Below, piece after piece: positions 1 to 64,000 of a DNA stretch of 64,000 bases. Location of the stretch: the NCBI RefSeq assembly GCF_029892065.1, contig NZ_CP120373.1:2301001-2365000 (forward strand), in the 5' to 3' direction. Below the pieces are notes generated by a model. That model did not search any database and had not been told where the DNA came from. It saw only the letters and a list, made by a program, of their open reading frames with translations. Positions within the stretch are counted from its first letter, which is position 1; each line of letters starts with the position of its first letter. The translations under genes were made by a program, and so were the position numbers. The DNA comes from Sinorhizobium garamanticum (lineage in GTDB: Bacteria; Pseudomonadota; Alphaproteobacteria; Rhizobiales; Rhizobiaceae).

Positions 1-570
1 TCGGCCGAGGCCGGCATTGCGATCATCGCCGGCTTCGCCGAGCGCGAGGGCGATGCCGTCTACAACAGCGCCGTCTATGTCGACGGTGACGCTGCCCCAA
101 CAGTCTATCGCAAGTCGCATCTCTATGGCGACTACGAGCGTTCGCTGTTCACGCCGGCGGAACCGTCGACGCGGCTCTTCGAACACGAGGGCGTCAGGTG
201 CGGCATGCTGATCTGCTACGACGTCGAGTTTCCGGAAAACGTCCGCCGGCTCGCGCTTGCCGGCGCTGATGCAGTACTGGTGCCGACGGCGCTGCCGGCC
301 GGCTGGTCGGGAACCTTTATCGCCGATCACATGATCCAGACAAGGGCGTTCGAGAACCAGCTTTTCGTCGCCTACATCAATCATTGCGGTTCCGATGCGA
401 TTTTTTCCTTCGCCGGTTCGTCGCGCATCGCCTCGCCGGACGGGCAGCTCCTGGCAAAAGCCAATTCCGCAGACGAGACCCTGATCTTCGCCGAGATCGA
501 TCCGGAGCTGTTTGCCATTTCGCGGTCGGAGAATACCTATCTCAGAGACCTGCAGCGTCCGCGCCGCTAG
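1..570 (+). CDS. Carbon-nitrogen (nitrilase superfamily) hydrolase, 3' part
   Basis: The reading frame is open from the first base of the window, so this is the C-terminal 189 residues of a protein whose start lies outside. The fragment carries two of the three nitrilase-superfamily catalytic residues: Lys in YRKSHLYGDYE (fragment residue 38) and the nucleophilic Cys in GMLICYDVEFPE (residue 72). The N-terminal Glu would lie upstream. The family hydrolyses non-peptide C-N bonds of nitriles, amides or N-carbamoyl compounds in the cytoplasm; the substrate here cannot be told. It ends about 160 bases before the next gene, with a palindromic repeat between them, so it is probably not co-transcribed with the VOC gene. 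Confidence 0.88.
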   Translation, partial: SAEAGIAIIAGFAEREGDAVYNSAVYVDGDAAPTVYRKSHLYGDYERSLFTPAEPSTRLFEHEGVRCGMLICYDVEFPENVRRLALAGADAVLVPTALPAGWSGTFIADHMIQTRAFENQLFVAYINHCGSDAIFSFAGSSRIASPDGQLLAKANSADETLIFAEIDPELFAISRSENTYLRDLQRPRR

Positions 571-665
571 GTCGTTCGTCTTTAGAGAACAATCTGTTCG
601 CGTCGTTTCCTCTTTCTGAAGTGACCGGGCCGACCGATATTGTGCTCAACGAAATGCCCGCCTTA

Positions 666-718
666 CGGCGCCGCGCGTCTTATCAGACGCGCAAGGGCCA
701 CCGTAACGCATTGAACTG
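666..718. repeat. RIME-like palindromic repeat (first module only)
   Basis: The stem GCGCGTCT-TATC-AGACGCGC lies at 673-692 and is followed by a degenerate tail ending in ATTGAACTGG. The same module recurs at six other places in the window (near 11.26, 17.13, 25.23, 33.39, 59.31 and 61.39 kb). This copy lacks the second ATGCAG...CTGCAT-type module. It sits just upstream of the VOC gene start, so its hairpin may lie in that gene's 5' UTR. Confidence 0.75.
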
Positions 719-727
719 GAGGCAATC

Positions 728-1681
728 ATGAGCTTGCAACTGACCGGCATCCACCATCTCACGGCAATCACGGCCAATGCGCCAAAAAACCTGCACTTCT
801 ACACCCAGACGCTCGGGCTGAGGCTGGTCAAGAAAACCGTCAATCAGGACGACACGACCGCCTATCATCTCTTCTATGCCGACGGACAGGCAACGCCCGG
901 CACCGACCTGACGTTCTTCGACTGGCCGGTTGGCCGAGAGGGACGCGGCACGCACAGCATCTCGCGCACCGGCCTCCGGGTCGGCAGCGCCGAAAGTGTG
1001 AGATGGTGGAAGCGCCGGTTTACCGAACTGGACGTGTCCGCCGGTGAGGTCACGGAAATCGACGGGCGGACTTCGGTCGACTTCGAGGATGGCGAAGGCC
1101 AGCGCTTCCGGCTTCTGGACGATGGCGAACTTGCGCCGTCCCATCCCTGGGAAAGGAGCCCGGTTCCCGCCGAGCATCAGATCAAGGGCCTCGGTCCGAT
1201 CACGATCAGCGTGCCGGATATCACCAACACGGCGCTGGTGCTCACGCACGTCATGAACATGACCGACGTGCGCGCCTACGCCGCGCCCGATGGCGTCGGC
1301 GAAGTGCATGTCTTCTCGATGGGCGAGGGCGGTCCCGCGGCCGAGTTGCATGTCGCGGTCCAACCGGGCCTGCCACCGGCTCGCCAGGGCGCGGGCGGCG
1401 TGCACCATGTCGCCTTCCGCACGCCGGACGTGGATCAGTTGCATCAGTGGACGGAACGGCTGAACGGCTTCCGCTTGCCGTCGAGCGGCGAGGTCGAGCG
1501 CTTCTATTTTCGCTCGCTCTATTTCCGCGAGCCGAACGGCATCCTGTTCGAGATTGCGACCGACGGCCCCGGCTTTGCCGTGGACGAACCGATGGAAACG
1601 CTCGGCGAAAGCCTTTCGCTGCCGCCGTTCCTGGAGTCTAAGCGGGCCCAGATCGAGGCAGGATTGAAGCCGTTGGAGTAA
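728..1681 (+). CDS. VOC-family ring-cleaving dioxygenase-like protein (MhqO type)
   Basis: A 317-residue protein with two VOC (glyoxalase/extradiol dioxygenase fold) modules, roughly residues 5-130 and 150-285. Probable metal ligands are His9 in GIHHLT, His226 in GVHHVAF and Glu275 in FEIATDGPG, the usual His-His-Glu set. The closest named relatives I recognise are MhqO/LinE-like hydroquinone dioxygenases, which open hydroquinone-type rings in quinone resistance. ATG at 728 is preceded by GGAGGC (718-723). A rho-independent terminator follows at 1689. A paralogue of this protein forms the N-terminal half of the fusion at 2372-3946; both share the signature [12 protein letters not shown]. Substrate is inferred from family only. 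Confidence 0.82.
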
Positions 1682-1688
1682 TTGCAAA

Positions 1689-1720
1689 GAAAGCCGGGGC
1701 GTTGTTCCGGCTTTCTTTTT
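1689..1720 (+). terminator. Rho-independent terminator after VOC gene
   Basis: A 9-bp perfect stem, GAAAGCCGG (1689-1697) with CCGGCTTTC (1707-1715), has a 9-base loop and is followed by TTTTT. It ends the VOC transcript, so the reductase downstream probably has its own promoter. Confidence 0.85.
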
Positions 1721-1789
1721 GTCCTTTGACCGCTAGTTCTAGTGAGGAGGGGCGACCGCTCACGCACAGACAAGAGGAAAAGAGCATTC

Positions 1790-2353
1790 ATGACGAAGAT
1801 ACTCGGCATATCGGGCAGTCTGCGGAAGGCTTCCTTCAATACGGCGTTGCTGAAGGCGGCAAAGTCCGTCGCGCCTACCGAAATCGAGTTCGAGACCGCG
1901 ACGCTGCACGGCATTCCGCTTTACGATGGCGATGTCGAGGCTGAAAGCGGCATCCCGGCCCCGGTGGCCGATCTCAAACAGAAGATCATGGCGGCGGACG
2001 GCGTGATCCTCTTCACGCCAGAATACAACAACTCGATGCCCGGCGTTTTCAAGAACGCCATCGACTGGCTTAGTCGCCCGCCGGCCGATATCAAAAAGGT
2101 GTTCGGTTGTCGGCCTTTTGCGTTGGCCGGTGCGACCCCCGGAAATTTCGGCACCATTCTCAGCCAGAATGCCTGGCTTTCCGTGATGCGAACGCTCGGA
2201 GCCGACCTTTGGGCGGGCATGCGGTTGATGTTACCGAAGGCTGGCACCTTGTTCGATAGCGAGGGGCAATTGACCGACGAGCAGACCAGGGAGCGGGTAC
2301 GCAGCTTTGTCACGGCCTTCGCCGAGTATGTCGCATCGACGAAAGCTTCGTAG
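1790..2353 (+). CDS. NADPH-dependent FMN reductase (quinone/azo reductase family)
   Basis: A 187-residue flavodoxin-like protein. It shows the FMN-phosphate loop GISGSLRKASFN near the N-terminus and the family signature PEYNNSMPGVFKNAIDW around residues 77-93. Members (ChrR, ArsH, YieF, azoreductases) pass two electrons from NAD(P)H to quinones, chromate or azo dyes through FMN. The ATG at 1790 is preferred over an upstream in-frame start because AGAGGAAAAGA (1773-1783) is a good ribosome site and the family begins with M-x-K-I-L-x-I-S-G-S. It lies between a VOC protein and a VOC-hydrolase fusion, which fits a role in two-electron reduction of quinones before ring opening. Confidence 0.85.
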   Translation: MTKILGISGSLRKASFNTALLKAAKSVAPTEIEFETATLHGIPLYDGDVEAESGIPAPVADLKQKIMAADGVILFTPEYNNSMPGVFKNAIDWLSRPPADIKKVFGCRPFALAGATPGNFGTILSQNAWLSVMRTLGADLWAGMRLMLPKAGTLFDSEGQLTDEQTRERVRSFVTAFAEYVASTKAS

Positions 2354-2371
2354 CGCATTCCGGCGACCGGA

Positions 2372-3946
2372 TCAGAGGCCGCTTTCCGCCATCCAGCGGC
2401 GAATGGCTTCGACATCGTCGTCACCGATGCCGTGATGGGTATCGATGTCCAGTGCCTTTAGGTTTGCGCCGGTGTCGGCGAGGACCTTTATCAGGGTCGG
2501 CGCATATTTGCCGTAGGGATCTTCCTTGCCCGTCAGCACCAGGATGTTTGCCCCGGCAAGAGCGGGGGTCGGCGCGTCTTCGAGCGCGGCCATCGCCCGC
2601 ATCATCACCACGTTCCTGATGAGGCCGGGGTAAAGCAGCATCACGGCAGCCAGCATGTTGGCGCCGTTCGAGTAGCCGATGAATATCGTCTCGTCGGGCG
2701 TAAGCCCGTAGCCCTCGCGCGCCCCCTCGACGAAGGCGACGAAGGCCTCTGCCTCCGAGCGGATGTCCTGCTGGTCGAAGCTCGTCATCGACAGGCGACG
2801 GAACCAGCGGGGGAAGCCTTCCTCGGTGCTTCGGCCGCGCATACCAAGCAGGGTGGCATGCGGATCGACCTGATGCCCGAAAGGGAGCATATCCGTCTCG
2901 TTGCCGCCGCTGCCGTGCAACAGCACAAAAGTGCGGTGGTTCGGTTCGTCCGGGTGATAGAAGCGGTGGATGAAAGGCAGGTCGCGCGGTGTCAGCCGCG
3001 GCTCGCCGGGCAGGGCGAATTGCGGAAGCTTCACCAAGGTCGCAGCCGCATCGGCTTCCAGGTGCGTTGGTAGAAACAACCTGGATCCGAGTGTGTCCGC
3101 CGGCTCGTCGACCGCAAACCCCGGACCGTCGGTTGCCAGCTCGTAAAGCGTGCCGCCCGGTTCACGCACATAGAGCGAGAAGAAATATTTCCGGTCGTGC
3201 GCGTTGGTCGCACCGGCGTGCTCCTGCTCGAGATCGGCGCGCACGGCAAGCACTGTCGCCTCATCCGGCGCGCGGAAGGCGATGTGGTCGATCGTGCCCG
3301 TACCGGGCGCCGACGTCCAGAAGCCGGTGGCGTCGCGCACATCGATGACGTCTCCGGATTTCGACGTGAAGCGCCGGATCGTGGCTGTCGCTCCGCTCTC
3401 CGAATAGCCGAAATGATTTTGAAGGAAGTGGGCGGTTTCCTTTGGCTTCTCGGTGAGGATGGTCGCGCCGCGCAGGCGCCGGATTGCGTCCGTCTCCGGA
3501 ATATCCCGGCTCGCCCATGGAGCAGGCTCGGCAAGCGCATTGGTTCCGACCAGTTTCACGATCACGCCGTCCGGATCCTTGAGACGCAGCACCGGCTCGC
3601 CGAACTCCTGCGCAGGGCCGGTCGCCTGAATGTTGAATTGCAATGCGCGTGTCAGCCAGAAGCCGATGCTCTCCGGCGGGGTGGCAAAGGCGATTTCGCT
3701 CGGTTGACCGTGGCCGACGCGTCCGGGCGAGCCGTCTTCCCACATCAGGAAGGTGACGAGCGAGCCCGGCGAACCCGCTGCATCGCCGTAAAAGAGATGC
3801 AACTGGTTTGGGTCCTCGTAGCCGCCGGTTCGCTTGACGAGGCGCAGGCCAAGGAAGCCGACATAGAAGTCGACATTTGCCTGCACTTTGCGGGCGATCA
3901 GGGTGATGTGGTGGATGCCGCTGGTCACCGTCTTGTCCTTCCGCAT
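2372..3946 (-). CDS. Fusion of VOC dioxygenase-like and serine carboxylesterase domains
   Basis: A 524-residue protein made of two unrelated folds. Residues 8-300 are a tandem VOC unit resembling the 317-residue paralogue nearby, with likely metal ligands His12, His221 and Glu269. Residues about 325-524 are an alpha/beta hydrolase of the phospholipase/carboxylesterase group, with nucleophile Ser426 in GYSNGAN, Asp476 in TGKEDPYG and His505 in THHGIG. In Bacillus, MhqO (dioxygenase) and MhqD (hydrolase) are separate proteins of the hydroquinone response; here equivalents appear joined. Its 3' end converges with the FMN reductase (18-base gap). Catalytic residues of both halves seem intact. The coupling of ring cleavage to hydrolysis is inference. 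Confidence 0.85.
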   Translation of the reverse strand: MRKDKTVTSGIHHITLIARKVQANVDFYVGFLGLRLVKRTGGYEDPNQLHLFYGDAAGSPGSLVTFLMWEDGSPGRVGHGQPSEIAFATPPESIGFWLTRALQFNIQATGPAQEFGEPVLRLKDPDGVIVKLVGTNALAEPAPWASRDIPETDAIRRLRGATILTEKPKETAHFLQNHFGYSESGATATIRRFTSKSGDVIDVRDATGFWTSAPGTGTIDHIAFRAPDEATVLAVRADLEQEHAGATNAHDRKYFFSLYVREPGGTLYELATDGPGFAVDEPADTLGSRLFLPTHLEADAAATLVKLPQFALPGEPRLTPRDLPFIHRFYHPDEPNHRTFVLLHGSGGNETDMLPFGHQVDPHATLLGMRGRSTEEGFPRWFRRLSMTSFDQQDIRSEAEAFVAFVEGAREGYGLTPDETIFIGYSNGANMLAAVMLLYPGLIRNVVMMRAMAALEDAPTPALAGANILVLTGKEDPYGKYAPTLIKVLADTGANLKALDIDTHHGIGDDDVEAIRRWMAESGL

Positions 3947-4006
3947 GTCAACTGCGCATCGCGCTTGGGCCTGGCTACAGGGGCCCGGCTAGGTCAGTGG
4001 GGGGCC

Positions 4007-4864
4007 TCAGTCTTTTTTGCTGGCGAGGAAGGACTTGAAGGCTTCGCCATGGTCCGGATGCCAGCGCGAAAGCGGTGGCCGGTTCTCGACGATGTCGCCC
4101 GCCGCCCACAGGATGCGTTTCTCATCGGTCGAGCGGACGACCTCGTTGTCCGGGCAGAGGATATAGAAGTCGCCGCGTTCGAGGCTTTCCATCATGAAGT
4201 CCACGGTCTGCTCCGGAGTCCAGGCACCCGCTGGCTTCTCGGTCCGTCCATGGGCGGTCAGCGACGTGTAAACGAAGCCGGGGATGAAGAGGTGCGCAGC
4301 GACCTTGCAGCCCTCGGTGTTGCGCAGTTCATGCTGCAACGCCTCAGTGAAGACCTTCACCCCGGCCTTTGAGACATTGTAGGCTGGATCGCCGGGCGGC
4401 GTCGTGATGCCCTGTTTCGAGCCGGAGTTGATGATCAGCGCCGGTTCGCCATGGGCGATCATGGCTGGCGCGAAAATTCGCGAGCCATTGATGACGCCCC
4501 AGAGATTGACGGCGATCACGGCTTCCCAGTTCTCCAGCGGGCCGAACATCGAACTGCCTGGCTGGATGCCGGCATTGTTCATCAGCACATGCACATGGCC
4601 GAAGCGTTCGCGTACCGAGCGCGCCAACGCCACGAGATCGTCAGGCCGGGAGACGTCCGTGGCGATTGCGGTGACATCGCTCGCTCCCCCTGTGGCAACC
4701 TTTGCCACTTCGACCGCAGCCGCCTGCAAGCGGTCACCGGGCAGGTCGGCAAGGACAACCTTCAGCCCGAGGCCAGCGAAGCGCTTGGCCGCTGCAAGTC
4801 CGATGCCAGAGGCGGCTCCGGTGATGACGGCGACATGGTTTTTTGCGATGGCGGCGTAGGACAT
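4007..4864 (-). CDS. SDR family oxidoreductase
   Basis: A 285-residue short-chain dehydrogenase. It has the cofactor motif TGAASGIGLA near residue 16, a structural NNAG, and the catalytic pair in YNVSKAG, with a serine at NSGSK before it. The frame is open 25 codons further upstream, but the start at 4864 (MSYAAIAK) is preferred because ACGGGGATC lies about ten bases upstream on the minus strand and SDRs begin shortly before the Rossmann strand. It converts an alcohol and a ketone using NAD(P). Substrate is unknown. It is followed on the same strand by the VOC-hydrolase fusion (gap 60 bases), so the two may be co-transcribed. Confidence 0.85.
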   Translation of the reverse strand: MSYAAIAKNHVAVITGAASGIGLAAAKRFAGLGLKVVLADLPGDRLQAAAVEVAKVATGGASDVTAIATDVSRPDDLVALARSVRERFGHVHVLMNNAGIQPGSSMFGPLENWEAVIAVNLWGVINGSRIFAPAMIAHGEPALIINSGSKQGITTPPGDPAYNVSKAGVKVFTEALQHELRNTEGCKVAAHLFIPGFVYTSLTAHGRTEKPAGAWTPEQTVDFMMESLERGDFYILCPDNEVVRSTDEKRILWAAGDIVENRPPLSRWHPDHGEAFKSFLASKKD

Positions 4865-5046
4865 GGCGTAGATCCCCGTTGGCGGCGGAAAGTTCCGAAA
4901 GAGATAGAGCGCCCCCGCCGCCAAGTCCATCGCAATCACCGGCGAACCGGCTTGTGAAACATCTGAAATGTCATCGCTTTCCAGCGCGCTATCTTGCTCA
5001 GGAGCGCGCGAGAGCCAGTCAATGCGCTACGCCGAGTCGGTGACTG

Positions 5047-5829
5047 TCAGGGCTTGCCGCGGGCGACGAACCAGGGATTGGCAAAATCGCTGTCGTGGCG
5101 CTGGTTGCGCTTGCCGTAGGTAAGCGGCATTCCTTCCATGGTCAGCGTCTCGCCGCCAGCCGCGCGCAGGATGGCGTCACCGGCTGCCGTGTCCCATTCC
5201 ATGGTGCGGCTGAAGCGCGGGTAGATGTCGGCAAGCCCCTCGGCCAGCAGGCAAAACTTCAGCGACGAGCCGACAGCCTCATAATCGGTAATGCCGTGAT
5301 CGGCGAGAAAGGTGATCGTCTCGGCGCTGTTGTGCCAGCGGCTGGTCAACGCCACCGGCCGGTCGCCGCAGATGCGGCAGCCGATAACTGCGTGGGGACC
5401 GGCAATGCGATCATCTTCGATTAAAGCCTTCTTCGCCTTCTTGGAGTTTGCCGAATAGAGGATGCCGAGCGCGGGGGCATAAACCACGCCGGCAACGGGC
5501 ACCCCGTTCTCGATCAATGCGATATTGACCGTGAAATCGCTGCTGCGGCCGACGAACTCCTTTGTGCCATCCAGGGGATCGACGAGAAAGAAGCGTTTAC
5601 CGGAAATATCGGGTACATGACCGGCCGCAGCGGCTTCCTCGGCGATAACGGGAATGTCGGGAAAGCTCGCCGCGAGATCGGCGAGGATTATGCGTTCGGC
5701 GCTGTGGTCCGCGTCGGTGACGGGCGAAGTATCGGCTTTGTAGCTGACGGCCGGCCCAGCGTTGTAAATGTCCAGGATCGCCCTTCCGGCTGCGAGCGCC
5801 GATCTTTCCAATGTTTCCAGCATCGCCAT
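5047..5829 (-). CDS. cysQ: 3'(2'),5'-bisphosphate nucleotidase CysQ
   Basis: A 260-residue protein of the inositol monophosphatase superfamily. Metal-binding motifs are present: AEE (residues 63-65), DPLDGTKEF (84-92) and the C-terminal WDTAAGDAIL. CysQ removes the 3' phosphate from PAP/PAPS, protecting the cell from PAP build-up in sulphate assimilation. KEFV after DPLDGT is typical of CysQ rather than SuhB. It is transcribed toward the SDR but separated by 180 bases, and it diverges from soxB. The 226 bases up to soxB hold no other gene that I can support. Confidence 0.9.
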   Translation of the reverse strand: MAMLETLERSALAAGRAILDIYNAGPAVSYKADTSPVTDADHSAERIILADLAASFPDIPVIAEEAAAAGHVPDISGKRFFLVDPLDGTKEFVGRSSDFTVNIALIENGVPVAGVVYAPALGILYSANSKKAKKALIEDDRIAGPHAVIGCRICGDRPVALTSRWHNSAETITFLADHGITDYEAVGSSLKFCLLAEGLADIYPRFSRTMEWDTAAGDAILRAAGGETLTMEGMPLTYGKRNQRHDSDFANPWFVARGKP

Positions 5830-6055
5830 TCTTCTTTTTGGGCGTCATCGCCCCGATTCGCATGAGGCGGGCGGAATACCGATAGCCTTCCTCCCTTCAT
5901 ACTCAAATCTGTCTCTTTGCCGCAATCGCGGAAGCTCCTGGCGTCGCCGCAGAAGGACGCGTCACCGTGGCATTTTGCAGCCGCAAGGCGTCTTGCATCT
6001 TTGCGTTGCGCTTTGCTTATGCAAAAGTGACGGCGCAAGTGAACTGGATGCCTTC

Positions 6056-7306
6056 ATGCGCTATTCCGCATTCTCGATTGTCAAGAACGCTCTCTCCGGA
6101 AATCTGAAATGGAAGCCGCAATGGCGACAGGCGGAGCCGAAATCGCATTATGATGTGATCATCGTCGGCGGCGGCGGTCATGGCCTCGCGACAGCCTACT
6201 ATCTCGCCAAGGAATTCGGCGTCAAAAACGTCGCCGTGCTGGAGAAGGGCTATCTTGGCTCCGGGAATGTCGGGCGCAACACGACGATCGTGCGCTCCAA
6301 CTACATGCTGCCGGGCAACGAGCCGTTCTACGAATTCTCGATGAAGCTTTGGGAAGGGCTGGAGCGGGAGCTCAACTATAATGTGATGCTGTCGCAGCGC
6401 GGCGTCATCATGCTTTACCATAGCGACGGCCAACGCGACGCTTACATACGGCGCGGCAACGCCATGTGGATGGAGGGCGTGGCGGCCGAGCTGATCGAGC
6501 GCGACCAGCTGAAGAAGATGATCCCCTTCCTCAATTACGACCACGCCCGCTATCCGATCCTCGGTGGACTCCTGCAGCGCCGCGCCGGTACCGCCCGGCA
6601 CGACGCGGTCGCCTGGGGTTATGCGCGCGGCGCCGACCGGCACGGAGTGGATATCATCGAACACTGCGAGGTGACCGCGATTCGCCGCGAGAATGGCGTC
6701 GTCACCGGTGTCGAGACGACCAAGGGCTTCATCGGCTGCGGCAAGCTCGCGCTGGCGGCTGCGGGCAACACATCCCGCGTCGGGGAGATGGCGGATCTGA
6801 AACTGCCGATCGAAAGCCACGTGCTGCAGGCATTCGTGACCGAGGGGCTGAAGCCCTGCATCGATCATGTGATCGTCTATGGTGGCGGACACTTCTATAT
6901 CTCGCAGTCCGACAAGGGCGGTCTCGTCTTCGGGGGAGAGATCGACGGCTATACCTCCTACGCCCAGCGCGGAAACCTCGCCACCGCCGAGCATGTGATG
7001 GAGGAGGGGGTGACGATGATCCCGGGCCTTTCGCGCGTTCGGGTGCTGCGCTCCTGGGCCGGCGTGATGGACATGAGCATGGACGGATCGCCGATCATCG
7101 ACCGCACACCGATCGACAATCTCTATCTGAACTGCGGCTGGTGCTACGGCGGTTTCAAGGCCACGCCGGCATCGGGCTACTGCTTTGCTCACCTGATCGC
7201 CAAGAACGACACGCATCCGGTCGCACGTTTCCTGAGGCTCGACCGCTTTGCCCGCGGCTATGCCGTCGACGAGGCCGGTGCCGGTCCCCAACCCAATCTT
7301 CATTAA
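6056..7306 (+). CDS. soxB: Sarcosine oxidase subunit beta
   Basis: A 416-residue flavoprotein, the usual SoxB length. FAD is bound by the N-terminal dinucleotide motif IIVGGGGHGLATAYYLA (about residues 34-50), and the covalent-FMN histidine lies in GTARHDAVAWG (His about 182). The enzyme demethylates sarcosine to glycine with tetrahydrofolate and O2, giving 5,10-methylene-THF and H2O2. The frame runs open far upstream, but ATG at 6056 gives the conserved N-terminus M-R-Y-S-A-F. First gene of soxBDAG, with a 79-base gap to soxD. In rhizobia this operon serves breakdown of glycine betaine and related methylated amines. Confidence 0.95.
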   Translation: MRYSAFSIVKNALSGNLKWKPQWRQAEPKSHYDVIIVGGGGHGLATAYYLAKEFGVKNVAVLEKGYLGSGNVGRNTTIVRSNYMLPGNEPFYEFSMKLWEGLERELNYNVMLSQRGVIMLYHSDGQRDAYIRRGNAMWMEGVAAELIERDQLKKMIPFLNYDHARYPILGGLLQRRAGTARHDAVAWGYARGADRHGVDIIEHCEVTAIRRENGVVTGVETTKGFIGCGKLALAAAGNTSRVGEMADLKLPIESHVLQAFVTEGLKPCIDHVIVYGGGHFYISQSDKGGLVFGGEIDGYTSYAQRGNLATAEHVMEEGVTMIPGLSRVRVLRSWAGVMDMSMDGSPIIDRTPIDNLYLNCGWCYGGFKATPASGYCFAHLIAKNDTHPVARFLRLDRFARGYAVDEAGAGPQPNLH

Positions 7307-7385
7307 TAGCAGCGACGAACCGCTCTATCCCGTGCGGTCGCATTTTCGAATCAACTGGACCCAGCCCGGGTCCAAGGACAAGACG

Positions 7386-7664
7386 ATGGCAAGCCTGATC
7401 ACCTGTCCCCATTGCGGGGTCCGCCCGAAGGAAGAGTTTACGATCCGCGGCGACGCGTCCCTCGTTCGCCCGGCGCCGACCGCATCGGACGAGACCTGGC
7501 ACGACTATGTCTACGTGCGCGCCAATCCGCGGGGGCGTACGCTCGAGCACTGGCAGCACGCCGGAGGCTGCCGCCGTTTCCTCGTGGTCGAACGAGACAC
7601 GTTCACCCATGAGGTGTACTCCGTGACCGATGGCGCTGCGTTCGCCAGGGAGAACGGCAAATGA
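7386..7664 (+). CDS. soxD: Sarcosine oxidase subunit delta
   Basis: A 92-residue protein with a zinc site made by CPHCG near the N-terminus and a His/Cys pair in HWQHAGGC about 45 residues later, typical of SoxD. The subunit is structural in the heterotetramer and binds zinc. The start at 7386 is chosen because the family begins M-x-x-L-I-x-C-P-x-C-G; upstream in-frame codons run back into soxB. The last four bases overlap the soxA start, showing tight translational coupling. Confidence 0.93.
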   Translation: MASLITCPHCGVRPKEEFTIRGDASLVRPAPTASDETWHDYVYVRANPRGRTLEHWQHAGGCRRFLVVERDTFTHEVYSVTDGAAFARENGK

Positions 7665-10618
7665 CCGCCTATCGCCTGACGGCCGGAGGACTGGTCGATC
7701 GCAGCCGTTCGCTGAGTTTCAGTTTCGACGGCCGCCCCTTGCGCGGCTTTGCCGGCGACACGCTGGCCGCGGCGCTCATTGCCAACGACCAGCTGCTGGT
7801 CGGCCGCAGTTTCAAATATCACCGGCCGCGCGGGATCGTCAGCGCGGGGCCGTCGGAACCGAATGCGCTCGTGACGATCGGTTCCGGCGCGCGCAGCGAT
7901 CCGAACACGAAAACGACCGTTGCCGAACTCTATGCCGGAATGACGGCGCGCAGCCAGAACCGCTGGCCCTCGCTTGGCTTCGATATCGGCGCGGTGAGCG
8001 ATCTTCTCTCGCCATTCATTGGCGCGGGCTTCTACTACAAGACCTTCATGTGGCCGGCCCAACTCTGGGAAAAGCTCTACGAACCGCTGATCCGCCGTGC
8101 TGGCGGCCTCGGGCGTGCGGTGCTCGAGCGCGATCCGGAAAGCTACGAGAAATCCTGGGCGCATTGCGATCTGCTCGTCGTCGGTGGCGGCCCGACCGGA
8201 CTGATGGCGGCGCTGACAGCGGCGCGCGCCGGGCTTCGCGTCATTCTCGCCGACGAGGATTTCCGCCTGGGAGGGGCACTCCTTTCGGAAACGCAGGCGA
8301 TCGATGGTGCGCCCGCGCATGTCTTTGCCGATCGTGTCGTCGCCGAATTGCAGGCGCTGCCGAACGTAACCCTGTTGCCGCGAACGACGGTCTTCGGCTG
8401 GTACGACGACAATGTTTTCGGCGCCGTGGAACGGCTTCAGAAGCATGTGGCGGAGCCTTTGGCCAAGCTGCCGACGGAGAGAGTCTGGCGCATCGTCGCG
8501 AGGCGGGCGCTTCTCGCGACCGGTGCCGAGGAGCGTCCGCTGGTCTTCGGCGGCAATGACCGGCCGGGCGTGATGATGGCCGGGGCGCTCAGGACCTATG
8601 CGAACCGCTACGGCGTGGCGGCCGGCAGATCGGTTGCGATCTTTACCAATGGCAGCGCCGGATATCAGGCAGCCCGCGACCTCCATGCCAAGGGCATTGC
8701 CATAGCGGCAATCGTCGACAGTCGTGCAGCGGCAGAAGACGCCGCGCCGGAAGGCACACGCGTGATTCGTTCGGCCTGCATCGTCGATACCAAGGGACGC
8801 CGGCGGGTTTCCGGGGTCGTGGTGGAGCGATCGGGCTTCGAGGAACTCGTCGCCTGCGATGCCGTCGGCATGTCCGGCGGCTGGAGCCCGGTCATTCACC
8901 TGGCCTGCCAGCGTGGGGCGAAGCCTGTGTGGTCCGATCAACTGAGCGCGTTCGTCGCGCCGGATGTCGGTGGCGGGCTGCGGGTCGCCGGCTCGGCGAA
9001 CGGCGTCTACACGCTTTCCGGTTGCCTCGGCGATGGCGTTGCCAAGGCGTCGGCAATCGCCTCCGAATTGGGATTCAAGCCCGCTCAGGACGTTTTGCCG
9101 GAAACGGGCGAGGAAGCTGATCCGTCCTTCACCGCGCTCTGGTATGCACCCGGCGCAAAGTCCAAGGCCTTTGTCGATTTCCAGAACGACGTGCATGCGA
9201 AGGATCTGGGGCTTGCTCTGCGCGAAGGGTTCGGCCATGTCGAACACGCCAAGCGCTATACGACCAGCGGCATGGCGACCGACCAGGGCAAGCTCTCGAA
9301 TATCAACGCCGTTGGCATTCTTGCTGGCATGCGCGGGGTAAGCCCAGCGGATGTGGGGACCACGACATTCCGCCCGTTCTATACCCCCGTTTCCTTCGGG
9401 GCGCTTGCCGGGACGGCGCGCGACAAACATGCGGAACCCATACGCAAATCACCGCTGCATGAATGGGCACGGAAACACGGCGCGGCCTTTGTCGAGGCGG
9501 GTCTTTGGTATCGGTCCGCGTGGTTCCCCCGCGCAGGCGAAAAGACCTGGCGCGAGAGCGTCGATCGCGAGGTGCTGAACGTGCGTGCGAACGTCGGTAT
9601 TTGCGACGTCTCGACACTGGGCAAGATCGAGCTTTTCGGCCCGGATGCGGTTGAATTTCTCAACCGGATCTATTGCAACGCGCTGTTGAAGCTTCCGGTC
9701 GGCAAGGCCCGTTATGGCCTGATGCTGCGCGAGGATGGTTTCGTCTATGACGATGGCACCGTGAGCCGGCTTGCAGAGGAGCATTTCCTTGTCACAACGA
9801 CGACCGCGATGGCGGGCGGCGTGATGTCCCACATGGAATATTGCTCGCAGGTCCTCTGGCCTGAGCTGAAGGTTCGCTTCTGTTCCGTATCCGACCAATG
9901 GGCGCAGATCGCCATCGCCGGTCCGAAGGCGCGCAGCGTGTTGCAGCAGCTTATCGAGGACGACATCTCCGACGCGGCCTTCCCGTTCCTGGCAGCCGGA
10001 ACGGTAACCCTCAAGGGCGACCTCAAAACGCGGCTTTTCCGCATCTCCTTCTCCGGCGAGTTGGCCTTTGAACTGGCCGTTCCGGCAGGATTTGGCATGG
10101 CGGTTGCCGATCAGTTGATGGACGTGGGCCGCGCCTTCGATATCTGTGCCTATGGGGTGGAGGCCCTCAACGTGCTGCGGCTAGAAAAAGGCCTGCCCAC
10201 GCATGCTGAATTCGATGGTCGGGTGACGCCGGACGACGCCGGACTGGGCCGCATGGTTTCACCCCACAAGACGGACTTCATCGGCAAGCATCTCTCGTCG
10301 AGATACGGGCTGACGGCCGCAGACCGCATGCAACTCGTGGGACTGAAGCCGGTGGACAGGGAAAAGGACATGCGCGCGGGTGCGCATCTGCTGCGCGAAG
10401 GCATGAAGCCGTCGACCCTCAACGACCAGGGCTGGGTCAGTTCCGCCGGCTACTCGCCGGTACTCTGTCATCACATCGCGCTTGCCTTCCTGAAGTCGGG
10501 CCGCGAACGTTATGGCGAACGGATTGTCGTCTGGGACAAGCTGCGCGATCAGGACGTCGTCGCCGAGGTCTGCGATCCGGTCTTCCTCGATCCCGAGAAC
10601 GCCAGAATGAAAGCCTGA
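7661..10618 (+). CDS. soxA: Sarcosine oxidase subunit alpha
   Basis: A 985-residue protein with standard SoxA architecture. An N-terminal 2Fe-2S-ferredoxin-like fold (about 15-100) includes GRSFKYHRPRG. A pyridine-nucleotide oxidoreductase region (about 165-470) binds NAD+ through VVGGGPTGLMAA. A C-terminal GcvT-like aminomethyltransferase domain (about 600-985) binds tetrahydrofolate and captures the methylene group. Together with SoxB it forms the catalytic core. It overlaps soxD by four bases and is followed by soxG after 11 bases. Length is normal and no defect is seen. Confidence 0.95.
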   Translation: MTAYRLTAGGLVDRSRSLSFSFDGRPLRGFAGDTLAAALIANDQLLVGRSFKYHRPRGIVSAGPSEPNALVTIGSGARSDPNTKTTVAELYAGMTARSQNRWPSLGFDIGAVSDLLSPFIGAGFYYKTFMWPAQLWEKLYEPLIRRAGGLGRAVLERDPESYEKSWAHCDLLVVGGGPTGLMAALTAARAGLRVILADEDFRLGGALLSETQAIDGAPAHVFADRVVAELQALPNVTLLPRTTVFGWYDDNVFGAVERLQKHVAEPLAKLPTERVWRIVARRALLATGAEERPLVFGGNDRPGVMMAGALRTYANRYGVAAGRSVAIFTNGSAGYQAARDLHAKGIAIAAIVDSRAAAEDAAPEGTRVIRSACIVDTKGRRRVSGVVVERSGFEELVACDAVGMSGGWSPVIHLACQRGAKPVWSDQLSAFVAPDVGGGLRVAGSANGVYTLSGCLGDGVAKASAIASELGFKPAQDVLPETGEEADPSFTALWYAPGAKSKAFVDFQNDVHAKDLGLALREGFGHVEHAKRYTTSGMATDQGKLSNINAVGILAGMRGVSPADVGTTTFRPFYTPVSFGALAGTARDKHAEPIRKSPLHEWARKHGAAFVEAGLWYRSAWFPRAGEKTWRESVDREVLNVRANVGICDVSTLGKIELFGPDAVEFLNRIYCNALLKLPVGKARYGLMLREDGFVYDDGTVSRLAEEHFLVTTTTAMAGGVMSHMEYCSQVLWPELKVRFCSVSDQWAQIAIAGPKARSVLQQLIEDDISDAAFPFLAAGTVTLKGDLKTRLFRISFSGELAFELAVPAGFGMAVADQLMDVGRAFDICAYGVEALNVLRLEKGLPTHAEFDGRVTPDDAGLGRMVSPHKTDFIGKHLSSRYGLTAADRMQLVGLKPVDREKDMRAGAHLLREGMKPSTLNDQGWVSSAGYSPVLCHHIALAFLKSGRERYGERIVVWDKLRDQDVVAEVCDPVFLDPENARMKA

Positions 10619-10629
10619 GGGAAGCGCCG

Positions 10630-11184
10630 ATGATCCGCGATTACTACAACCGGAATGCGCTCGATGAGAAGCTGCGCGGCGCGCCCCGGCCGCCGGGCGC
10701 CAATCATCTCGCGATCGGCTACCGGCAGGCGGTGGCGATGGTGCTTGCCGTCGCCGGCGAGGGGGACTCGGTCGAAAGGCTGTTGTCGTCTGCAACTGAA
10801 TTCGCCGTCCGCTTCAGTGCGCCGGGCGAATGGCTGGTCGTCTCTGAAAACGATACGCCCGAGGGGCTGCAACGTCGTCTCGACGCTCTTTGCAGCGGCC
10901 AGGCCCATATCGTCGACCAAAGCGAGGCGCGCGTCTTGTTTCGCCTTTCCGGCCCGTCAACGCGCCGAATTCTTGCAAAGGGCATCGGCCTCGACCTGCA
11001 TCCCAAAGCCTTCGCGACCGGTGCCAGCGCGAATGCGCTTTGCGGTCACATCGCCGTCAATCTCGCGCGTACTGGGGAAGATGCATTCGAACTGATCGCT
11101 CCGCGCTCTTTTGCCGAGTCCCTTTTCGACGACCTCATGACAATGGGGCGCGAATACGACCTGGCGGCGGCCTTCGCCGCGTGA
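10630..11184 (+). CDS. soxG: Sarcosine oxidase subunit gamma
   Basis: A 184-residue SoxG-family protein, the fourth subunit of heterotetrameric sarcosine oxidase. It resembles a reduced GcvT/YgfZ fold, with the conserved stretch VLFRLSGPSTRRILAKG about 100 residues in, and packs against SoxA. ATG at 10630 lies 11 bases after soxA, with GGGAAG just before it (10619-10624). It is the last gene of the operon. No clear terminator follows; the next 350 bases contain a palindromic repeat. Confidence 0.92.
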   Translation: MIRDYYNRNALDEKLRGAPRPPGANHLAIGYRQAVAMVLAVAGEGDSVERLLSSATEFAVRFSAPGEWLVVSENDTPEGLQRRLDALCSGQAHIVDQSEARVLFRLSGPSTRRILAKGIGLDLHPKAFATGASANALCGHIAVNLARTGEDAFELIAPRSFAESLFDDLMTMGREYDLAAAFAA

Positions 11185-11540
11185 CGAGGCAAGCGGTTGC
11201 GGCAGTCTCCGGATGGCGTCCAATCGCAAAATCGGCTGCAATTTGAAAGTGCCACAGCGTCCTTTGCGCGTCCTATGGGACGCGCGGCGCTGTTGGTGCC
11301 GATTTCCCGCGATTTTGCGTTCAAATTTGCTCATTTCGCGTGCGATCGCTGCTAAAATTTTGATTTTTCTGGCTTCGAAAGCGCCAAATCGATTTTATCG
11401 CCGAAGAATCCGGAGGAGAACCACTTTTTAGCTTTCATTTTCGTTTGAAAGAGGTATGGAATTGGGGCAAAGAGCACGCTCACCAATGAGCTCTAATAAC
11501 AAGAGATCGGACCGCTAGGATCTGGTCCAGGGGAAGATTG
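11185..11540. other. Intergenic region soxG-livH with one RIME-like module
   Basis: No gene is supported in these 356 bases. A RIME-like hairpin in reverse orientation lies at about 11243-11300, including GCGCGTCC-TAT-GGGACGCGC (11266-11284). The stretch from 11330 to 11500 is AT-richer than its surroundings and probably contains the liv promoter, but I could not assign a -35/-10 pair with confidence. AGGGGAAG (11529-11536) is the livH ribosome site. Confidence 0.6.
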
Positions 11541-12443
<903 letters not shown>

Positions 12444-12448
12444 ATTCC

Positions 12449-13834
12449 ATGGCAAACATTGCATCTACTACTGCAAGCGCCGGCACTGAGGTGACGGCGC
12501 GGGCCCTGCGCGAGGCTGTCTTCGCCGGCCTCATCACCCTCGGTTTGTTCGTGCTCTTCGTCGGCCTCAAGACCGACCAGAACATTCGTAACGAGCTGGT
12601 CCTCACCCAGCGCTGGGGGCTGCTGGCGATCTTCGTGATCGTTGCCATGGTCGGTCGTTTCCTGATCGTCGCCTACGCCCAGCCCTGGCTCGCGCAGAGA
12701 AAGGCGGCAAAGGCCGCTGCCCCGGAGATCGTGAAGGAGGAGGGCTTTTTCAGCCGCAACTTCTCCACGATCGCGATCATGGCACTCATTCTCTATCCGC
12801 CGGTGATCCTGGCTCTCACCGGTGTCCAGGGATCGCTGAAATGGGTGGACAACTTCGGCATCCAGATCCTGATCTACGTGATGCTCGCCTGGGGCCTTAA
12901 CATCGTCGTCGGTCTTGCCGGCCTTCTCGACCTCGGTTACGTGGCGTTTTACGCGGTCGGCGCCTATTCCTATGCGTTGCTTTCCAGCTATTTCGGCCTG
13001 TCCTTCTGGGTGCTGCTGCCGGTTGCCGGCCTTCTTTCCGCCTGCTGGGGTATGGTCCTCGGTTTCCCGGTGCTGCGTCTGCGCGGTGACTACCTGGCGA
13101 TCGTCACCCTCGCCTTCGGGGAAATCATTCGCCTCGTGCTGATCAACTGGACAGAGGTCACCAAGGGCACCTTCGGTGTGTCCGGCATCGCCAAGGCGAC
13201 GCTGTTCGGCATCAAGTTCGATGCCTCCAAGGATGGCTTTGCGGCGATGATGGGCCTGCCGATCTCGTCGGCCTATTACAAGATCTTTCTGTTCTATTTG
13301 ATCCTCGGCCTTTGCATGCTGACGGCCTTCGTCACCATCCGGATGCGTCGGATGCCGATCGGGCGTGCCTGGGAAGCGTTGCGCGAAGATGAGATCGCCT
13401 GCCGTTCGCTGGGCATCCACACGGTCACGACCAAGCTGACTGCGTTTGCGATGGGCGCTATGTTCGGCGGCCTTGCGGGGTCCTTCTTCGCCGTTCGTCA
13501 GGGCTTCGTGTCGCCGGAATCGTTCGTGTTCCTCGAATCTGCGGTGATCCTTGCAATTGTCGTTCTTGGTGGCATGGGATCACTGACCGGCATAGCAATC
13601 GCGGCGATTGTCATGATCGGCGGTACCGAAATCCTGCGTGAGCTCACTTTCCTGAAGCTGATCTTCGGACCTAACTTCACGCCCGAACTTTACCGCATGC
13701 TGATCTTTGGCCTGGCCATGGTCGTCGTCATGGTCTGGAAGCCGCGCGGCTTCGTCGGATCCCGCGAACCGACCGCGTTCCTCCGCGAGCGTAAGGCCGT
13801 CTCCGGCAGCTTTACCAAGGAAGGGCACGGCTGA
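12449..13834 (+). CDS. livM: Branched-chain amino-acid ABC transporter permease LivM
   Basis: A 461-residue permease. An N-terminal extension of about 130 residues with two or three membrane segments is followed by the standard LivM core, marked by [19 protein letters not shown] and the coupling-loop motif [18 protein letters not shown]. It pairs with LivH. The start at 12449 leaves a five-base gap from livH. The stop codon shares a base with the livG start (TGATG), implying coupled translation. Confidence 0.94.
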
Positions 13835-14724
13835 TGGCCCTCGACGAGACAATGACAATGACAAAAGACCCCATTCTCAAGGTTGAGCACCTGTCGATGC
13901 GCTTCGGCGGTCTCATGGCCATCAACGACTTCTCCTTCGAGGCCGCTCGCGGCGACATCACCGCGCTGATCGGCCCGAACGGAGCGGGCAAGACGACAGT
14001 GTTCAACTGCATCACCGGCTTCTACAAGCCGACGATGGGCATGATCACCATGAAGCAGAGATCCGGAAAGGAATATCTGCTTGAGCGTCTGCCGGACTTC
14101 GAGATCACCAAGCGTGCGAAGGTGGCGCGCACGTTCCAGAACATCCGGATGTTCTCAGGCATGACGGTGCTCGAGAACCTTCTGGTCGCGCAGCACAACA
14201 AGCTGATGCAGGCGTCGGGCTATACGGTGCTCGGACTGCTCGGATTTCCGGCCTATCGGCAGGCCGCCAAGGATGCGAAGGAACTTGCCAGGCATTGGCT
14301 CGAGAAGGCGTCGCTCGTCGATCGCGCCGACGATCCGGCCGGGGACCTCCCCTACGGTGCGCAGCGGCGGCTCGAGATCGCCCGGGCGATGTGCACCGAG
14401 CCGGAACTGCTCTGCCTTGATGAGCCTGCGGCCGGCCTCAACCCACGCGAATCGCATGCGCTCAATGAATTGCTGCAGGGCATTCGCACTGAAACGGGCA
14501 CATCGATCCTGTTGATCGAGCACGATATGTCCGTGGTCATGGAGATTTCCGACCATGTGGTCGTGCTCGAATACGGTCAGAAGATTTCCGACGGCAACCC
14601 GGATTTCGTGAAGAACGATCCAAGGGTCATCGCGGCCTATCTGGGTGTCGAGGATAAAGAGGTTGAAGAGGTGATCGAACAGATCGAGGAAATCGAAGGC
14701 GGGCAGGGAGGCACCAAGCAATGA
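13834..14724 (+). CDS. livG: Branched-chain amino-acid ABC transporter ATPase LivG
   Basis: A 296-residue ABC ATPase with Walker A GPNGAGKTT, a Q-loop region near FQNIRMFSGMTVLENL (typical LivG), a degenerate signature LPYGAQRRLEIARAM, and Walker B LLCLDEPAAGLNP. A Glu-rich C-terminal tail of about 20 residues (VEEVIEQIEEIEGG) extends past the usual end. It couples ATP hydrolysis to transport through LivH/LivM. It overlaps livM by one base and livF by four. Confidence 0.95.
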   Translation: MALDETMTMTKDPILKVEHLSMRFGGLMAINDFSFEAARGDITALIGPNGAGKTTVFNCITGFYKPTMGMITMKQRSGKEYLLERLPDFEITKRAKVARTFQNIRMFSGMTVLENLLVAQHNKLMQASGYTVLGLLGFPAYRQAAKDAKELARHWLEKASLVDRADDPAGDLPYGAQRRLEIARAMCTEPELLCLDEPAAGLNPRESHALNELLQGIRTETGTSILLIEHDMSVVMEISDHVVVLEYGQKISDGNPDFVKNDPRVIAAYLGVEDKEVEEVIEQIEEIEGGQGGTKQ

Positions 14725-15446
14725 CTGCGCCACTGCTGCATGTAAGAGCCGTCGAAACCTATTACGGCAATATCCGGGCGCTCAACGGCGTCGATGTGGA
14801 GGTCCACCGCGGAGAAATCGTCAGTCTTATCGGCGCCAATGGTGCCGGGAAGTCGACACTGATGATGACGATCTGCGGCAGCCCGCAGGCGCGCACCGGC
14901 TCCGTCCATTTCGACGGTCAGGATATCACGCGTCTGCCGACGCACGAGATTGCCCGTCTCAGGATTGCGCAGTCGCCGGAAGGGCGACGCATCTTCCCGC
15001 GCATGACGGTTCTTGAGAACCTTCAGATGGGAGCGAGCCTCGACAACCTGAAGCATTTCAACCAAGACGTCGAAAAGATCTTCACGCTCTTCCCGCGCCT
15101 GAAGGAGCGGCAGGCGCAACGCGGCGGCACGCTGTCGGGCGGCGAACAGCAGATGCTGTCGATCGGGCGGGCGCTGATGGCGCGGCCGAAGCTTCTGTTG
15201 CTCGACGAGCCCTCGCTCGGGCTTGCGCCGCTGATCGTGAAGGGCATCTTCGAAGCGATCAAGAAACTCAACAAGCAAGAGGGCCTGACGGTGTTCCTCG
15301 TCGAGCAGAACGCCTTCGGCGCGCTCAAGCTGTCGGACCGCGGTTATGTCATGGTCAACGGCAGGGTGACCATGAGCGGGACAGGCAAGGATCTTCTCGC
15401 CAATCCGGAAGTCCGTTCGGCCTATCTCGAAGGCGGCCGTCATTGA
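14721..15446 (+). CDS. livF: Branched-chain amino-acid ABC transporter ATPase LivF
   Basis: A 241-residue ABC ATPase with Walker A GANGAGKST, the LivF signature PEGRRIFPRMTVLENL, the ABC signature LSGGEQQML, and Walker B LLLLDEPSLGLAP. It works as a heterodimer with LivG. The start overlaps the livG stop (ATGA). Lengths and motifs are normal. Confidence 0.95.
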   Translation: MTAPLLHVRAVETYYGNIRALNGVDVEVHRGEIVSLIGANGAGKSTLMMTICGSPQARTGSVHFDGQDITRLPTHEIARLRIAQSPEGRRIFPRMTVLENLQMGASLDNLKHFNQDVEKIFTLFPRLKERQAQRGGTLSGGEQQMLSIGRALMARPKLLLLDEPSLGLAPLIVKGIFEAIKKLNKQEGLTVFLVEQNAFGALKLSDRGYVMVNGRVTMSGTGKDLLANPEVRSAYLEGGRH

Positions 15447-15470
15447 TGCGCCGCGCCTGGAGTATGTGAC

Positions 15471-15815
15471 ATGCAGGGAATTCTCTACGAAGAAGCGTCG
15501 ATCTGGCAGTTTCTCTTCATCACGTGTGTGCTGGGCGGATGGACTGCCTGGCGGACGGGCAAGAGCGTCGCCGACACGTGGCATAACTTTCCGCGGCTGC
15601 TGCTCTACGTGGCGCTGCTAGGCTGGGCTATCCGCTTCATCCATCACGCTCTTTTCGGCGGAACCATGTTCAGCCTGCAGTACTATATCGTGGACACGAT
15701 CGTGCTTTTGTTGTTTGCTACCGCCGGTTTCCGATACTACCGGACCAGGCAAATGACCAAGAACTACTACTGGCTCTATGAGAAGGCGTCGCCCTTCTCC
15801 TGGAAAGCCAAATAA
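15471..15815 (+). CDS. Small membrane protein (DUF6867-like) in the liv operon
   Basis: A 114-residue protein with three predicted membrane spans (about residues 12-28, 43-65 and 73-91) and a positively charged, aromatic C-terminus (RQMTKNYYWLYEKASPFSWKAK). I recognise it as a conserved hypothetical found between livF and livK in rhizobia, which I believe is now DUF6867. No catalytic motif is visible. Its position between the ATPases and the binding protein suggests an accessory role in this transporter, but that is inference only. It begins 24 bases after livF. Confidence 0.8.
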   Translation: MQGILYEEASIWQFLFITCVLGGWTAWRTGKSVADTWHNFPRLLLYVALLGWAIRFIHHALFGGTMFSLQYYIVDTIVLLLFATAGFRYYRTRQMTKNYYWLYEKASPFSWKAK

Positions 15816-15929
15816 GGGAACAGCGCGTGCCGGTCGATTGCGGCCGGTGCGAAAGAACACCGGCGCAATTAAGGTGGGCATTGCGCAGGCTTGGAAACGA
15901 GACCCGCTCGAATATTTGGGAGTAACAAG

Positions 15930-17048
15930 ATGAAAAAGTCTCTTCTGTCGGCCGTTGCGCTGACGGCAATGGTCGCCTTTAGCGGCTCTGCGTGGGCTGA
16001 CATCCTGGTCGGCGTCGCCGGCCCGTTGACCGGCCCGAACGCTGCGTTCGGTGCGCAGCTTCAGAAAGGTGCGGAACAGGCGGCTGCCGATCTCAACGCT
16101 GCAGGCGGCATCAATGGCGAACAGATCAGGGTCGTGCTCGGCGACGACGTGTCGGATGCCAAGCAGGGCGTTTCGGTCGCCAACAAGTTCGTTGCAGACG
16201 GCGTGAAGTTCGTCGTTGGCCACTTCAACTCTGGCGTGTCCATCCCGGCTTCGGAAATCTACGCCGAAAACGGCATCCTGCAGATCACGCCGGCCTCCAC
16301 CAACCCGCAGTTCACGGAGCGCGGCCTGTGGAACACGTTCCGTACTTGCGGTCGCGACGACCAGCAGGGCGCTGTTGCCGGTGCCTACCTCGCCGCCAAC
16401 TTCAAGGACGCGAAGATCGCTGTTGTTCACGACAAGACCCCCTATGGTCAGGGCCTTGCGGATGAAACCAAAAAGGCAATGAACGAGGCCGGCCTCACCG
16501 AATCGCTCTACGAAGGCATCAACACGGGCGACAAGGACTTCTCCGCGCTGATCGCGAAGATGAAGCAGGCCGGTGTTTCCATCGTCTACTACGGCGGTCT
16601 GCACACGGAAGCTGGCCTGATCATGCGCCAGATGAAGGACCAGGGCCTGAAGGCAACGATGATGTCGGGTGACGGCATCGTCTCGAACGAACTGGCGTCG
16701 ATCGCCGGTGACGCCGTTGACGGCACGCTGATGACCTTCTCGCCGGATCCGCGCAAGAACCCGAATGCCAAGGACCTCGTCGAGAAGTTCCGTAACGCCG
16801 GCTTCGAACCGGAGGCCTACACGCTTTACGCCTATGCGGCGCTTCAGGTGATCGCAGAAGGCGCCAAGGCTGCCGGCGGCAATGATCCGCAGGCCGTTGC
16901 CGAAGCCATCAAGGCCAAGGGCCCGTTCAACACCGCGATCGGCGAACTCGGCTACGACGAAAAGGGCGACATCACCCGCCCGGACTACGTCATGTACACC
17001 TGGAAGAAGGGTGACGACGGCAAGTACAGCTACTTCCAGAACGAGTAG
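15930..17048 (+). CDS. livK: Branched-chain amino-acid periplasmic binding protein LivK
   Basis: A 372-residue type 1 periplasmic binding protein. The signal peptide ([23 protein letters not shown]) is cleaved before DILVG. The mature N-terminus [19 protein letters not shown] matches the Leu/Ile/Val-binding family. It delivers substrate to LivHM. The start at 15930 gives the signal peptide directly; GGGAGTAA (15918-15925) is the ribosome site. A strong terminator follows, so it closes the liv operon, although the 114-base gap before it may hold a separate promoter. Confidence 0.95.
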
Positions 17049-17074
17049 TCGTCACTTCGTTCCGCTTTTGGAGG

Positions 17075-17108
17075 ACCCGGCGTGAAAGCGCCGGGTCTTT
17101 TTGTTTTG
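17075..17108 (+). terminator. Rho-independent terminator after livK
   Basis: An eight-base perfect stem, ACCCGGCG (17075-17082) with CGCCGGGT (17089-17096), is followed by CTTTTTGTTTT. Confidence 0.92.
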
Positions 17109-17126
17109 TAGCAGCAATCCACATGC

Positions 17127-17190
17127 GCCTACAGCGCCGCTTCTTATCAGACACGCAAATCGGCCGGTTTAAGGCACCGTGCCATCGCCT
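17127..17190. repeat. Degenerate RIME-like repeat
   Basis: CTACAGCGCCGC...TTATCAGACACGCAAA resembles the first module of the repeats elsewhere in the window, but the stem is imperfect. It fills most of the space between the livK terminator and the end of the convergent regulator gene. Confidence 0.55.
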
Positions 17191-17203
17191 GTACAGCGGC
17201 GCC

Positions 17204-17656
17204 TCATCTCAGCAGCGAGGTACGCAGCGACGCGATCTCCTGCTTGAGCCTGACGAGTTCCGCGGGCTTCATCCCCGTGGCGCTGGCAATGTCACACGGA
17301 ACGTTGCCAGCCTTTTCCCGCAAGGCGCGGCCGCTTGCTGTCAATTTCACGCGCACTTGTCGTTCGTCGGTCCGGTCCCGGATTCGCGAAATGTAGCCCA
17401 TGCCTTCGAGGCGCTTCAGCATGGGTGTGAGCGTGCTCGATTCCAGAAAAAGCCTTTCGCCCAAACTGCCGACGGTCTGGTCGTCCTTTTCCCAAAGGAC
17501 GACCATCACGAGATATTGCGGATAGGTGAGGTCCAACTCGTCCAGCAGCGGCTTGTAGACGCGCGTGAACGCGTGGTTTGTCGAATAGATCGCGAAGCAC
17601 AGAAAATTGTCGAGTTTCATAAGGTCTTCGTGAGAGGGGCTGTCTGCCTTGGTCAT
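17204..17656 (-). CDS. ohrR: Organic-hydroperoxide-type MarR regulator (OhrR family)
   Basis: A 150-residue winged-helix repressor of the MarR/OhrR family. Cys20 in LDNFLCFAIYS corresponds to the peroxide-sensing cysteine, and Cys121 in NVPCDIA makes it a two-Cys type. The wing region is RDRTDERQVRVKLT. In this family oxidation by organic hydroperoxides releases the operator. ATG at 17656 is chosen by family length; an in-frame extension of 19 codons runs into the promoter. It diverges from a chloroperoxidase-like hydrolase rather than from ohr itself. I recall a comparable ohrR2/cpo pair in S. meliloti. Three near-identical 17-base motifs lie in the shared promoter region. Confidence 0.9.
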   Translation of the reverse strand: MTKADSPSHEDLMKLDNFLCFAIYSTNHAFTRVYKPLLDELDLTYPQYLVMVVLWEKDDQTVGSLGERLFLESSTLTPMLKRLEGMGYISRIRDRTDERQVRVKLTASGRALREKAGNVPCDIASATGMKPAELVRLKQEIASLRTSLLR

Positions 17657-17684
17657 TGTTCCAACTCGAATTTGTTCATATGAC

Positions 17685-17713
17685 AAAATAAATCGTTCGC
17701 GATCTAATCGCAA
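17685..17713 (-). promoter_or_regulatory. Candidate promoter of the ohrR-type gene
   Basis: On the minus strand TTGCGA (17713-17708) and TATTTT (17690-17685) are separated by 17 bases. The spacer is almost exactly filled by the first copy of the 17-base operator-like motif (17692-17708), which fits autorepression. Confidence 0.5.
17692..17708. promoter_or_regulatory. Candidate OhrR operator, copy 1
   Basis: ATCGTTCGCGATCTAAT matches the central copy (17746) at 14 of 17 positions. It overlaps the candidate promoter of the regulator gene. Confidence 0.5.
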
Positions 17714-17717
17714 GGTA

Positions 17718-17746
17718 TTGACACATTAAATTTGTCACGCTAAACA
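17718..17746 (+). promoter_or_regulatory. Candidate promoter of the hydrolase gene
   Basis: TTGACA (17718-17723), a 17-base spacer and TAAACA (17741-17746) form a near-consensus sigma-70-type promoter about 130 bases upstream of the hydrolase start. The second operator-like motif begins at its last base. Confidence 0.55.
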
Positions 17747-17762
17747 TCGTGCACGATTTAAT
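17746..17762. promoter_or_regulatory. Candidate OhrR operator, copy 2
   Basis: ATCGTGCACGATTTAAT; its first 12 bases are a perfect palindrome. It would cover the transcription start region of the hydrolase gene. Confidence 0.55.
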
Positions 17763-17811
17763 TGGCAGCGATATAACGATCAATTGGGCCGCGCCTTTCG
17801 GAGAGATTTAT

Positions 17812-17828
17812 ATCGCGCACGAGTTAAT
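17812..17828. promoter_or_regulatory. Candidate OhrR operator, copy 3
   Basis: ATCGCGCACGAGTTAAT matches copy 2 at 15 of 17 positions, 66 bases downstream in the same orientation and within the expected 5' UTR. Confidence 0.5.
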
Positions 17829-17875
17829 CGTGAGACTTCAAGCAGAGCCGCACGAGGGAACAAGGGAGCAATTCC

Positions 17876-18868
17876 ATGACAAGCATACAGGCAAGAGCAA
17901 CGACGAGCGGCATCTCTCGGAGAGACGTGCTGGCTGGCACTCTGGGCGCCGCTGCGGCAGTATCTGCCGTCCGCCCGGCCTCGGCGGCAAGTGCCTCAAA
18001 TGCAACCACCACCACCAGCGAAGGAGCAAGGACCATGGGCAGCAGGATCGTCACCCGCGACGGCGTCGAAATCTACTACAAGGACTGGGGTCCGAAGGAC
18101 GGACCGGTCGTCGTGCTCAGCCACGGCTGGCCGCTGTCGGCCGACAGCTGGGAAGCCCAGGCCTTCCATCTCGCCAACAATGGCTTCCGCGTCATCACCC
18201 ATGACCGCCGCGGCCACGGCCGCTCCAGCCAGCCCTGGGACGGCAACGACATGGACCACTATGCCGACGATCTCGCCGAGCTGATCGAAAAACTGGATCT
18301 CGCCGGCATCTTCCTCGCCGGCTTCTCGACCGGCGGCGGCGAGATCTCCCGCTATATCGGCCGCCACGGCACCAAGCGCGTCGCCAAGGCCGGGCTGATC
18401 TCGGCGGTGCCGCCCTTGATGGTCAAGACCGACAAGCACCCCGGCGGGCTGCCAAAGGAGGTATTCGACAATCTCCAGGCGGCAAGTGTCGCCGACCGCT
18501 CGCAGCTCTACAAGGACATTGCCTCCGGCCCGTTCTTCGGCTTCAACCGGCCGGGTGCCAAGGTTTCGCAAGGCATGATCGACAGTTTCTGGCTGCAGGG
18601 CATGATGGGCGGCCACAAGAACACCTATGATTCGATCGCCGCCTTCTCGCAGACCGATTTCACCGAGGACCTGAAGAAGTTCGACGTGCCGACCTTGATC
18701 ATCCATGGCGACGACGACCAGATCGTGCCGATCGACGCGGCGGCGCGGGCCTCGAAGACGCTCATCCCGCATGCGGTGCTCAAGGTCTATCCCGGCGCCC
18801 CGCACGGCATCACCGACACCCACAAGGAGCAGCTCAACCAGGACCTGCTCGAATTCGCGAGGTCGTAA
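17876..18868 (+). CDS. cpo: Tat-exported alpha/beta hydrolase (non-heme chloroperoxidase family)
   Basis: A 330-residue protein. Residues 1-40 carry a twin-arginine signal ([18 protein letters not shown]) ending near AASAS. The alpha/beta hydrolase core begins near residue 57, with oxyanion-loop [12 protein letters not shown], nucleophile Ser in GFSTGGGE, acid Asp in HGDDDQIVP and His in GAPHGIT. The family includes cofactor-free haloperoxidases and esterases; perhydrolysis or ester hydrolysis in the periplasm is likely. The ATG at 17876 has GGGAG at 17864. A second in-frame ATG at 18035 has its own AAGGAG (18021-18026) and would give a 277-residue cytosolic form of typical family length. It diverges from the ohrR-type gene. 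Confidence 0.9.
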
Positions 18869-18884
18869 TTCCTAAGCGAAACAG

Positions 18885-18912
18885 AAGGGGCGCCTGAGCG
18901 GCGCCCTTTTCT
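18885..18912 (+). terminator. Terminator after the hydrolase gene
   Basis: AAGGGGCGCC pairs with GGCGCCCTT (one bulged G) and is followed by a short T-run. Confidence 0.7.
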
Positions 18913-19099
18913 CGTCGGCAACCTCACCACCTTCTTCGCCGGTGGTGAGCCGCCGGGCAGGGTGGCTTAAGCAGTAAGTGTCTCGCCAGGCCAGCGAGAA
19001 TTTTCCTTGCGAAACAATGCCTTGACTTTGGGGGCTCGCTCGCGGACGATGCCGCCATCGGTACATGCCGTGTGTTGCAAAAATATCCAACGGCCATTC

Positions 19100-19933
19100 A
19101 TGAATGATGCAGCAATCGTCGCTCCGCAGCGGGCATGGGGAAAAGGGCGGCTTGTCGCCAAATGCCGGAGCGATCGTACGGCTATCGCCGAACTCTATCA
19201 GGAAGGCTGCGCCAAGATCCGTCTCCCAAAGACCTTTGATGCGTCGCTCGAAGCGGTGCTGATCAATTCGTCGGGGGGGATCACCGGCGGCGATCGGATG
19301 GCCTGGGCGTTCGAGGCGGGCGAGGGCACGGCGCTGACGTTGACGACGCAGGCCTGCGAGAAGATCTACAGGGCGAGTGCGGGAACGGCCGAGATCTCGA
19401 CGCGGATCTTTGCTGCTGGCGGAAGCCGGGTCGATTGGCTCCCGCAGGAAACCATCTTCTTCGATCGCGCATCCTTGGCACGGTCCCTGGAGGTCGAACT
19501 TGCCGCAGATGCAACCTTTCTGGCGGTCGAGGCGGTTCTTCTCGGCCGCAAAGCCATGGGCGAGGTTGTGCAGGCCGGTCTCTTTCGTGACCGCTGGCGC
19601 GTCAGAAGTGGCGGCCGGCTGCTGCATGCGGAGAACCTGACGCTTGCTGATGATATCGCCGCGCTTGCGGGGCGTTCCGCGGTGCTCGGCGGCGCAGCAG
19701 CCTTTGCGACATTGCTTTATGTCGGGTCGGATTGCGAAGCGATGCTATCCAGGCTGCGAGGCACGTTTGGCGGCTACGCGAGCGCCGGTGTCAGCCATTT
19801 TCAGGTTGCCGGTCGCGACAAGCTGGTCGCCCGCATTGCTGCGACAGGCGGCTTCGCACTTAGAAAAATTCTTGTCCCGGTTATTTCGCACTTGCGTAAC
19901 GATGCATCTGTGCCGAGAGTCTGGACTCTCTGA
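19100..19933 (+). CDS. ureD: Urease accessory protein UreD
   Basis: A 277-residue UreD/UreH-family chaperone. The typical N-terminal [11 protein letters not shown] is followed by [16 protein letters not shown] and [10 protein letters not shown], all conserved in UreD. It binds apo-urease with UreF and UreG during nickel loading. The frame is open 31 codons further upstream; ATG at 19100 matches the family N-terminus, though its Shine-Dalgarno is weak. First gene of the urease cluster, with ureA 26 bases downstream. Confidence 0.92.
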
Positions 19934-19959
19934 TCCCACAATTCATTGGACGGCAACGC

Positions 19960-20262
19960 ATGAATCTTACCCCGCGCGAAAAGGACAAGCTGTTGATTTC
20001 CATGGCGGCGATGGTCGCGCGCCGGAGGCTGGAGCGTGGCGTGAAGCTCAACCATCCGGAAGCGATCGCCCTCATCACCGACTTCGTCGTCGAAGGTGCG
20101 CGGGACGGACGCTCCGTGGCCGAGCTGATGGAAGCCGGCGCGCATGTGCTGACCCGCGACCAGGTCATGGAAGGGATCCCCGAAATGATCCATGACATTC
20201 AGATCGAGGCGACCTTTCCGGATGGGACGAAGCTCGTCACGGTCCACGAGCCGATCCGCTAG
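19960..20262 (+). CDS. ureA: Urease subunit gamma
   Basis: A 100-residue UreA starting [12 protein letters not shown], of normal length, with the conserved [24 protein letters not shown]. It is the smallest structural subunit of the three-subunit bacterial urease, which splits urea to ammonia and carbamate in the cytoplasm. A DUF1272 gene, not ureB, follows after 41 bases. Confidence 0.96.
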
Positions 20263-20303
20263 CGCGGGATGACCGCATCCGCCGCCAACTTTGAGGGGCA
20301 ACC

Positions 20304-20558
20304 ATGCTTAGCCTACGACCGAACTGCGAATGTTGTGATCGCGATCTGCCGCCCGAGAGCCGAGAGGCCATGATCTGCACGTTCGAATGCACCTTCTGCG
20401 CCGAATGTGCCGAGGCGAGCCTCGCCGGCATCTGCCCGAACTGCAGCGGGGAACTGGTCCGCCGGCCGATCCGCCCGGCTGCGATGCTTGCGAAATATCC
20501 GGCGTCGACGGACCGGGTGTTGAAGCCGCAAGGTTGCGCGGGTGGCCAAGCGGCGTGA
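20304..20558 (+). CDS. Cysteine-rich DUF1272 protein within the urease operon
   Basis: An 84-residue protein with an N-terminal zinc-ribbon-like array of Cys residues: NCECC at 7-11, then [16 protein letters not shown] and GICPNC up to about residue 50. I recognise it as DUF1272. The C-terminus is less ordered ([13 protein letters not shown]). Function is unknown. Placement between ureA and ureB, with the same strand and close spacing (13 bases to ureB), implies co-expression with urease. Eight cysteines could bind zinc or nickel, but a metallochaperone role would be speculation. Confidence 0.85.
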
Positions 20559-20571
20559 AGAGGAGAGGGAC

Positions 20572-20877
20572 ATGATTCCAGGCGAAATCATCGCAGCCGA
20601 AGGCGAGGTTGAACTGAACGCCGGTTTCGAAACGGTCACCATCGAGGTTTCCAATTCCGGCGACCGTCCCGTGCAGGTGGGGAGCCACTATCATTTCGCC
20701 GAGACGAACCCGGGCCTGATCTTCGATCGTGAAGCGGCCCGCGGCAAGCGGCTCGACATTCCGGCCGGCACTGCAGTGCGCTTCGAGCCCGGCCAGACGA
20801 GGCAGGTAACGCTGATCCCGCTTTCCGGCAAGCGCGAGGTGTTTGGTTTCCGCCAGGCGATCATGGGCAAGCTATGA
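20572..20877 (+). CDS. ureB: Urease subunit beta
   Basis: A 101-residue UreB beginning [11 protein letters not shown], with the conserved [11 protein letters not shown] and [16 protein letters not shown]. It packs with UreA and UreC in the (ABC)3 enzyme. ATG at 20572 is selected by family start and the purine-rich GAAGAGGAGAGGGA ribosome site just upstream; the frame is open ten codons further up. The stop overlaps the next gene by four bases. Confidence 0.96.
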
Positions 20878-21293
20878 GGATGTTCGCGCCTCTCGCCGGC
20901 TTGCTTTTGCTGTCAGCGGTTTCGGCAGTCGCGCAACAGCCAACGGTCGATTGCCAGAATGCCGTTACGCAGATGGACATGAACATCTGCGCTGGCCAGG
21001 ACTACGACAGAGCCGACGCGGACCTGAACAAAACCTATAAGCAAGCGGTCGCTGCCATGAAGGCGATGGACAAGGAACTCGGCGAAATCGATGCCGCCCA
21101 TGTCGGGGCCGAAGAGGCATTGAAGAAGGCGCAACGGGCCTGGATCGGCTACCGCGACGGGCAGTGCGAACTGGCCGGGTTCGAGGCGCGTGGCGGCTCG
21201 ATGGAGCCGATGCTGGTTTCCGGCTGCCTGGCGGAACTGACCCGCAAGCGAACCGCCGAATTGAAGCAACTCCTCGAACCGAGAGGAAACTGA
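20874..21293 (+). CDS. Exported LprI-like (DUF1311) protein
   Basis: A 139-residue protein with an N-terminal signal peptide (to about AVAQQ, residue 22) and a DUF1311/LprI-type domain. Its four cysteines (in VDCQNAV, MNICAGQ, GQCELAG and SGCLAEL) can form two disulphides. Some relatives inhibit lysozyme at the cell surface; most are uncharacterised. It starts inside the ureB stop (ATGA), so it is translationally coupled to the urease genes although predicted to be periplasmic. A link to urease is unknown. Confidence 0.85.
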
Positions 21294-21296
21294 CCG

Positions 21297-21944
21297 TTGA
21301 GCGGCCGCACCATTACGATCGTTGGCAATGGCGACGTGCCGCAAGGTGCGGCGGCCGCGATTGACGCCGCCGATCTCGTCATCCGCTTCAACGATTGCCG
21401 ATCAGTCGGCAAGGGCGGCACGAGGACCGATATTATCGCGGTCTGCAACACTGGTCGCCCTGCGCTGTCGATGCTTGGTGGCGGCCGGTGGAAGACCAGC
21501 GACGCAGTGCGGCAGGCGAGTGAGATCTGGAGCGTCCGCTTCGGTGCGAAGTTTGCCGCCATGCGGGCGGACCTTGCGAAAACGCACCCGAATCTCGACG
21601 ATTTCTGCGACGATTACACGATGGGTTTCGAAGCTTTCGCACGTGCGACCGGCCGGCGCCATCGGGTGATCCCGGTGGAAACGCACGAGCGACTCGATCG
21701 CGATCTCGCCCGCTTCACGCCGGCGCCCTATGTCGTGCCGTCGAGCGGCCTGGTGGTAGTCGCCGACGTCCTGTCCGATTTCATCCAGCCCGGAGACGAC
21801 GTCGTGCTTGCCGGCTTCGGCCATAGCGGCTGGGAATGGCATCCCTTTGCGGCGGAGCGCCGGTACGTTGACGCACTTGTCGCCGAAGGCCGCCTGCGCC
21901 GCCTCGGTCAATCCCAATCTTCAGACTTTTCCCAGGGAGCCTGA
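21297..21944 (+). CDS. Urease-operon accessory protein with sialyltransferase-like (GT29) motif
   Basis: A 215-residue protein. The N-terminal IVGNGDVPQGAAAAIDAADL followed by VIRFNDC resembles the CMP-binding L-motif of GT29 sialyltransferase-like proteins, and C-terminal GFGHSGWEWHPFAAERRYV may be the matching VS-like motif. I recall it as 'urease operon accessory protein' in rhizobia with no proven role. The start codon is TTG at 21297, preceded by AGAGGAA; no ATG occurs in a suitable place. It lies four bases after the LprI-like gene and four before ureC. Whether it is an active transferase is unknown. Confidence 0.78.
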   Translation: MSGRTITIVGNGDVPQGAAAAIDAADLVIRFNDCRSVGKGGTRTDIIAVCNTGRPALSMLGGGRWKTSDAVRQASEIWSVRFGAKFAAMRADLAKTHPNLDDFCDDYTMGFEAFARATGRRHRVIPVETHERLDRDLARFTPAPYVVPSSGLVVVADVLSDFIQPGDDVVLAGFGHSGWEWHPFAAERRYVDALVAEGRLRRLGQSQSSDFSQGA

Positions 21945-21947
21945 TCC

Positions 21948-23660
21948 ATGCCCTACAAGATGTCGCGCGCGGCCTATGCCAACATGTTCGGTCCGACGGT
22001 GGGCGACAAGGTGCGCCTTGCCGATACCGAGCTTTTCATCGAGGTCGAGAAGGATTTCACCACCTATGGTGAAGAGGTGAAGTTCGGCGGCGGCAAGGTC
22101 ATCCGTGACGGCATGGGGCAAAGCCAAGTGACGCGCGAGGGCGGCGCCGTCGATACCGTGATCACCAACGCGCTGATCCTCGACCATTGGGGGATCGTGA
22201 AGGCGGATATCGGCCTCAAGGACGGGCGGATCGCGGCGATCGGCAAGGCCGGCAATCCGGACACGCAGCCGGGTGTCACCATCATCGTCGGACCGGGCAC
22301 GGAGGTCATCGCCGGCGAGGGCAAGATCGTCACGGCCGGCGGCATGGACAGCCATATTCATTTCATCTGCCCGCAGCAGATCGAGGAAGCGCTGATGAGC
22401 GGCATCACCTGCATGCTGGGCGGCGGCACCGGCCCGGCGCACGGCACGCTCGCAACGACCTGCACCCCCGGCCCCTGGCACATCGCCCGGATGATCGAGG
22501 CAGCGGACGCCTTTCCGATGAATCTCGCCTTTGCCGGCAAGGGCAATGCCTCGCTCCCCGGTGCGCTGGTGGAAATGGTGCTCGGCGGTGCCACGTCGCT
22601 GAAGCTGCACGAGGATTGGGGCACGACGCCGGCGGCGATCGACTGCTGCCTGTCGGTCGCCGACGAATATGACGTCCAGGTGATGATCCACACCGATACG
22701 CTGAACGAAAGCGGCTTCGTCGAGGATACGATCGCCGCGATCAAGGGCCGGACAATCCACGCCTTCCATACGGAGGGGGCGGGCGGTGGCCATGCGCCGG
22801 ATATCATCAAGATCTGCGGCCAGCCGAATGTCATTCCGTCCTCGACCAATCCGACGCGGCCCTATACGCTCAACACGCTGGCAGAGCATCTCGACATGCT
22901 GATGGTCTGCCATCACCTGTCGCCCTCCATCCCGGAGGATATTGCCTTTGCCGAAAGCCGCATCCGCAAGGAAACGATCGCGGCCGAGGACATCCTGCAC
23001 GACATCGGCGCCTTTTCGATCATCTCGTCCGACAGCCAGGCGATGGGCCGCGTCGGCGAGGTGGCGATCCGAACCTGGCAGACGGCCGACAAGATGAAGC
23101 GCCAGCGCGGGCGGCTCAGGCAAGAGACCGGCGACAACGACAACTTCCGGGTCAAGCGCTACATCGCCAAATACACGATCAACCCCGCGATCGCGCACGG
23201 TCTCAGCCACGAGATCGGTTCGCTCGAAGTGGGCAAGCGTGCCGACCTCGTCATCTGGAACCCGGCGTTCTTCGGCGTGAAGCCCGACATGGTGCTGCTC
23301 GGTGGCTCGATCGCCGCGGCACTGATGGGCGATCCGAACGCCTCGATCCCGACACCGCAGCCGGTCCACTACCGGCCGATGTTCGGGGCCTATGGCCGGA
23401 ACCGCACGAATTCCTCCGTCACCTTCGTCTCGCAGGCATCGCTTGATGCCGGACTTGCAGGCAGGCTCGGTGTCGCCAAGGAACTCGTCGCCGTCCAGAA
23501 CACCCGCGGCGGCATCGGCAAGGCGTCGATGATCCACAACAGCCTCACGCCGCATATCGAGGTCGACCCGGAGACCTACGAGGTCCGTGCCGACGGCGAA
23601 CTCTTGACCTGCGAGCCGGCGACGGTTCTGCCGATGGCGCAACGCTACTTCCTGTTCTAG
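21948..23660 (+). CDS. ureC: Urease subunit alpha
   Basis: A 570-residue catalytic subunit. Nickel ligands are visible: HIHF near residue 137, the carbamylated Lys219 in [11 protein letters not shown], His in MIHTDTLNE and [12 protein letters not shown], and Asp in the C-terminal third. The flap cysteine/histidine region is [20 protein letters not shown]. All catalytic elements are intact and length is normal. It hydrolyses urea. A long antisense open frame across this gene is a codon-bias shadow. Confidence 0.97.
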
Positions 23661-23685
23661 GCGGACGCCCTCGGAGCATTTGTGC

Positions 23686-24357
23686 ATGACTAAAACGGTC
23701 AGGCGGTTCTTCACGGCCATCGTGCTCCTTATGCTCGCCGTCGCTTTCGGGACATTGGTTCCGCGTCCGCTCATGCCCGTCTATGCTTCATCCGAGATGG
23801 CGGGCTCGCGACGGGTCCTACTGATTTCCGGCCCGATTCACACAGACATCGCCCTTCCCTTGGATGAGGCATTGCGGGCAAGATTCAGTTTTGTCGGTAG
23901 CGCCGGTGTACCTCTTCGGCACCCTGGCGGCGAATGGCTGATCTTCGGGTGGGGAGGGCGCGCCTTTTATCTGGAAACGCCAACCTGGAGCGATCTGAAA
24001 CCGCTACCGGTTTTGCGGGCACTCACTATCGATCGCTCCGTGATGCACGTCGACATCGCAGGGCGTATCGTCGAACCGCAGGAATCAGTCACTGCATTTG
24101 AGGTCGATGACGCGGAATTCGAGCGGCTTGTGAACTTCATATCCGATAGCTTCGAGAAAGAGGCGGGCCAAGTCGTCCCGATTCGTGACTTCTCATACGG
24201 TCCGGACGATCGCTTCTTCGAGGCGAAGGGCTATTTCAACGCGCTGTTCGGCTGCAATACCTGGACTGCAAGCGCATTGAGATCAGCCGGCATTCGGACC
24301 GGATTCTGGAATCCTCTTCCAGCAACGCTTGGCGTCTCGCTCGACCTCCACAATTAG
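23686..24357 (+). CDS. TIGR02117/DUF2459 family protein
   Basis: A 223-residue protein with one N-terminal membrane segment (about residues 8-26), hence probably periplasmic and anchored. The family signature includes IHTDIALPL near residue 55, GWGGRAFYLETPTWSDL, and a C-terminal NTWTASALRSAGI...GFWNPLPATLG. Family function is unknown; a conserved His/Asn/Cys pattern suggests an enzyme (cysteine-peptidase-like fold), which I cannot confirm. ATG at 23686 is chosen over the upstream TTG at 23680. It lies 25 bases after ureC. Confidence 0.8.
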   Translation: MTKTVRRFFTAIVLLMLAVAFGTLVPRPLMPVYASSEMAGSRRVLLISGPIHTDIALPLDEALRARFSFVGSAGVPLRHPGGEWLIFGWGGRAFYLETPTWSDLKPLPVLRALTIDRSVMHVDIAGRIVEPQESVTAFEVDDAEFERLVNFISDSFEKEAGQVVPIRDFSYGPDDRFFEAKGYFNALFGCNTWTASALRSAGIRTGFWNPLPATLGVSLDLHN

Positions 24358-24542
24358 CACACCGCGAAGCAGCGCAGAGAGCCATGCGGCCGCCGCATGG
24401 CAGCTATGCGCGGCCACCGAAATCGCCGCTTTGATGCTGCACCGCAGCGGAATCTCCGATAGGAAAGGCTCTCACTTTCCGGCCGGCTGCGCTTTCCTCC
24501 CAAGACTGATTGCTGCCGGCAGCCAGTTCGAAGGAGATAATG

Positions 24543-25082
24543 ATGCTCGGCAGAAAAGTTCCCGCTGTAACCTTCCGCACCCGCGTCCGCGACGAAGCCG
24601 TCGGCGGTTCCAATCCGTTCCGCTGGCAGGATGTTTCGTCGGACGACTATTTCGCCGGCAAACGCGTCGTGCTGTTTTCGCTCCCAGGTGCCTTCACGCC
24701 GACCTGCTCGACATACCAGCTTCCGGATTTCGAAAAGCTCGCCGCTGAGTTCCGCGCCGAAGGCATCGATGAGATCTACTGCATTTCGGTCAACGACGCC
24801 TTCGTGATGAACGCCTGGGGCAAGTCGCAGAACCTCGAAAACGTCAAGCTGATCCCGGACGGCTCGGGTGAATTCACCCGCAAGATGGGCATGCTGGTCG
24901 CCAAGGACAATCTCGGCTTCGGCATGCGCTCCTGGCGTTATGGCGCCGTCATCAACAATGGCGTCGTCGAGCAGTGGTTCGAAGAGGAAGGCTACTCCGA
25001 CAATTGCGACAGCGATCCGTACGGCGTTTCCTCGCCGCAAAACATTCTCACCGCGCTGAAGTCGCAAAAGATCGCCGCCTGA
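24543..25082 (+). CDS. Peroxiredoxin (Prx5 subfamily)
   Basis: A 179-residue peroxiredoxin with peroxidatic Cys55 in PGAFTPTCS and a second cysteine, Cys155, in SDNCDSDPYG, the position used for an intramolecular disulphide in atypical 2-Cys Prx5 enzymes. It reduces H2O2 and alkyl hydroperoxides, often with glutaredoxin/glutathione. Two consecutive ATGs occur; 24543 is chosen since AAGGAG (24531-24536) lies six bases before it. A preceding hairpin at 24381-24401 (GCCATGCGG/CCGCATGGC) has no T-run. It lies in the urease region but probably has its own promoter in the 185-base gap. Confidence 0.9.
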   Translation: MLGRKVPAVTFRTRVRDEAVGGSNPFRWQDVSSDDYFAGKRVVLFSLPGAFTPTCSTYQLPDFEKLAAEFRAEGIDEIYCISVNDAFVMNAWGKSQNLENVKLIPDGSGEFTRKMGMLVAKDNLGFGMRSWRYGAVINNGVVEQWFEEEGYSDNCDSDPYGVSSPQNILTALKSQKIAA

Positions 25083-25348
25083 TCCGGTCGTGAATGCCTG
25101 TGCCTCTCAAGAGGCGCAGGGCTGAGAACAGCTGAAGGCCCCGGTTCTCCAGGCAGGCTGCGTGAAACCATTTCGCTTTCCGCGTTCCTGCTGGCGCCGG
25201 GGCCTTTTCTTGTTACATTGGTGCGACTACAGCGCCGCGCGCCTTATTAGGTGCGCAAAGGACGCTGTAGCACTTTGAATTGCTGCATGTTTTTACCCTT
25301 AAATCGCCTGCGATTTAAGGAAACATGCAGTAGGCGCGGCGAGGATCG
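25083..25348. other. Intergenic region with hairpins and RIME-like repeat
   Basis: After the peroxiredoxin stop there is a hairpin CCTGTGCCTCT/GAGGCGCAGG (about 25098-25121), then GGCCCCGG (25137-25144) with CCGGGGCC (25196-25203) followed by TTTTCT, probably a bulky terminator. A full two-module RIME-like repeat occupies the rest. Confidence 0.6.
25227..25330. repeat. RIME-like mosaic repeat, complete copy
   Basis: First module: CTACAGCGCCGCGCGCC-TTATT-AGGTGCGCAAAGGACGCTGTAG. Second module: CTGCATGTTT (25282-25291), CTTAAATCG/CGATTTAAG inner stem, and AAACATGCAG closing at 25330. Nearly identical copies are at 59236-59345 (reverse) and 61388-61489. Confidence 0.85.
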
Positions 25349-25645
25349 ATGGTTTGCGTTATCGCATATCTGAAGGCACATACGGGCAAAGGCGATGACG
25401 TCGTCGCCCTAGCGGCACCGCTGCTTGAAGCCAGCCGCACGGAAGCGGGCTGCATCAGCTATGATCTCTATCGCAAGCCCGCGGAACCGGACACGCTGGT
25501 CTTCGTCGAGCACTGGAAAGACCGGGCGGCCGTGGACGCGCATTTTGCCGAGCCGTACCTGAAGGCCTTTCAGGCGGCGATGGCGGATCTCCTGGCGGAC
25601 GTTCGCATCGAGGTCCTGCACCCGGAAAAGATAGAGGTGATCTGA
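25349..25645 (+). CDS. Quinol monooxygenase-like ABM-domain protein
   Basis: A 98-residue protein consisting of a single antibiotic-biosynthesis-monooxygenase (ABM, dimeric ferredoxin-like) domain. Conserved features are [22 protein letters not shown] and a His in [13 protein letters not shown]. The YgiN group oxidises quinols without cofactors. ATG at 25349 is used; the gene ends one base before the GTG start of ureE, so it is in the ureEF transcript. The relation to urease is unclear; the physical link may be simple operon hitchhiking. Confidence 0.83.
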
Positions 25646-25646
25646 C

Positions 25647-26135
25647 GTGCCTTATCGCTCGACCGAAGTTCTGTCGCCAGGCCCCGCGGACAAGGTGCCG
25701 CTTCACAGTGTGACGCTCGCCCATGACGAGCGCCATCTGCGGCGCAAGCTGCTCCATCTCGAAAACGACGATGTGGTGATGCTCGACCTCAAGCAACCGG
25801 TGATGCTCGCCGATGGCGACCTCCTGGTGCTGGAAGGCGGCGGCTATATCCGGATCAAGGCCGCCAACGAGGCGCTTTACGAGGTTCGCGCACGGGACGG
25901 CCTACATCTCATCGAACTTGCCTGGCATCTCGGCAATCGACATCTTCCGGCGGCGGTCGAGGAGGGGCGGATCCTGATCGCCCGCGATCCCGTCATCCGT
26001 GCGATGCTCGAAGGGCTGGGCGCCACTGTCAGCGAAGTGACCGAACCGTTCCAACCGCTGCGTGGTGCTTATCATGGTGGCGGGCACGGTCACGACCATC
26101 ACGGCCATGGCGGTCACCATCACGATCATGGCTGA
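25647..26135 (+). CDS. ureE: Urease accessory protein UreE, nickel chaperone
   Basis: A 162-residue UreE. The N-terminal domain is followed by the metal-binding domain with [12 protein letters not shown] (His in the dimer nickel site), and a C-terminal tail in which about half the last 20 residues are His ([20 protein letters not shown]). It delivers Ni(II) to the UreG complex. The start codon is GTG at 25647; no ATG fits. The last eight bases overlap ureF. Confidence 0.94.
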
Positions 26136-26799
26136 CCAGGCCGACACGCGGGCGCTTTTGCGCCTGGTCACCTGGCTCTCACCTGCCTTTCCGGTCGGTT
26201 CCTTCGCCTATTCCGGGGGGCTGGAACAGGCGGTTCACGATGGCCTCGTCACCAGTGCCGAAGAGCTGCGGCTTTGGCTGGAAACGCTGCTGACGCGCGG
26301 CGGCATGTGGAACGACGCCGTTCTCCTCGCCGAAAGCTACCGGGGACATGACGATCCGCGACGATTGAAGGCGGCGAGCGAGCTGGCCGAAGCGTTGGCG
26401 GGTTCGTCGGAGCGGCACATGGAAACCGTATTGCAGGGCGAGGCGTTTCTTGCCGCCGCGCGCAGCTGGCCGAGCGCCGTATTCGAGTTGCTCGGACCGG
26501 TGGCGGTCTATCCGGTGGCGGTCGGTGCCGTGGCCGGTGCGCATGGCACGGGACTGCGGTCCTCCCTGGCGGCCTTTCTCGGCGCCGCGGCCTCGAACGC
26601 CGTTTCGGCTGCCATCCGCTGCGGCGTAATCGGTCAGCGCGATGGCGTCGCTGTGTTGGCCGGCCTCGAAAACACGATTGCCGCTGTAGCCGAACGCGCC
26701 GCGCAGAGCTCGCTGGACGAGCTTGGCTCGGCTACGATCATGGCGGATGTTTCGTCGCTGAGACACGAAACCCTCTATACCCGCCTGTTCCGCTCCTAG
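26128..26799 (+). CDS. ureF: Urease accessory protein UreF
   Basis: A 223-residue all-helical GTPase-activating partner of UreG, with [21 protein letters not shown] at the N-terminus and [11 protein letters not shown] at the very end, both diagnostic. The start at 26128 ([11 protein letters not shown]) is preferred to an upstream ATG at 26062 since the latter would only translate the ureE His-tail in another frame. Overlap with ureE implies translational coupling. Confidence 0.94.
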
Positions 26800-26912
26800 A
26801 TCACGATGATTTTGGGTCGAATCGACCCAAATTCATAAACGTGATCGATTCTAATAAGGTAGAGCGGGATGCGGGCGGAAAACCGCACACACTTTTCCTC
26901 ATCCCGCTCTAA
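26799..26912. repeat. Palindromic repeat of the AGAGCGGGATG family
   Basis: Two hairpins in tandem: TTTGGGTCGA/TCGACCCAAA, framed by GATCACG and CGTGATC, then AGAGCGGGATG...CATCCCGCTCT with an inner GCGG/CCGC arm. It separates ureF from ureG. Shorter relatives lie at 51733-51780 and 57557-57622. This is another type of rhizobial intergenic mosaic element. Confidence 0.75.
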
Positions 26913-26940
26913 CGGGCGGCCATTCTGAAAGGACAAGCAG

Positions 26941-27552
26941 ATGTCATCGAAAAACGGTCCGCTTCGCGTCGGGATCGGCGGCCCGGTTGGTTCCGGCAAG
27001 ACGGCGCTGACGGACAAGCTCTGCAAGGCGATGCGGGAGAAATATTCCGTCGCGGTCGTCACCAATGACATCTACACCAAGGAAGATGCCGAAGCGCTGG
27101 TACGGATGCAGGCACTGCCGTCGGAACGGATCGTCGGTGTCGAAACCGGTGGCTGCCCGCATACGGCGATACGCGAGGACGCGTCGATCAATCTGCAGGC
27201 GATCGCCGATCTCAACCGCCGGATTCCCGATCTCGACGTGGTCTTCATCGAATCGGGCGGCGACAATCTGGCGGCGACCTTTTCTCCCGATCTCGCCGAC
27301 CTGACGATCTACGTAATCTCCGTCTGCCAGGGCGAGGAAATTCCGCGCAAGGGCGGCCCGGGGATCACCAAGTCCGATCTCCTTGTGATCAACAAGAAGG
27401 ACCTCGCGCCCTATGTCGGGGCCGACCTCGACGTGATGGAACGGGACGCGGAGCGAATGCGCGCGGCAAAGCCGTTCGTGTTTTCGGACATGAAGCGCGG
27501 CGACGGCATAGACCGGATCGTCGAGTTTCTCACGGTACAGGGGGGACTTTAG
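26941..27552 (+). CDS. ureG: Urease accessory GTPase UreG
   Basis: A 203-residue SIMIBI GTPase. P-loop GGPVGSGKT (13-21), the metal-binding CPH motif in [15 protein letters not shown], Walker B-like [16 protein letters not shown] and the guanine motif NKKD are all present. It drives nickel insertion into urease with UreD and UreF. It lies 141 bases after ureF, separated by the palindromic repeat, and may need read-through. It is convergent with the broken FNR-type gene (11-base gap). Confidence 0.96.
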
Positions 27553-27563
27553 GTCACCGCCCG

Positions 27564-28254
27564 TCAGAACCTCTCCAGCGCTTGCCGGTCGCGGATTTCG
27601 ATCACGCGGCCTTTGACCGTGACGCCTGATTGGCGGAGCGTCGAGAAGGCGCGCGACAAGGCCTCCGGCGCGAGGCCGAGCTTGCCCGCAAGCACGTTCT
27701 TCTGGAACGGCAGGCGGAAGGAGAAGCTGCTCAGACCGTCCGGGCAATGGCTGAGGATATAGCTGGCGACCCGCTGAGGCGCGGTAAGCAGTCGGTCCTC
27801 GGCAAGGCAGTCTTCCGCCATCTTGCCATGGCGGCAGAGAAGTTCGATCAGCGCCTGGGCGACATCGGTATTTTTCCGCAGCAAGCTGACGAAGCTTGTG
27901 GCTTTCGAACCGCGCGACGATCAAAGCCTCCGCTGCCTGCGCATTGGCGGTCGCACGATGCTCCAGGAACATGGCGTTTGCGCCGAAGATCTCGCCCTTC
28001 GGCAATACGGCAATGTCGGCTTCGCGACCGTCCTTGCCCAAGCGGTAGAGACGGACGAGACCCGAGAGCACGAAGAAGACATGGTCGATCCGCTCGTCCT
28101 GACGAAACAGGATATCGTATTCCTCGTGCGTGGAAACGATTGCGCCCTCGAGGATTGCCTCTGCCGTCGGACGCGGCAGTCTCGCAAAGAAACGCGAATC
28201 GAGAAGAACGGTTCTGTCGGTCGAGGTCAGTCGCAAGGTCTTCATCCGTGCCAT
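27564..28254 (-). pseudogene. Crp/FNR-family regulator, frameshifted
   Basis: Two frames together give one FNR-type regulator of about 229 residues. The N-terminal cyclic-nucleotide-binding-like domain is read from 28254 (or the ATG at 28245) to about 27875, including LFRQDERIDHVFFVLSGLVRLYR. The C-terminal winged helix is read in the next frame, with the recognition helix LAPEALSRAFSTLRQSG (E-x-x-S-R, the FNR class that reads TTGAT half-sites). They join cleanly (RQLAAE + NTDVAQAL) if one base is removed from the T5 homopolymer at 27871-27875. There are no N-terminal cysteines, so it would not be an oxygen-sensing FeS FNR. Either a real inactivating indel or a homopolymer sequencing error. 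Confidence 0.8.
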
Positions 28255-28302
28255 TCCCGAATTGGATCGACCAGATCCTAATCGGTCATCGAAAGACGTG
28301 AA

Positions 28303-28316
28303 TTGACCCCGATCAA
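28303..28316. promoter_or_regulatory. FNR/FixK-type box upstream of the frameshifted regulator
   Basis: TTGAC-CCCG-ATCAA differs from the consensus TTGAT-N4-ATCAA at one base. It lies about 49 bases upstream of the regulator start on the minus strand, suggesting control by an FNR/FixK-type protein, possibly the gene product itself. Confidence 0.55.
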
Positions 28317-28327
28317 ATAACTTTCAC

Positions 28328-28358
28328 AAAAAGGCCCGCGCATGACGGCGCGGGCTTT
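28328..28358 (-). terminator. Terminator of the RND efflux operon
   Basis: On the minus strand AAAGCCCGCGC and GCGCGGGCCTTT form a strong stem with a CGTCAT loop, followed by T-residues, 37 bases after the pump gene stop. Confidence 0.85.
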
Positions 28359-28394
28359 GGACAATAGGTTAAGTCTTGCGGCGCAGGAGCGGTT

Positions 28395-31300
28395 TTATTC
28401 GGCGGCAAGCGCGGGATGGTTGATGACCTTGCGATCGGACTTGTCGTCACGCTGCTCTTCCAGCGCCTTGATGCGCTCCTGCAATTCCTCGAGCGTGCCG
28501 CCCTGTTCGGCGGCGAGCTGTGTCAGTGTCTCGCGGTCGAGCGGCAGGTCCTCCTCCTCTTTCTTGCCGACGAAGCGGCCGAAGATGCGGGCGAGCAGCC
28601 GCGAAAGGTCGTCCATGATCAGGAAGAATGAGGGAACCACGACGAGGCTGAGGATGGTCGAGACGATGATGCCGCCGATCACCGCGATCGCCATCGGCGC
28701 GCGGAAGGAGCCGCCTTCACCGACGCCGAGCGCCGACGGCAGCATGCCGGCGGACATGGCGATCGAGGTCATGACGATCGGGCGTGCACGCTTGCGGCCG
28801 GCTTCGATCATCGACATGGTGCGGTCCATGCCGTGATGCATCATCTCGATACCGAAATCCACGAGCAGGATCGCGTTCTTGGTGACGATACCCATCAGCA
28901 TGAGGATACCGATCAGCACCGGCATCGAAAGCGCGTTCTGGGTCAGGATCAGCCCGGCCGCAACGCCGCCGATTGCGAGCGGCAGCGAGAACAGGATGGT
29001 GAACGGCTGGATCACGTCCTTGAACAGGAGGATGAGCACCACCAGCACCATCATCAGGCCAAGCAGCATGGCGTTGCCGAAGCTCTGCTGCATTTCTGCC
29101 TGCACCTCGGCGTCGCCGCTTTCGAGGAACTCCACCGTCCCGGGCAGCTTGGCTTCGGCCGCGATCTGCTTGAAGCGGTCGGACGCGGTGTTGAGCGCGA
29201 CGCCGATCGGCAGGTCGGCACCGAGCGCCACGACGCGGTTGCGATCGTATCGCTTGATGGAGCTGGGACCCTCCGAATAGTTGATGTCCGCGACGCTCGA
29301 AAGCGGAACGGTCGCCCCCGACGCGGTCTGGACCTTGAGGTTGCGGATTGCCGCGAGATCCGTGCGGAAATCGCGGTTGAGCTGGACGCGGATCGGGATC
29401 AGCCGGCCGTCGAGCGCGATCTTGGTGAGTTGCGCGTCGATGTCGCCGATTGTGGCGACGCGGATCACCTCGGAGATCTGCTGCGTGGTGATGCCGAGGC
29501 GGGACATCTGATCGGCGCGCGGACGGATCTGCAGTTCCGGCCGCGGCAATGCGCCGTCGGGGCTGACATTGGCGAGCAGGGGATCGCTGCGCAGCTTCGC
29601 TTCGAGAGTCGCGACCGCCGTGTCCAGGTCTGCGTCGTTGTTGGAAAGCAGGTTGAACGATAGATCGCGCTCGCCACGGTCATTGAGCTTGGTGACGCGA
29701 ACGTCGGGGATCGAGCGCAGCTTTGCGAATATCTCCCTTTCGATCTCAGATTGCGGCTTGATGCGGCCCGCCGGCGGCAGCTTCGGAAGATACTTGCCGA
29801 TAAGTGGCGTGCGGCCCATGACGTCGTTGACGACTTTGTTGACGAGGGAGTGATCGAGCTTCTTGAGAAGCACCGTGACTGCGGCGCGCCGCAGTTCGAG
29901 ATCGCCCTTCGGCGAGGCGCCGCCGAGCACGAAGACGTTTTCGACGCCGTCTATGTCCTTTATGCGGTTGTAGATCTCGGTCGTTGTGCGATCCGTATCC
30001 TCGAGCATCGCATCCGGCGGCAATTCGATCGACAGGCTCACGCGCGAATTGTCCTCCGGCGGCAGGAAGCTGCCTGGCACGAAGACGATCAGCGCGAAAA
30101 CGGAGCCGATCGAGAGGAGGATAGCGGCAAGCAGTGTGGCATAGCGGGTGTACCAGCGTTTCGTGGTGAAGCGCACGACGCGGCTGTACTGCCGCATCAT
30201 GAAGCCGTCGCCATTGTAGTGACCGCCGCCGACATCCGTCGGCTTCATCAGATAGGCGGCCATCACCGGCGTGATCAGGCGGGCGACGAGCAGCGAAAAG
30301 AAGACGGAGACCGCGACCGTCAGGCCGAACTGGATGAAGTACTGCCCCGGAATGCCCGGCATGAAGGAGACCGGGACAAAGACGGCGATGATGGTGAAGG
30401 TGGTGGCGATCACCGCAAGGCCGATTTCGTCCGCCGCCTCGATCGAGGCCTTGTAAGGCGACTTGCCCATGCGGATATGCCGCTCGATGTTCTCGATCTC
30501 CACGATCGCATCATCGACGAGGATACCGGTCGCGAGCGTCATCGCGAGGAAGCTGACGAGGTTCAGCGAGAAGCCGAGGAGCTCCATCACCCAGAAGGTT
30601 GGAATCGCAGAGAGCGGCAACGCGACCGCCGAGATTAGGGTTGCGCGCCAGTTGCGCAGGAACAGCATCACGACGAGAACGGCGAGCAGGGCGCCTTCGA
30701 TCAGCGTGTGAATGGCGGCCTCGTAGTTGCCGTAGGTAAAGTAGACCGAATCGTCCACCATCTCGATAGTGACATCCGGATTCTTCGCCCGGATTTCGTC
30801 GAGCGTCTTGGCGACCGTTTCGGCGACGGTCACTTCGCTGGCGCCCTTGGAGCGGAAGACCGCGAAGGTGACGCCCGGGTTGCCGTTAAAGCGGGCAAAC
30901 GACTTCGGCTCCTCGTAGGTGTCGGTCACCGTGCCGAGTTTCGACAGGCGCACGAAGCGACCGTTCGGGAGCGAAATCATCGTATTGGAAAGCTCGGCCA
31001 CGTCGCGCGTGTCGCCGAGCGTGCGGATCGCCTGTTCGCTGCCGCCGACCTGGCCGCGCCCGGAACCGAGATCCATGTTCATCCGGCGAAGCTGGCTGTT
31101 GACATCGGCGGCGGTGATGCCGAAGGAGTTCAGTCGGTCTTCATTGAGCTCGATGCGGACCTCGCGGTCGGAGCCGCCATAGCGGTCGACACGGCCGATG
31201 CCGCTCTTGCCCTGGATCGCACGCTTGATCGTGTCATCCACGAACCAGGAGAGCTCCTCGAGCGTCATGCCGGGGGAGGAGACGGCGAAAGTTTGGATCG

Positions 31301-31709
31301 CCTGGCCTTCGACGTCGACCTTGGAGACGATCGGCTCCTCTATCGAGGTCGGCAGGTCGCTGCGGATGCGGTCGATCGCGTCCTTGACGTCCTGCACGGC
31401 TTGAGTCGTCGGCACCTCCATGCGGAAGATGACGGCGGTGGTTGAACTGCCGTCGGTGATCGTCGACTGGATGTGGTCGACGCCGGAGACGCCGGCGACC
31501 GCGTCCTCGATCTCCTTGGTGACCTGGGTTTCGAGTTCAGCGGGGGCGGCGCCGCTCTGCGTGACGGCGATCTGTACGATCGGCACGTCGATGTTCGGGA
31601 AGCGGGTGATCGGCAGCGAATTGAACGACTGCCAGCCGAGCACGACCAGCACGAAGAAGGCCAGAATCGGCGCGACCGGATTGCGGATGGACCAGGCTGA
31701 GAAGTTCAT
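28395..31709 (-). CDS. RND efflux transporter permease
   Basis: A 1104-residue inner-membrane proton antiporter of the AcrB/HAE1 superfamily, with twelve expected membrane spans. The first begins at ILAFFVLVVLGW; TM4 carries the proton-relay pair in GILVDDAIVEIENIERH. The second half repeats the pattern (LMGIVTKNAILLVDFGIEMM). The C-terminal tail of about 70 residues is long, charged and probably helical (TLEELQERIKALEEQRDD). It exports lipophilic compounds together with the adaptor encoded 14 bases upstream. No outer-membrane partner is adjacent. Substrates cannot be told from sequence. Confidence 0.93.
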   Translation of the reverse strand: MNFSAWSIRNPVAPILAFFVLVVLGWQSFNSLPITRFPNIDVPIVQIAVTQSGAAPAELETQVTKEIEDAVAGVSGVDHIQSTITDGSSTTAVIFRMEVPTTQAVQDVKDAIDRIRSDLPTSIEEPIVSKVDVEGQAIQTFAVSSPGMTLEELSWFVDDTIKRAIQGKSGIGRVDRYGGSDREVRIELNEDRLNSFGITAADVNSQLRRMNMDLGSGRGQVGGSEQAIRTLGDTRDVAELSNTMISLPNGRFVRLSKLGTVTDTYEEPKSFARFNGNPGVTFAVFRSKGASEVTVAETVAKTLDEIRAKNPDVTIEMVDDSVYFTYGNYEAAIHTLIEGALLAVLVVMLFLRNWRATLISAVALPLSAIPTFWVMELLGFSLNLVSFLAMTLATGILVDDAIVEIENIERHIRMGKSPYKASIEAADEIGLAVIATTFTIIAVFVPVSFMPGIPGQYFIQFGLTVAVSVFFSLLVARLITPVMAAYLMKPTDVGGGHYNGDGFMMRQYSRVVRFTTKRWYTRYATLLAAILLSIGSVFALIVFVPGSFLPPEDNSRVSLSIELPPDAMLEDTDRTTTEIYNRIKDIDGVENVFVLGGASPKGDLELRRAAVTVLLKKLDHSLVNKVVNDVMGRTPLIGKYLPKLPPAGRIKPQSEIEREIFAKLRSIPDVRVTKLNDRGERDLSFNLLSNNDADLDTAVATLEAKLRSDPLLANVSPDGALPRPELQIRPRADQMSRLGITTQQISEVIRVATIGDIDAQLTKIALDGRLIPIRVQLNRDFRTDLAAIRNLKVQTASGATVPLSSVADINYSEGPSSIKRYDRNRVVALGADLPIGVALNTASDRFKQIAAEAKLPGTVEFLESGDAEVQAEMQQSFGNAMLLGLMMVLVVLILLFKDVIQPFTILFSLPLAIGGVAAGLILTQNALSMPVLIGILMLMGIVTKNAILLVDFGIEMMHHGMDRTMSMIEAGRKRARPIVMTSIAMSAGMLPSALGVGEGGSFRAPMAIAVIGGIIVSTILSLVVVPSFFLIMDDLSRLLARIFGRFVGKKEEEDLPLDRETLTQLAAEQGGTLEELQERIKALEEQRDDKSDRKVINHPALAAE

Positions 31710-31723
31710 GGTCTCTGTTCCCG

Positions 31724-32911
31724 TCAGTTGGTTGCCGGTTGCGCAGATTTGACCGGGTTGATGCGGTCGCCGTCGCGGACATAGGCGCCGGCTTTTGCAA
31801 CAGCCTGTTCTCCTGCCTTGAGGCCGGAAAGGATTTCGACGAACTGTCCATCCTGGATACCGGTTACCACCGGCACCAGCCGCACCACGCCGTCTTCGAC
31901 CTTGCGGACGATTGCCTTGCCGTCTTCGGCTGTAACGGCCGTTTGCGGCAAAACAACCGTTTGCTTTTGTTCGACGGTGATGACCGCGCTCGCATACATG
32001 CCGGCGCGAGCCTTGGACGTGTCGCTGAGAGCAATGTCGACTGCGCCAAGCCGCGTCTGAGGGTCCACGGTCGGCGCGATCAGCCGGATTTTGCCCTCGA
32101 TCGTGGTGCTGCTTCCGGCGAGCCTGACCGACGCCGGCTGTCCGACCGCAAGTTTGATGAGGTCGGCCTCGGCGACATCCGCCTTCATCTCGATCGCACC
32201 GTCGCGGATGATAGCAAAGAGCGGCTCACCGCTGCCGCTGGCGATGGCGCCGATCTTGGCGTTTTTGGCGGAGATCACGCCGCTGACGGGGGCCTTCACA
32301 GCGGTACGCGCAAGACGCAGGTCGATGTCATCGATCTGTGCCTGCACCACGTTGATGTCTGCCGTAGCGACACTCATCGATTGCTCGGCCGAGTGAACGC
32401 GGGCGCGGGCGGCAGCGGCGAGCGCCTTCAAGCGGTCCGCCTCGGCAGTCGACACCGTGCCATTCTCAGACAGCCGCACGGCACGATCGGCAACGCGTGT
32501 CGCCTCTTCCGAATTGGCGGTCATTTCGGCAAGCTGGGCGCGCAGTTGGGCGAGCGACGCCTCTGCCTTGGCGAGGTTGGCTTCGAGCTGGCTCCTCTGC
32601 AACAGCAGCGCGTCGTCGTTGAGCACGACCAGGGTGCTGCCTTCTTCGACCCTGTCGCCGACATCGACGTTCAAAGATCGGATGGAAAGGCCGTCGACCA
32701 GCGGCGAAACATAGGTTTCCTCGACCGCCTCGATGGAGCCGGTGGCGATGACGCGGTCACTGATCGATTGCTCTACGGCTTCGGTAACGACGATGGAGGG
32801 GAGCGCCTGCGATTGTTGCGGCTTGGCGGCCTCTTCGGCGAAGGCGCTGGAAAATGCGCACAGTGTCATTGCCGCGCAGGCGCCGAAAAGAGGTAGAAGC
32901 TTCTGAGCCAT
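31724..32911 (-). CDS. RND efflux periplasmic adaptor (membrane fusion protein)
   Basis: A 395-residue protein with a signal peptide (to about SSAFAEE, residue 26), a split biotinyl-lipoyl domain (VSPLVDGLSIRSLNVDVGDRV and VKAPVSGVISAKNAKIGA) flanking a helical hairpin rich in Ala/Leu/Glu (about residues 95-190), then beta-barrel and membrane-proximal domains. It bridges the RND permease to an outer-membrane channel. It is upstream of the permease in the same operon. Confidence 0.93.
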   Translation of the reverse strand: MAQKLLPLFGACAAMTLCAFSSAFAEEAAKPQQSQALPSIVVTEAVEQSISDRVIATGSIEAVEETYVSPLVDGLSIRSLNVDVGDRVEEGSTLVVLNDDALLLQRSQLEANLAKAEASLAQLRAQLAEMTANSEEATRVADRAVRLSENGTVSTAEADRLKALAAAARARVHSAEQSMSVATADINVVQAQIDDIDLRLARTAVKAPVSGVISAKNAKIGAIASGSGEPLFAIIRDGAIEMKADVAEADLIKLAVGQPASVRLAGSSTTIEGKIRLIAPTVDPQTRLGAVDIALSDTSKARAGMYASAVITVEQKQTVVLPQTAVTAEDGKAIVRKVEDGVVRLVPVVTGIQDGQFVEILSGLKAGEQAVAKAGAYVRDGDRINPVKSAQPATN

Positions 32912-33496
32912 CGGCCTGTTTTCCTAAAAATGAAATACCGGACATCGCGCCTTGAGCGACGAAGGTCTGGCTTAAATCACGCTATTCTCTTGTGTTCCCT
33001 GCACCGCCGACGGTTCGCCAGGCCCACGGGACATGGTCACAAACTTAAATTTCTCCCAATGCAGGCGGTTTCAAACCGAATACATCGAGTCCAGGAAAAA
33101 GTTCCCTAAAGGGCAAAGCTTAAGAAAACGATTTCCTCCCTGCGCCCGCCTCAACCAAAACGCTTTGGCCTATGTAATCGTCGCGCCAAATGCTTACAAG
33201 GCCACTGAAGCGATGGTGCCTCAAGATTTCTATTCCCGTATAGCTCGCAATGCAATATGGCGAGTACGCGAAGGATGCAACTTCGGCGCGACTTTTTGAC
33301 GTTACTGGATATTTCCCTAAATCTTAGCCGATTTAAGGACAGAAACATCCAGTAATTCCAAAAAAATCCAATAATTCAAAGCGCTACAGCGACCGTTGTG
33401 CGTCTAATCCTTCGGCTGATCTTGGGCCGGGCGGCTTGAACAAAAAAGAGCGCGCGGCGGGGCCGCACGCTCCAGTTTCCATCGGTTTCCGCGTGT
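32912..33496. other. Long AT-richer intergenic region with RIME-like repeat
   Basis: No supported gene in 585 bases. The first part (32912-33030) should hold the promoter of the divergent efflux operon. An open frame at 33033-33299 has atypical codon use and no good ribosome site. A RIME-like repeat with a CTTAGCC/CCGATTTAAG-type inner stem lies at about 33303-33406. A terminator for the ABC transporter operon lies at 33442-33472. Confidence 0.6.
33442..33472 (-). terminator. Terminator of the ABC transporter operon
   Basis: On the minus strand GAGCGTGCGGC pairs with GCCGCGCGCTC (two mismatches or wobbles) and is followed by TTTTTT, 24 bases after the binding-protein stop. Confidence 0.82.
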
Positions 33497-34489
33497 TTAC
33501 TTGAGCGCTTCGTCCGTTACTTCGTGCGTCCAGGCGCCTTCCGGCTCCTTGGAGATGACCGGGTCGGAGCCGCCGGCGAGCAGCGACTGGACGGTGCGCT
33601 TGAAGTCGGCCTCGTCGAGGGCGCCGTTGGAGCCTGCAGTCAGCTTGGCGATTTCGCCCATCATGCGCTTCTGATGCTTTTCCGTCTGGGCACCGGTGGA
33701 ATCGTTCTCAAGGACGATGTCGGCAGCCTCGTCCGGGTTCTCCTCGGCATATTTCCAGCCCTTCATCGAGGCGCGGACGAACTTCACCATCTTCTCCTTG
33801 AAGGCCGGGTCCTTCAGCTTGTCCTCGAGCACGTAGAGACCGTCTTCGAGAGTGGCGACGCCCTGGTCCTCGTACTTGAAGGTGACGAGGTCTTCCGGCT
33901 TGATGCCGGCGTCGATCACCTGCCAATACTCGTTATAGGTCATCGTGGAGATGCAGGCGGCCTGCTTCTGGATCAGGGGATCGACGTTGAAGCCCTGCTT
34001 CAAGACGGTCACACCTTCCGGACCGCCGTCCGTCGGGATCTTCAACTGCGACATCCAGGAGAGGAACGGATATTCGTTGCCGAAGAACCAGACGCCGAGC
34101 GTCTTGCCCTTGAAGTCGTCAGGGCTCGTCACGCCGGATTCCTTGAGACAGGTCAGCATCATGCCGGACTGCTTGAACGGCTGGGCGATGTTGACGAGCG
34201 GAACGCCCTTTTCGCGCGTGGCAAGAGCGGATGGCATCCAGTCGACGATGACGTCGGCTCCGCCGCCGGCGATCACCTGTGCCGGCGCGATATCTGGGCC
34301 GCCGGGCTTGATATCGACGTCGAGGCCCTCTTCCTCGTAGAAGCCTTTGTCCTTGGCCACGTAGTAGCCGGCAAACTGGGCCTGGGTGACCCACTTCAGT
34401 TGCAGCGTAACCTTCTCGGCGGCATTGGCATGGAAGGCGGCAAGCGAAAAGACGCCTGCAGCAAGCAGAGACGCAATTTTCTTATTCAT
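33497..34489 (-). CDS. ABC transporter substrate-binding protein (NMT1/THI5-like)
   Basis: A 330-residue periplasmic protein. The signal peptide ends at about HANA|AEKV (residue 23). The mature start LQLKWVTQAQFAGYYVAKDK and GLDVDIKPGGPDIAP are typical of the NMT1/THI5-like family that binds pyrimidine-like or thiamine-precursor ligands, and also of SsuA/TauA-like proteins. It is the last gene of an operon with two permeases and an ATPase. Its neighbourhood with dihydropyrimidinase and N-carbamoyl-beta-alanine amidohydrolase favours a pyrimidine or hydantoin-like ligand; that is inference. A 149-base gap containing a palindromic repeat separates it from the permease upstream. Confidence 0.9.
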   Translation of the reverse strand: MNKKIASLLAAGVFSLAAFHANAAEKVTLQLKWVTQAQFAGYYVAKDKGFYEEEGLDVDIKPGGPDIAPAQVIAGGGADVIVDWMPSALATREKGVPLVNIAQPFKQSGMMLTCLKESGVTSPDDFKGKTLGVWFFGNEYPFLSWMSQLKIPTDGGPEGVTVLKQGFNVDPLIQKQAACISTMTYNEYWQVIDAGIKPEDLVTFKYEDQGVATLEDGLYVLEDKLKDPAFKEKMVKFVRASMKGWKYAEENPDEAADIVLENDSTGAQTEKHQKRMMGEIAKLTAGSNGALDEADFKRTVQSLLAGGSDPVISKEPEGAWTHEVTDEALK

Positions 34490-34534
34490 GTCTGTTCCCT
34501 CTTATTGTTGGTTCATTCTCATTGTCGCTTCGTT

Positions 34535-34641
34535 TTAAAGCGCGTCGCATTCAATAGAGGCCCGACGACACGCTTTAAGTCTTTGTTTGCATGCATGTCG
34601 TTGTCCCGAAACCGCTGCACACTTTCGGGCGACATGCATTA
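34535..34641. repeat. Palindromic mosaic repeat (GCATGTCG type)
   Basis: AAAGCGCGTCG...CGACACGCTTT forms an outer stem (34537-34576), followed by ATGCATGTCGTTGTCCCGAAACCG and CGGGCGACATGCAT as a second stem. This is a different arrangement from the other RIME-like copies but is common in rhizobial intergenic DNA. It sits between permease and binding-protein genes of one operon, and may shape differential transcript levels. Confidence 0.72.
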
Positions 34642-35508
34642 GGCCCGTCCACTGCGGATGGACGGATGCCAGAAGGTGACGGCCCGCTCGGCGAGCGCGA
34701 CCACCCCGTAGAAGGCGGAGCCAGCCACCGCCGCAACGGCGATCTCGGCCCAAACCATGTCGACGTTCATGCGGCCCACTTCTGTGGAGATCCGGAAGCC
34801 CATGCCGACAATGGGCGTCCCGAAGAATTCGGCCACGATGGCGCCGATCAGCGCCAGCGTGGAGTTAATCTTGAGCGCGTTGAAAATGAAAGGCCAGGCG
34901 GCCGGCAAGCGCAGCTTGACGAGCGTCTGCCACCATGTGGCCGCGTAGGTGCGCATCAGGTCGCGCTCCATGTGGCTGGCCGCCGCCAAACCGGAAACCG
35001 TGTTCACCAGCATCGGGAAGAAAGTCATGATGACGACGACGGCAACCTTCGACTGCCAGTCGAAGCCGAACCACATGACCATGATCGGCGCGACGCCGAT
35101 GACGGGCAGGGCGGAGACGAAGTTGCCGAAAGGCAGCAGGCCTTTCTGCAGGAAAGGAGAGCGATCGATCAGGATCGCCACGGCGAAGCCGAGGCCGCAG
35201 CCGAGCGCATAGCCGATCAGCACGGCCTTGAGAAAGGTCTGCCGGAAATCGGCCGCCAGCGTCGGCAGTGAGTTGATGAGGCGCTGCCAGATCATCGAGG
35301 GCGCCGGGAGCAGCACCGACGGAATGCCGAAGCCGCGGACAATGCCCTCCCAAAGCACGAGAATGGTGATGCCGAAGAGGAGGGGAACGGCAAAACGCGC
35401 GGCGTTGGCGGCCGTTGGGTGCGCAAAGTGCTGGCGCACGAGCCATTCGTTTAAGACCCAGGCAGCGAGCCAGAAGAGCACGGCTCCGGCGAGAACGGGA
35501 AGATTCAT
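34639..35508 (-). CDS. ABC transporter permease (SsuC/ThiX family), second
   Basis: A 289-residue permease with about six membrane segments and the coupling-loop EAA motif near LMRTYAATWWQTLVKLRLPAAWP. It belongs to the BPD_transp_1 family used by taurine, sulphonate, nitrate and pyrimidine-precursor uptake systems. It overlaps the other permease gene by four bases. With that protein it forms a heterodimeric channel. Confidence 0.9.
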   Translation of the reverse strand: MNLPVLAGAVLFWLAAWVLNEWLVRQHFAHPTAANAARFAVPLLFGITILVLWEGIVRGFGIPSVLLPAPSMIWQRLINSLPTLAADFRQTFLKAVLIGYALGCGLGFAVAILIDRSPFLQKGLLPFGNFVSALPVIGVAPIMVMWFGFDWQSKVAVVVIMTFFPMLVNTVSGLAAASHMERDLMRTYAATWWQTLVKLRLPAAWPFIFNALKINSTLALIGAIVAEFFGTPIVGMGFRISTEVGRMNVDMVWAEIAVAAVAGSAFYGVVALAERAVTFWHPSIRSGRA

Positions 35509-36389
35509 GCCTTGGCTCCCATGCGCTTGAGAACGGCGGTGTGCGCCAGGCCGACGATCATGACGAGGACGGCGGCGAGCGCTGCGGCCATAAACAGAGC
35601 CGCCCAGATCTGTACCGTCTGACCGTAATACGACCCGGCGAGCAGGCGGGCGCCAAGCCCGGCCACAGCCCCTGTCGGCAACTCTCCGACGATCGCGCCG
35701 ACAAGCGAGATGGCGACGGCGACTTTCAGCGAGGTGAAGAGGTAGGGCATGGAGGATGGCCAGCGCAGCTTCCAGAAGGTCTGCGCCGATGAGGCATTAT
35801 AGGTGTGCATCAGGTCGAGCTGGATCGTTTCCGGGCTGCGCAGCCCCTTCACCATGCCGACGACGACCGGGAAGAACGAGAGGTACGTCGAGATCAGCGC
35901 CTTCGGCAGCAGGCCGGCAATGCCGATCGCGTTCAGAACGACGATGATCATCGGCGCGATCGCAAGGATTGGGATGGTCTGGCTGGCGATCACCCACGGC
36001 ATCAAGGACCTGTCCATCGCACGGTTGTGAACGATGCCGACGGCGAGAAGGACGCCGAGCGCGGCGCCGATGCCGAAGCCGAGCAGCGTCGCGGACAGCG
36101 TGATCCAGGCGTGATAGATGAGGCTCCGCTTCGACGTGATCGCCTTGTTGACGGTCGTATCCCAGATTTCGGCCACGACCTGATGAGGCGCGGGCAGGAC
36201 GGGCCGCTCCTGCACCATCGTGTTCCGGACGATTTCGGAGAAGCCGATTTCGGTTCTGGCGCGCGCGGCCGTATCGCGCTCGAAGGGCGCGTTGAGGTAA
36301 ATGGCGGCCACATACCAGACGGCGATCAATAGCAAGACGACGGTGCTGATCGGCAGCAGCTTGTCCTTGAGAAAGCTTTGGTCGCGCAT
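35505..36389 (-). CDS. ABC transporter permease (SsuC/ThiX family), first
   Basis: A 294-residue permease, with the first membrane segment near residues 13-30, a periplasmic loop of about 60 residues, then five more spans. The EAA coupling loop is DLMHTYNASSAQTFWKLRWP. The frame is open 250 codons further upstream, through the GNAT gene; ATG at 36389 is preferred because it gives a normal permease N-terminus and lies three bases after the preceding gene stop. Confidence 0.9.
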   Translation of the reverse strand: MRDQSFLKDKLLPISTVVLLLIAVWYVAAIYLNAPFERDTAARARTEIGFSEIVRNTMVQERPVLPAPHQVVAEIWDTTVNKAITSKRSLIYHAWITLSATLLGFGIGAALGVLLAVGIVHNRAMDRSLMPWVIASQTIPILAIAPMIIVVLNAIGIAGLLPKALISTYLSFFPVVVGMVKGLRSPETIQLDLMHTYNASSAQTFWKLRWPSSMPYLFTSLKVAVAISLVGAIVGELPTGAVAGLGARLLAGSYYGQTVQIWAALFMAAALAAVLVMIVGLAHTAVLKRMGAKA

Positions 36390-36391
36390 GG

Positions 36392-36727
36392 TCAGGCCCT
36401 TCCGCTCGTCGGCAGCAGCATCAGCCCCATCGCGGCGATTCCGAGCAGCACGCCCGCCATCTGCGTCGTGCTCAGTTTCTCGCCGAAGAGTGTGAAGGCA
36501 ATGAGGTTGACGAGCACCAACTGCACAACGGCCGACAGCGAAATGGCGAGCCCCAGGCCTCCCTCGCGCATGAGCTTCACCATGATCAGGTTGCCGATCA
36601 CATAGAGCCCAAGAGCGAGCAGCAGCACGGGAATGCTGTTGCTGGAAACGTAGGCGCGCGATGCGGTCGCGCCGCCAAGGAAAATGAAAGTGGCAAGGAG
36701 AAGCCACAGAACGTAGGCGGGGTTCAT
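36392..36727 (-). CDS. Small DMT-type membrane transporter
   Basis: A 111-residue protein with four membrane segments, the size and layout of a half-size drug/metabolite transporter (EamA/SMR-like). The last segment is MAGVLLGIAAMGLMLLPTSG. It lies inside the ABC operon, overlapping the GNAT gene by four bases and ending two bases before the first permease, so it is almost certainly co-transcribed. It may export a metabolite or act as a dimeric subunit. Substrate unknown. Confidence 0.8.
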   Translation of the reverse strand: MNPAYVLWLLLATFIFLGGATASRAYVSSNSIPVLLLALGLYVIGNLIMVKLMREGGLGLAISLSAVVQLVLVNLIAFTLFGEKLSTTQMAGVLLGIAAMGLMLLPTSGRA

Positions 36728-37203
36728 GAGCGCTCACCTCCGGCGGCATGCCAGCGGTAGAGTATGTCGGGCAAACCTTCCTCGTTCTCGCCGTCCGTTC
36801 TCCCCACTGCGACGAAGCCTTCGCGCTCATAGAAGCGATGTGCGTCCGCGTTACGCTCGAAAGTCCACAGGTTGAGCTCGTCCGGTGCGCGTTTCTTTGC
36901 CTCGCGCAGCAGCCGGGCGCCGACACCGCCCCTTCGATGGCGTTCATCAACGTAGAGCGCCGTGACGTAGGCCTCCGGTGATTGGGCGAGAAAGCCAACG
37001 ACTTCACCCTCGCGGTCTGCAACGATGATCGCGCGGTCCGCGAAGACAGTTTCCCGGTAATGCCGCTCCACGTCGGTTGCAGCATGCACCCTCGGCATCC
37101 AAGCCGTAGCATCGATCCAGCGGTTGAGAATACCGGCACATGCCGTCATATCCGCGATGACTGCGTCCCGGCACGTGATGTTGGCGGAACAGCTACTCAT
37201 CAT
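36724..37203 (-). CDS. GNAT family N-acetyltransferase
   Basis: A 159-residue acetyltransferase. The acetyl-CoA-binding motif A is YVDERHRRGGVGARLLREAK (about residues 83-102), and motif B is LWTFERNADAHRFYEREGFV. Such enzymes acetylate amines of small molecules or proteins. Two adjacent ATGs occur at 37203 and 37200. The gene starts inside the ABC ATPase stop region (11-base overlap) and is coupled to it. Target unknown. Confidence 0.85.
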   Translation of the reverse strand: MMSSCSANITCRDAVIADMTACAGILNRWIDATAWMPRVHAATDVERHYRETVFADRAIIVADREGEVVGFLAQSPEAYVTALYVDERHRRGGVGARLLREAKKRAPDELNLWTFERNADAHRFYEREGFVAVGRTDGENEEGLPDILYRWHAAGGERS

Positions 37204-37984
37204 AGCTATGCCCCGCTCTCAAACCCTCGCGGACGCGGTGGGCGATTTCCAGGAACTCGGGCGTCTCACGGATGCCGAGCGGCCGCTCCCGCGGGAGAGT
37301 GGATTCGATGATGTCGGTCACGCGGCCCGGGCGCGGGCTCATGACGACGATCTTGGTCGAGAGGTAGACCGCCTCCGGAATCGAATGGGTGACGAAACAG
37401 ATCGTCTTGTTGGTGCGCGCCCAGAGCTTCAGAAGCTGCTCGTTCAGGTGATCGCGGACGATCTCGTCGAGGGCGCCGAACGGTTCGTCCATCAGCAGCA
37501 GATCGGCGTCGAAGGCAAGCGCGCGGGCGATCGAGGCGCGCTGCTGCATGCCGCCGGAAAGCTGCCAGGGATATTTCTTGCCGAAGCCCGAGAGGTTGAC
37601 GAGTTCGAGCGTGCGCTCGATCCGTGCTCTCCGCTCATCCTTCGAATAGCCCATGATTTCGAGCGGCAGGGCGATGTTTTTTTCGATCGTGCGCCAGGGG
37701 TAAAGTGCCGCCGCCTGGAAAACATAGCCGTAGGCGCGATGCCGGCGGGCTTGTTCCGGCGTCATGCCGTTGACCGTGATGGCGCCGGAGGTCGGTTTCT
37801 CGAGGTCGGCGATGACCCGCAGGAATGTCGTCTTGCCGCATCCGGACGGGCCGATGAAGGAAACGAAATCGCCCTTGACCACATCGAGGTTCACGCCCGT
37901 CAGCGCATTGACCGGCCCGTCACTGGTCTGGAACGTGAGGCCGAGATCCCGAGCCGAGACCACGGAGGCAGAATTGGATGTCAT
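37193..37984 (-). CDS. ABC transporter ATPase (SsuB/ThiZ family)
   Basis: A 263-residue ABC ATPase with Walker A GPSGCGKTT, the ABC signature LSGGMQQRASIARAL, Walker B LLLMDEPFGALDE and switch His in FVTHSIPEA. The frame is open 54 codons further upstream, but ATG at 37984 yields the standard length and the upstream part would overlap the divergent cupin gene. First gene of the operon ATPase-GNAT-DMT-permease-permease-binding protein. Confidence 0.92.
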   Translation of the reverse strand: MTSNSASVVSARDLGLTFQTSDGPVNALTGVNLDVVKGDFVSFIGPSGCGKTTFLRVIADLEKPTSGAITVNGMTPEQARRHRAYGYVFQAAALYPWRTIEKNIALPLEIMGYSKDERRARIERTLELVNLSGFGKKYPWQLSGGMQQRASIARALAFDADLLLMDEPFGALDEIVRDHLNEQLLKLWARTNKTICFVTHSIPEAVYLSTKIVVMSPRPGRVTDIIESTLPRERPLGIRETPEFLEIAHRVREGLRAGHSYDE

Positions 37985-38006
37985 GGGCGGATTCTCATTG
38001 TGGCTT

Positions 38007-38019
38007 GTCTGTGGCAGAC
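38007..38019. promoter_or_regulatory. Inverted repeat between divergent ATPase and cupin genes
   Basis: GTCTG-TGG-CAGAC, a perfect five-base inverted repeat, lies in the 112-base divergent promoter region. A candidate operator; the protein that binds is unknown, and it does not match the RutR-type sites elsewhere. Confidence 0.35.
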
Positions 38020-38096
38020 TGCTATCCGAACCTGCAACATGCAATGCCGCCGATGTCGTCTGTTGCGGTTTTTTCAGCGAATTCTGGAGAGCGTTC

Positions 38097-38510
38097 ATGT
38101 CTCGATCATCCAATTCTGGCTGTCGCGTGGTTCGTCCGGGTGACACCTATGCCGGCAAGCAAGGGCTCACCTATTTCGAGGGGATCGCCGCGGAAACGGT
38201 CGGCTCGAAGGGCATTTGCATGCATCTCCTGACGATCCCGCCTGGCGCGCGTGCCAAGGCGCATCTGCATGAAAGCCATGAGACCGCGATCTACATTCTT
38301 GCCGGCGAGGCCCATACCTGGTTCGGCGACCGGCTCGAAGAACATGTGATCGTCAAGGCGGGCGAGATGTTCTACATCCCGGCCGGCGTGCCGCACCTGC
38401 CCGCCAATCTCTCCGACAAACCCTGCTCGGCAGTGATCGCCCGGACAGATCCGAAGGAACAGGAAAGCGTCGTGCTGCTGCCCGAACTCGATGCGTTGGT
38501 ACCGGCCTAG
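38097..38510 (+). CDS. Cupin-domain protein
   Basis: A 137-residue single cupin. Motif 1 is HLHESHETAIYILAGEAHTWFG, with metal ligands His-x-His-x4-Glu, and motif 2 is AGEMFYIPAGVPHLPANL, with the fourth ligand His. It is probably a small metalloenzyme or sensor. ATG at 38097 is chosen from CTGGAGAG (38083-38090); upstream in-frame codons lie over the ATPase gene. It diverges from the ABC operon and converges with hydA (58-base gap). Confidence 0.85.
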   Translation: MSRSSNSGCRVVRPGDTYAGKQGLTYFEGIAAETVGSKGICMHLLTIPPGARAKAHLHESHETAIYILAGEAHTWFGDRLEEHVIVKAGEMFYIPAGVPHLPANLSDKPCSAVIARTDPKEQESVVLLPELDALVPA

Positions 38511-38568
38511 CGCTCCGAAAAGCGACCTTGCCCGAGAAATGTATGACGGATGCGGCATATGGAGTGCG

Positions 38569-40023
38569 TCAAACCCCGCTTGCCGGGATGCCGGTGCGCT
38601 GTACGGCCCGCGGCGCCGTCACTTCCTTCCATGTGGTCAAGGCCGTGCTGACAGCGGGGAAGGGATCGCGCTTGACGAATTCTCCGTGGCCTTCCTGCGT
38701 CTTCACCGTGCCTTCCTCAATCGAAACGACACCGCGGCTGAGCGTGAAGCGAGGTAGTCCCGTCACGGTCTTGCCCTCGAAGACGTTGTAGTCGATCGAC
38801 GATTGCTGGGTCTTGGACGAGATCGTCTTCGAGCGCTTCGGATCCCAGACGACTAGGTCGGCATCGCTACCCACCAGGATCGCGCCCTTCTTCGGATAGA
38901 TGTTGAGGATCTTGGCGATGTTGGTCGAGGTGACCGCGACGAATTCGTTCATGGTGATGCGACCGGTGGCGACGCCGTGGGTCCACAGCATCGGCATCCG
39001 GTCTTCGAGACCACCGGTGCCGTTCGGGATCTTGGTGAAATCACCGACGCCGAAGCGTTTCTGCGCCGTCGTGAAGGCGCAATGGTCTGTCGCCACCACC
39101 TGAAGCGAGCCTGAGGCAAGCCCGGCCCAGAGGCTGTCCTGATGCTGCTTGTTACGGAAGGGCGGTGACATCACCCGACGTGCCGCGTGGTCCCAATCCT
39201 TGTTGAAATATTCGCTTTCATCGAGCGTCAGGTGCTGGATCAGCGGCTCGCCGAAGACGCGCATGCCCTTGGCGCGGGCGCGCCGGATCGCCTCGTGCGC
39301 CTGCTCGCAGGAGGTGTGGACGATGTAGACCGGACAGCCGGCCATGTCGGCGATCATGATCGCGCGGTTGGTTGCCTCGCCTTCGACTTCGGCCGGCCGA
39401 GAATAGGCGTGGGCCTCGGGGCCGTTGTTGCCTTCGGCGAGCAGCTTCGCCTGCAACTGAGCTACGACGTCGCCGTTTTCGGCGTGGACAAGCGGCAGGG
39501 CACCAAGCCCGGCGCAGCGCTGGAACGAGGAGAACATCTCGTCGTCATCCACCATCAGTGCGCCCTTATAGGCCATGAAGTGCTTGAAGGTGTTGATGCC
39601 CTTGTCCTTGACGATCGTCTCCATCTCGTTGAAGACCTGCTCACCCCACCAGGTGATCGCCATGTGGAAGGAATAGTCGCAATTGGCGCGTGTCGACTTG
39701 TTGTCCCACATGGTGAGCGCTTCCAAGAGCGACTGACCGGGCGAGGGGAGCGCGAAATCGACGACCATGGTCGTGCCGCCTGCGAGTGCCGCACGTGTGC
39801 CGCTTTCGAAATCGTCCGAGGAATAGGTGCCCATGAAGGGCATTTCGAGGTGGGTGTGCGGGTCGATGCCGCCGGGCATGACAAAGCAGCCGGTCGCATC
39901 CAGCGTCTCGGTGCCGGAGAGGTTCGGACCGATCTCGACGATCTTGCCGCCCTCGACCTTGACGTCGGCCTTGTAGGTGAGGTCAGCCGTGACGATGGTT
40001 CCACCCTTGATCACAGTGCTCAT
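38569..40023 (-). CDS. hydA: Dihydropyrimidinase / D-hydantoinase
   Basis: A 484-residue amidohydrolase. Binuclear zinc ligands are visible in DPHTHLEMPF (near residue 60), the carbamylated Lys in FKHFMAYKGAL (near 150), His in IVHTSCEQ and Asp in ATDHCAF. It opens the ring of 5,6-dihydrouracil or dihydrothymine to N-carbamoyl-beta-amino acids, the second step of reductive pyrimidine breakdown. The frame is open 67 codons further upstream; ATG at 40023 (MSTVIKGGTIVTAD) matches the family start. It follows hyuC on the same strand, with a terminator-like hairpin between. Confidence 0.94.
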   Translation of the reverse strand: MSTVIKGGTIVTADLTYKADVKVEGGKIVEIGPNLSGTETLDATGCFVMPGGIDPHTHLEMPFMGTYSSDDFESGTRAALAGGTTMVVDFALPSPGQSLLEALTMWDNKSTRANCDYSFHMAITWWGEQVFNEMETIVKDKGINTFKHFMAYKGALMVDDDEMFSSFQRCAGLGALPLVHAENGDVVAQLQAKLLAEGNNGPEAHAYSRPAEVEGEATNRAIMIADMAGCPVYIVHTSCEQAHEAIRRARAKGMRVFGEPLIQHLTLDESEYFNKDWDHAARRVMSPPFRNKQHQDSLWAGLASGSLQVVATDHCAFTTAQKRFGVGDFTKIPNGTGGLEDRMPMLWTHGVATGRITMNEFVAVTSTNIAKILNIYPKKGAILVGSDADLVVWDPKRSKTISSKTQQSSIDYNVFEGKTVTGLPRFTLSRGVVSIEEGTVKTQEGHGEFVKRDPFPAVSTALTTWKEVTAPRAVQRTGIPASGV

Positions 40024-40070
40024 TGCTCGTGTTCCCTTGCGATTGTGTTTCGGCCGCCTGAAGCGCCAAG

Positions 40071-40098
40071 AAAAAGGGCGGAACCGTCGTCCCGCCCA
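40071..40098 (-). terminator. Terminator-like hairpin between hyuC and hydA
   Basis: On the minus strand GGGCGGGA and TTCCGCCC pair (one wobble) and are followed by TTTTT. It lies six bases after the hyuC stop, so hydA is expressed by partial read-through or from its own promoter within 40024-40070. Confidence 0.7.
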
Positions 40099-40103
40099 CA
40101 CTG

Positions 40104-41354
40104 TCACTTTACGATTTCGGCCGTTTCGATCACGGCGCGGAAGAGGACATCGGCCCCCGCGGAGGCCCACTCCTTGGAGATGTCTTCCGCCTCGTTGTGG
40201 CTGAGGCCGCCGACGCAGGGGCACATGATCATCGTGGTCGGCGCGACCTTCGCGGCCCAGCAGGCATCATGGCCGGCGCCCGAGATGAGATTCATGTGGC
40301 TGTAGCCGAGCTTCTCCGCGGCGCCGCGCACTGTCGCGACCAGTTTAGGATCGAAGGTCACGGGATCGAAATGGCCGACCGCCTCGATCGAACAGCCGAC
40401 ACCCAGCGCCTCAGCGATCTTCGGCGCTTTGGCCTCGATCCGCGCGCGCATGCCGTCGAGCTTGGCCTGGTCGGGCGAACGGATGTCGATCGTGAAGACG
40501 ACCTTGCCCGGCAGCACATTGCGCGAATTGGGTGAGAAGAACACCTGACCGACGCCGCCGACCGCGCCCGGCTGGTTTTCCATGGCAACATTCTGGACCA
40601 TTTCCAAGATCCGCGCCATGGCGAGGCCGGCATTGAGGCGCATATTCATCGGCGTCGATCCGGTGTGCGCCTCCCGGCCCGTGAGCGTGACTTCCAGCCA
40701 CCACAGGCCCTGACAGTGCGTGACGACGCCGATCTGCTTGTTCTCGGCCTCAAGGATCGGTCCCTGTTCGATGTGATATTCGAAATAGGCGTGCATCTTG
40801 CGCGCGCCAACTTCCTCGTTGCCGAGCCAGCCGATGCGCTTCAGTTCGTCGCCGAAAGTCTTGCCCTCGGGATCCTTGCGGGCATAGGCGTAATCAAGTG
40901 TGAGAGCGCCGGCAAAGACGCCGGAGGCGATCATCGCAGGGGCGAAACGCGCACCCTCTTCATTGGTCCAGTTCGTCACCACGATCGGATGCTTGGTGCG
41001 GATGCCGAGATCGTTCATCGTGCGGACGACCTCGAGCCCACTTAGTACGCCGAGCACGCCGTCGAATTTGCCGCCGGTCGGCTGCGTGTCGAGATGGGAG
41101 CCGATATGCACGGGCAGGGCGTCTGGATCGGTGCCGGGGCGCGTGAAAAACATGGTCCCCATCTTGTCGACGCCCATGGTAAGGCCCGCCGCCTCGCACC
41201 AGGACTGGAAAAGCCGACGAGCCTCGCCGTCTTCGTCCGTCAATGTCTGGCGATTGTTGCCACCGGCGACGCCGGGGCCGATCTTTGCCATATCCATCAA
41301 CGAATCCCACAGGCGGTCAGCGTTGACGCGCATGTTCTCGCCAGGTGCTGCCAT
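40104..41354 (-). CDS. hyuC: N-carbamoyl-beta-alanine amidohydrolase (beta-ureidopropionase)
   Basis: A 416-residue Zn-dependent amidase of the M20/ArgE-related family. Metal-site motifs are HIGSHLDTQPTGGKFDG, TNEEGARF and the C-terminal GGLSHNEAEDISKEW. It hydrolyses N-carbamoyl-beta-alanine to beta-alanine, CO2 and ammonia, the third step of reductive pyrimidine catabolism; related enzymes also take N-carbamoyl-L-amino acids. ATG at 41354 with GAGGAGGA just upstream is chosen; the open frame extends another 391 codons only because the upstream DNA lacks stops. It diverges from the RutR-type regulator. Confidence 0.93.
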   Translation of the reverse strand: MAAPGENMRVNADRLWDSLMDMAKIGPGVAGGNNRQTLTDEDGEARRLFQSWCEAAGLTMGVDKMGTMFFTRPGTDPDALPVHIGSHLDTQPTGGKFDGVLGVLSGLEVVRTMNDLGIRTKHPIVVTNWTNEEGARFAPAMIASGVFAGALTLDYAYARKDPEGKTFGDELKRIGWLGNEEVGARKMHAYFEYHIEQGPILEAENKQIGVVTHCQGLWWLEVTLTGREAHTGSTPMNMRLNAGLAMARILEMVQNVAMENQPGAVGGVGQVFFSPNSRNVLPGKVVFTIDIRSPDQAKLDGMRARIEAKAPKIAEALGVGCSIEAVGHFDPVTFDPKLVATVRGAAEKLGYSHMNLISGAGHDACWAAKVAPTTMIMCPCVGGLSHNEAEDISKEWASAGADVLFRAVIETAEIVK

Positions 41355-41400
41355 GGCGTCCTCCTCGTTTTTCGGTTTGCCCCTTGCGGCGCAGCCCTCA

Positions 41401-41416
41401 TGTTCCCGCCGGTCAA
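41401..41416. promoter_or_regulatory. Possible second RutR half-site near hyuC
   Basis: CCGGTCAA (41409-41416) matches the right half of the TTGACCA-N2-TGGTCAA consensus, but the left half is poor. It is nearer the hyuC start than the main site. Confidence 0.3.
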
Positions 41417-41482
41417 ATCTAGGCTTTGTTTTTTGGTGCCTTTCGATCAGCCGTTGCCTTTGTCGGCAAACTGGCTGATAAT

Positions 41483-41498
41483 TTGACCGGTTGGTAAA
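41483..41498. promoter_or_regulatory. RutR-type operator between hyuC and the TetR gene
   Basis: TTGACCGGTTGGTAAA matches the E. coli RutR consensus TTGACCA-N2-TGGTCAA at 12 of 14 defined positions. It is 13/16 identical to a site in front of preT (49041-49056). Confidence 0.65.
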
Positions 41499-41660
41499 CA
41501 TTACAACTTCCGTGGCGGCACTCAAGCCGGAAAAACAAAAAATCGGAGTTGTTGCCCAAAAAGATGGCGCGTCCGAATTTTGGGCAATTCGAGGTGCTGC
41601 AACGATTTTGTGCGTCTGCGCGCGAGTGTCGTTGTGCGCAAGCAGCGGGCAGGGGGCAAG

Positions 41661-42332
41661 ATGGTACTTCCAAGAGCGGCCAAGACCCAGAGGCGTACAC
41701 GCATCCAGGAGGAGAAGGAGGAGCAGATCCTCGAGGCGGCGCTGGAGGTCTTTTCTGCCCATGGCTTTCGCGGCTCGACCATCGATCAGATCGCCGAAGT
41801 GGCGGGCATGTCGAAGCCGAATCTGCTCTATTATTTCCGCACCAAGGAGGCGATGCATCGCGCGCTGATCGACCGCGTGCTCGACACCTGGCTCGATCCG
41901 CTCCGCGAGTTCAACGCCGAGGGAAACCCGGTCGCCGAAATCCGCAGCTACATCCGGCGGAAGCTGGAAATGGCGCGCGATTTCCCGCGTGAAAGCCGGC
42001 TGTTCGCCAATGAGGTGCTGCAGGGCGCGCCGCACATAGAGGACGAGTTGAAAGGCCCGCTGAAGGAGCTCGTCGACGAGAAGGCCGAGGTCATCCGCGC
42101 ATGGGCAAAGGCCGGCAAGATCGCCAAGTGCGATCCCTATCACCTGATCTTCGCAATCTGGTCGACGACGCAACACTACGCCGACTTCGATGTGCAGGTC
42201 CGTGCCGTGCTCGGCCAGGAGAATGCCGGCGACGGGCGCTTCGAGGATGCCGCACGCTTTCTTGAGCGACTGTTCGTCGACGGCCTGCAGGTCCGCGAGC
42301 AACCGTCGTCGGATTACACTGAGGAGGCATAA
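41661..42332 (+). CDS. rutR: TetR-family regulator of pyrimidine catabolism (RutR type)
   Basis: A 223-residue TetR repressor. The helix-turn-helix lies in FRGSTIDQIAEVAGMSKPNLLYYF (about residues 37-60), with the RutR-like neighbourhood KEAMHRALIDRVLDTWLDPL. The C-terminal ligand domain resembles RutR, which releases DNA on binding uracil or thymine. ATG at 41661 is chosen from AGGGGGCAAG just before it. It diverges from hyuC with a RutR-type palindrome in between. Confidence 0.87.
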   Translation: MVLPRAAKTQRRTRIQEEKEEQILEAALEVFSAHGFRGSTIDQIAEVAGMSKPNLLYYFRTKEAMHRALIDRVLDTWLDPLREFNAEGNPVAEIRSYIRRKLEMARDFPRESRLFANEVLQGAPHIEDELKGPLKELVDEKAEVIRAWAKAGKIAKCDPYHLIFAIWSTTQHYADFDVQVRAVLGQENAGDGRFEDAARFLERLFVDGLQVREQPSSDYTEEA

Positions 42333-42360
42333 GTCCTCTCGATCGAACCCTGAGGGGCGG

Positions 42361-44034
42361 TTAACTCGGCGCCGGCAGCACTTCGGAAAGCTGCGTGGCG
42401 CTGCCGAGGATCCAGGTCTCAAGCGTCGCCTGCCGGCCGCGCAGGCCAATGTCGAGGCGTATGTTGCCTTCGAGGTTGAGGCCGGCGCGACGGACGAGTT
42501 CGACCGAAACCGCGAGTTCGGCATCATGCTCCTTCGCCAGCCCTTCGAGTCGACTCGCGATGTTGATCGTATCGCCGACCGCCGTCAGCGAGGTCGCCCG
42601 GCCATAGCCCATCTCGCCGATGATCGCCGGGCCTGCGTGCAGGCCGATCGCCAGTCGCAGCGGTTGTTCAAGTTCGCCGTAGAATGTCTGATTGAGAGCC
42701 TGGATTCCCTTGGACAAACGGACTGCGGCCGACAGTGACTGAAGGCATGCTTCCTGGAACGGGGTCTTCAGCCCGAAGATCGCGAGTGCACCGTCGCCGA
42801 TGAACTTGTCGATCACGCCGCCCGAGCTTTCGACCGCTTCGCCGACCATCTCGAAGTAGCGGTTGAGCAGGAACACCGTATCGAAAGGCAGTCTGTGTTC
42901 GGCGATGCGGGTGAAATCACGCAGATCGCAGAAGAGCACGGCGATCCGGCGCTCGCGGCCCTCGCCGTCCTGCTGGGCGAGTTGCTTCTTTATCCCCAGG
43001 CTGTCGGTATCGAGAATGGGGACCACGGTGACGCTGTGAACCGGCCGGAACTGGCAGGCAAGCCGCACATTTTCCGGCGCGCCGATCCGGGTCAACGTCG
43101 CCCGTTCGGCGGCCTCCGGTCCCGGTTGACCCTCCAGGCCCTGGATCACGCGGACCCGGCAGGTCGAGCAGCGGCCACGTCCGCCGCAGACCGAGACATG
43201 GGGAACACCGGCGGCGCGGCTTGCCTCCAGCACGCTGAAACCAAGGCCGACGGACGCGACACGGCCGTCGGGATAACGGACGCGGATGCGCCCGCGCTTC
43301 GGCAGCGCGCGAAGGGCGAAAGTACCGGCGATCAGGCCACCGAAACCGGCGTAGAGAGCCAAGCGGATATTTTCCATGAGCGTCGCATCGACCCGCGGTT
43401 TCTGACTGACGTAAGCCGTGTCGCCATAGCCGCCATGTTCCGTATAGACGCGCTCAAGCGATCGCGCCCCATTGACGAAACCGAGCAGCGCGAAGATCGG
43501 GACGAGCAGCGCAACCGTGTAGAGCAGGATCTCATAACGCGGAAACCAAGCTCGACCGCGCATCCAGAACCAGGCGCCGAGACATCCATGGCCCCAGGCG
43601 AGGAGAAGCGCCGCCGTTTGCCGGGTGGTGTTGATGGAACTCGACCAGAGCGTTCGGAGGATTTCGGGATAAGTCGCTTCGATCCCGGAGAAGATCGGTT
43701 CCACCCGGGCGGCGACCACATGCGCCATCAACATAAACGGCAAGATGAGACCGAAGACGATTTTGAACGCCTCGCGGGCGGGCATTCTGAGCGTCTGCCG
43801 CCGGTAGAGGCTGTCGAGCGCTATCATGAAATGCAGGAGCAATGCGCCGTAGAGCAGTATTGTCCCGGGTACGCTGTGCCAAAGGAGATTGAACGTCCGC
43901 CTGCCGGCTTCCATGGCGTCGATGGAGATCAGGCCGAGGGAATGATTGAAGAAATGGCAGAGGATGAATGTGCCGAGCACCGCCCCCGAGACCAGATGTG
44001 TCTTCTTGCGTGCGCTGGTGGAAAAAATCGTCAA
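42361..44034 (-). CDS. cyaC: Membrane-anchored adenylate cyclase with 2Fe-2S domain (CyaC type)
   Basis: A 557-residue protein in three parts. Residues 10-245 hold about six membrane segments with several buried histidines (His27, 31, 53, 68, 105, 149), like the diheme cytochrome b anchor of succinate dehydrogenase. Residues 248-342 are a ferredoxin domain with Cys283, Cys289, Cys292 and Cys327 in the C-x5-C-x2-C...C pattern. Residues 360-550 form a class III nucleotide cyclase, with metal-binding Asp370 and Asp414. I recall an S. meliloti CyaC described as a redox-controlled cyclase with a quinone-responsive diheme anchor; this protein has the same layout. It is convergent with rutR. Confidence 0.9.
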   Translation of the reverse strand: MTIFSTSARKKTHLVSGAVLGTFILCHFFNHSLGLISIDAMEAGRRTFNLLWHSVPGTILLYGALLLHFMIALDSLYRRQTLRMPAREAFKIVFGLILPFMLMAHVVAARVEPIFSGIEATYPEILRTLWSSSINTTRQTAALLLAWGHGCLGAWFWMRGRAWFPRYEILLYTVALLVPIFALLGFVNGARSLERVYTEHGGYGDTAYVSQKPRVDATLMENIRLALYAGFGGLIAGTFALRALPKRGRIRVRYPDGRVASVGLGFSVLEASRAAGVPHVSVCGGRGRCSTCRVRVIQGLEGQPGPEAAERATLTRIGAPENVRLACQFRPVHSVTVVPILDTDSLGIKKQLAQQDGEGRERRIAVLFCDLRDFTRIAEHRLPFDTVFLLNRYFEMVGEAVESSGGVIDKFIGDGALAIFGLKTPFQEACLQSLSAAVRLSKGIQALNQTFYGELEQPLRLAIGLHAGPAIIGEMGYGRATSLTAVGDTINIASRLEGLAKEHDAELAVSVELVRRAGLNLEGNIRLDIGLRGRQATLETWILGSATQLSEVLPAPS

Positions 44035-44187
44035 GCACTCTGCCCGGTATTTGCCGGCTCTGGCCGGCCATTGCTGATGCGGTTCTTATTAACCAGATCG
44101 CGGATACCGACAACTTACGTTTTCGACACAAACTGTTTCGTTTTCGTGACTTGTGCCGTGTCATTGGCGTTCGACCGGCTCCAGATC

Positions 44188-45087
44188 CTATTCCATGATG
44201 CGGGGTAGCCGCTCCGCGAGTTTATCGATCACCACCCGGAGTTTTGGCAGCATAAGCTGTGTTTGCGGCCAGACCGCGTAAGCCCTGAAGATTAGACCGG
44301 GTCGATCCGTAAGCACCCGCACGAGTTGGCCGCGCTGCACGCGGTCGCGCACCAGCCAGCATGGCAGCCAGGCAAGGCCGAGGCCATCGGCAGCGGCATC
44401 GGCGATCGCGGCAAGATCGTCCAGCCGCAAACGAGTCTTCGGCGTCACGTCTTCGGTCGTATTCCCCTTGACTGGAAAGGACCACGGGCGCTGGTGTCCG
44501 CTCCGCGCGTAGACAACGGCATCATGCATGGCGAGGTCACCGAGGCTTGTCGGTGTGCCGTGTGCTTCGAGATAGGCGGGCGCCGCGCAGACCGTCATGC
44601 GCTGATCGGCGATCGCGCGTGCCATGAGGCCCGGGTCAGTGCCCGCGGAACCGTTGCGGATGGCGAGATCGAAACCCTCGTCGAGGAGATCGACAACGCG
44701 GTCGTTGAAGGAAAGATCGAACTCCAGACGCGGATGCGCACGAAGCAGGTCGTGCAGTAGCGGTGCCACGCATTGGCGGCCGAAGAGGACAGGCATCGAA
44801 ATACGCAGCCGGCCGCGAATTTCCTGCTTGCCGGATTCAAGTACAGCCTCAGCGTTCCGGACTTCGTCAAGCGCCTTCAGGCAGCTCCGGTAGAAGAGCT
44901 GGCCCTCGTCCGTCAAGCTCTGCGTCCGGGTGGTGCGATGAAAGAGACGCACGCCGAGCCGCTGCTCGAGCCGTGCCACCGTCTTGCCGACGGCGGAGCG
45001 GGAAAGGTTCAGCCGCTCAGCGGCGGCCGAGAAACCGCCGGCATCGGCGACCTCCACAAATACGGAAATACCGTTCAGCCTTTCCAC
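44188..45087 (-). CDS. LysR-family transcriptional regulator
   Basis: A 299-residue LysR protein with N-terminal winged helix (GGFSAAAERLNLSRSAVGKTV, residues about 16-36) and a periplasmic-binding-protein-like effector domain (about 90-295). It diverges from an NAD(P)-dependent oxidoreductase and is the likely regulator of it; the 106-base gap holds both promoters. The inducer is unknown. Confidence 0.88.
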   Translation of the reverse strand: MERLNGISVFVEVADAGGFSAAAERLNLSRSAVGKTVARLEQRLGVRLFHRTTRTQSLTDEGQLFYRSCLKALDEVRNAEAVLESGKQEIRGRLRISMPVLFGRQCVAPLLHDLLRAHPRLEFDLSFNDRVVDLLDEGFDLAIRNGSAGTDPGLMARAIADQRMTVCAAPAYLEAHGTPTSLGDLAMHDAVVYARSGHQRPWSFPVKGNTTEDVTPKTRLRLDDLAAIADAAADGLGLAWLPCWLVRDRVQRGQLVRVLTDRPGLIFRAYAVWPQTQLMLPKLRVVIDKLAERLPRIME

Positions 45088-45193
45088 GCGATTGTATCCA
45101 TCTGAGAACCAATAATGGGAAATCTTATCGCGACTGGCGATGTGAATTCAACACTATGCTCGTCCCATCACTCTTCACGTGAAAGGAATGATC

Positions 45194-46216
45194 ATGACGA
45201 AATGGATGAGGGAATGGAGCATCGACGCGATCGGCCCGCAAAATCTCAAGATCGCCGAACGTCCTGTGCCGGATATCGGTGACCGTGATGTGCTCGTCCG
45301 GACGACGGCCGTGTCGCTCAATTATCGCGACAAGCTGATGCTTGAAACCGCCATGGGACTGGATCTTGACTTCCCTTTCGTGCCGGCCTCCGACATGAGT
45401 GGGGTTGTTGAAAACGTGGGTAAAGGCGTGACGCGCTTCAGGCCCGGCGGCCGCGTCATCTCGACCTTCCACCCCGGCTGGCTCGACGGCTTGCGGCCGG
45501 GAAGCGGCAGGGCGCCTTCCTACGCGACGCTTGGCGGCGTGCATCCGGGCGTCATGTCGGAATATGTCGCGTTCCCTGAAGACTGGTTCGTCGCCGCGCC
45601 GAAGAGCCTCGATGCAGCCGAGGCGAGCACGCTCCCATGCGCCGGCCTCACCGCCTGGTTCGCGCTGATGGAGAAGGGCCGTCTCAGACCCGGCGATCGC
45701 GTCGTCGTCCAGGGAACGGGTGGCGTCGCCCTCTTCGGACTGCAGATCGCCAAGGCGAACGGCGCGGAGGTGATCGTCACGTCGGGGAGCCAGGAAAAGC
45801 TCGCCCGGGCGCTGGCACTTGGCGCCGACCACGGCATCAATCGCAAATCGGAGGATTGGGTCGAGCGGGTCTATGAACTGACCGCAGATCATGGCGCGGA
45901 CCACATTCTGGAAATCGCCGGCGGCGCTGGCCTTGGTCAGTCGTTGAGAGCCGTTGCGGCGGATGGGCGCATTTCCGTGATCGGCGTGTTGGAAGGCTTT
46001 GAAATTTCAGGGCCGGCGGCGCCGCTGCTTTTGAAATCCCCGGTGCTACAGGGCATCAGCGTGGGACATCGCCGGGCGCTCGAAGATTTCGTCGGCGCGG
46101 TCGACCGCATAGGACTGAAGCCGGTCATCGACAAGCGATACACGTTCGCCGAATTCCGTGAAGCGTTCGCGCATCTCGATCGCGGTTCTTTCGGCAAGGT
46201 GGTGATAGAGTTCTGA
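45194..46216 (+). CDS. Zinc-independent medium-chain NAD(P)-dependent alcohol dehydrogenase/quinone oxidoreductase
   Basis: A 340-residue MDR-superfamily protein. It has a GroES-like N-terminal domain and a Rossmann fold with VVQGTGGVALFGLQIAKANGA. It lacks the Cys/His cluster of structural zinc and the catalytic Cys, so it resembles the quinone oxidoreductase branch. The ATG at 45194 is preferred to GTG 45179 and ATG 45188 because AAGGA (45183-45187) is six bases upstream. It is divergently paired with the LysR gene. Substrate unknown. Confidence 0.87.
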   Translation: MTKWMREWSIDAIGPQNLKIAERPVPDIGDRDVLVRTTAVSLNYRDKLMLETAMGLDLDFPFVPASDMSGVVENVGKGVTRFRPGGRVISTFHPGWLDGLRPGSGRAPSYATLGGVHPGVMSEYVAFPEDWFVAAPKSLDAAEASTLPCAGLTAWFALMEKGRLRPGDRVVVQGTGGVALFGLQIAKANGAEVIVTSGSQEKLARALALGADHGINRKSEDWVERVYELTADHGADHILEIAGGAGLGQSLRAVAADGRISVIGVLEGFEISGPAAPLLLKSPVLQGISVGHRRALEDFVGAVDRIGLKPVIDKRYTFAEFREAFAHLDRGSFGKVVIEF

Positions 46217-46232
46217 CGCCGTACTCAAGCAG

Positions 46233-46263
46233 AGGGCCGCCGGTGACCTCCAGCGGCCTTCCC
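46233..46263. terminator. Possible bidirectional terminator
   Basis: GGCCGC...GCGGCC with an inner CGG/CC arm forms a hairpin between two convergent genes. T-runs are weak on both strands. Confidence 0.4.
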
Positions 46264-46281
46264 CGTCGCATCGACCTTCCC

Positions 46282-47595
46282 CTACTCGGCAGCCTGGCGG
46301 GCCATCGGGTTGTTGGGATGCGTCGTCCAGTTGGCGTATTTCGGATCGACCGGCTTGCCCGTGCGTTTGTCGAGAGTGCCGGCCGCGAGCGGTTCCATCG
46401 TGATGCAGTTCTCGACCGGACAGACGTTGACGCAGAGATTGCAGCCGACGCATTCCTCCTCGATCACCTCGAAATGGCGCACGCCGTTGACGAACTGGGT
46501 GATCGCCTGGTGCGAGGTATCCTCGCAGGCGATGTGACAGCGGCCGCATTTGATGCAGGCGTCCTGATCGATCTTGGCTTTGGCGACGTAGTTGAGGTTT
46601 AGGTACTGCCAATCGGTGACATTCGGCACGGCGCGGCCGCAGATGTCGTCGAGCGACCTGTGGCCTTTGGCGTCCATCCAGTCGGAAAGACCGGAGATCA
46701 TTTCCTGGACAATCTTGAAGCCGTAGGTCATCGCTGCCGTGCAGACCTGGACGTTGCCAGCGCCAAGGGCCAGGAATTCGGCCGCGTCGCGCCATGTGGT
46801 GATGCCGCCGATGCCGGAGATCGGCAGTCCGTGGGTTTCCGGATCGCGGGCGATCTCGGCGACCATGTTGAGCGCGATCGGCTTCACCGCCGGGCCGCAA
46901 TAGCCGCCATGGCTGCCGCGGCCGTCGATCGAGGGCTCCGGCGAGAAGGTGTCGAGATTGACCGCAGTGATCGAGTTGATCGTGTTGATCAGCGATACCG
47001 CGTCGGTGCCGCCGGCCTTGGCGGCGCGGGCGGGCTTGCGGATATCGGTGATGTTCGGCGTCAGCTTGGTGATCACCGGCATGCGCGTGTACTGTTTGCA
47101 CCAGCGCACGACCATCTCGATATATTCCGGAACCTGGCCGACCGCCGAGCCCATGCCGCGCTCGGACATGCCGTGCGGACAGCCGAAGTTGAGTTCGATG
47201 CCGTCGGCGCCGGTTTCCTCGACCAGTGGCAGGATCGCTTTCCAGGCGTCCTCCTCACAAGGCACCATGATCGAGGCGATCAGCGCCCGATCGGGCCAGT
47301 TCATCTTCACCTGCTTCATCTCGCGCAGGTTCACGTAAAGGTCGCGGTCGGTGATGAGCTCGATGTTGTTCAGGCCGAGCAGGCGCCGGTCGGCGCCCCA
47401 GATCGCGCCGTAGCGCGGCCCGTTGACGTTGACTACGGGCGGTCCTTCCTCGCCGAGCGTCTTCCAGACGACGCCGCCCCAGCCGGCTTTGAAGGCGCGC
47501 TCGACGTTATAGGCCTTGTCCGTCGGCGGCGCCGAAGCGAGCCAGAACGGGTTCGGGGATTTGATGCCGACAAAATTGTTGCGAAGATCAGCCAT
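46282..47595 (-). CDS. preA: NAD-dependent dihydropyrimidine dehydrogenase subunit PreA
   Basis: A 437-residue protein. Residues 1-310 are a dihydroorotate-dehydrogenase-like FMN barrel, with catalytic Cys in ELNFGCPHGMSERGMG. The C-terminal ferredoxin region binds two 4Fe-4S clusters through CIKCGRCHIACE and CVGCNLCVNVCPVENC. It reduces uracil/thymine to the dihydro forms, the first step of reductive pyrimidine catabolism, with electrons from PreT. It lies 30 bases after preT. Confidence 0.95.
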   Translation of the reverse strand: MADLRNNFVGIKSPNPFWLASAPPTDKAYNVERAFKAGWGGVVWKTLGEEGPPVVNVNGPRYGAIWGADRRLLGLNNIELITDRDLYVNLREMKQVKMNWPDRALIASIMVPCEEDAWKAILPLVEETGADGIELNFGCPHGMSERGMGSAVGQVPEYIEMVVRWCKQYTRMPVITKLTPNITDIRKPARAAKAGGTDAVSLINTINSITAVNLDTFSPEPSIDGRGSHGGYCGPAVKPIALNMVAEIARDPETHGLPISGIGGITTWRDAAEFLALGAGNVQVCTAAMTYGFKIVQEMISGLSDWMDAKGHRSLDDICGRAVPNVTDWQYLNLNYVAKAKIDQDACIKCGRCHIACEDTSHQAITQFVNGVRHFEVIEEECVGCNLCVNVCPVENCITMEPLAAGTLDKRTGKPVDPKYANWTTHPNNPMARQAAE

Positions 47596-47625
47596 TGTTT
47601 CGTCCTCTCGATCCTGTTCCGCTCT

Positions 47626-48987
47626 TCACGCGACGGCGCTCGCCAGCGGCTGAGCCGCGGCGAAAGCCCGGTTGATCGATTCGGCGGCGTCACGCCCCCT
47701 GGCGACGGCGGAAACGGTCAGGTCCTCGCCACCGAGGACGCAGTCGCCGCCCGCCCAGACCTTGGCGAGCGAGGTGCGGCCCTCGGCATCGGTGACGATG
47801 CGCCCGCTCTCCATTTGCAAGGGGCCGAGGCCTGATGCCTCGAAGGTCTGGCCGATAGCCTTGAAGATCTGGTCGGCTGCGATGATACCCGTTTCGCCAG
47901 TTGTCGTCAGCTTGCCGTCGTCGAGCGTCGTGTAGTCGAGCTCGATGCCGGCGACCCGGCCGTCCTTCAGCGCGATGCGCTTCGGCTGCAGCCAGTGGCG
48001 AATGGTGACACCCTTTGAGGTTGCCAGATCCTGCTCGAACTCGGAGGCATTCATGTGTTCCTTGCCGCGGCGGTAGCAGATCGTCACTTCCTCGGCGCCG
48101 AGCAGCTTCGCCTGAACGGCCGCGTCGATTGCGGTCATGCCGCCGCCGAGCACGACAACCCGCCGGCCGACCGGGATATCGGCCTTGGTCTTCGATTGGC
48201 GGAGGGCTGCGATGAAGTCGACGGCGTCCTGGACTCCCTCCGCATTCTCGCCTTCGATCCTGAGCGCGTTGACGCCGGCAAGGCCGAGGCCGAGGAAGAC
48301 GGCGTCATATTGCTCCGCCAGGTCGGCAAGCGAAAAGTCGCGGCCGAGCGCCTGACCGTGGCGCACCTCGATGCCGCCGATCGAAAGGACGTAATCGACT
48401 TCCTTCTGGGCGAAATCGTCGACCGTCTTGTAGGTAGCGATGCCGTATTCATTGAGGCCGCCGGATTTTTCGCGTGCGTCGTAGACCACGACATCGTGGC
48501 CCTTGACCGCGAGCCGATGAGCGCAGGCAAGACCCGCTGGCCCGGCACCGACGACCGCCACTTTGCGGCCGGACGAGGCGGCCCGCGTGTAAAACTGTTT
48601 GTTCTCCTTCATCGCGGTATCGGTCGCGTAACGCTGCAGCCTGCCGATCTCGACCGGTCGCTCCTCGGCGGTGTTGCGCACGCAGGCCTGCTCGCAGAGC
48701 GTTTCGGTGGGACAGACGCGGGCGCACATGCCGCCGAGAATGTTCTGGTCGAAAATCGTCTTTGCCGAGCCGATCGGATTACCTGTGGCAATCTGCCGGA
48801 TGAACATCGGGATGTCGATCGAGGTGGGACAGGCCGTCATGCACGGCGCATCGTGACAGAAGTAGCAGCGGTCGGAAGCGACCAAGGCCTCGTGTTTGTC
48901 GAGCGGCGGATGAAGGTCGGAGAAATTGGTTTCGTATTCCTTGAGCGGCAGCCGGCCGCCAAGGATCCCAGATTGCGTCGTTCCCAT
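47626..48987 (-). CDS. preT: NAD-dependent dihydropyrimidine dehydrogenase subunit PreT
   Basis: A 453-residue glutamate-synthase-beta-like oxidoreductase. The N-terminal cysteine-rich domain (CYFCHDAPCMTACPTSIDIP and CARVCPTETLCEQAC) binds 4Fe-4S clusters. FAD binding is through VVGAGPAGLACAH and NAD(P)H binding through VLGGGMTAIDAAVQ. It feeds electrons from NADH to PreA. First gene of the preTA pair; a RutR-type palindrome lies 54 bases upstream of its start. Confidence 0.95.
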   Translation of the reverse strand: MGTTQSGILGGRLPLKEYETNFSDLHPPLDKHEALVASDRCYFCHDAPCMTACPTSIDIPMFIRQIATGNPIGSAKTIFDQNILGGMCARVCPTETLCEQACVRNTAEERPVEIGRLQRYATDTAMKENKQFYTRAASSGRKVAVVGAGPAGLACAHRLAVKGHDVVVYDAREKSGGLNEYGIATYKTVDDFAQKEVDYVLSIGGIEVRHGQALGRDFSLADLAEQYDAVFLGLGLAGVNALRIEGENAEGVQDAVDFIAALRQSKTKADIPVGRRVVVLGGGMTAIDAAVQAKLLGAEEVTICYRRGKEHMNASEFEQDLATSKGVTIRHWLQPKRIALKDGRVAGIELDYTTLDDGKLTTTGETGIIAADQIFKAIGQTFEASGLGPLQMESGRIVTDAEGRTSLAKVWAGGDCVLGGEDLTVSAVARGRDAAESINRAFAAAQPLASAVA

Positions 48988-49040
48988 TTTTGGCTCCCAA
49001 TGTTTTCTCAGGATGACAGAACGGTAACACGCTTTATTTT

Positions 49041-49056
49041 TTTATCAAACGGTAAA
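49041..49056. promoter_or_regulatory. RutR-type operator upstream of preT
   Basis: Read on the minus strand, TTTACCGTTTGATAAA agrees with the site by hyuC (41483) at 13 of 16 positions. It lies 54 bases before the preT start and about 134 bases before smoC on the other side. Confidence 0.6.
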
Positions 49057-49189
49057 ATTTTACTTCGGAAGCTCGCCGAACGCCGTGAGAACAGGGGCTT
49101 TCTCTTCACTCGTCCGAGTCAATATCCACCTTTGTTTGACAGGGCAGGGCAAATAGTGGCAGCAAATCAAAGGGGAAGGAGAAAATCGC

Positions 49190-50143
49190 ATGGCGCGCAG
49201 GCCGGAGACCAACAACAGGCTGGACGATGCTGCCCGGGCTGGCTGGCTATACTATGTCGCCGGCCGAACGCAGGACGAGATTGCCTCGACCATGGGCATC
49301 TCGCGGCAATCGGCGCAGCGCCTCGTTTCCCTTGCCATGGCCGAGCGGCTGATCAAGGTTCGGCTCGATCATCCGATCGCTGCCTGTCTCGAGACGGCCG
49401 CCCGGCTCAAGGAAAAATATGAGCTGAAACACGTCGATGTCGTGCCGAGCGATCCAGGTTCGAGCTCGACGACGGTCGGCATCGCCGAAGCCGGCGCGGT
49501 GGAGATCGAGCGGTGGCTGAAATCGACGGACCCGGTGGTTCTGGCGATCGGAACCGGGCGGACGCTGAAGGCAACGATCGACCAGTTGCCCTCGATGGAG
49601 TGCCCGCAGCATCGGATCGTGTCGCTGACCGGCAATATCAGGCTCGATGGCTCGGCCGCCTATTACAACGTCATCTTCAGCATGGCGGATACGATCAAGG
49701 CGCGGCATTTTCCCATGCCCCTGCCGGTTCTCGTTTCGTCGGCCGAGGAGCGCGAGGTCCTTCACAACCAGAGTCTCGTAAAGATCGCGCTCAAGCTCGG
49801 TGCAGAAGCCAATGCCGCTTTCGTCGGCGTGGGCGAACTCGGACCGGACGCACCGCTCTGCGAGGACGGCTTCCTGGCGCGCGAGGAAATGGAGCGACTG
49901 ACGGCAGCCGGTGCTGCAGGGGAGATTTGCGGCTGGATGTTCGATCACGACGGCGAACTGCTCGCCGGCAGCATCAACGAACGCGTGGCCTCCATTCCGC
50001 TTCCGCCGCGCGACCGGGCATCGGTCATCGGCATTGCCAAGGGCAAGCGCAAATACGAGGCGCTCCGCGCTGCGCTCAAGGGCCGCATCATCAACGGCCT
50101 TATCACCGACGAAACCACTGCCGACTTTCTGCTCGGCGCATGA
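49190..50143 (+). CDS. smoC: SorC/DeoR-type sugar-binding transcriptional regulator SmoC
   Basis: A 317-residue regulator. The N-terminal helix-turn-helix is GRTQDEIASTMGISRQSAQRLV (about residues 23-44). The C-terminal sugar-phosphate-isomerase-like effector domain has VLAIGTGRTLKA and GVGELGPDAPLCEDGFL. It should control the sorbitol/mannitol operon downstream. ATG at 49190 is preceded by AAGGGGAAGGAG. A 224-base gap with two similar inverted repeats follows before smoE. Confidence 0.9.
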   Translation: MARRPETNNRLDDAARAGWLYYVAGRTQDEIASTMGISRQSAQRLVSLAMAERLIKVRLDHPIAACLETAARLKEKYELKHVDVVPSDPGSSSTTVGIAEAGAVEIERWLKSTDPVVLAIGTGRTLKATIDQLPSMECPQHRIVSLTGNIRLDGSAAYYNVIFSMADTIKARHFPMPLPVLVSSAEEREVLHNQSLVKIALKLGAEANAAFVGVGELGPDAPLCEDGFLAREEMERLTAAGAAGEICGWMFDHDGELLAGSINERVASIPLPPRDRASVIGIAKGKRKYEALRAALKGRIINGLITDETTADFLLGA

Positions 50144-50291
50144 TTCAGGCGAGATTGACTCGCGCGATGTCGAGCTTCGGGAGCGCCGCAGTCTAGGTTG
50201 CTGAGCGCATTTGATCCGCCGCACTCGACAAAAAATCCATAGCTAAAACAGTTCATTAACAGTTTCAGGTGCGTCGCAGCAACGAATGCGG

Positions 50292-50310
50292 ATTGACATT
50301 TTGCGTCAAT
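50292..50310. promoter_or_regulatory. Candidate SmoC operator 1, overlapping smoE promoter
   Basis: ATTGAC-N7-GTCAAT is a perfect six-base inverted repeat. It overlaps the -35 of the candidate smoE promoter. Confidence 0.5.
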
Positions 50311-50321
50311 GGGTGAGTAAT
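50293..50321 (+). promoter_or_regulatory. Candidate smoE promoter
   Basis: TTGACA (50293-50298), a 17-base spacer and AGTAAT (50316-50321) lie 47 bases upstream of the smoE start. Confidence 0.5.
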
Positions 50322-50327
50322 TGCCCA

Positions 50328-50346
50328 TGAGCAAGGCAAATGCTCA
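50328..50346. promoter_or_regulatory. Candidate SmoC operator 2
   Basis: TGAGCA-N7-TGCTCA, another 6-N7-6 perfect inverted repeat, centred 36 bases after operator 1 and downstream of the likely transcription start. Confidence 0.45.
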
Positions 50347-50367
50347 ATTTCTTCTGGGAGGAAGTCG

Positions 50368-51678
50368 ATGAATTTGAGAACTTTCCTGCTGGGCACGTGC
50401 TCGGCAGTCGCTCTGGCGGGTCTGGCCCAAGCAGAAACCCTGACCATTGCGACCGTGAACAACGGCGACATGATCCGGATGCAGAAGCTGACGGATGATT
50501 TCACCTCGAAAAATCCGGACATTCAGCTCGAGTGGGTAACGCTCGAGGAAAATGTGCTGCGCCAGCGCGTGACGACGGATATCGCGACGAAGGGCGGCCA
50601 GTACGACATCATGACGATCGGCACCTACGAAGTGCCGATCTGGGCCAAGCAGGGCTGGCTCCTGCCGCTCGACAACCTTGGCGCTGATTACGACGTCGAT
50701 GACCTGTTGCCGGCGATCCGCAGCGGTCTGACGATCGACGGCAAGCTCTATGCCGCGCCCTTCTATGGCGAAAGCTCGATGGTGATGTACCGCAAGGACC
50801 TGTTCGAGAAGGCCGGCCTCACCATGCCCGATGCCCCGACATGGGACTTCATCGCGGAAGCTGCCCGTAAGATCACCGACAAGGACAGTGAAATCTACGG
50901 CATCTGCCTGCGCGGCAAGGCCGGCTGGGGCGAGAACATGGCCTTCCTGACGGCCACGGCGAACGCTTTCGGGGCGCGCTGGTTCGACGAGAAATGGCAG
51001 CCGCAGTTCGATCAGCCCGAATGGAAGAATGCGCTCGACTTCTACGTCAAGCTGATGAATGACGCGGGCCCGCCCGGTGCCTCCTCCAACGGCTTCAACG
51101 AAAACCTGTCACTCTTCCAGACCGGCAAGTGCGGCATGTGGATCGACGCGACGGTTGCCGCTTCCTTCGTAACCAACCCGAAGGAATCGACGGTCGCCGA
51201 CAAGGTCGGTTTCGCGCTCGCGCCCGATACCGGCCTTGGCAAGCGCGGCAACTGGCTCTGGGCGTGGAACCTTGCGATCCCCGCTGGCTCGCAGAAGACG
51301 GAGGCGGCAGAAAAGTTCATCGCCTGGGCAACCGGCAAGGACTACCTGAAGCTCGTCGCAGAGAAGGAAGGCTGGGCAAACGTACCGCCCGGCACCCGTA
51401 CCTCCCTCTACGAAAACCCGGAATACCAGAAGGCCGCGCCTTTCGCGAAGATGACGCTCGACTCGATCAATGCCGCTGATCCGAAGAACCCGGCGGTCAA
51501 GCCGGTGCCCTATGTCGGCGTGCAGTTCGTCGCAATTCCGGAATTCCAGGGCCTCGGTACTGCCGTCGGCCAGGTGTTCTCGGCAGCGCTTGCCGGTCAG
51601 ATGAGCGTCGATCAGGCGCTTGCCAGCGCGCAGCAACTGTCGACCCGCGAAATGACCAAGGCAGGTTACATCAAGTAA
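50368..51678 (+). CDS. smoE: Sorbitol/mannitol ABC transporter binding protein SmoE
   Basis: A 436-residue family 1 extracellular solute-binding protein. The signal peptide is cleaved after about GLAQA (residue 22). YDIMTIGTYEVPIWAKQGWL and GESSMVMYRKDLFEKAGL are typical of polyol-binding members. It supplies sorbitol, mannitol and similar polyols to SmoFG. ATG at 50368 follows GGGAGGAAG. First transporter gene of the operon. Confidence 0.93.
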   Translation: MNLRTFLLGTCSAVALAGLAQAETLTIATVNNGDMIRMQKLTDDFTSKNPDIQLEWVTLEENVLRQRVTTDIATKGGQYDIMTIGTYEVPIWAKQGWLLPLDNLGADYDVDDLLPAIRSGLTIDGKLYAAPFYGESSMVMYRKDLFEKAGLTMPDAPTWDFIAEAARKITDKDSEIYGICLRGKAGWGENMAFLTATANAFGARWFDEKWQPQFDQPEWKNALDFYVKLMNDAGPPGASSNGFNENLSLFQTGKCGMWIDATVAASFVTNPKESTVADKVGFALAPDTGLGKRGNWLWAWNLAIPAGSQKTEAAEKFIAWATGKDYLKLVAEKEGWANVPPGTRTSLYENPEYQKAAPFAKMTLDSINAADPKNPAVKPVPYVGVQFVAIPEFQGLGTAVGQVFSAALAGQMSVDQALASAQQLSTREMTKAGYIK

Positions 51679-51732
51679 GGCTCCCAAGGGCCGGGGCGCT
51701 GGCTGGAACCGGCTGGCGTCCCGGCAACTCCC

Positions 51733-51780
51733 AGAGCGGGATGGGGAAAAGCGGAACGGGTTTTCCGCTTCCCGCTCTGA
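51733..51780. repeat. Palindromic AGAGCGGG repeat between smoE and smoF
   Basis: CAGAGCGGGA (51732-51741) pairs with TCCCGCTCTG (51770-51779), and inside it AAGCGGAA pairs with TTCCGCTT. TTTTTT follows at 51782. It could protect or terminate part of the smoE message, giving more binding protein than permease. It is related to the repeats at 26799 and 57557. Confidence 0.75.
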
Positions 51781-51869
51781 CTTTTTTGGATCGGTCACGG
51801 CGCGTCCGGTATGCGCGGTAAGCCGCGCCAGCCTTCATGGGACAGCGTTGACAATTACGGGAGGACGCC

Positions 51870-52742
51870 ATGGCGACCTTGCACACCCGCTCCGCCGCGC
51901 GGCTGATGATCGCGCCCTCGGTGCTTCTGCTTCTGGCCTGGATGATCGTTCCGCTGGCCATGACCATCTATTTCTCGCTTCTGCGCTATAATCTGCTGAT
52001 GCCGGGAATGGAGGAGTTCGCGGGGCTCTCCAACTACACCTACTTTCTGACCGATCCGGCATTCTTCCAGGCAATCTTCAACACGCTCGCGATCGTCCTC
52101 GGCGTGCTGTTCATCACGGTGATTGGCGGCATCGCTCTTGCGCTGCTTCTCGACCAGCCGATGTTCGGGCAGGGGATCGTGCGCATCCTGGTGATCGCAC
52201 CCTTCCTGATCATGCCGACCGTTGCGGCACTCGTCTGGAAGAACATGTTCATGAACCCGGTGAGCGGGCTCTTCGCCTGGCTCGCCAAACTCGTCGGCCT
52301 GCAGCCCTTCGACTTCCTCGCCAATGCGCCGCTCTTCTCGATCATCCTCATTGTCGCGTGGCAATGGCTGCCCTTTGCGACGCTCATCCTGTTGACGGCG
52401 CTGCAGTCGCTCGACGAGGAACAGAAGGAGGCCGCGCAGATGGATGGTGCCGGCGCCTGGAGCCGCTTCTTCTATCTGGTGCTGCCGCATCTCTCACGGG
52501 CGATCACCGTCGTGATCCTGATCCAGACGATCTTCCTGTTGTCCGTCTTTGCGGAAATCCTCGTCACCACCAACGGTGGCCCCGGTACGCAGAGCACGAA
52601 CCTCACCTTCCTCGTCTATGCGCAGGCTCTCCTGCAGTTCGACGTGGGCGGCGCGTCCGCTGGCGGCATCATCGCGGTCATCCTCGCCAATATCGTCGCA
52701 TTCTTCCTGATGCGCATGATCGGCAAGACGCTGGAGGCTTGA
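51870..52742 (+). CDS. smoF: Sorbitol/mannitol ABC transporter permease SmoF
   Basis: A 290-residue MalF-type permease with six membrane spans. The EAA coupling motif is EEQKEAAQMDGAGAWSRFFYL. ATG at 51870 follows GGGAGGACGCC. It forms the channel with SmoG. Confidence 0.93.
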   Translation: MATLHTRSAARLMIAPSVLLLLAWMIVPLAMTIYFSLLRYNLLMPGMEEFAGLSNYTYFLTDPAFFQAIFNTLAIVLGVLFITVIGGIALALLLDQPMFGQGIVRILVIAPFLIMPTVAALVWKNMFMNPVSGLFAWLAKLVGLQPFDFLANAPLFSIILIVAWQWLPFATLILLTALQSLDEEQKEAAQMDGAGAWSRFFYLVLPHLSRAITVVILIQTIFLLSVFAEILVTTNGGPGTQSTNLTFLVYAQALLQFDVGGASAGGIIAVILANIVAFFLMRMIGKTLEA

Positions 52743-52747
52743 TAGTC

Positions 52748-53578
52748 ATGGCACGCAATGTCTCGACCCGACGCAAGCTGGTTGTCACCGTCGTCGCCTG
52801 GACGATTGGCATCCTCATCTTCTTCCCGATCCTCTGGACGTTCCTGACGAGCTTCAAGACGGAAGCACAAGCGATCGCCTCGCCGCCGGCATTCCTCTTC
52901 TTCGATTGGACGACCGAGAACTACTTCGAAGTGCAGAGCCGGTCGAATTACTTCAAGCACTTCATGAACTCGGTGGTCGTCTCCTTCGGCTCGACGCTGC
53001 TTGGCCTCATCATCGCCATTCCCGCGGCCTGGGCCATGGCTTTCGCCCCGGCGAAGCGCACCAAGGACGTGCTGATGTGGATGCTGTCGACGAAGATGAT
53101 GCCTCCCGTCGGCGTGCTGGTGCCGATGTATCTGATGTTCCGCAACTCGGGGCTTCTCGACACCCGCACCGGCCTGGTGATCGTCCTGACGCTGATCAAC
53201 CTGCCGATCATCATCTGGATGCTCTACACCTACTTCAAGGAGATCCCCGGCGAGATCCTGGAGGCGGCACGCATGGATGGTGCCTCGCTTGCCAAGGAGA
53301 TCATCTATGTGCTGACGCCGATGGCGATCCCTGGCATTGCCTCGACGCTGCTCCTCAATATCATTCTCGCCTGGAACGAGGCGTTCTGGACCTTGAACCT
53401 GAGCGCGGCGAAAGCGGCACCGCTGACCGCCTTCATCGCCTCCTATTCGAGCCCGGAAGGCCTGTTCTACGCGAAGCTCTCGGCCGCCTCCACGATGGCG
53501 ATCGCCCCCATCCTCATTCTCGGCTGGTTCTCGCAGAAGCAGCTCGTACGCGGCCTGACCTTCGGCGCGGTCAAATAA
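52748..53578 (+). CDS. smoG: Sorbitol/mannitol ABC transporter permease SmoG
   Basis: A 276-residue MalG-type permease. The EAA coupling motif is [21 protein letters not shown]. The frame is open far upstream inside smoF; ATG at 52748, five bases after the smoF stop, gives the correct N-terminus (short cytoplasmic tail, then [19 protein letters not shown]). Confidence 0.93.
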
Positions 53579-53588
53579 GGATACGACC

Positions 53589-54586
<998 letters not shown>

Positions 54587-54590
<4 letters not shown>

Positions 54591-55360
54591 AACGTCTTGA
54601 AGGGAAAAGCGCGCTGATTACCGGATCCGCGCGGGGTATCGGCCGTGCCTTCGCCGAGGCTTACGTGCGCGAGGGGGCAACCGTCGCGATCGCCGACATC
54701 AATATCGACCGGGCGAAGCAGACGGCTCAGGAAATCGGACCGGCGGCCTACGCCGTGCAAATGGACGTGACCCGACAGGAATCGATCGATGCGGCGATTG
54801 CTGCCGTTGTCGAGCACGCGGGCGGCCTGGATATCCTGGTCAACAATGCCGCTCTTTTCGATCTGGCCCCAATCGTCGAGATCACCCGAGAAAGCTACGA
54901 AAGACTTTTTTCGATCAATGTCGCCGGCACGCTCTTCACCCTGCAGGCGGCGGCCAAACAGATGATCGCGCAAGGTCGCGGCGGCAAGATCATCAACATG
55001 GCGAGCCAGGCGGGCCGCCGCGGCGAGGCGCTGGTGGCCGTCTATTGCGCTACGAAGGCGGCCGTCATCAGCCTTACCCAATCGGCCGGGCTCAATCTCA
55101 TCAAGCATCGCATCAATGTGAATGCTATTGCCCCCGGCGTCGTCGACGGCGAACACTGGGATGGCGTCGATGCGCTCTTTGCCAAGTACGAGAACCGTCC
55201 GCTCGGCGAAAAGAAGCGCCTGGTCGCCGAGGAGGTGCCTTACGGACGGATGGGTACCGCCGAAGATCTCACCGGCATGGCGATTTTCCTGGCCTCATCG
55301 GAAAGCGACTACGTCGTCGCCCAGACCTATAACGTCGATGGCGGTAACTGGATGAGCTGA
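54587..55360 (+). CDS. smoS: Sorbitol dehydrogenase SmoS (SDR)
   Basis: A 257-residue short-chain dehydrogenase with cofactor motif [19 protein letters not shown], catalytic Ser in MASQAGRRG and Tyr-x3-Lys in VYCATKAAV. It oxidises D-sorbitol to D-fructose with NAD+; galactitol is a second known substrate of the family. It is in the smo operon directly after the ATPase. Confidence 0.92.
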
Positions 55361-55399
55361 GGCTTCGTTGCAGGACGAGTCCTCGAAAGGAACGATAGG

Positions 55400-56884
55400 A
55401 TGACGACCAAACTCTCCCTTGCCACACTCGAAACAGTTAAGGCCAAGGCCGGCGTTCCGAAATATGGTCGGCACGATCTTCGCGCCGGCATCGTCCATTT
55501 CGGCGTCGGCAACTTTCACCGCGCCCACCAGGCCGTCTATCTCGATGATCTCTTCAACCTGGGGCTCGACCGTGACTGGGCGATCATAGGGGCCGGGGTG
55601 TTGCCGTCGGACGAGGTGATGCGGGCCAAGCTCGAAGCGCAGGATTTCCTGACGACAGTGGTCGAGCAGGACAATAACCGCACGGGCGCGCATGTCACCG
55701 GCGCGATGATCGCCTATCTCAAGCCCGGTGATACGCCGGCGATCTTGGCGCAGCTCGCCAGCCCGTCCATTCGCATCGTATCGCTGACGATCACCGAAGG
55801 CGGCTATTTCATCGATCCGGCGTCTGGCGTCTTCAATCCCGCCCATCCGGCCATCGTCGAGGACGGGCGCAATCCGACTTCGCCGAAGACGGTCTTCGGT
55901 CTCATCTTGGCGGGCCTTGCCGAGCGCAGAGCGAGGGGCATACCGCCCTTCACCGTCATGTCCTGCGACAACATTCCTGGCAATGGCGAGGTGACGCATG
56001 CGGCTGTTGCCGGCCTTGCGCGCCTCTCGGATCCCGCCTTCGCAGACTGGATCGATGCCAATGTCGCCTTTCCGAACGGCATGGTCGACCGCATCACGCC
56101 CGCCACGGGCGCCCGGGAAATCGATTTCGTCGCCTCGGAATACGGCATCGGCGATGCCTGGCCGGTCTTTTGCGAAGAATTCAAGCAATGGGTGCTGGAG
56201 GACCATTTCCCGCAAGGCCGCCCGGCCTTGGAAAAGGTCGGCGTCCAGTTCGTCCCCGACGTCGCTCCTTATGAGCACATGAAGATCCGCATCCTCAACG
56301 GCGGCCACGCCGCAATCGCCTATCCAGCGGCATTGCTCGATATCCATTTCGTCCACGAGGCCATGGAGGAGCCGTTGATCCGCGGCTTCCTGGCGAAACT
56401 CGAGCACGACGAAATCATCCCGGTCATCCCGCCGGTCCCGGATACGGATCTCAACGATTACTACAGGCTCATCGAGACGCGCTTCGCCAACCCCAAGATC
56501 GGCGACACGATTCCGCGGCTGGCTCAGGATGGTTCGAACCGCCAGCCGAAATTCATCCTGCCGTCGACCGCCGACCGCCTGCGCCGCGGCGAAGATGTGA
56601 TCGGGCTGTCGCTGGTCTCTGCCCTCTGGTGCCGCTATTTCGCCGGCAAATCGGACAGCGGCAAGGATATTGTCTTCAACGATGCAAGCGCCGACCGGCT
56701 GCACGCCGCCGCCCTGGCAGCCAAGGAAGACCCGATGGCGTTCCTCGCTCTTTCCGATATTTTCGGTGACGTCGCCCGGTCCGACCTTTTCCGGCGCCGT
56801 TTCGCACACGCATTGAAAACCCTCTGGGAACAGGGCACGCGCGCAACGCTCCAGCTCTATCTGGACGACAAACTCGAGGGATAA
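55400..56884 (+). CDS. mtlK: Mannitol 2-dehydrogenase
   Basis: A 494-residue polyol-specific long-chain dehydrogenase. The N-terminal Rossmann motif is VHFGVGNFHRAHQAVYLDDL; the catalytic Lys-x4-Asn-x2-His is in MKIRILNGGHAAIAYP. It oxidises mannitol (also arabitol or sorbitol) to the 2-ketose. ATG at 55400 follows GAAAGGAACGATAGG. The next gene starts two bases after its stop. Confidence 0.95.
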   Translation: MTTKLSLATLETVKAKAGVPKYGRHDLRAGIVHFGVGNFHRAHQAVYLDDLFNLGLDRDWAIIGAGVLPSDEVMRAKLEAQDFLTTVVEQDNNRTGAHVTGAMIAYLKPGDTPAILAQLASPSIRIVSLTITEGGYFIDPASGVFNPAHPAIVEDGRNPTSPKTVFGLILAGLAERRARGIPPFTVMSCDNIPGNGEVTHAAVAGLARLSDPAFADWIDANVAFPNGMVDRITPATGAREIDFVASEYGIGDAWPVFCEEFKQWVLEDHFPQGRPALEKVGVQFVPDVAPYEHMKIRILNGGHAAIAYPAALLDIHFVHEAMEEPLIRGFLAKLEHDEIIPVIPPVPDTDLNDYYRLIETRFANPKIGDTIPRLAQDGSNRQPKFILPSTADRLRRGEDVIGLSLVSALWCRYFAGKSDSGKDIVFNDASADRLHAAALAAKEDPMAFLALSDIFGDVARSDLFRRRFAHALKTLWEQGTRATLQLYLDDKLEG

Positions 56885-56886
56885 CA

Positions 56887-57555
56887 ATGGCGGGCAGCGA
56901 CTCCAGGCTGGTGATCTTCGACTGCGACGGCGTCCTGGTCGACAGCGAACCGATCTCGCTTGCCGTTCTTGTCGAGGCGCTGGATGCCGCAGGAGTATCG
57001 ATGACGACGGCCGAGGCGAGCGAACGCTTCCTCGGCCGCAGCCTTAAAAGCATGTCCGCCATACTTCATGACGAACACGGTCTTGCGACCGACGACGCCT
57101 TTCTCGAAGGCATGCGCACGCGCCTTTATGCGCGCTTCCGCGAGGAACTGAAGCCCGTTCACGGCATTCGCCGGGCGGTCGAACAACTCGACGGAGCCTG
57201 CTGCGTCGCGTCGTCGAGCCAGCCCGAGCGCATTCGTCTTTCCCTGACGGTGACCGGATTGATCGATCTCTTCGAGCCGCACATCTTCAGTGCCAGCATG
57301 GTCGCGCTCGGCAAGCCGGCGCCCGATCTCTTCCTCTATGCGAGCGAGCAAATGGGCTACGCGTCCGCCGATTGCGTCGTCGTGGAAGACAGTCCGGCCG
57401 GCATCGAGGCAGCAAAAGCGGCCGGCATGCGCGTCTTCGCCTTCGCCGGCGCCAGCCATGCGCGCAACGACCGGCACAGGCAAGCGCTGGCGCAACTTCA
57501 CCCCGATGTCCTGTTTGACGATATGGGCGAATTGATACAGTTTGTCCGGCAATAA
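56887..57555 (+). CDS. HAD-superfamily phosphatase
   Basis: A 222-residue HAD hydrolase of the beta-phosphoglucomutase/YniC subgroup. Motif I is FDCDGVLVDSEPI, with the nucleophilic Asp near residue 11; motif II is SSSQP; motif III/IV is GKPAPDLFLYA and VVVEDSPAGIEAAKAAGM. It probably dephosphorylates a sugar or polyol phosphate. It is two bases after mtlK and so in the smo operon. Confidence 0.9.
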   Translation: MAGSDSRLVIFDCDGVLVDSEPISLAVLVEALDAAGVSMTTAEASERFLGRSLKSMSAILHDEHGLATDDAFLEGMRTRLYARFREELKPVHGIRRAVEQLDGACCVASSSQPERIRLSLTVTGLIDLFEPHIFSASMVALGKPAPDLFLYASEQMGYASADCVVVEDSPAGIEAAKAAGMRVFAFAGASHARNDRHRQALAQLHPDVLFDDMGELIQFVRQ

Positions 57556-57556
57556 G

Positions 57557-57622
57557 TCGGAGCGGGATGGCGGCAATGCAGCGTGCCTACGTCCCGTTCT
57601 GACCTCTTAAATCATCGTGATC
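57557..57622. repeat. Palindromic repeat remnant of the AGAGCGGGATG family
   Basis: CGGAGCGGGATG and ACGTCCCGTTCTGA form the diverged stem, followed by TTAAATCATCGTGATC as in the copy at 26799 (reversed order). It lies in the 88-base gap before the kinase gene. Confidence 0.55.
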
Positions 57623-57643
57623 TCGGGACGGAGACATCCATTA

Positions 57644-59227
57644 ATGCGCGAATATGTCGTCGCGGTCGATATCGGCACCGGTAGCGCCCGTGCCGGCATT
57701 TTTGACCGGAAAGGCAAGCTTCTCGCGCGGGCCGACAGGCCGATTGCCATGAACCGGCCGGAAGAAAACCACGCCGAGCAGGATTCCGAGGACATCTGGG
57801 CGGCGGTCTGCGGGGCGGTCAAGGCGGCACGCGGCCACGCCGGCGTCGCTGCGGAGAATGTCGCGGCGATCGGTTTCGACGCGACCTGCTCGCTGGTCGT
57901 GCGCGACCGTGACGGCGCACAGCTTTCAGTCAATCGTGCCGGTGACGCGCGCTGGGACACGATCGTCTGGCTCGATCACCGAGCGCTCAAGGAGGCCGAT
58001 TTCTGCACGTCGACAGAACATCCCGTCCTTCACCATTCCGGCCGCGTGATGTCGCCGGAGATGGAAATGCCGAAGCTGATGTGGCTGAAGCGAAACCTTC
58101 CAGCGCAATGGGAAAGGGCCGGTTATTTCTTCGATCTGGCGGATTACATGTCCTGGCGCGCGACGGGCAGCGCGGCGCGTTCGCGTTGCACGCTCACGGC
58201 AAAATGGAACTATCTCGCGCATAAGGAGAGAGGCTGGCAGCCGGACTATCTCGAACAGATCGGCCTTGCGGACCTTCTCGATCGAGGGGGATTGCCCGAG
58301 GAAACCCTGCCCGTCGGCACTGCGGTTGGGCGCCTGACCGAGACGGCAGCGGAAGAGCTCGGCCTCGACGCGGAATGCTACGTTGCACCAGGGCTGATCG
58401 ATGCCTATGCCGGCGCGCTCGGTGTGCTCGGCAGATTTGCCGCCGAGCCCGCAAATCTCGAACGGCAACTCGCCCTCATCGCCGGCACATCGAGCTGCAT
58501 TGTCGCCTTTTCACGCGAGATGAAGCCTGGCTTCGGCATGTGGGGGCCGTATTTCGAAGCGGTGCTTCCGGGCTGCTGGCTGGTCGAGGGCGGGCAGTCG
58601 GCGACGGGCGCGCTCCTCGATCATATCGTGCGCGTGCATGGCGGAGGGCGGGAACCGACCGCGGAAACGCACATGAAGATCATCGGGCGCGTGCAGGAAC
58701 TGCGCGCGCTGCATGGCCCGGGCTTCGCCGATCGGCTGCACGTCCTTCCCGATTTTCACGGCAACCGGTCGCCACTCGCCGATCCGCACGCGCTCGGCGT
58801 CATCAGCGGTCTCGCGCTCGATTCATCGTTCGATGGGCTTTGCCGGCTCTATTGGCGCACCTGCGTCGCCATCGCGCTTGGAATCCGGCACATTCTCGAA
58901 ATGATGAATGAGGCGGGATACAATCTCGATACGCTGCACGTGACCGGCGGCCATGTGCGCAATCCGTTGCTGATAGAGCTTTATTGCGACGCGACCGGCT
59001 GCCGCGTGGTTGCGCCCGAGACGCCCGATGCCGTGCTGCTCGGCACTGCGATGGCGGCTGCTGTTGCCGGCGGGCTTTATTCCGACCTTGCAAAGGCGGG
59101 GACAGCAATGGCGTCGGGCGGTCAGGAACGTCTTCCCGATGCTGCATCGCGCCACCTCTACGACCGAGATTATCGGCGGTTTCTGGCACTTTACCGGCAT
59201 CGCGCGGAGCTGGAAGCGATGGAGTAG
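57644..59227 (+). CDS. FGGY-family carbohydrate kinase (ribulokinase-like)
   Basis: A 527-residue sugar kinase. The N-terminal phosphate-binding motif is AVDIGTGSARAGIFD; IGFDATCSLVV and the catalytic-base region APGLIDAYAGALG are typical of the ribulokinase/D-ribulokinase branch. The C-terminal adenosine-binding motif is VTGGHVRNPLLIELYCD. It probably phosphorylates a ketose produced by the polyol dehydrogenases upstream. ATG at 57644 is used; an in-frame GTG at 57617 lies in the repeat. Often annotated xylB-like; the exact substrate is uncertain. Confidence 0.88.
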   Translation: MREYVVAVDIGTGSARAGIFDRKGKLLARADRPIAMNRPEENHAEQDSEDIWAAVCGAVKAARGHAGVAAENVAAIGFDATCSLVVRDRDGAQLSVNRAGDARWDTIVWLDHRALKEADFCTSTEHPVLHHSGRVMSPEMEMPKLMWLKRNLPAQWERAGYFFDLADYMSWRATGSAARSRCTLTAKWNYLAHKERGWQPDYLEQIGLADLLDRGGLPEETLPVGTAVGRLTETAAEELGLDAECYVAPGLIDAYAGALGVLGRFAAEPANLERQLALIAGTSSCIVAFSREMKPGFGMWGPYFEAVLPGCWLVEGGQSATGALLDHIVRVHGGGREPTAETHMKIIGRVQELRALHGPGFADRLHVLPDFHGNRSPLADPHALGVISGLALDSSFDGLCRLYWRTCVAIALGIRHILEMMNEAGYNLDTLHVTGGHVRNPLLIELYCDATGCRVVAPETPDAVLLGTAMAAAVAGGLYSDLAKAGTAMASGGQERLPDAASRHLYDRDYRRFLALYRHRAELEAME

Positions 59228-59235
59228 CCGGCGCC

Positions 59236-59345
59236 ACTGCATGTTCTTATTCTTAAATCGTAGCCGATTTAAGAATAAGAACATGCAGCAAATTCAAAGT
59301 CCTGCGCGTCCTTTGCGCGTCTGAAAAAGACGCGCGGCGCTGCAG
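59236..59345. repeat. RIME-like mosaic repeat, complete copy (reverse orientation)
   Basis: CTGCATGTTCTTATTCTTAAATCG (59238 on) pairs with CGATTTAAGAATAAGAACATGCAG, a nearly perfect 24-base stem. The GCGCGTC-TGAAAAA-GACGCGC module follows. Its orientation is opposite to the copies at 25227 and 61388. Confidence 0.88.
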
Positions 59346-59365
59346 GCATCGATTTCATTTTTTGT

Positions 59366-59390
59366 GGAACCTTTTTCTTGCTCGCGCGTT
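59366..59390 (+). promoter_or_regulatory. RpoE2-type (GSR) promoter of a candidate small RNA
   Basis: GGAAC (59366-59370), 16 bases, CGTT (59387-59390). This is the EcfG/RpoE2 consensus. No protein-coding gene follows on this strand before the terminator at 59491-59524. Confidence 0.7.
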
Positions 59391-59396
59391 AGGACG

Positions 59397-59524
59397 AATA
59401 GCCGGACGGTGGCGCACATCGCCCCCAATGTGACGCCGGAGGCATACCGCCGGTTGCCAACTCACATCCCCTCTGTGAGTTGATAAAGCTCAGCCAGTGC
59501 CTTTCCCTCGGCACTGGCTGTTTT
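59397..59524 (+). ncRNA. Candidate general-stress small RNA
   Basis: Between a GGAAC-N16-CGTT promoter and a strong terminator lie about 128 bases without a credible reading frame: the only ATG (59429) is followed at once by TGA. The predicted RNA has a middle hairpin CAACTCAC/GTGAGTTG (59458-59482) whose nine-base loop ATCCCCTCT is CU-rich, like the exposed anti-Shine-Dalgarno loops of rhizobial trans-acting sRNAs. The 3' end is an 11-base perfect stem with TTTT. It lies between the FGGY kinase and the 3' end of rsiB1. RpoE2-dependent sRNAs are known in S. meliloti; I cannot say whether this is one already named. Confidence 0.62.
59491..59524 (+). terminator. Terminator of the candidate small RNA
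   Basis: CAGCCAGTGCC (59491-59501) pairs perfectly with GGCACTGGCTG (59510-59520), followed by TTTT. It may also act on the convergent rsiB1 transcript. Confidence 0.85.
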
Positions 59525-59582
59525 GCGTTAAGACATGTGGCTTTATCGACGACAGAATCGCCGCCGTTTCCCGATTTGCGGT

Positions 59583-60377
59583 TCAGGCGGCCGCCTTCGT
59601 CGATTCGTTGAAGAAGAGCGCCTGGCTGATAAGCGCCTTGACCATTTCCGGGTTGAAGGGCTTCGTGACGAGGAAGGTTGGTTCGGGCCGTTCGCCGGTC
59701 AACAGCCTTTCGGGGAAGGCGGTGATGAAAATCACCGGAATGGCGCTGCTCTTCAGGATCTCGTTCACGGCATCTATGCCGGAACTTCCATCGGCCAACT
59801 GGATGTCGGCGAGCACCATGCTCGGCTTTGTTTCCTTGTAAAGCGCGATTGCCTCGTCCCGGGTGCGCGCAATGCCGGTGACGCGATGGCCGAGACTTTT
59901 GACCATCTGCTCGATGTCGATCGCGATCAGCGGTTCGTCCTCGATGATCATGATATCGGTCGCAACCTGACGGGAGATTTCCTGCGATGCCCGCTCGAGA
60001 AGCGCGCTCAGTTTGTCTGCATCGACATCAAGCACCTCGGCTGCCTCGTTAGGGCTGAAGCCTTCGACCGAGACGAGCAGGAACGCCTGGCGCGCCAGCG
60101 GCGACACCGCCGCGAGGTTGACCGATGCCCGCTGTTCCCAGGCAAAAGGTGAAACCGGTTCGGGGATCAGGACCGAGGATGACCCGAACAATGACGTATA
60201 AAGACGAAACAGGGCGACCCTGTCGTTGCTTGCTTCGGGAAAGATCGTGGTATCTGCGATGAGAGCCTCGAGAACCGCGGCCACATAAGCATCACCCGAC
60301 GTTTGCGAGCCGGTCAGCGCGCGGGAATAACGGCGCAGATAGGGCAGGAGCGGCGCGATCCGGTTGGACAGTGTCAT
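59583..60377 (-). CDS. rsiB1: PhyR-type anti-anti-sigma response regulator (RsiB1)
   Basis: A 264-residue protein. Residues 1-135 are an ECF-sigma-like domain (regions 2 and 4: LARQAFLLVSVEGFSPNEAA), and residues 140-258 a receiver with phospho-acceptor Asp191 in VLADIQLADG, acidic IIEDEP and the conserved Lys in FLVTKPF. When phosphorylated, the sigma-like part binds the NepR-type anti-sigma factor and frees RpoE2. It diverges from rsiA1; both promoters carry GGAAC/CGTT boxes, so it should be under positive feedback. Confidence 0.95.
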   Translation of the reverse strand: MTLSNRIAPLLPYLRRYSRALTGSQTSGDAYVAAVLEALIADTTIFPEASNDRVALFRLYTSLFGSSSVLIPEPVSPFAWEQRASVNLAAVSPLARQAFLLVSVEGFSPNEAAEVLDVDADKLSALLERASQEISRQVATDIMIIEDEPLIAIDIEQMVKSLGHRVTGIARTRDEAIALYKETKPSMVLADIQLADGSSGIDAVNEILKSSAIPVIFITAFPERLLTGERPEPTFLVTKPFNPEMVKALISQALFFNESTKAAA

Positions 60378-60421
60378 TCAGGACTCCCTCAGTCAGACTT
60401 CGGTTTTTGTCTCGACGCGGA

Positions 60422-60446
60422 AACGCCCGGCCGAAAAAAAGGTTCC
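60422..60446 (-). promoter_or_regulatory. RpoE2-type promoter of rsiB1
   Basis: On the minus strand GGAAC (60446-60442), 16 bases, CGTT (60425-60422), 45 bases before the rsiB1 start. Confidence 0.78.
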
Positions 60447-60451
60447 GCGCT

Positions 60452-60477
60452 GGAACATTTCATTTTTTTCCTGCGTT
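60452..60477 (+). promoter_or_regulatory. RpoE2-type promoter of rsiA1-rpoE2
   Basis: GGAAC (60452-60456), 17 bases, CGTT (60474-60477), 37 bases before the rsiA1 start. The -35 boxes of the two divergent promoters are five bases apart and form an inverted repeat, GTTCC-N5-GGAAC. Confidence 0.8.
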
Positions 60478-60513
60478 ATGATGCAGGCGAACTCTCAAGG
60501 TGACGATTGTACA

Positions 60514-60726
60514 ATGAGATATAAATCAGGGGCAGGGCGGCCGATTGGCACAAGCTCTTCGAGCGGTAATCCAAATGCACAGATCGCAGCGAAGCTGAAG
60601 GCGCTCTATCAATCAGTGCAGGAAGAGGCCATTCCAGCACGGTTTCTCGATCTGCTGGAAAAGCTGGACGCGGCGGAACAGCACTCAACTCTGCAAAGCC
60701 AATCGGTTCTGCAAGGGAGGGAGTAG
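60514..60726 (+). CDS. rsiA1: NepR-type anti-sigma factor (RsiA1)
   Basis: A 70-residue protein. The NepR core is IAAKLKALYQSVQEEAIPARF followed by LDLLEKLD, the two-helix unit that wraps around the ECF sigma factor. It holds RpoE2 inactive until PhyR-P takes its place. In-frame ATGs at 60478 and 60481 are ruled out, since they would lie within or directly at the GGAAC/CGTT promoter; ATG at 60514 is used. It ends eight bases before rpoE2. Confidence 0.9.
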   Translation: MRYKSGAGRPIGTSSSSGNPNAQIAAKLKALYQSVQEEAIPARFLDLLEKLDAAEQHSTLQSQSVLQGRE

Positions 60727-60734
60727 GCGCCGGG

Positions 60735-61289
60735 ATGCCATCCGAAAACCAAGAATTCAAGCGCGAGATGCTCGCCGCACTCCCTAGTCTGCGCGCCTTT
60801 GCCATGTCGCTGATCGGTCGCCACGACCGCGCGGATGATCTCGTTCAGGACACGATCATGAAGGCCTGGGCGAAGCAGGATCATTTCGAGATCGGCACGA
60901 ACATGAAGGCATGGCTCTTCACGATCCTGCGCAACGAGCTCTACAGCCAGATGCGCAAGCGTGGTCGCGAGATTCAGGACAGCGATGGCCATTTCACGGA
61001 AACGCTCGCCCACCATCCCGAGCAATACGGTTCGCTCGATCTCCAGGATTTCCGGCGGGCCCTGGAGCAGTTGCCGCCGGACCAGCGCGAAGCGATCATC
61101 CTGGTTGGTGCATCCGGCTTTTCCTACGAAGAAGCCGCCAAGATCTGCGGCTGCGCGCTCGGCACCATCAAAAGCCGCGTCAACCGCGCGCGCCAACGCC
61201 TGCAGGAAATTCTCCAGGTGCAAGGCGAGAACGACTACGGCCCTGACGAGACCTCGGCGCCCATTACCTCGCGCGCATTCGTTTCGTGA
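60735..61289 (+). CDS. rpoE2: General stress response ECF sigma factor RpoE2 (EcfG)
   Basis: A 184-residue ECF sigma factor. Region 2 includes RADDLVQDTIMKAWAKQ and AWLFTILRNELYSQMRKRGR; region 4 includes LPPDQREAIILVGASGFSYEE and CGCALGTIKSRVNRAR. It directs the general stress response of alphaproteobacteria (starvation, heat, salt, oxidative stress) at GGAAC/CGTT promoters. It is in an operon with its anti-sigma factor, with a likely self-activated promoter. A short tail after residue 165 is variable. Confidence 0.96.
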   Translation: MPSENQEFKREMLAALPSLRAFAMSLIGRHDRADDLVQDTIMKAWAKQDHFEIGTNMKAWLFTILRNELYSQMRKRGREIQDSDGHFTETLAHHPEQYGSLDLQDFRRALEQLPPDQREAIILVGASGFSYEEAAKICGCALGTIKSRVNRARQRLQEILQVQGENDYGPDETSAPITSRAFVS

Positions 61290-61387
61290 TCTGCGTGCGC
61301 TCTTGAGGCCAGACCGTTGCAAGTCGACGGCGGTCCTGCTTTTTTTGCTTGGAGCACCAGGCGCTGCGGTGAGGGCGGGAACCTTCT

Positions 61388-61489
61388 GCAGCGCCGCGCG
61401 TCTTTTCAGACGCGCAAAGGACGCTGTAGCACTTTGAACTGCTGCATGTTGTGAACCATAAATCGGCTACGATTTACGGAGACATGCAG
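61388..61489. repeat. RIME-like mosaic repeat, complete copy
   Basis: GCAGCGCCGCGCGTCT-TTTC-AGACGCGCAAAGGACGCTGTAG, then CTGCATGTTG...TAAATCG/CGATTTA...GACATGCAG. It sits in the 254-base gap between rpoE2 and the kinase gene. Confidence 0.88.
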
Positions 61490-61543
61490 TGGACCCCTGA
61501 TCGGTTCTGCTGCGGCGGGTGCGCGAGTTTGGAGTTGGACCGG

Positions 61544-63046
61544 ATGCGCGAGAAGACCGAGGTGATGCTTCCAACGGTAGCGCAAGTGCTCGATGCCCGC
61601 GAACGGCTTGGCGTGCTGCATGCCGCGGTGCCTGACATGGCGGTACCGGACAGCGATTTCGACGGCCTTGCGAAGCTCGCGGCAAGCCTGTTCAGCGCCC
61701 CAATTGCGCTCGTCAGCCTCGTTGATAATGAATGGCAATGGTTCAAGGCGGCCGTCGGAACGACGGAAACGCGGCGGCGCTGCGACGAATCTTTCTGCCT
61801 CCACACGGTCGCGGACCGCGACGGTGTCTTTGTCGTGCTTGATGCATCCCGGCATCCGCTGTTTCGTGATCGGCCAACGGTGACCGGCGCGCCATTCCTG
61901 CGTTTCTACGCGGGCGCTTCCATTCTCCTGGACGGCCAGGCGGTCGGCACAGTCTGTGTCTTCGACGTGGCCCCGCGTAAGGAAATCGCGCCGAAACTGA
62001 TCGATGAGCTTCGCCGGATTGCCGGTATCGCCGCATCACTGCTCAAGCTCAAGGACGAGGCGCGCCGGCGCGCCCTCAAGGAGGCGGCGCTTTCGCGCGA
62101 GGAACAGCGCCTTGCCATGGCGCTTGACGCGGCGAATGTCGGCAGTTGGCTTTGGGATATCCGCGCCGGCACGGTCGCGGGCAACAGCGCGATGATGCGC
62201 ATGTTCGGACTGTCGGCTGAACACTCGGTCGGCGCCAGGGCGATCTTCGCCGCCATCCATCCCGACGACCGTATCGCGACGTTTTCCAAGCTCAGGCAGG
62301 CTATGGCGGCGAACGAGGAATATGACGGCATGTTTCGCATCCGCGACAGCGGGCGCTGGCTGCTTGGGCGCGGCAGGGTGCACGACCGCGACGGCAAGGG
62401 TGCTCCGCTGACCTTCCTCGGCATGACCATCGATGTCACGGACCAGCAGGCTTCGGTGCAGCGGACGCGGCTTCTGCTCAAGGAACTGAACCACCGCGTC
62501 AAGAATACTTTGGCGATGCTGCAGTCGTTGGCGCGTCAGACGCTTCGACAAACGAGCGATCCTGTCGAGTTCATGGCTGCATTCGCCGGTCGTCTTCAGT
62601 CCATCTCGGACGCGCACGGGCTGCTCTCCGACTACGAATGGGGCACCATCCGCCTCTCGGAGCTGATATCGAAGCAGTTGCGCCCCTATGTCAGCGACTA
62701 TGCTGAACAGGTCGAGATCCATAAGGACGAAATCCTGCTAGGCCCCGATCAGGCGGTGGGCCTTGGGCTGGTGCTGCACGAACTGGCGACGAACGCCCTG
62801 AAATACGGATCGCTTTCGGTCCCGAAAGGCAAGGTCGTGCTGACCGCGCGCGGTGTCGTCGAAGACGGCGACTCCGTACTACATCTGACCTGGACCGAGG
62901 TGGGCGGCCCGCCGGTCCGCGAGCCGAGACGACGTGGCTTCGGTTCGATCCTGATCGAGCGCAGCCTCGACAAGATCATAGGCAGTTCCGTGAAAGTCGA
63001 ATATCTGCCGGCCGGCGTGACGGCGCTCATCCGGTTGCCGCTTTAA
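61544..63046 (+). CDS. rsiC: HWE/HisKA_2 sensor histidine kinase (RsiC-like)
   Basis: A 500-residue soluble kinase. A GAF domain (about 30-165, with ASLFSAPIALVSLVDNEWQWF) is followed by a PAS domain (about 185-300) and a HisKA_2 dimerisation domain with phospho-acceptor His317 in KELNHRVKNTLAML, then an ATPase domain (HELATNALKYGSL). No membrane segment. The frame is open 31 codons upstream into the palindromic repeat; ATG at 61544 with GGAG nine bases before is preferred. Position after rpoE2 matches the kinase RsiC I recall from S. meliloti, which acts on PhyR-type RsiB. The signal it senses is unknown. Confidence 0.88.
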   Translation: MREKTEVMLPTVAQVLDARERLGVLHAAVPDMAVPDSDFDGLAKLAASLFSAPIALVSLVDNEWQWFKAAVGTTETRRRCDESFCLHTVADRDGVFVVLDASRHPLFRDRPTVTGAPFLRFYAGASILLDGQAVGTVCVFDVAPRKEIAPKLIDELRRIAGIAASLLKLKDEARRRALKEAALSREEQRLAMALDAANVGSWLWDIRAGTVAGNSAMMRMFGLSAEHSVGARAIFAAIHPDDRIATFSKLRQAMAANEEYDGMFRIRDSGRWLLGRGRVHDRDGKGAPLTFLGMTIDVTDQQASVQRTRLLLKELNHRVKNTLAMLQSLARQTLRQTSDPVEFMAAFAGRLQSISDAHGLLSDYEWGTIRLSELISKQLRPYVSDYAEQVEIHKDEILLGPDQAVGLGLVLHELATNALKYGSLSVPKGKVVLTARGVVEDGDSVLHLTWTEVGGPPVREPRRRGFGSILIERSLDKIIGSSVKVEYLPAGVTALIRLPL

Positions 63047-63112
63047 CAGTGGTTGCGGCAGCGGGATGAGGAGGCCGTTTACCTGTCGTAGACCTCAGTG
63101 CCTGAGTGGAAA

Positions 63113-63544
63113 TCAACGCTGCTCGTTGCGATGACGGCCCGTGCCGAGACCGAGCAGGGCCCCGACCGCAACGGCGGTCGCCACGGCGAGCAGCGGTTGC
63201 GTTCGCAACATACCTGCGGCGGCAACGAGCGCCAGATTTGTCTGCATCGCCGCGCGGCGCCGACGCTCCTCGGCGAGCCGCCGGTCGCGGGCGCGAAGTC
63301 CTGCCATCACCGCGAAAAGGAGCAATGCTGTCACGAACAGAACGATCGCAATCGTCGCTGCAACCGCTACCGGCGAATAACGCATTGCGAGAAACAGCGT
63401 GACCGCTGCCAGGGCGAACACGTAAGCCGTGACGAGCAAGGTCGCGATGATCGCCCATAACATCGCGTTACGTCTATAGCGTGAGGTGGCAGCAGCCACA
63501 TCGACTGCAAGCAAGGCGGACAAGGCGGCCCCAAGCGTTCCCAT
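63113..63544 (-). CDS. Holin-like small membrane protein (phage holin family / DUF1469-type)
   Basis: A 143-residue protein with two adjacent long membrane spans (about residues 28-52 and 60-82), a basic helix (RARDRRLAEERRRRAA) and a weak third hydrophobic stretch near the end. Automatic pipelines call such proteins 'phage holin family', but no phage genes are near; in proteobacteria they commonly sit next to DUF883/ElaB proteins, as here, and often respond to stress. The gene after it on the same strand upstream is the DUF883 protein. Confidence 0.75.
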   Translation of the reverse strand: MGTLGAALSALLAVDVAAATSRYRRNAMLWAIIATLLVTAYVFALAAVTLFLAMRYSPVAVAATIAIVLFVTALLLFAVMAGLRARDRRLAEERRRRAAMQTNLALVAAAGMLRTQPLLAVATAVAVGALLGLGTGRHRNEQR

Positions 63545-63620
63545 GCAAGCTACTCCGATCGCGGGTCGGGCGATGCAGGAAGTGGCCTTCCTGCGGCGGG
63601 TCGTTCACCAGGCGGACGTG

Positions 63621-63983
63621 CTATCGGCGCAGAAGCGCAGCCGCGATAAGGCCTATCGCCGCTGCCGCGCCGAGCGTTGCGATCGGGTGCTCGCGCACCG
63701 CCCTGCGGAGCTCCCTTTCCGTCCCGGAATAGCGGTCGCGCAAATCCGCGAGCAGTTGCTCGCCGCTGGCCAGCAGATTTTCAAGATCGGCTTCGGCCCG
63801 ATCGCGCGCGCCTTTTGCCTTGGCTTTTGCGTCGTGGGAAACGGCCGCCCCGCGCTCGCTAAGCAGTCCGACGAGCGCCGCTATGTCCTCTCGAATTTCG
63901 TGGAGTTGGTCTTCGATAGGAGTTTCGCTGTGCCCGCCATTGCGTTTTCTGGTGCTCGAACTCGAGAAGAGACCCGTTGCCAT
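63621..63983 (-). CDS. ElaB/YqjD-like DUF883 protein
   Basis: A 120-residue protein with a hydrophilic, charged helical region (about 20-95, ERGAAVSHDAKAKAKGARDR) and a C-terminal membrane anchor (AAAAIGLIAAALLRR). The DUF883/ElaB/YqjD family associates with the inner membrane and, in E. coli, with ribosomes in stationary phase. ATG at 63983 has GGGAGC upstream on the minus strand. It probably forms an operon with the holin-like gene (76-base gap). Its promoter lies beyond the window end. Confidence 0.82.
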   Translation of the reverse strand: MATGLFSSSSTRKRNGGHSETPIEDQLHEIREDIAALVGLLSERGAAVSHDAKAKAKGARDRAEADLENLLASGEQLLADLRDRYSGTERELRRAVREHPIATLGAAAAIGLIAAALLRR

Positions 63984-64000
63984 GATATGAAGCTCCCTTT

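Follow-up and report, generated by a model that had tools for sequence, protein, structure and literature searches.

What does the short region between a sugar-kinase gene and phyR encode at the general stress locus of Sinorhizobium garamanticum, and if it encodes a regulatory RNA, how would that RNA act? The window (the whole stretch of DNA that was analysed, 64,000 nucleotides) contains an FGGY sugar kinase gene (57644-59227, plus strand) followed by three regulatory genes. These are phyR/rsiB1 for an anti-anti-sigma response regulator (59583-60377, minus strand; Pfam PhyR_sigma2, PhyR_sigma-like and Response_reg), rsiA1/nepR for an anti-sigma factor (60514-60726, plus strand; Pfam NepR), and rpoE2/ecfG for a sigma factor (60735-61289, plus strand; Pfam Sigma70_r2 and Sigma70_r4_2). 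The name rsiB1 is used for the gene at the equivalent place in the S. meliloti Ak57 record. Among the matches listed, the closest phyR loci are those of Ensifer sp. IC3342 (99% protein identity) and IC4062 (98%).

An original prediction had placed a stress-induced small RNA (sRNA) in this region, and the elements that it named are present. The EcfG/RpoE2-type promoter GGAAC-N16-CGTT lies on the plus strand at 59366-59390 (GGAAC at 59366-59370, CGTT at 59387-59390). The intrinsic terminator (59491-59524, plus strand), 100 bases past the promoter, has an 11-bp perfect stem (59491-59501/59510-59520) followed by TTTT, or UUUU in the RNA. Between them a transcript of 128 nt is predicted (59397-59524, plus strand), its 5' end placed by the promoter spacing and its 3' end by the terminator. 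It is convergent with phyR, and about 58-59 bases separate the terminator end from the phyR stop. In the predicted fold, a 5' domain (59399-59456) is closed by a helix between 59399-59410 and 59446-59456 and holds hairpin 1 (59411-59437), whose 8-nt loop CGCCCCCA at 59420-59427 is a candidate C-rich seed. The original prediction had overlooked both the closing helix and this first hairpin. It had described a central hairpin with the CU-rich loop ATCCCCTCT on 8 bp; this is hairpin 2 (59458-59482), which has 9 pairs in the fold and the loop UCCCCUC at 59467-59473, a second candidate C-rich seed.

The 128-nt transcript, predicted to be structured, folded at -61 kcal/mol as compared to -38.7 +/- 3.8 kcal/mol for shuffled sequences (z -5.9), and none of 200 shuffles was as stable. 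When the parts were folded alone, the terminator gave z -7.4 and the central hairpin z -6.0; the 5' domain gave z -1.45, and 17 of 200 shuffles were equally good. The stability of the transcript comes mostly from the central hairpin and the terminator, and the 5' domain is unremarkable. The region 59228-59582 contains one terminator-like site, with 0.4 expected from shuffles. The exact promoter string was found 91 times in the genome (48+43 on the two strands) versus 94 times (47+47) for the reversed control. With two such similar counts the string alone has no value as evidence, and it is the conservation of the promoter that carries weight.

The RNA was matched by BLASTn in 32 of 33 same-genus genomes, its own included, and the lone miss is a 70%-complete assembly. 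For a wider test, named loci were gathered through similarity to phyR and not through the RNA, which gave at least 595 stretches, at least 568 of them encoding phyR relatives; the locus set analysed is the best 80 of these at least 568. The alignment A1 and the covariance model R1 comprise 39 transcripts, 32 of them from the 80 phyR loci; a pattern of terminator plus promoter served to select the transcripts, and those sharing 94% identity or more were thinned out. The remaining 48 loci lie outside the training rows, and the promoter lies outside the model. R1 found a single RNA in each of the 80 loci (the best 80 of at least 568), the weakest with E 2.4e-17. In its own genome the model gave a single independent match (117 bits, E 3e-28); a second entry (E 0.037) covers this site on the other strand.

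The promoter is kept along with the RNA. GGAAC was present in all of the best 80 of at least 568 loci, 30-33 nt upstream of the model start, and in this set it carries 2.0 bits per position versus mostly 0.04-0.5 bits, which is near random, in the flanks and spacer. The fuller pattern GGAAC-N16/17-RTT, 0-12 nt from the model start, was found in 78 of the best 80 loci as compared to a chance expectation of 0.07 per 80 from mononucleotide shuffles, with the caveat that the 32 training loci had been selected by a pattern that includes the promoter. In the other two of the best 80 the spacer is one base longer. Conservation of the promoter and hairpins in relatives was one point on which the original prediction could have failed, and its reading survives. 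In the Rfam and covariance search that it proposed, no Rfam family reached its gathering score in the transcript region, and R1 found the RNA at every one of the best 80 of at least 568 phyR loci. Among these best 80, the distance between RNA and phyR is 1.2-1.7 kb in most Rhizobium-type loci, and a gene for an HWE kinase lies between the two in all three loci examined for it (L059, L100 and L087). In S. medicae USDA1037 the RNA and phyR are 2.2 kb apart, and the additional DNA separating them includes a lipocalin-like frame.

The sole Rfam family above its gathering score in the window is 5_ureB_sRNA (RF02514, 102 bits, 22100-22389, minus strand). RsaE/RoxS (RF01820), which belongs to another phylum, has C-rich loops of the UCCCC type like those of the RNA, and scored 24.3 bits when 231 bases were searched (E 0.035), far below its gathering score of 79. 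This and the other weak Rfam matches were dropped, and RsaE/RoxS is kept as an analogy only.

Four helices were scored on A1, with the structure under test derived from the same sequences. Paired cells amounted to 91.8% versus 86.5% in shuffles, cells changed on both sides to 52 versus 16.9, and the covariation score to 0.175 versus 0.093; for each of these, none of 500 shuffles was as high. The number of co-varying pairs was a weaker signal (10 versus 7.1, with 12 of 500 shuffles reaching 10). Slid versions of the structure were 27-34% paired. The terminator is the best-kept helix, with 100% of cells paired. Pairing is lowest in the 5' closing helix (71%), yet pairs with two-sided changes occur in helix 1.

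The unpaired C-rich runs are conserved as well. Loop 2 contains a run of four or more C in 80 of the best 80 of at least 568 loci. Of the same best 80 of at least 568, 51 have a run of this length in loop 1, 44 have one in the linker that follows hairpin 1, and 79 have one in at least one of these two places. The first run is located in loop 1 in Sinorhizobium, in both places in many intermediate lineages, and in the linker in Rhizobium proper. It thus seems that an unpaired C-run is retained although its location shifts, which suggests that the conserved role of the molecule is to base-pair with G-rich RNA.

We examined how far the RNA extends beyond these loci. With one genome per genus of the family, R1 matched 5 of 41 genomes. 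Of the four matches outside its own genome, three (L144, L189 and L190) are within 1.5 kb of phyR, and the fourth (L188) appears to be on the contig of the named locus L077, with phyR 1.6 kb away. An order-level search with strict filters and eight candidates scored per genome matched 27 of 397 genomes, 6 strongly and 21 weakly. Of the weak matches only L151 adjoins phyR and has the stress promoter; the other 20, some of which are other C-rich RNAs, were set aside on this ground. L190 (48.5 bits) and L151 (33.1 bits) are absent from every training set, and their phyR genes are only 56-57% identical. In both the RNA lies beside phyR, nepR and ecfG, its promoter reads GGAAC-N16-CGTT or -AGTT, and C-runs are left unpaired. 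Across the wider family, BLASTn matched 39 of 394 genomes, several only through a 32-35-base terminator match. From the outcomes of the family and order searches, the modelled family is therefore limited to part of the Rhizobiaceae, or R1 is too narrow. In another family of the order, four matches (L149, L150, L156 and L159) belong to a different C-rich RNA without a GGAAC promoter and with no phyR within 1.5 kb, which has unpaired CCCCCC and CUUCCCUCC runs and a CCCAGUCCC terminator.

The original prediction implied that the RNA was new. Copies from close relatives are, however, already in the literature, and the RNA is a known one in the sense that very probable counterparts in related rhizobia have been catalogued or studied. 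In R. etli CFN42, ReC64 is an intergenic RNA downstream of phyR-tcrY with a consensus EcfG promoter. A 5' RACE experiment located its start, ecfG1 mutants no longer expressed it, EcfG activated its promoter in E. coli, its size on Northern blots was 88 nt, and its conservation has been reported for R. etli and R. leguminosarum (PMC3892343). ReC64 is raised under saline shock (PMC4167512), and an additional larger band has been reported (PMC2881028). Four R. etli-clade loci (L100, L104, L107 and L111) scored 99.5-99.9 bits with R1, whose training set includes some loci of this clade or near kin. The gene order phyR-HWE kinase-RNA in L059, L100 and L087 is the phyR-tcrY-ReC64 order. Judged by position, promoter and the fit of these clade loci to R1, the RNA is very probably the local copy of ReC64. 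Two differences are that the clade carries its C-run in the linker and not in loop 1, and that the R. etli-clade RNA is predicted to be about 122 nt long as compared to the 88 nt of ReC64. In L100, L104 and L111 the terminator stem begins at nt 90, and we conjecture that the 88-nt form could be the 122-nt prediction minus its terminator; processing as in GsrN would fit.

SmelC601 (SMc06778) of S. meliloti 1021 is a 127-nt RNA on the minus strand with an RpoE2 promoter, 49.5 kb from rnTrpL (PMC7143759), and its family has been reported mainly in Sinorhizobium/Ensifer (PMC3927594). In S. meliloti Ak57 the copy of our RNA shares the strand of SmelC601 and is separated from the trp leader by 47.8 kb. 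Strand, length and sigma factor agree, and map position agrees within 1.7 kb; unlike this arrangement, trpE is 123-127 kb from the RNA in S. garamanticum and in a second genome (G032). In a 12,160-base stretch of Ak57 centred on the neighbourhood of the RNA, the same-strand GGAAC promoters are that of the RNA, one before rsiA1 and two inside genes. From this map position, with its 1.7-kb mismatch, the RNA is very probably the local copy of SmelC601. SmelC601 does not appear by name among the eight rpoE2-dependent sRNA regions of PMC3616915, which speaks against full agreement; two of these regions, SMc_sRNA_259 and 298, were left unplaced on the map here. The Ak57 sequence CP090106.1 (3.7 Mb) is titled plasmid pSymB and carries rpoD, dnaG and rsiB1-rpoE2; it looks like a mislabelled chromosome.

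These comparisons bear on the claim that the sRNA is controlled by RpoE2/EcfG. The control is supported by the conserved promoter, structure and position, by the two divergent copies beside phyR-nepR-ecfG, and by the R. etli experiments (PMC3892343), and we infer that the RNA is expressed and RpoE2-dependent in S. garamanticum. The second half of the claim, repression through pairing with Shine-Dalgarno sequences, is unsupported. No target was found in the searches given below, and GsrN, the best-studied comparison here, activates katG in Caulobacter crescentus (PMC5869019); repression by the rhizobial RNA therefore cannot be assumed. The available text of the literature on SmelC601, ReC64 and EcfG-linked rhizobial sRNAs reports no function for the rhizobial RNA.

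GsrN is processed to a stable 5' isoform and is Hfq-dependent, and Tien et al. (2018) predicted that homologues of it adjoin the GSR loci of S. meliloti and R. etli, with BLASTn matches to GsrN reported only in Caulobacteraceae (PMC5869019). The RNA resembles GsrN in its general-stress sigma promoter, the nearby GSR locus, a size of about 100 nt with a terminator, an exposed C-rich loop towards the 5' end and another exposed region. The loop of GsrN has six tandem C, and CGCCCCCA has five; for the loop of the rhizobial homologue, the legend says G-rich and the main text cytosine-rich (PMC5869019). Loop 1 contains CGCCCCC, which is perfectly complementary to the GGGGGCG sites that Table 1 of PMC5869019 gives for RNAs bound by GsrN.

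A target search in S. garamanticum gave no clear candidate. TTGGGGGCGA occurs 12 times in the genome versus 3 times for the reversed control, one copy being the RNA gene; the other 11 sites complementary to loop 1 are mostly inside reading frames, with no convincing target among them. Eight loop-by-leader pairing tests, which covered phyR, nepR, ecfG and katG, gave shuffle p values no lower than 0.21. The katG leader (120 bases before one assumed start) gave 0.82 and 0.55. Feedback on phyR, nepR or ecfG was set aside, since pairing with their leaders was no better than with shuffles.

We consider it likely that the locus is a stand-alone sRNA gene of the ReC64/GsrN kind, induced by RpoE2, whose product would act in trans, its C-rich single strands pairing with G-rich stretches of mRNAs. 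Under stress, PhyR (RsiB1) would free RpoE2 from NepR (RsiA1), and the freed sigma factor would transcribe about 128 nt, starting at 59397 and stopping at the terminator (59524). The product would fold into the 5' domain with its C-rich loop, the hairpin with the UCCCCUC loop and the terminator, and its C-rich single strands would pair with G-rich sites of stress-related mRNAs, like Caulobacter GsrN. The pairing mode, the targets and the direction of regulation in this scheme are proposals. More tentatively, and with somewhat less than even confidence, we suggest that the RNA may be the rhizobial counterpart of GsrN and a post-transcriptional arm of RpoE2. Of its two C-rich seeds, one would have changed place, from hairpin loop in Sinorhizobium to linker in Rhizobium or the reverse, while remaining single-stranded, and the RNA would act on many G-rich mRNA sites, and perhaps in nodules.

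A real RpoE2-made transcript might have a main role other than trans pairing, either with its terminator insulating the convergent phyR and sugar-kinase units or by acting in cis on phyR 3' ends. The full pairing of the terminator, the best-conserved helix, and its end 58 bases from the phyR stop in the window favor such a role. However, the RNA lies 1.2-1.7 kb from phyR in most Rhizobium-type loci with loops and promoter still kept, the HWE-kinase gene intervenes in the three loci examined, and unpaired C-rich runs are retained in 79-80 of the best 80 of at least 568 loci, which makes this role improbable. That the locus encodes a small stress peptide instead of a functional RNA is suggested by short frames on both strands, for example 59480-59611 (plus strand, 43 aa) and 59389-59514 (minus strand, 41 aa). 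We regard a peptide as very unlikely, because loop lengths differ by single bases among relatives (loop 2 from 9 to 15 nt in the 80 loci), a variation that would disrupt any frame, and because conservation tracks pairs and not codons. The frequency of the promoter string, equal to that of its reversed control, would suit a chance match ahead of a terminator with no function at all; against the cross-genus conservation, the co-variation, the invariant GGAAC and the published R. etli transcript at the equivalent place (PMC3892343), this idea has next to nothing left to recommend it.

In the preferred reading of an RpoE2-induced, trans-pairing sRNA, one covariance model joins RNAs that have been kept apart in the literature, SmelC601 (PMC3927594) and ReC64 (PMC3892343). 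Should the two prove to be a single RNA, retained together with its stress promoter at all the phyR loci examined, one deletion could probe a conserved RNA arm of the alphaproteobacterial stress response outside Caulobacter. The interest of the locus lies in this wide and strict conservation together with the question of function.

The surroundings of the RNA gene have features of their own. An HWE histidine kinase gene also flanks the sRNA-phyR-nepR-ecfG block. Further EcfG-type promoters precede phyR (GGAAC-N16-CGTT, 60422-60446, minus strand) and nepR-ecfG (GGAAC-N17-CGTT, 60452-60477, plus strand), an arrangement consistent with autoregulation of the locus. The block is framed by inverted copies of a palindromic repeat (59237-59345 and 61386-61476) that resembles a RIME/REP-type element. 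Its arms are perfect over 22 and 21 bases, a further arm of 37 bases matches at 86%, and the part at 59237-59288 holds a perfect palindrome of 24 bp.
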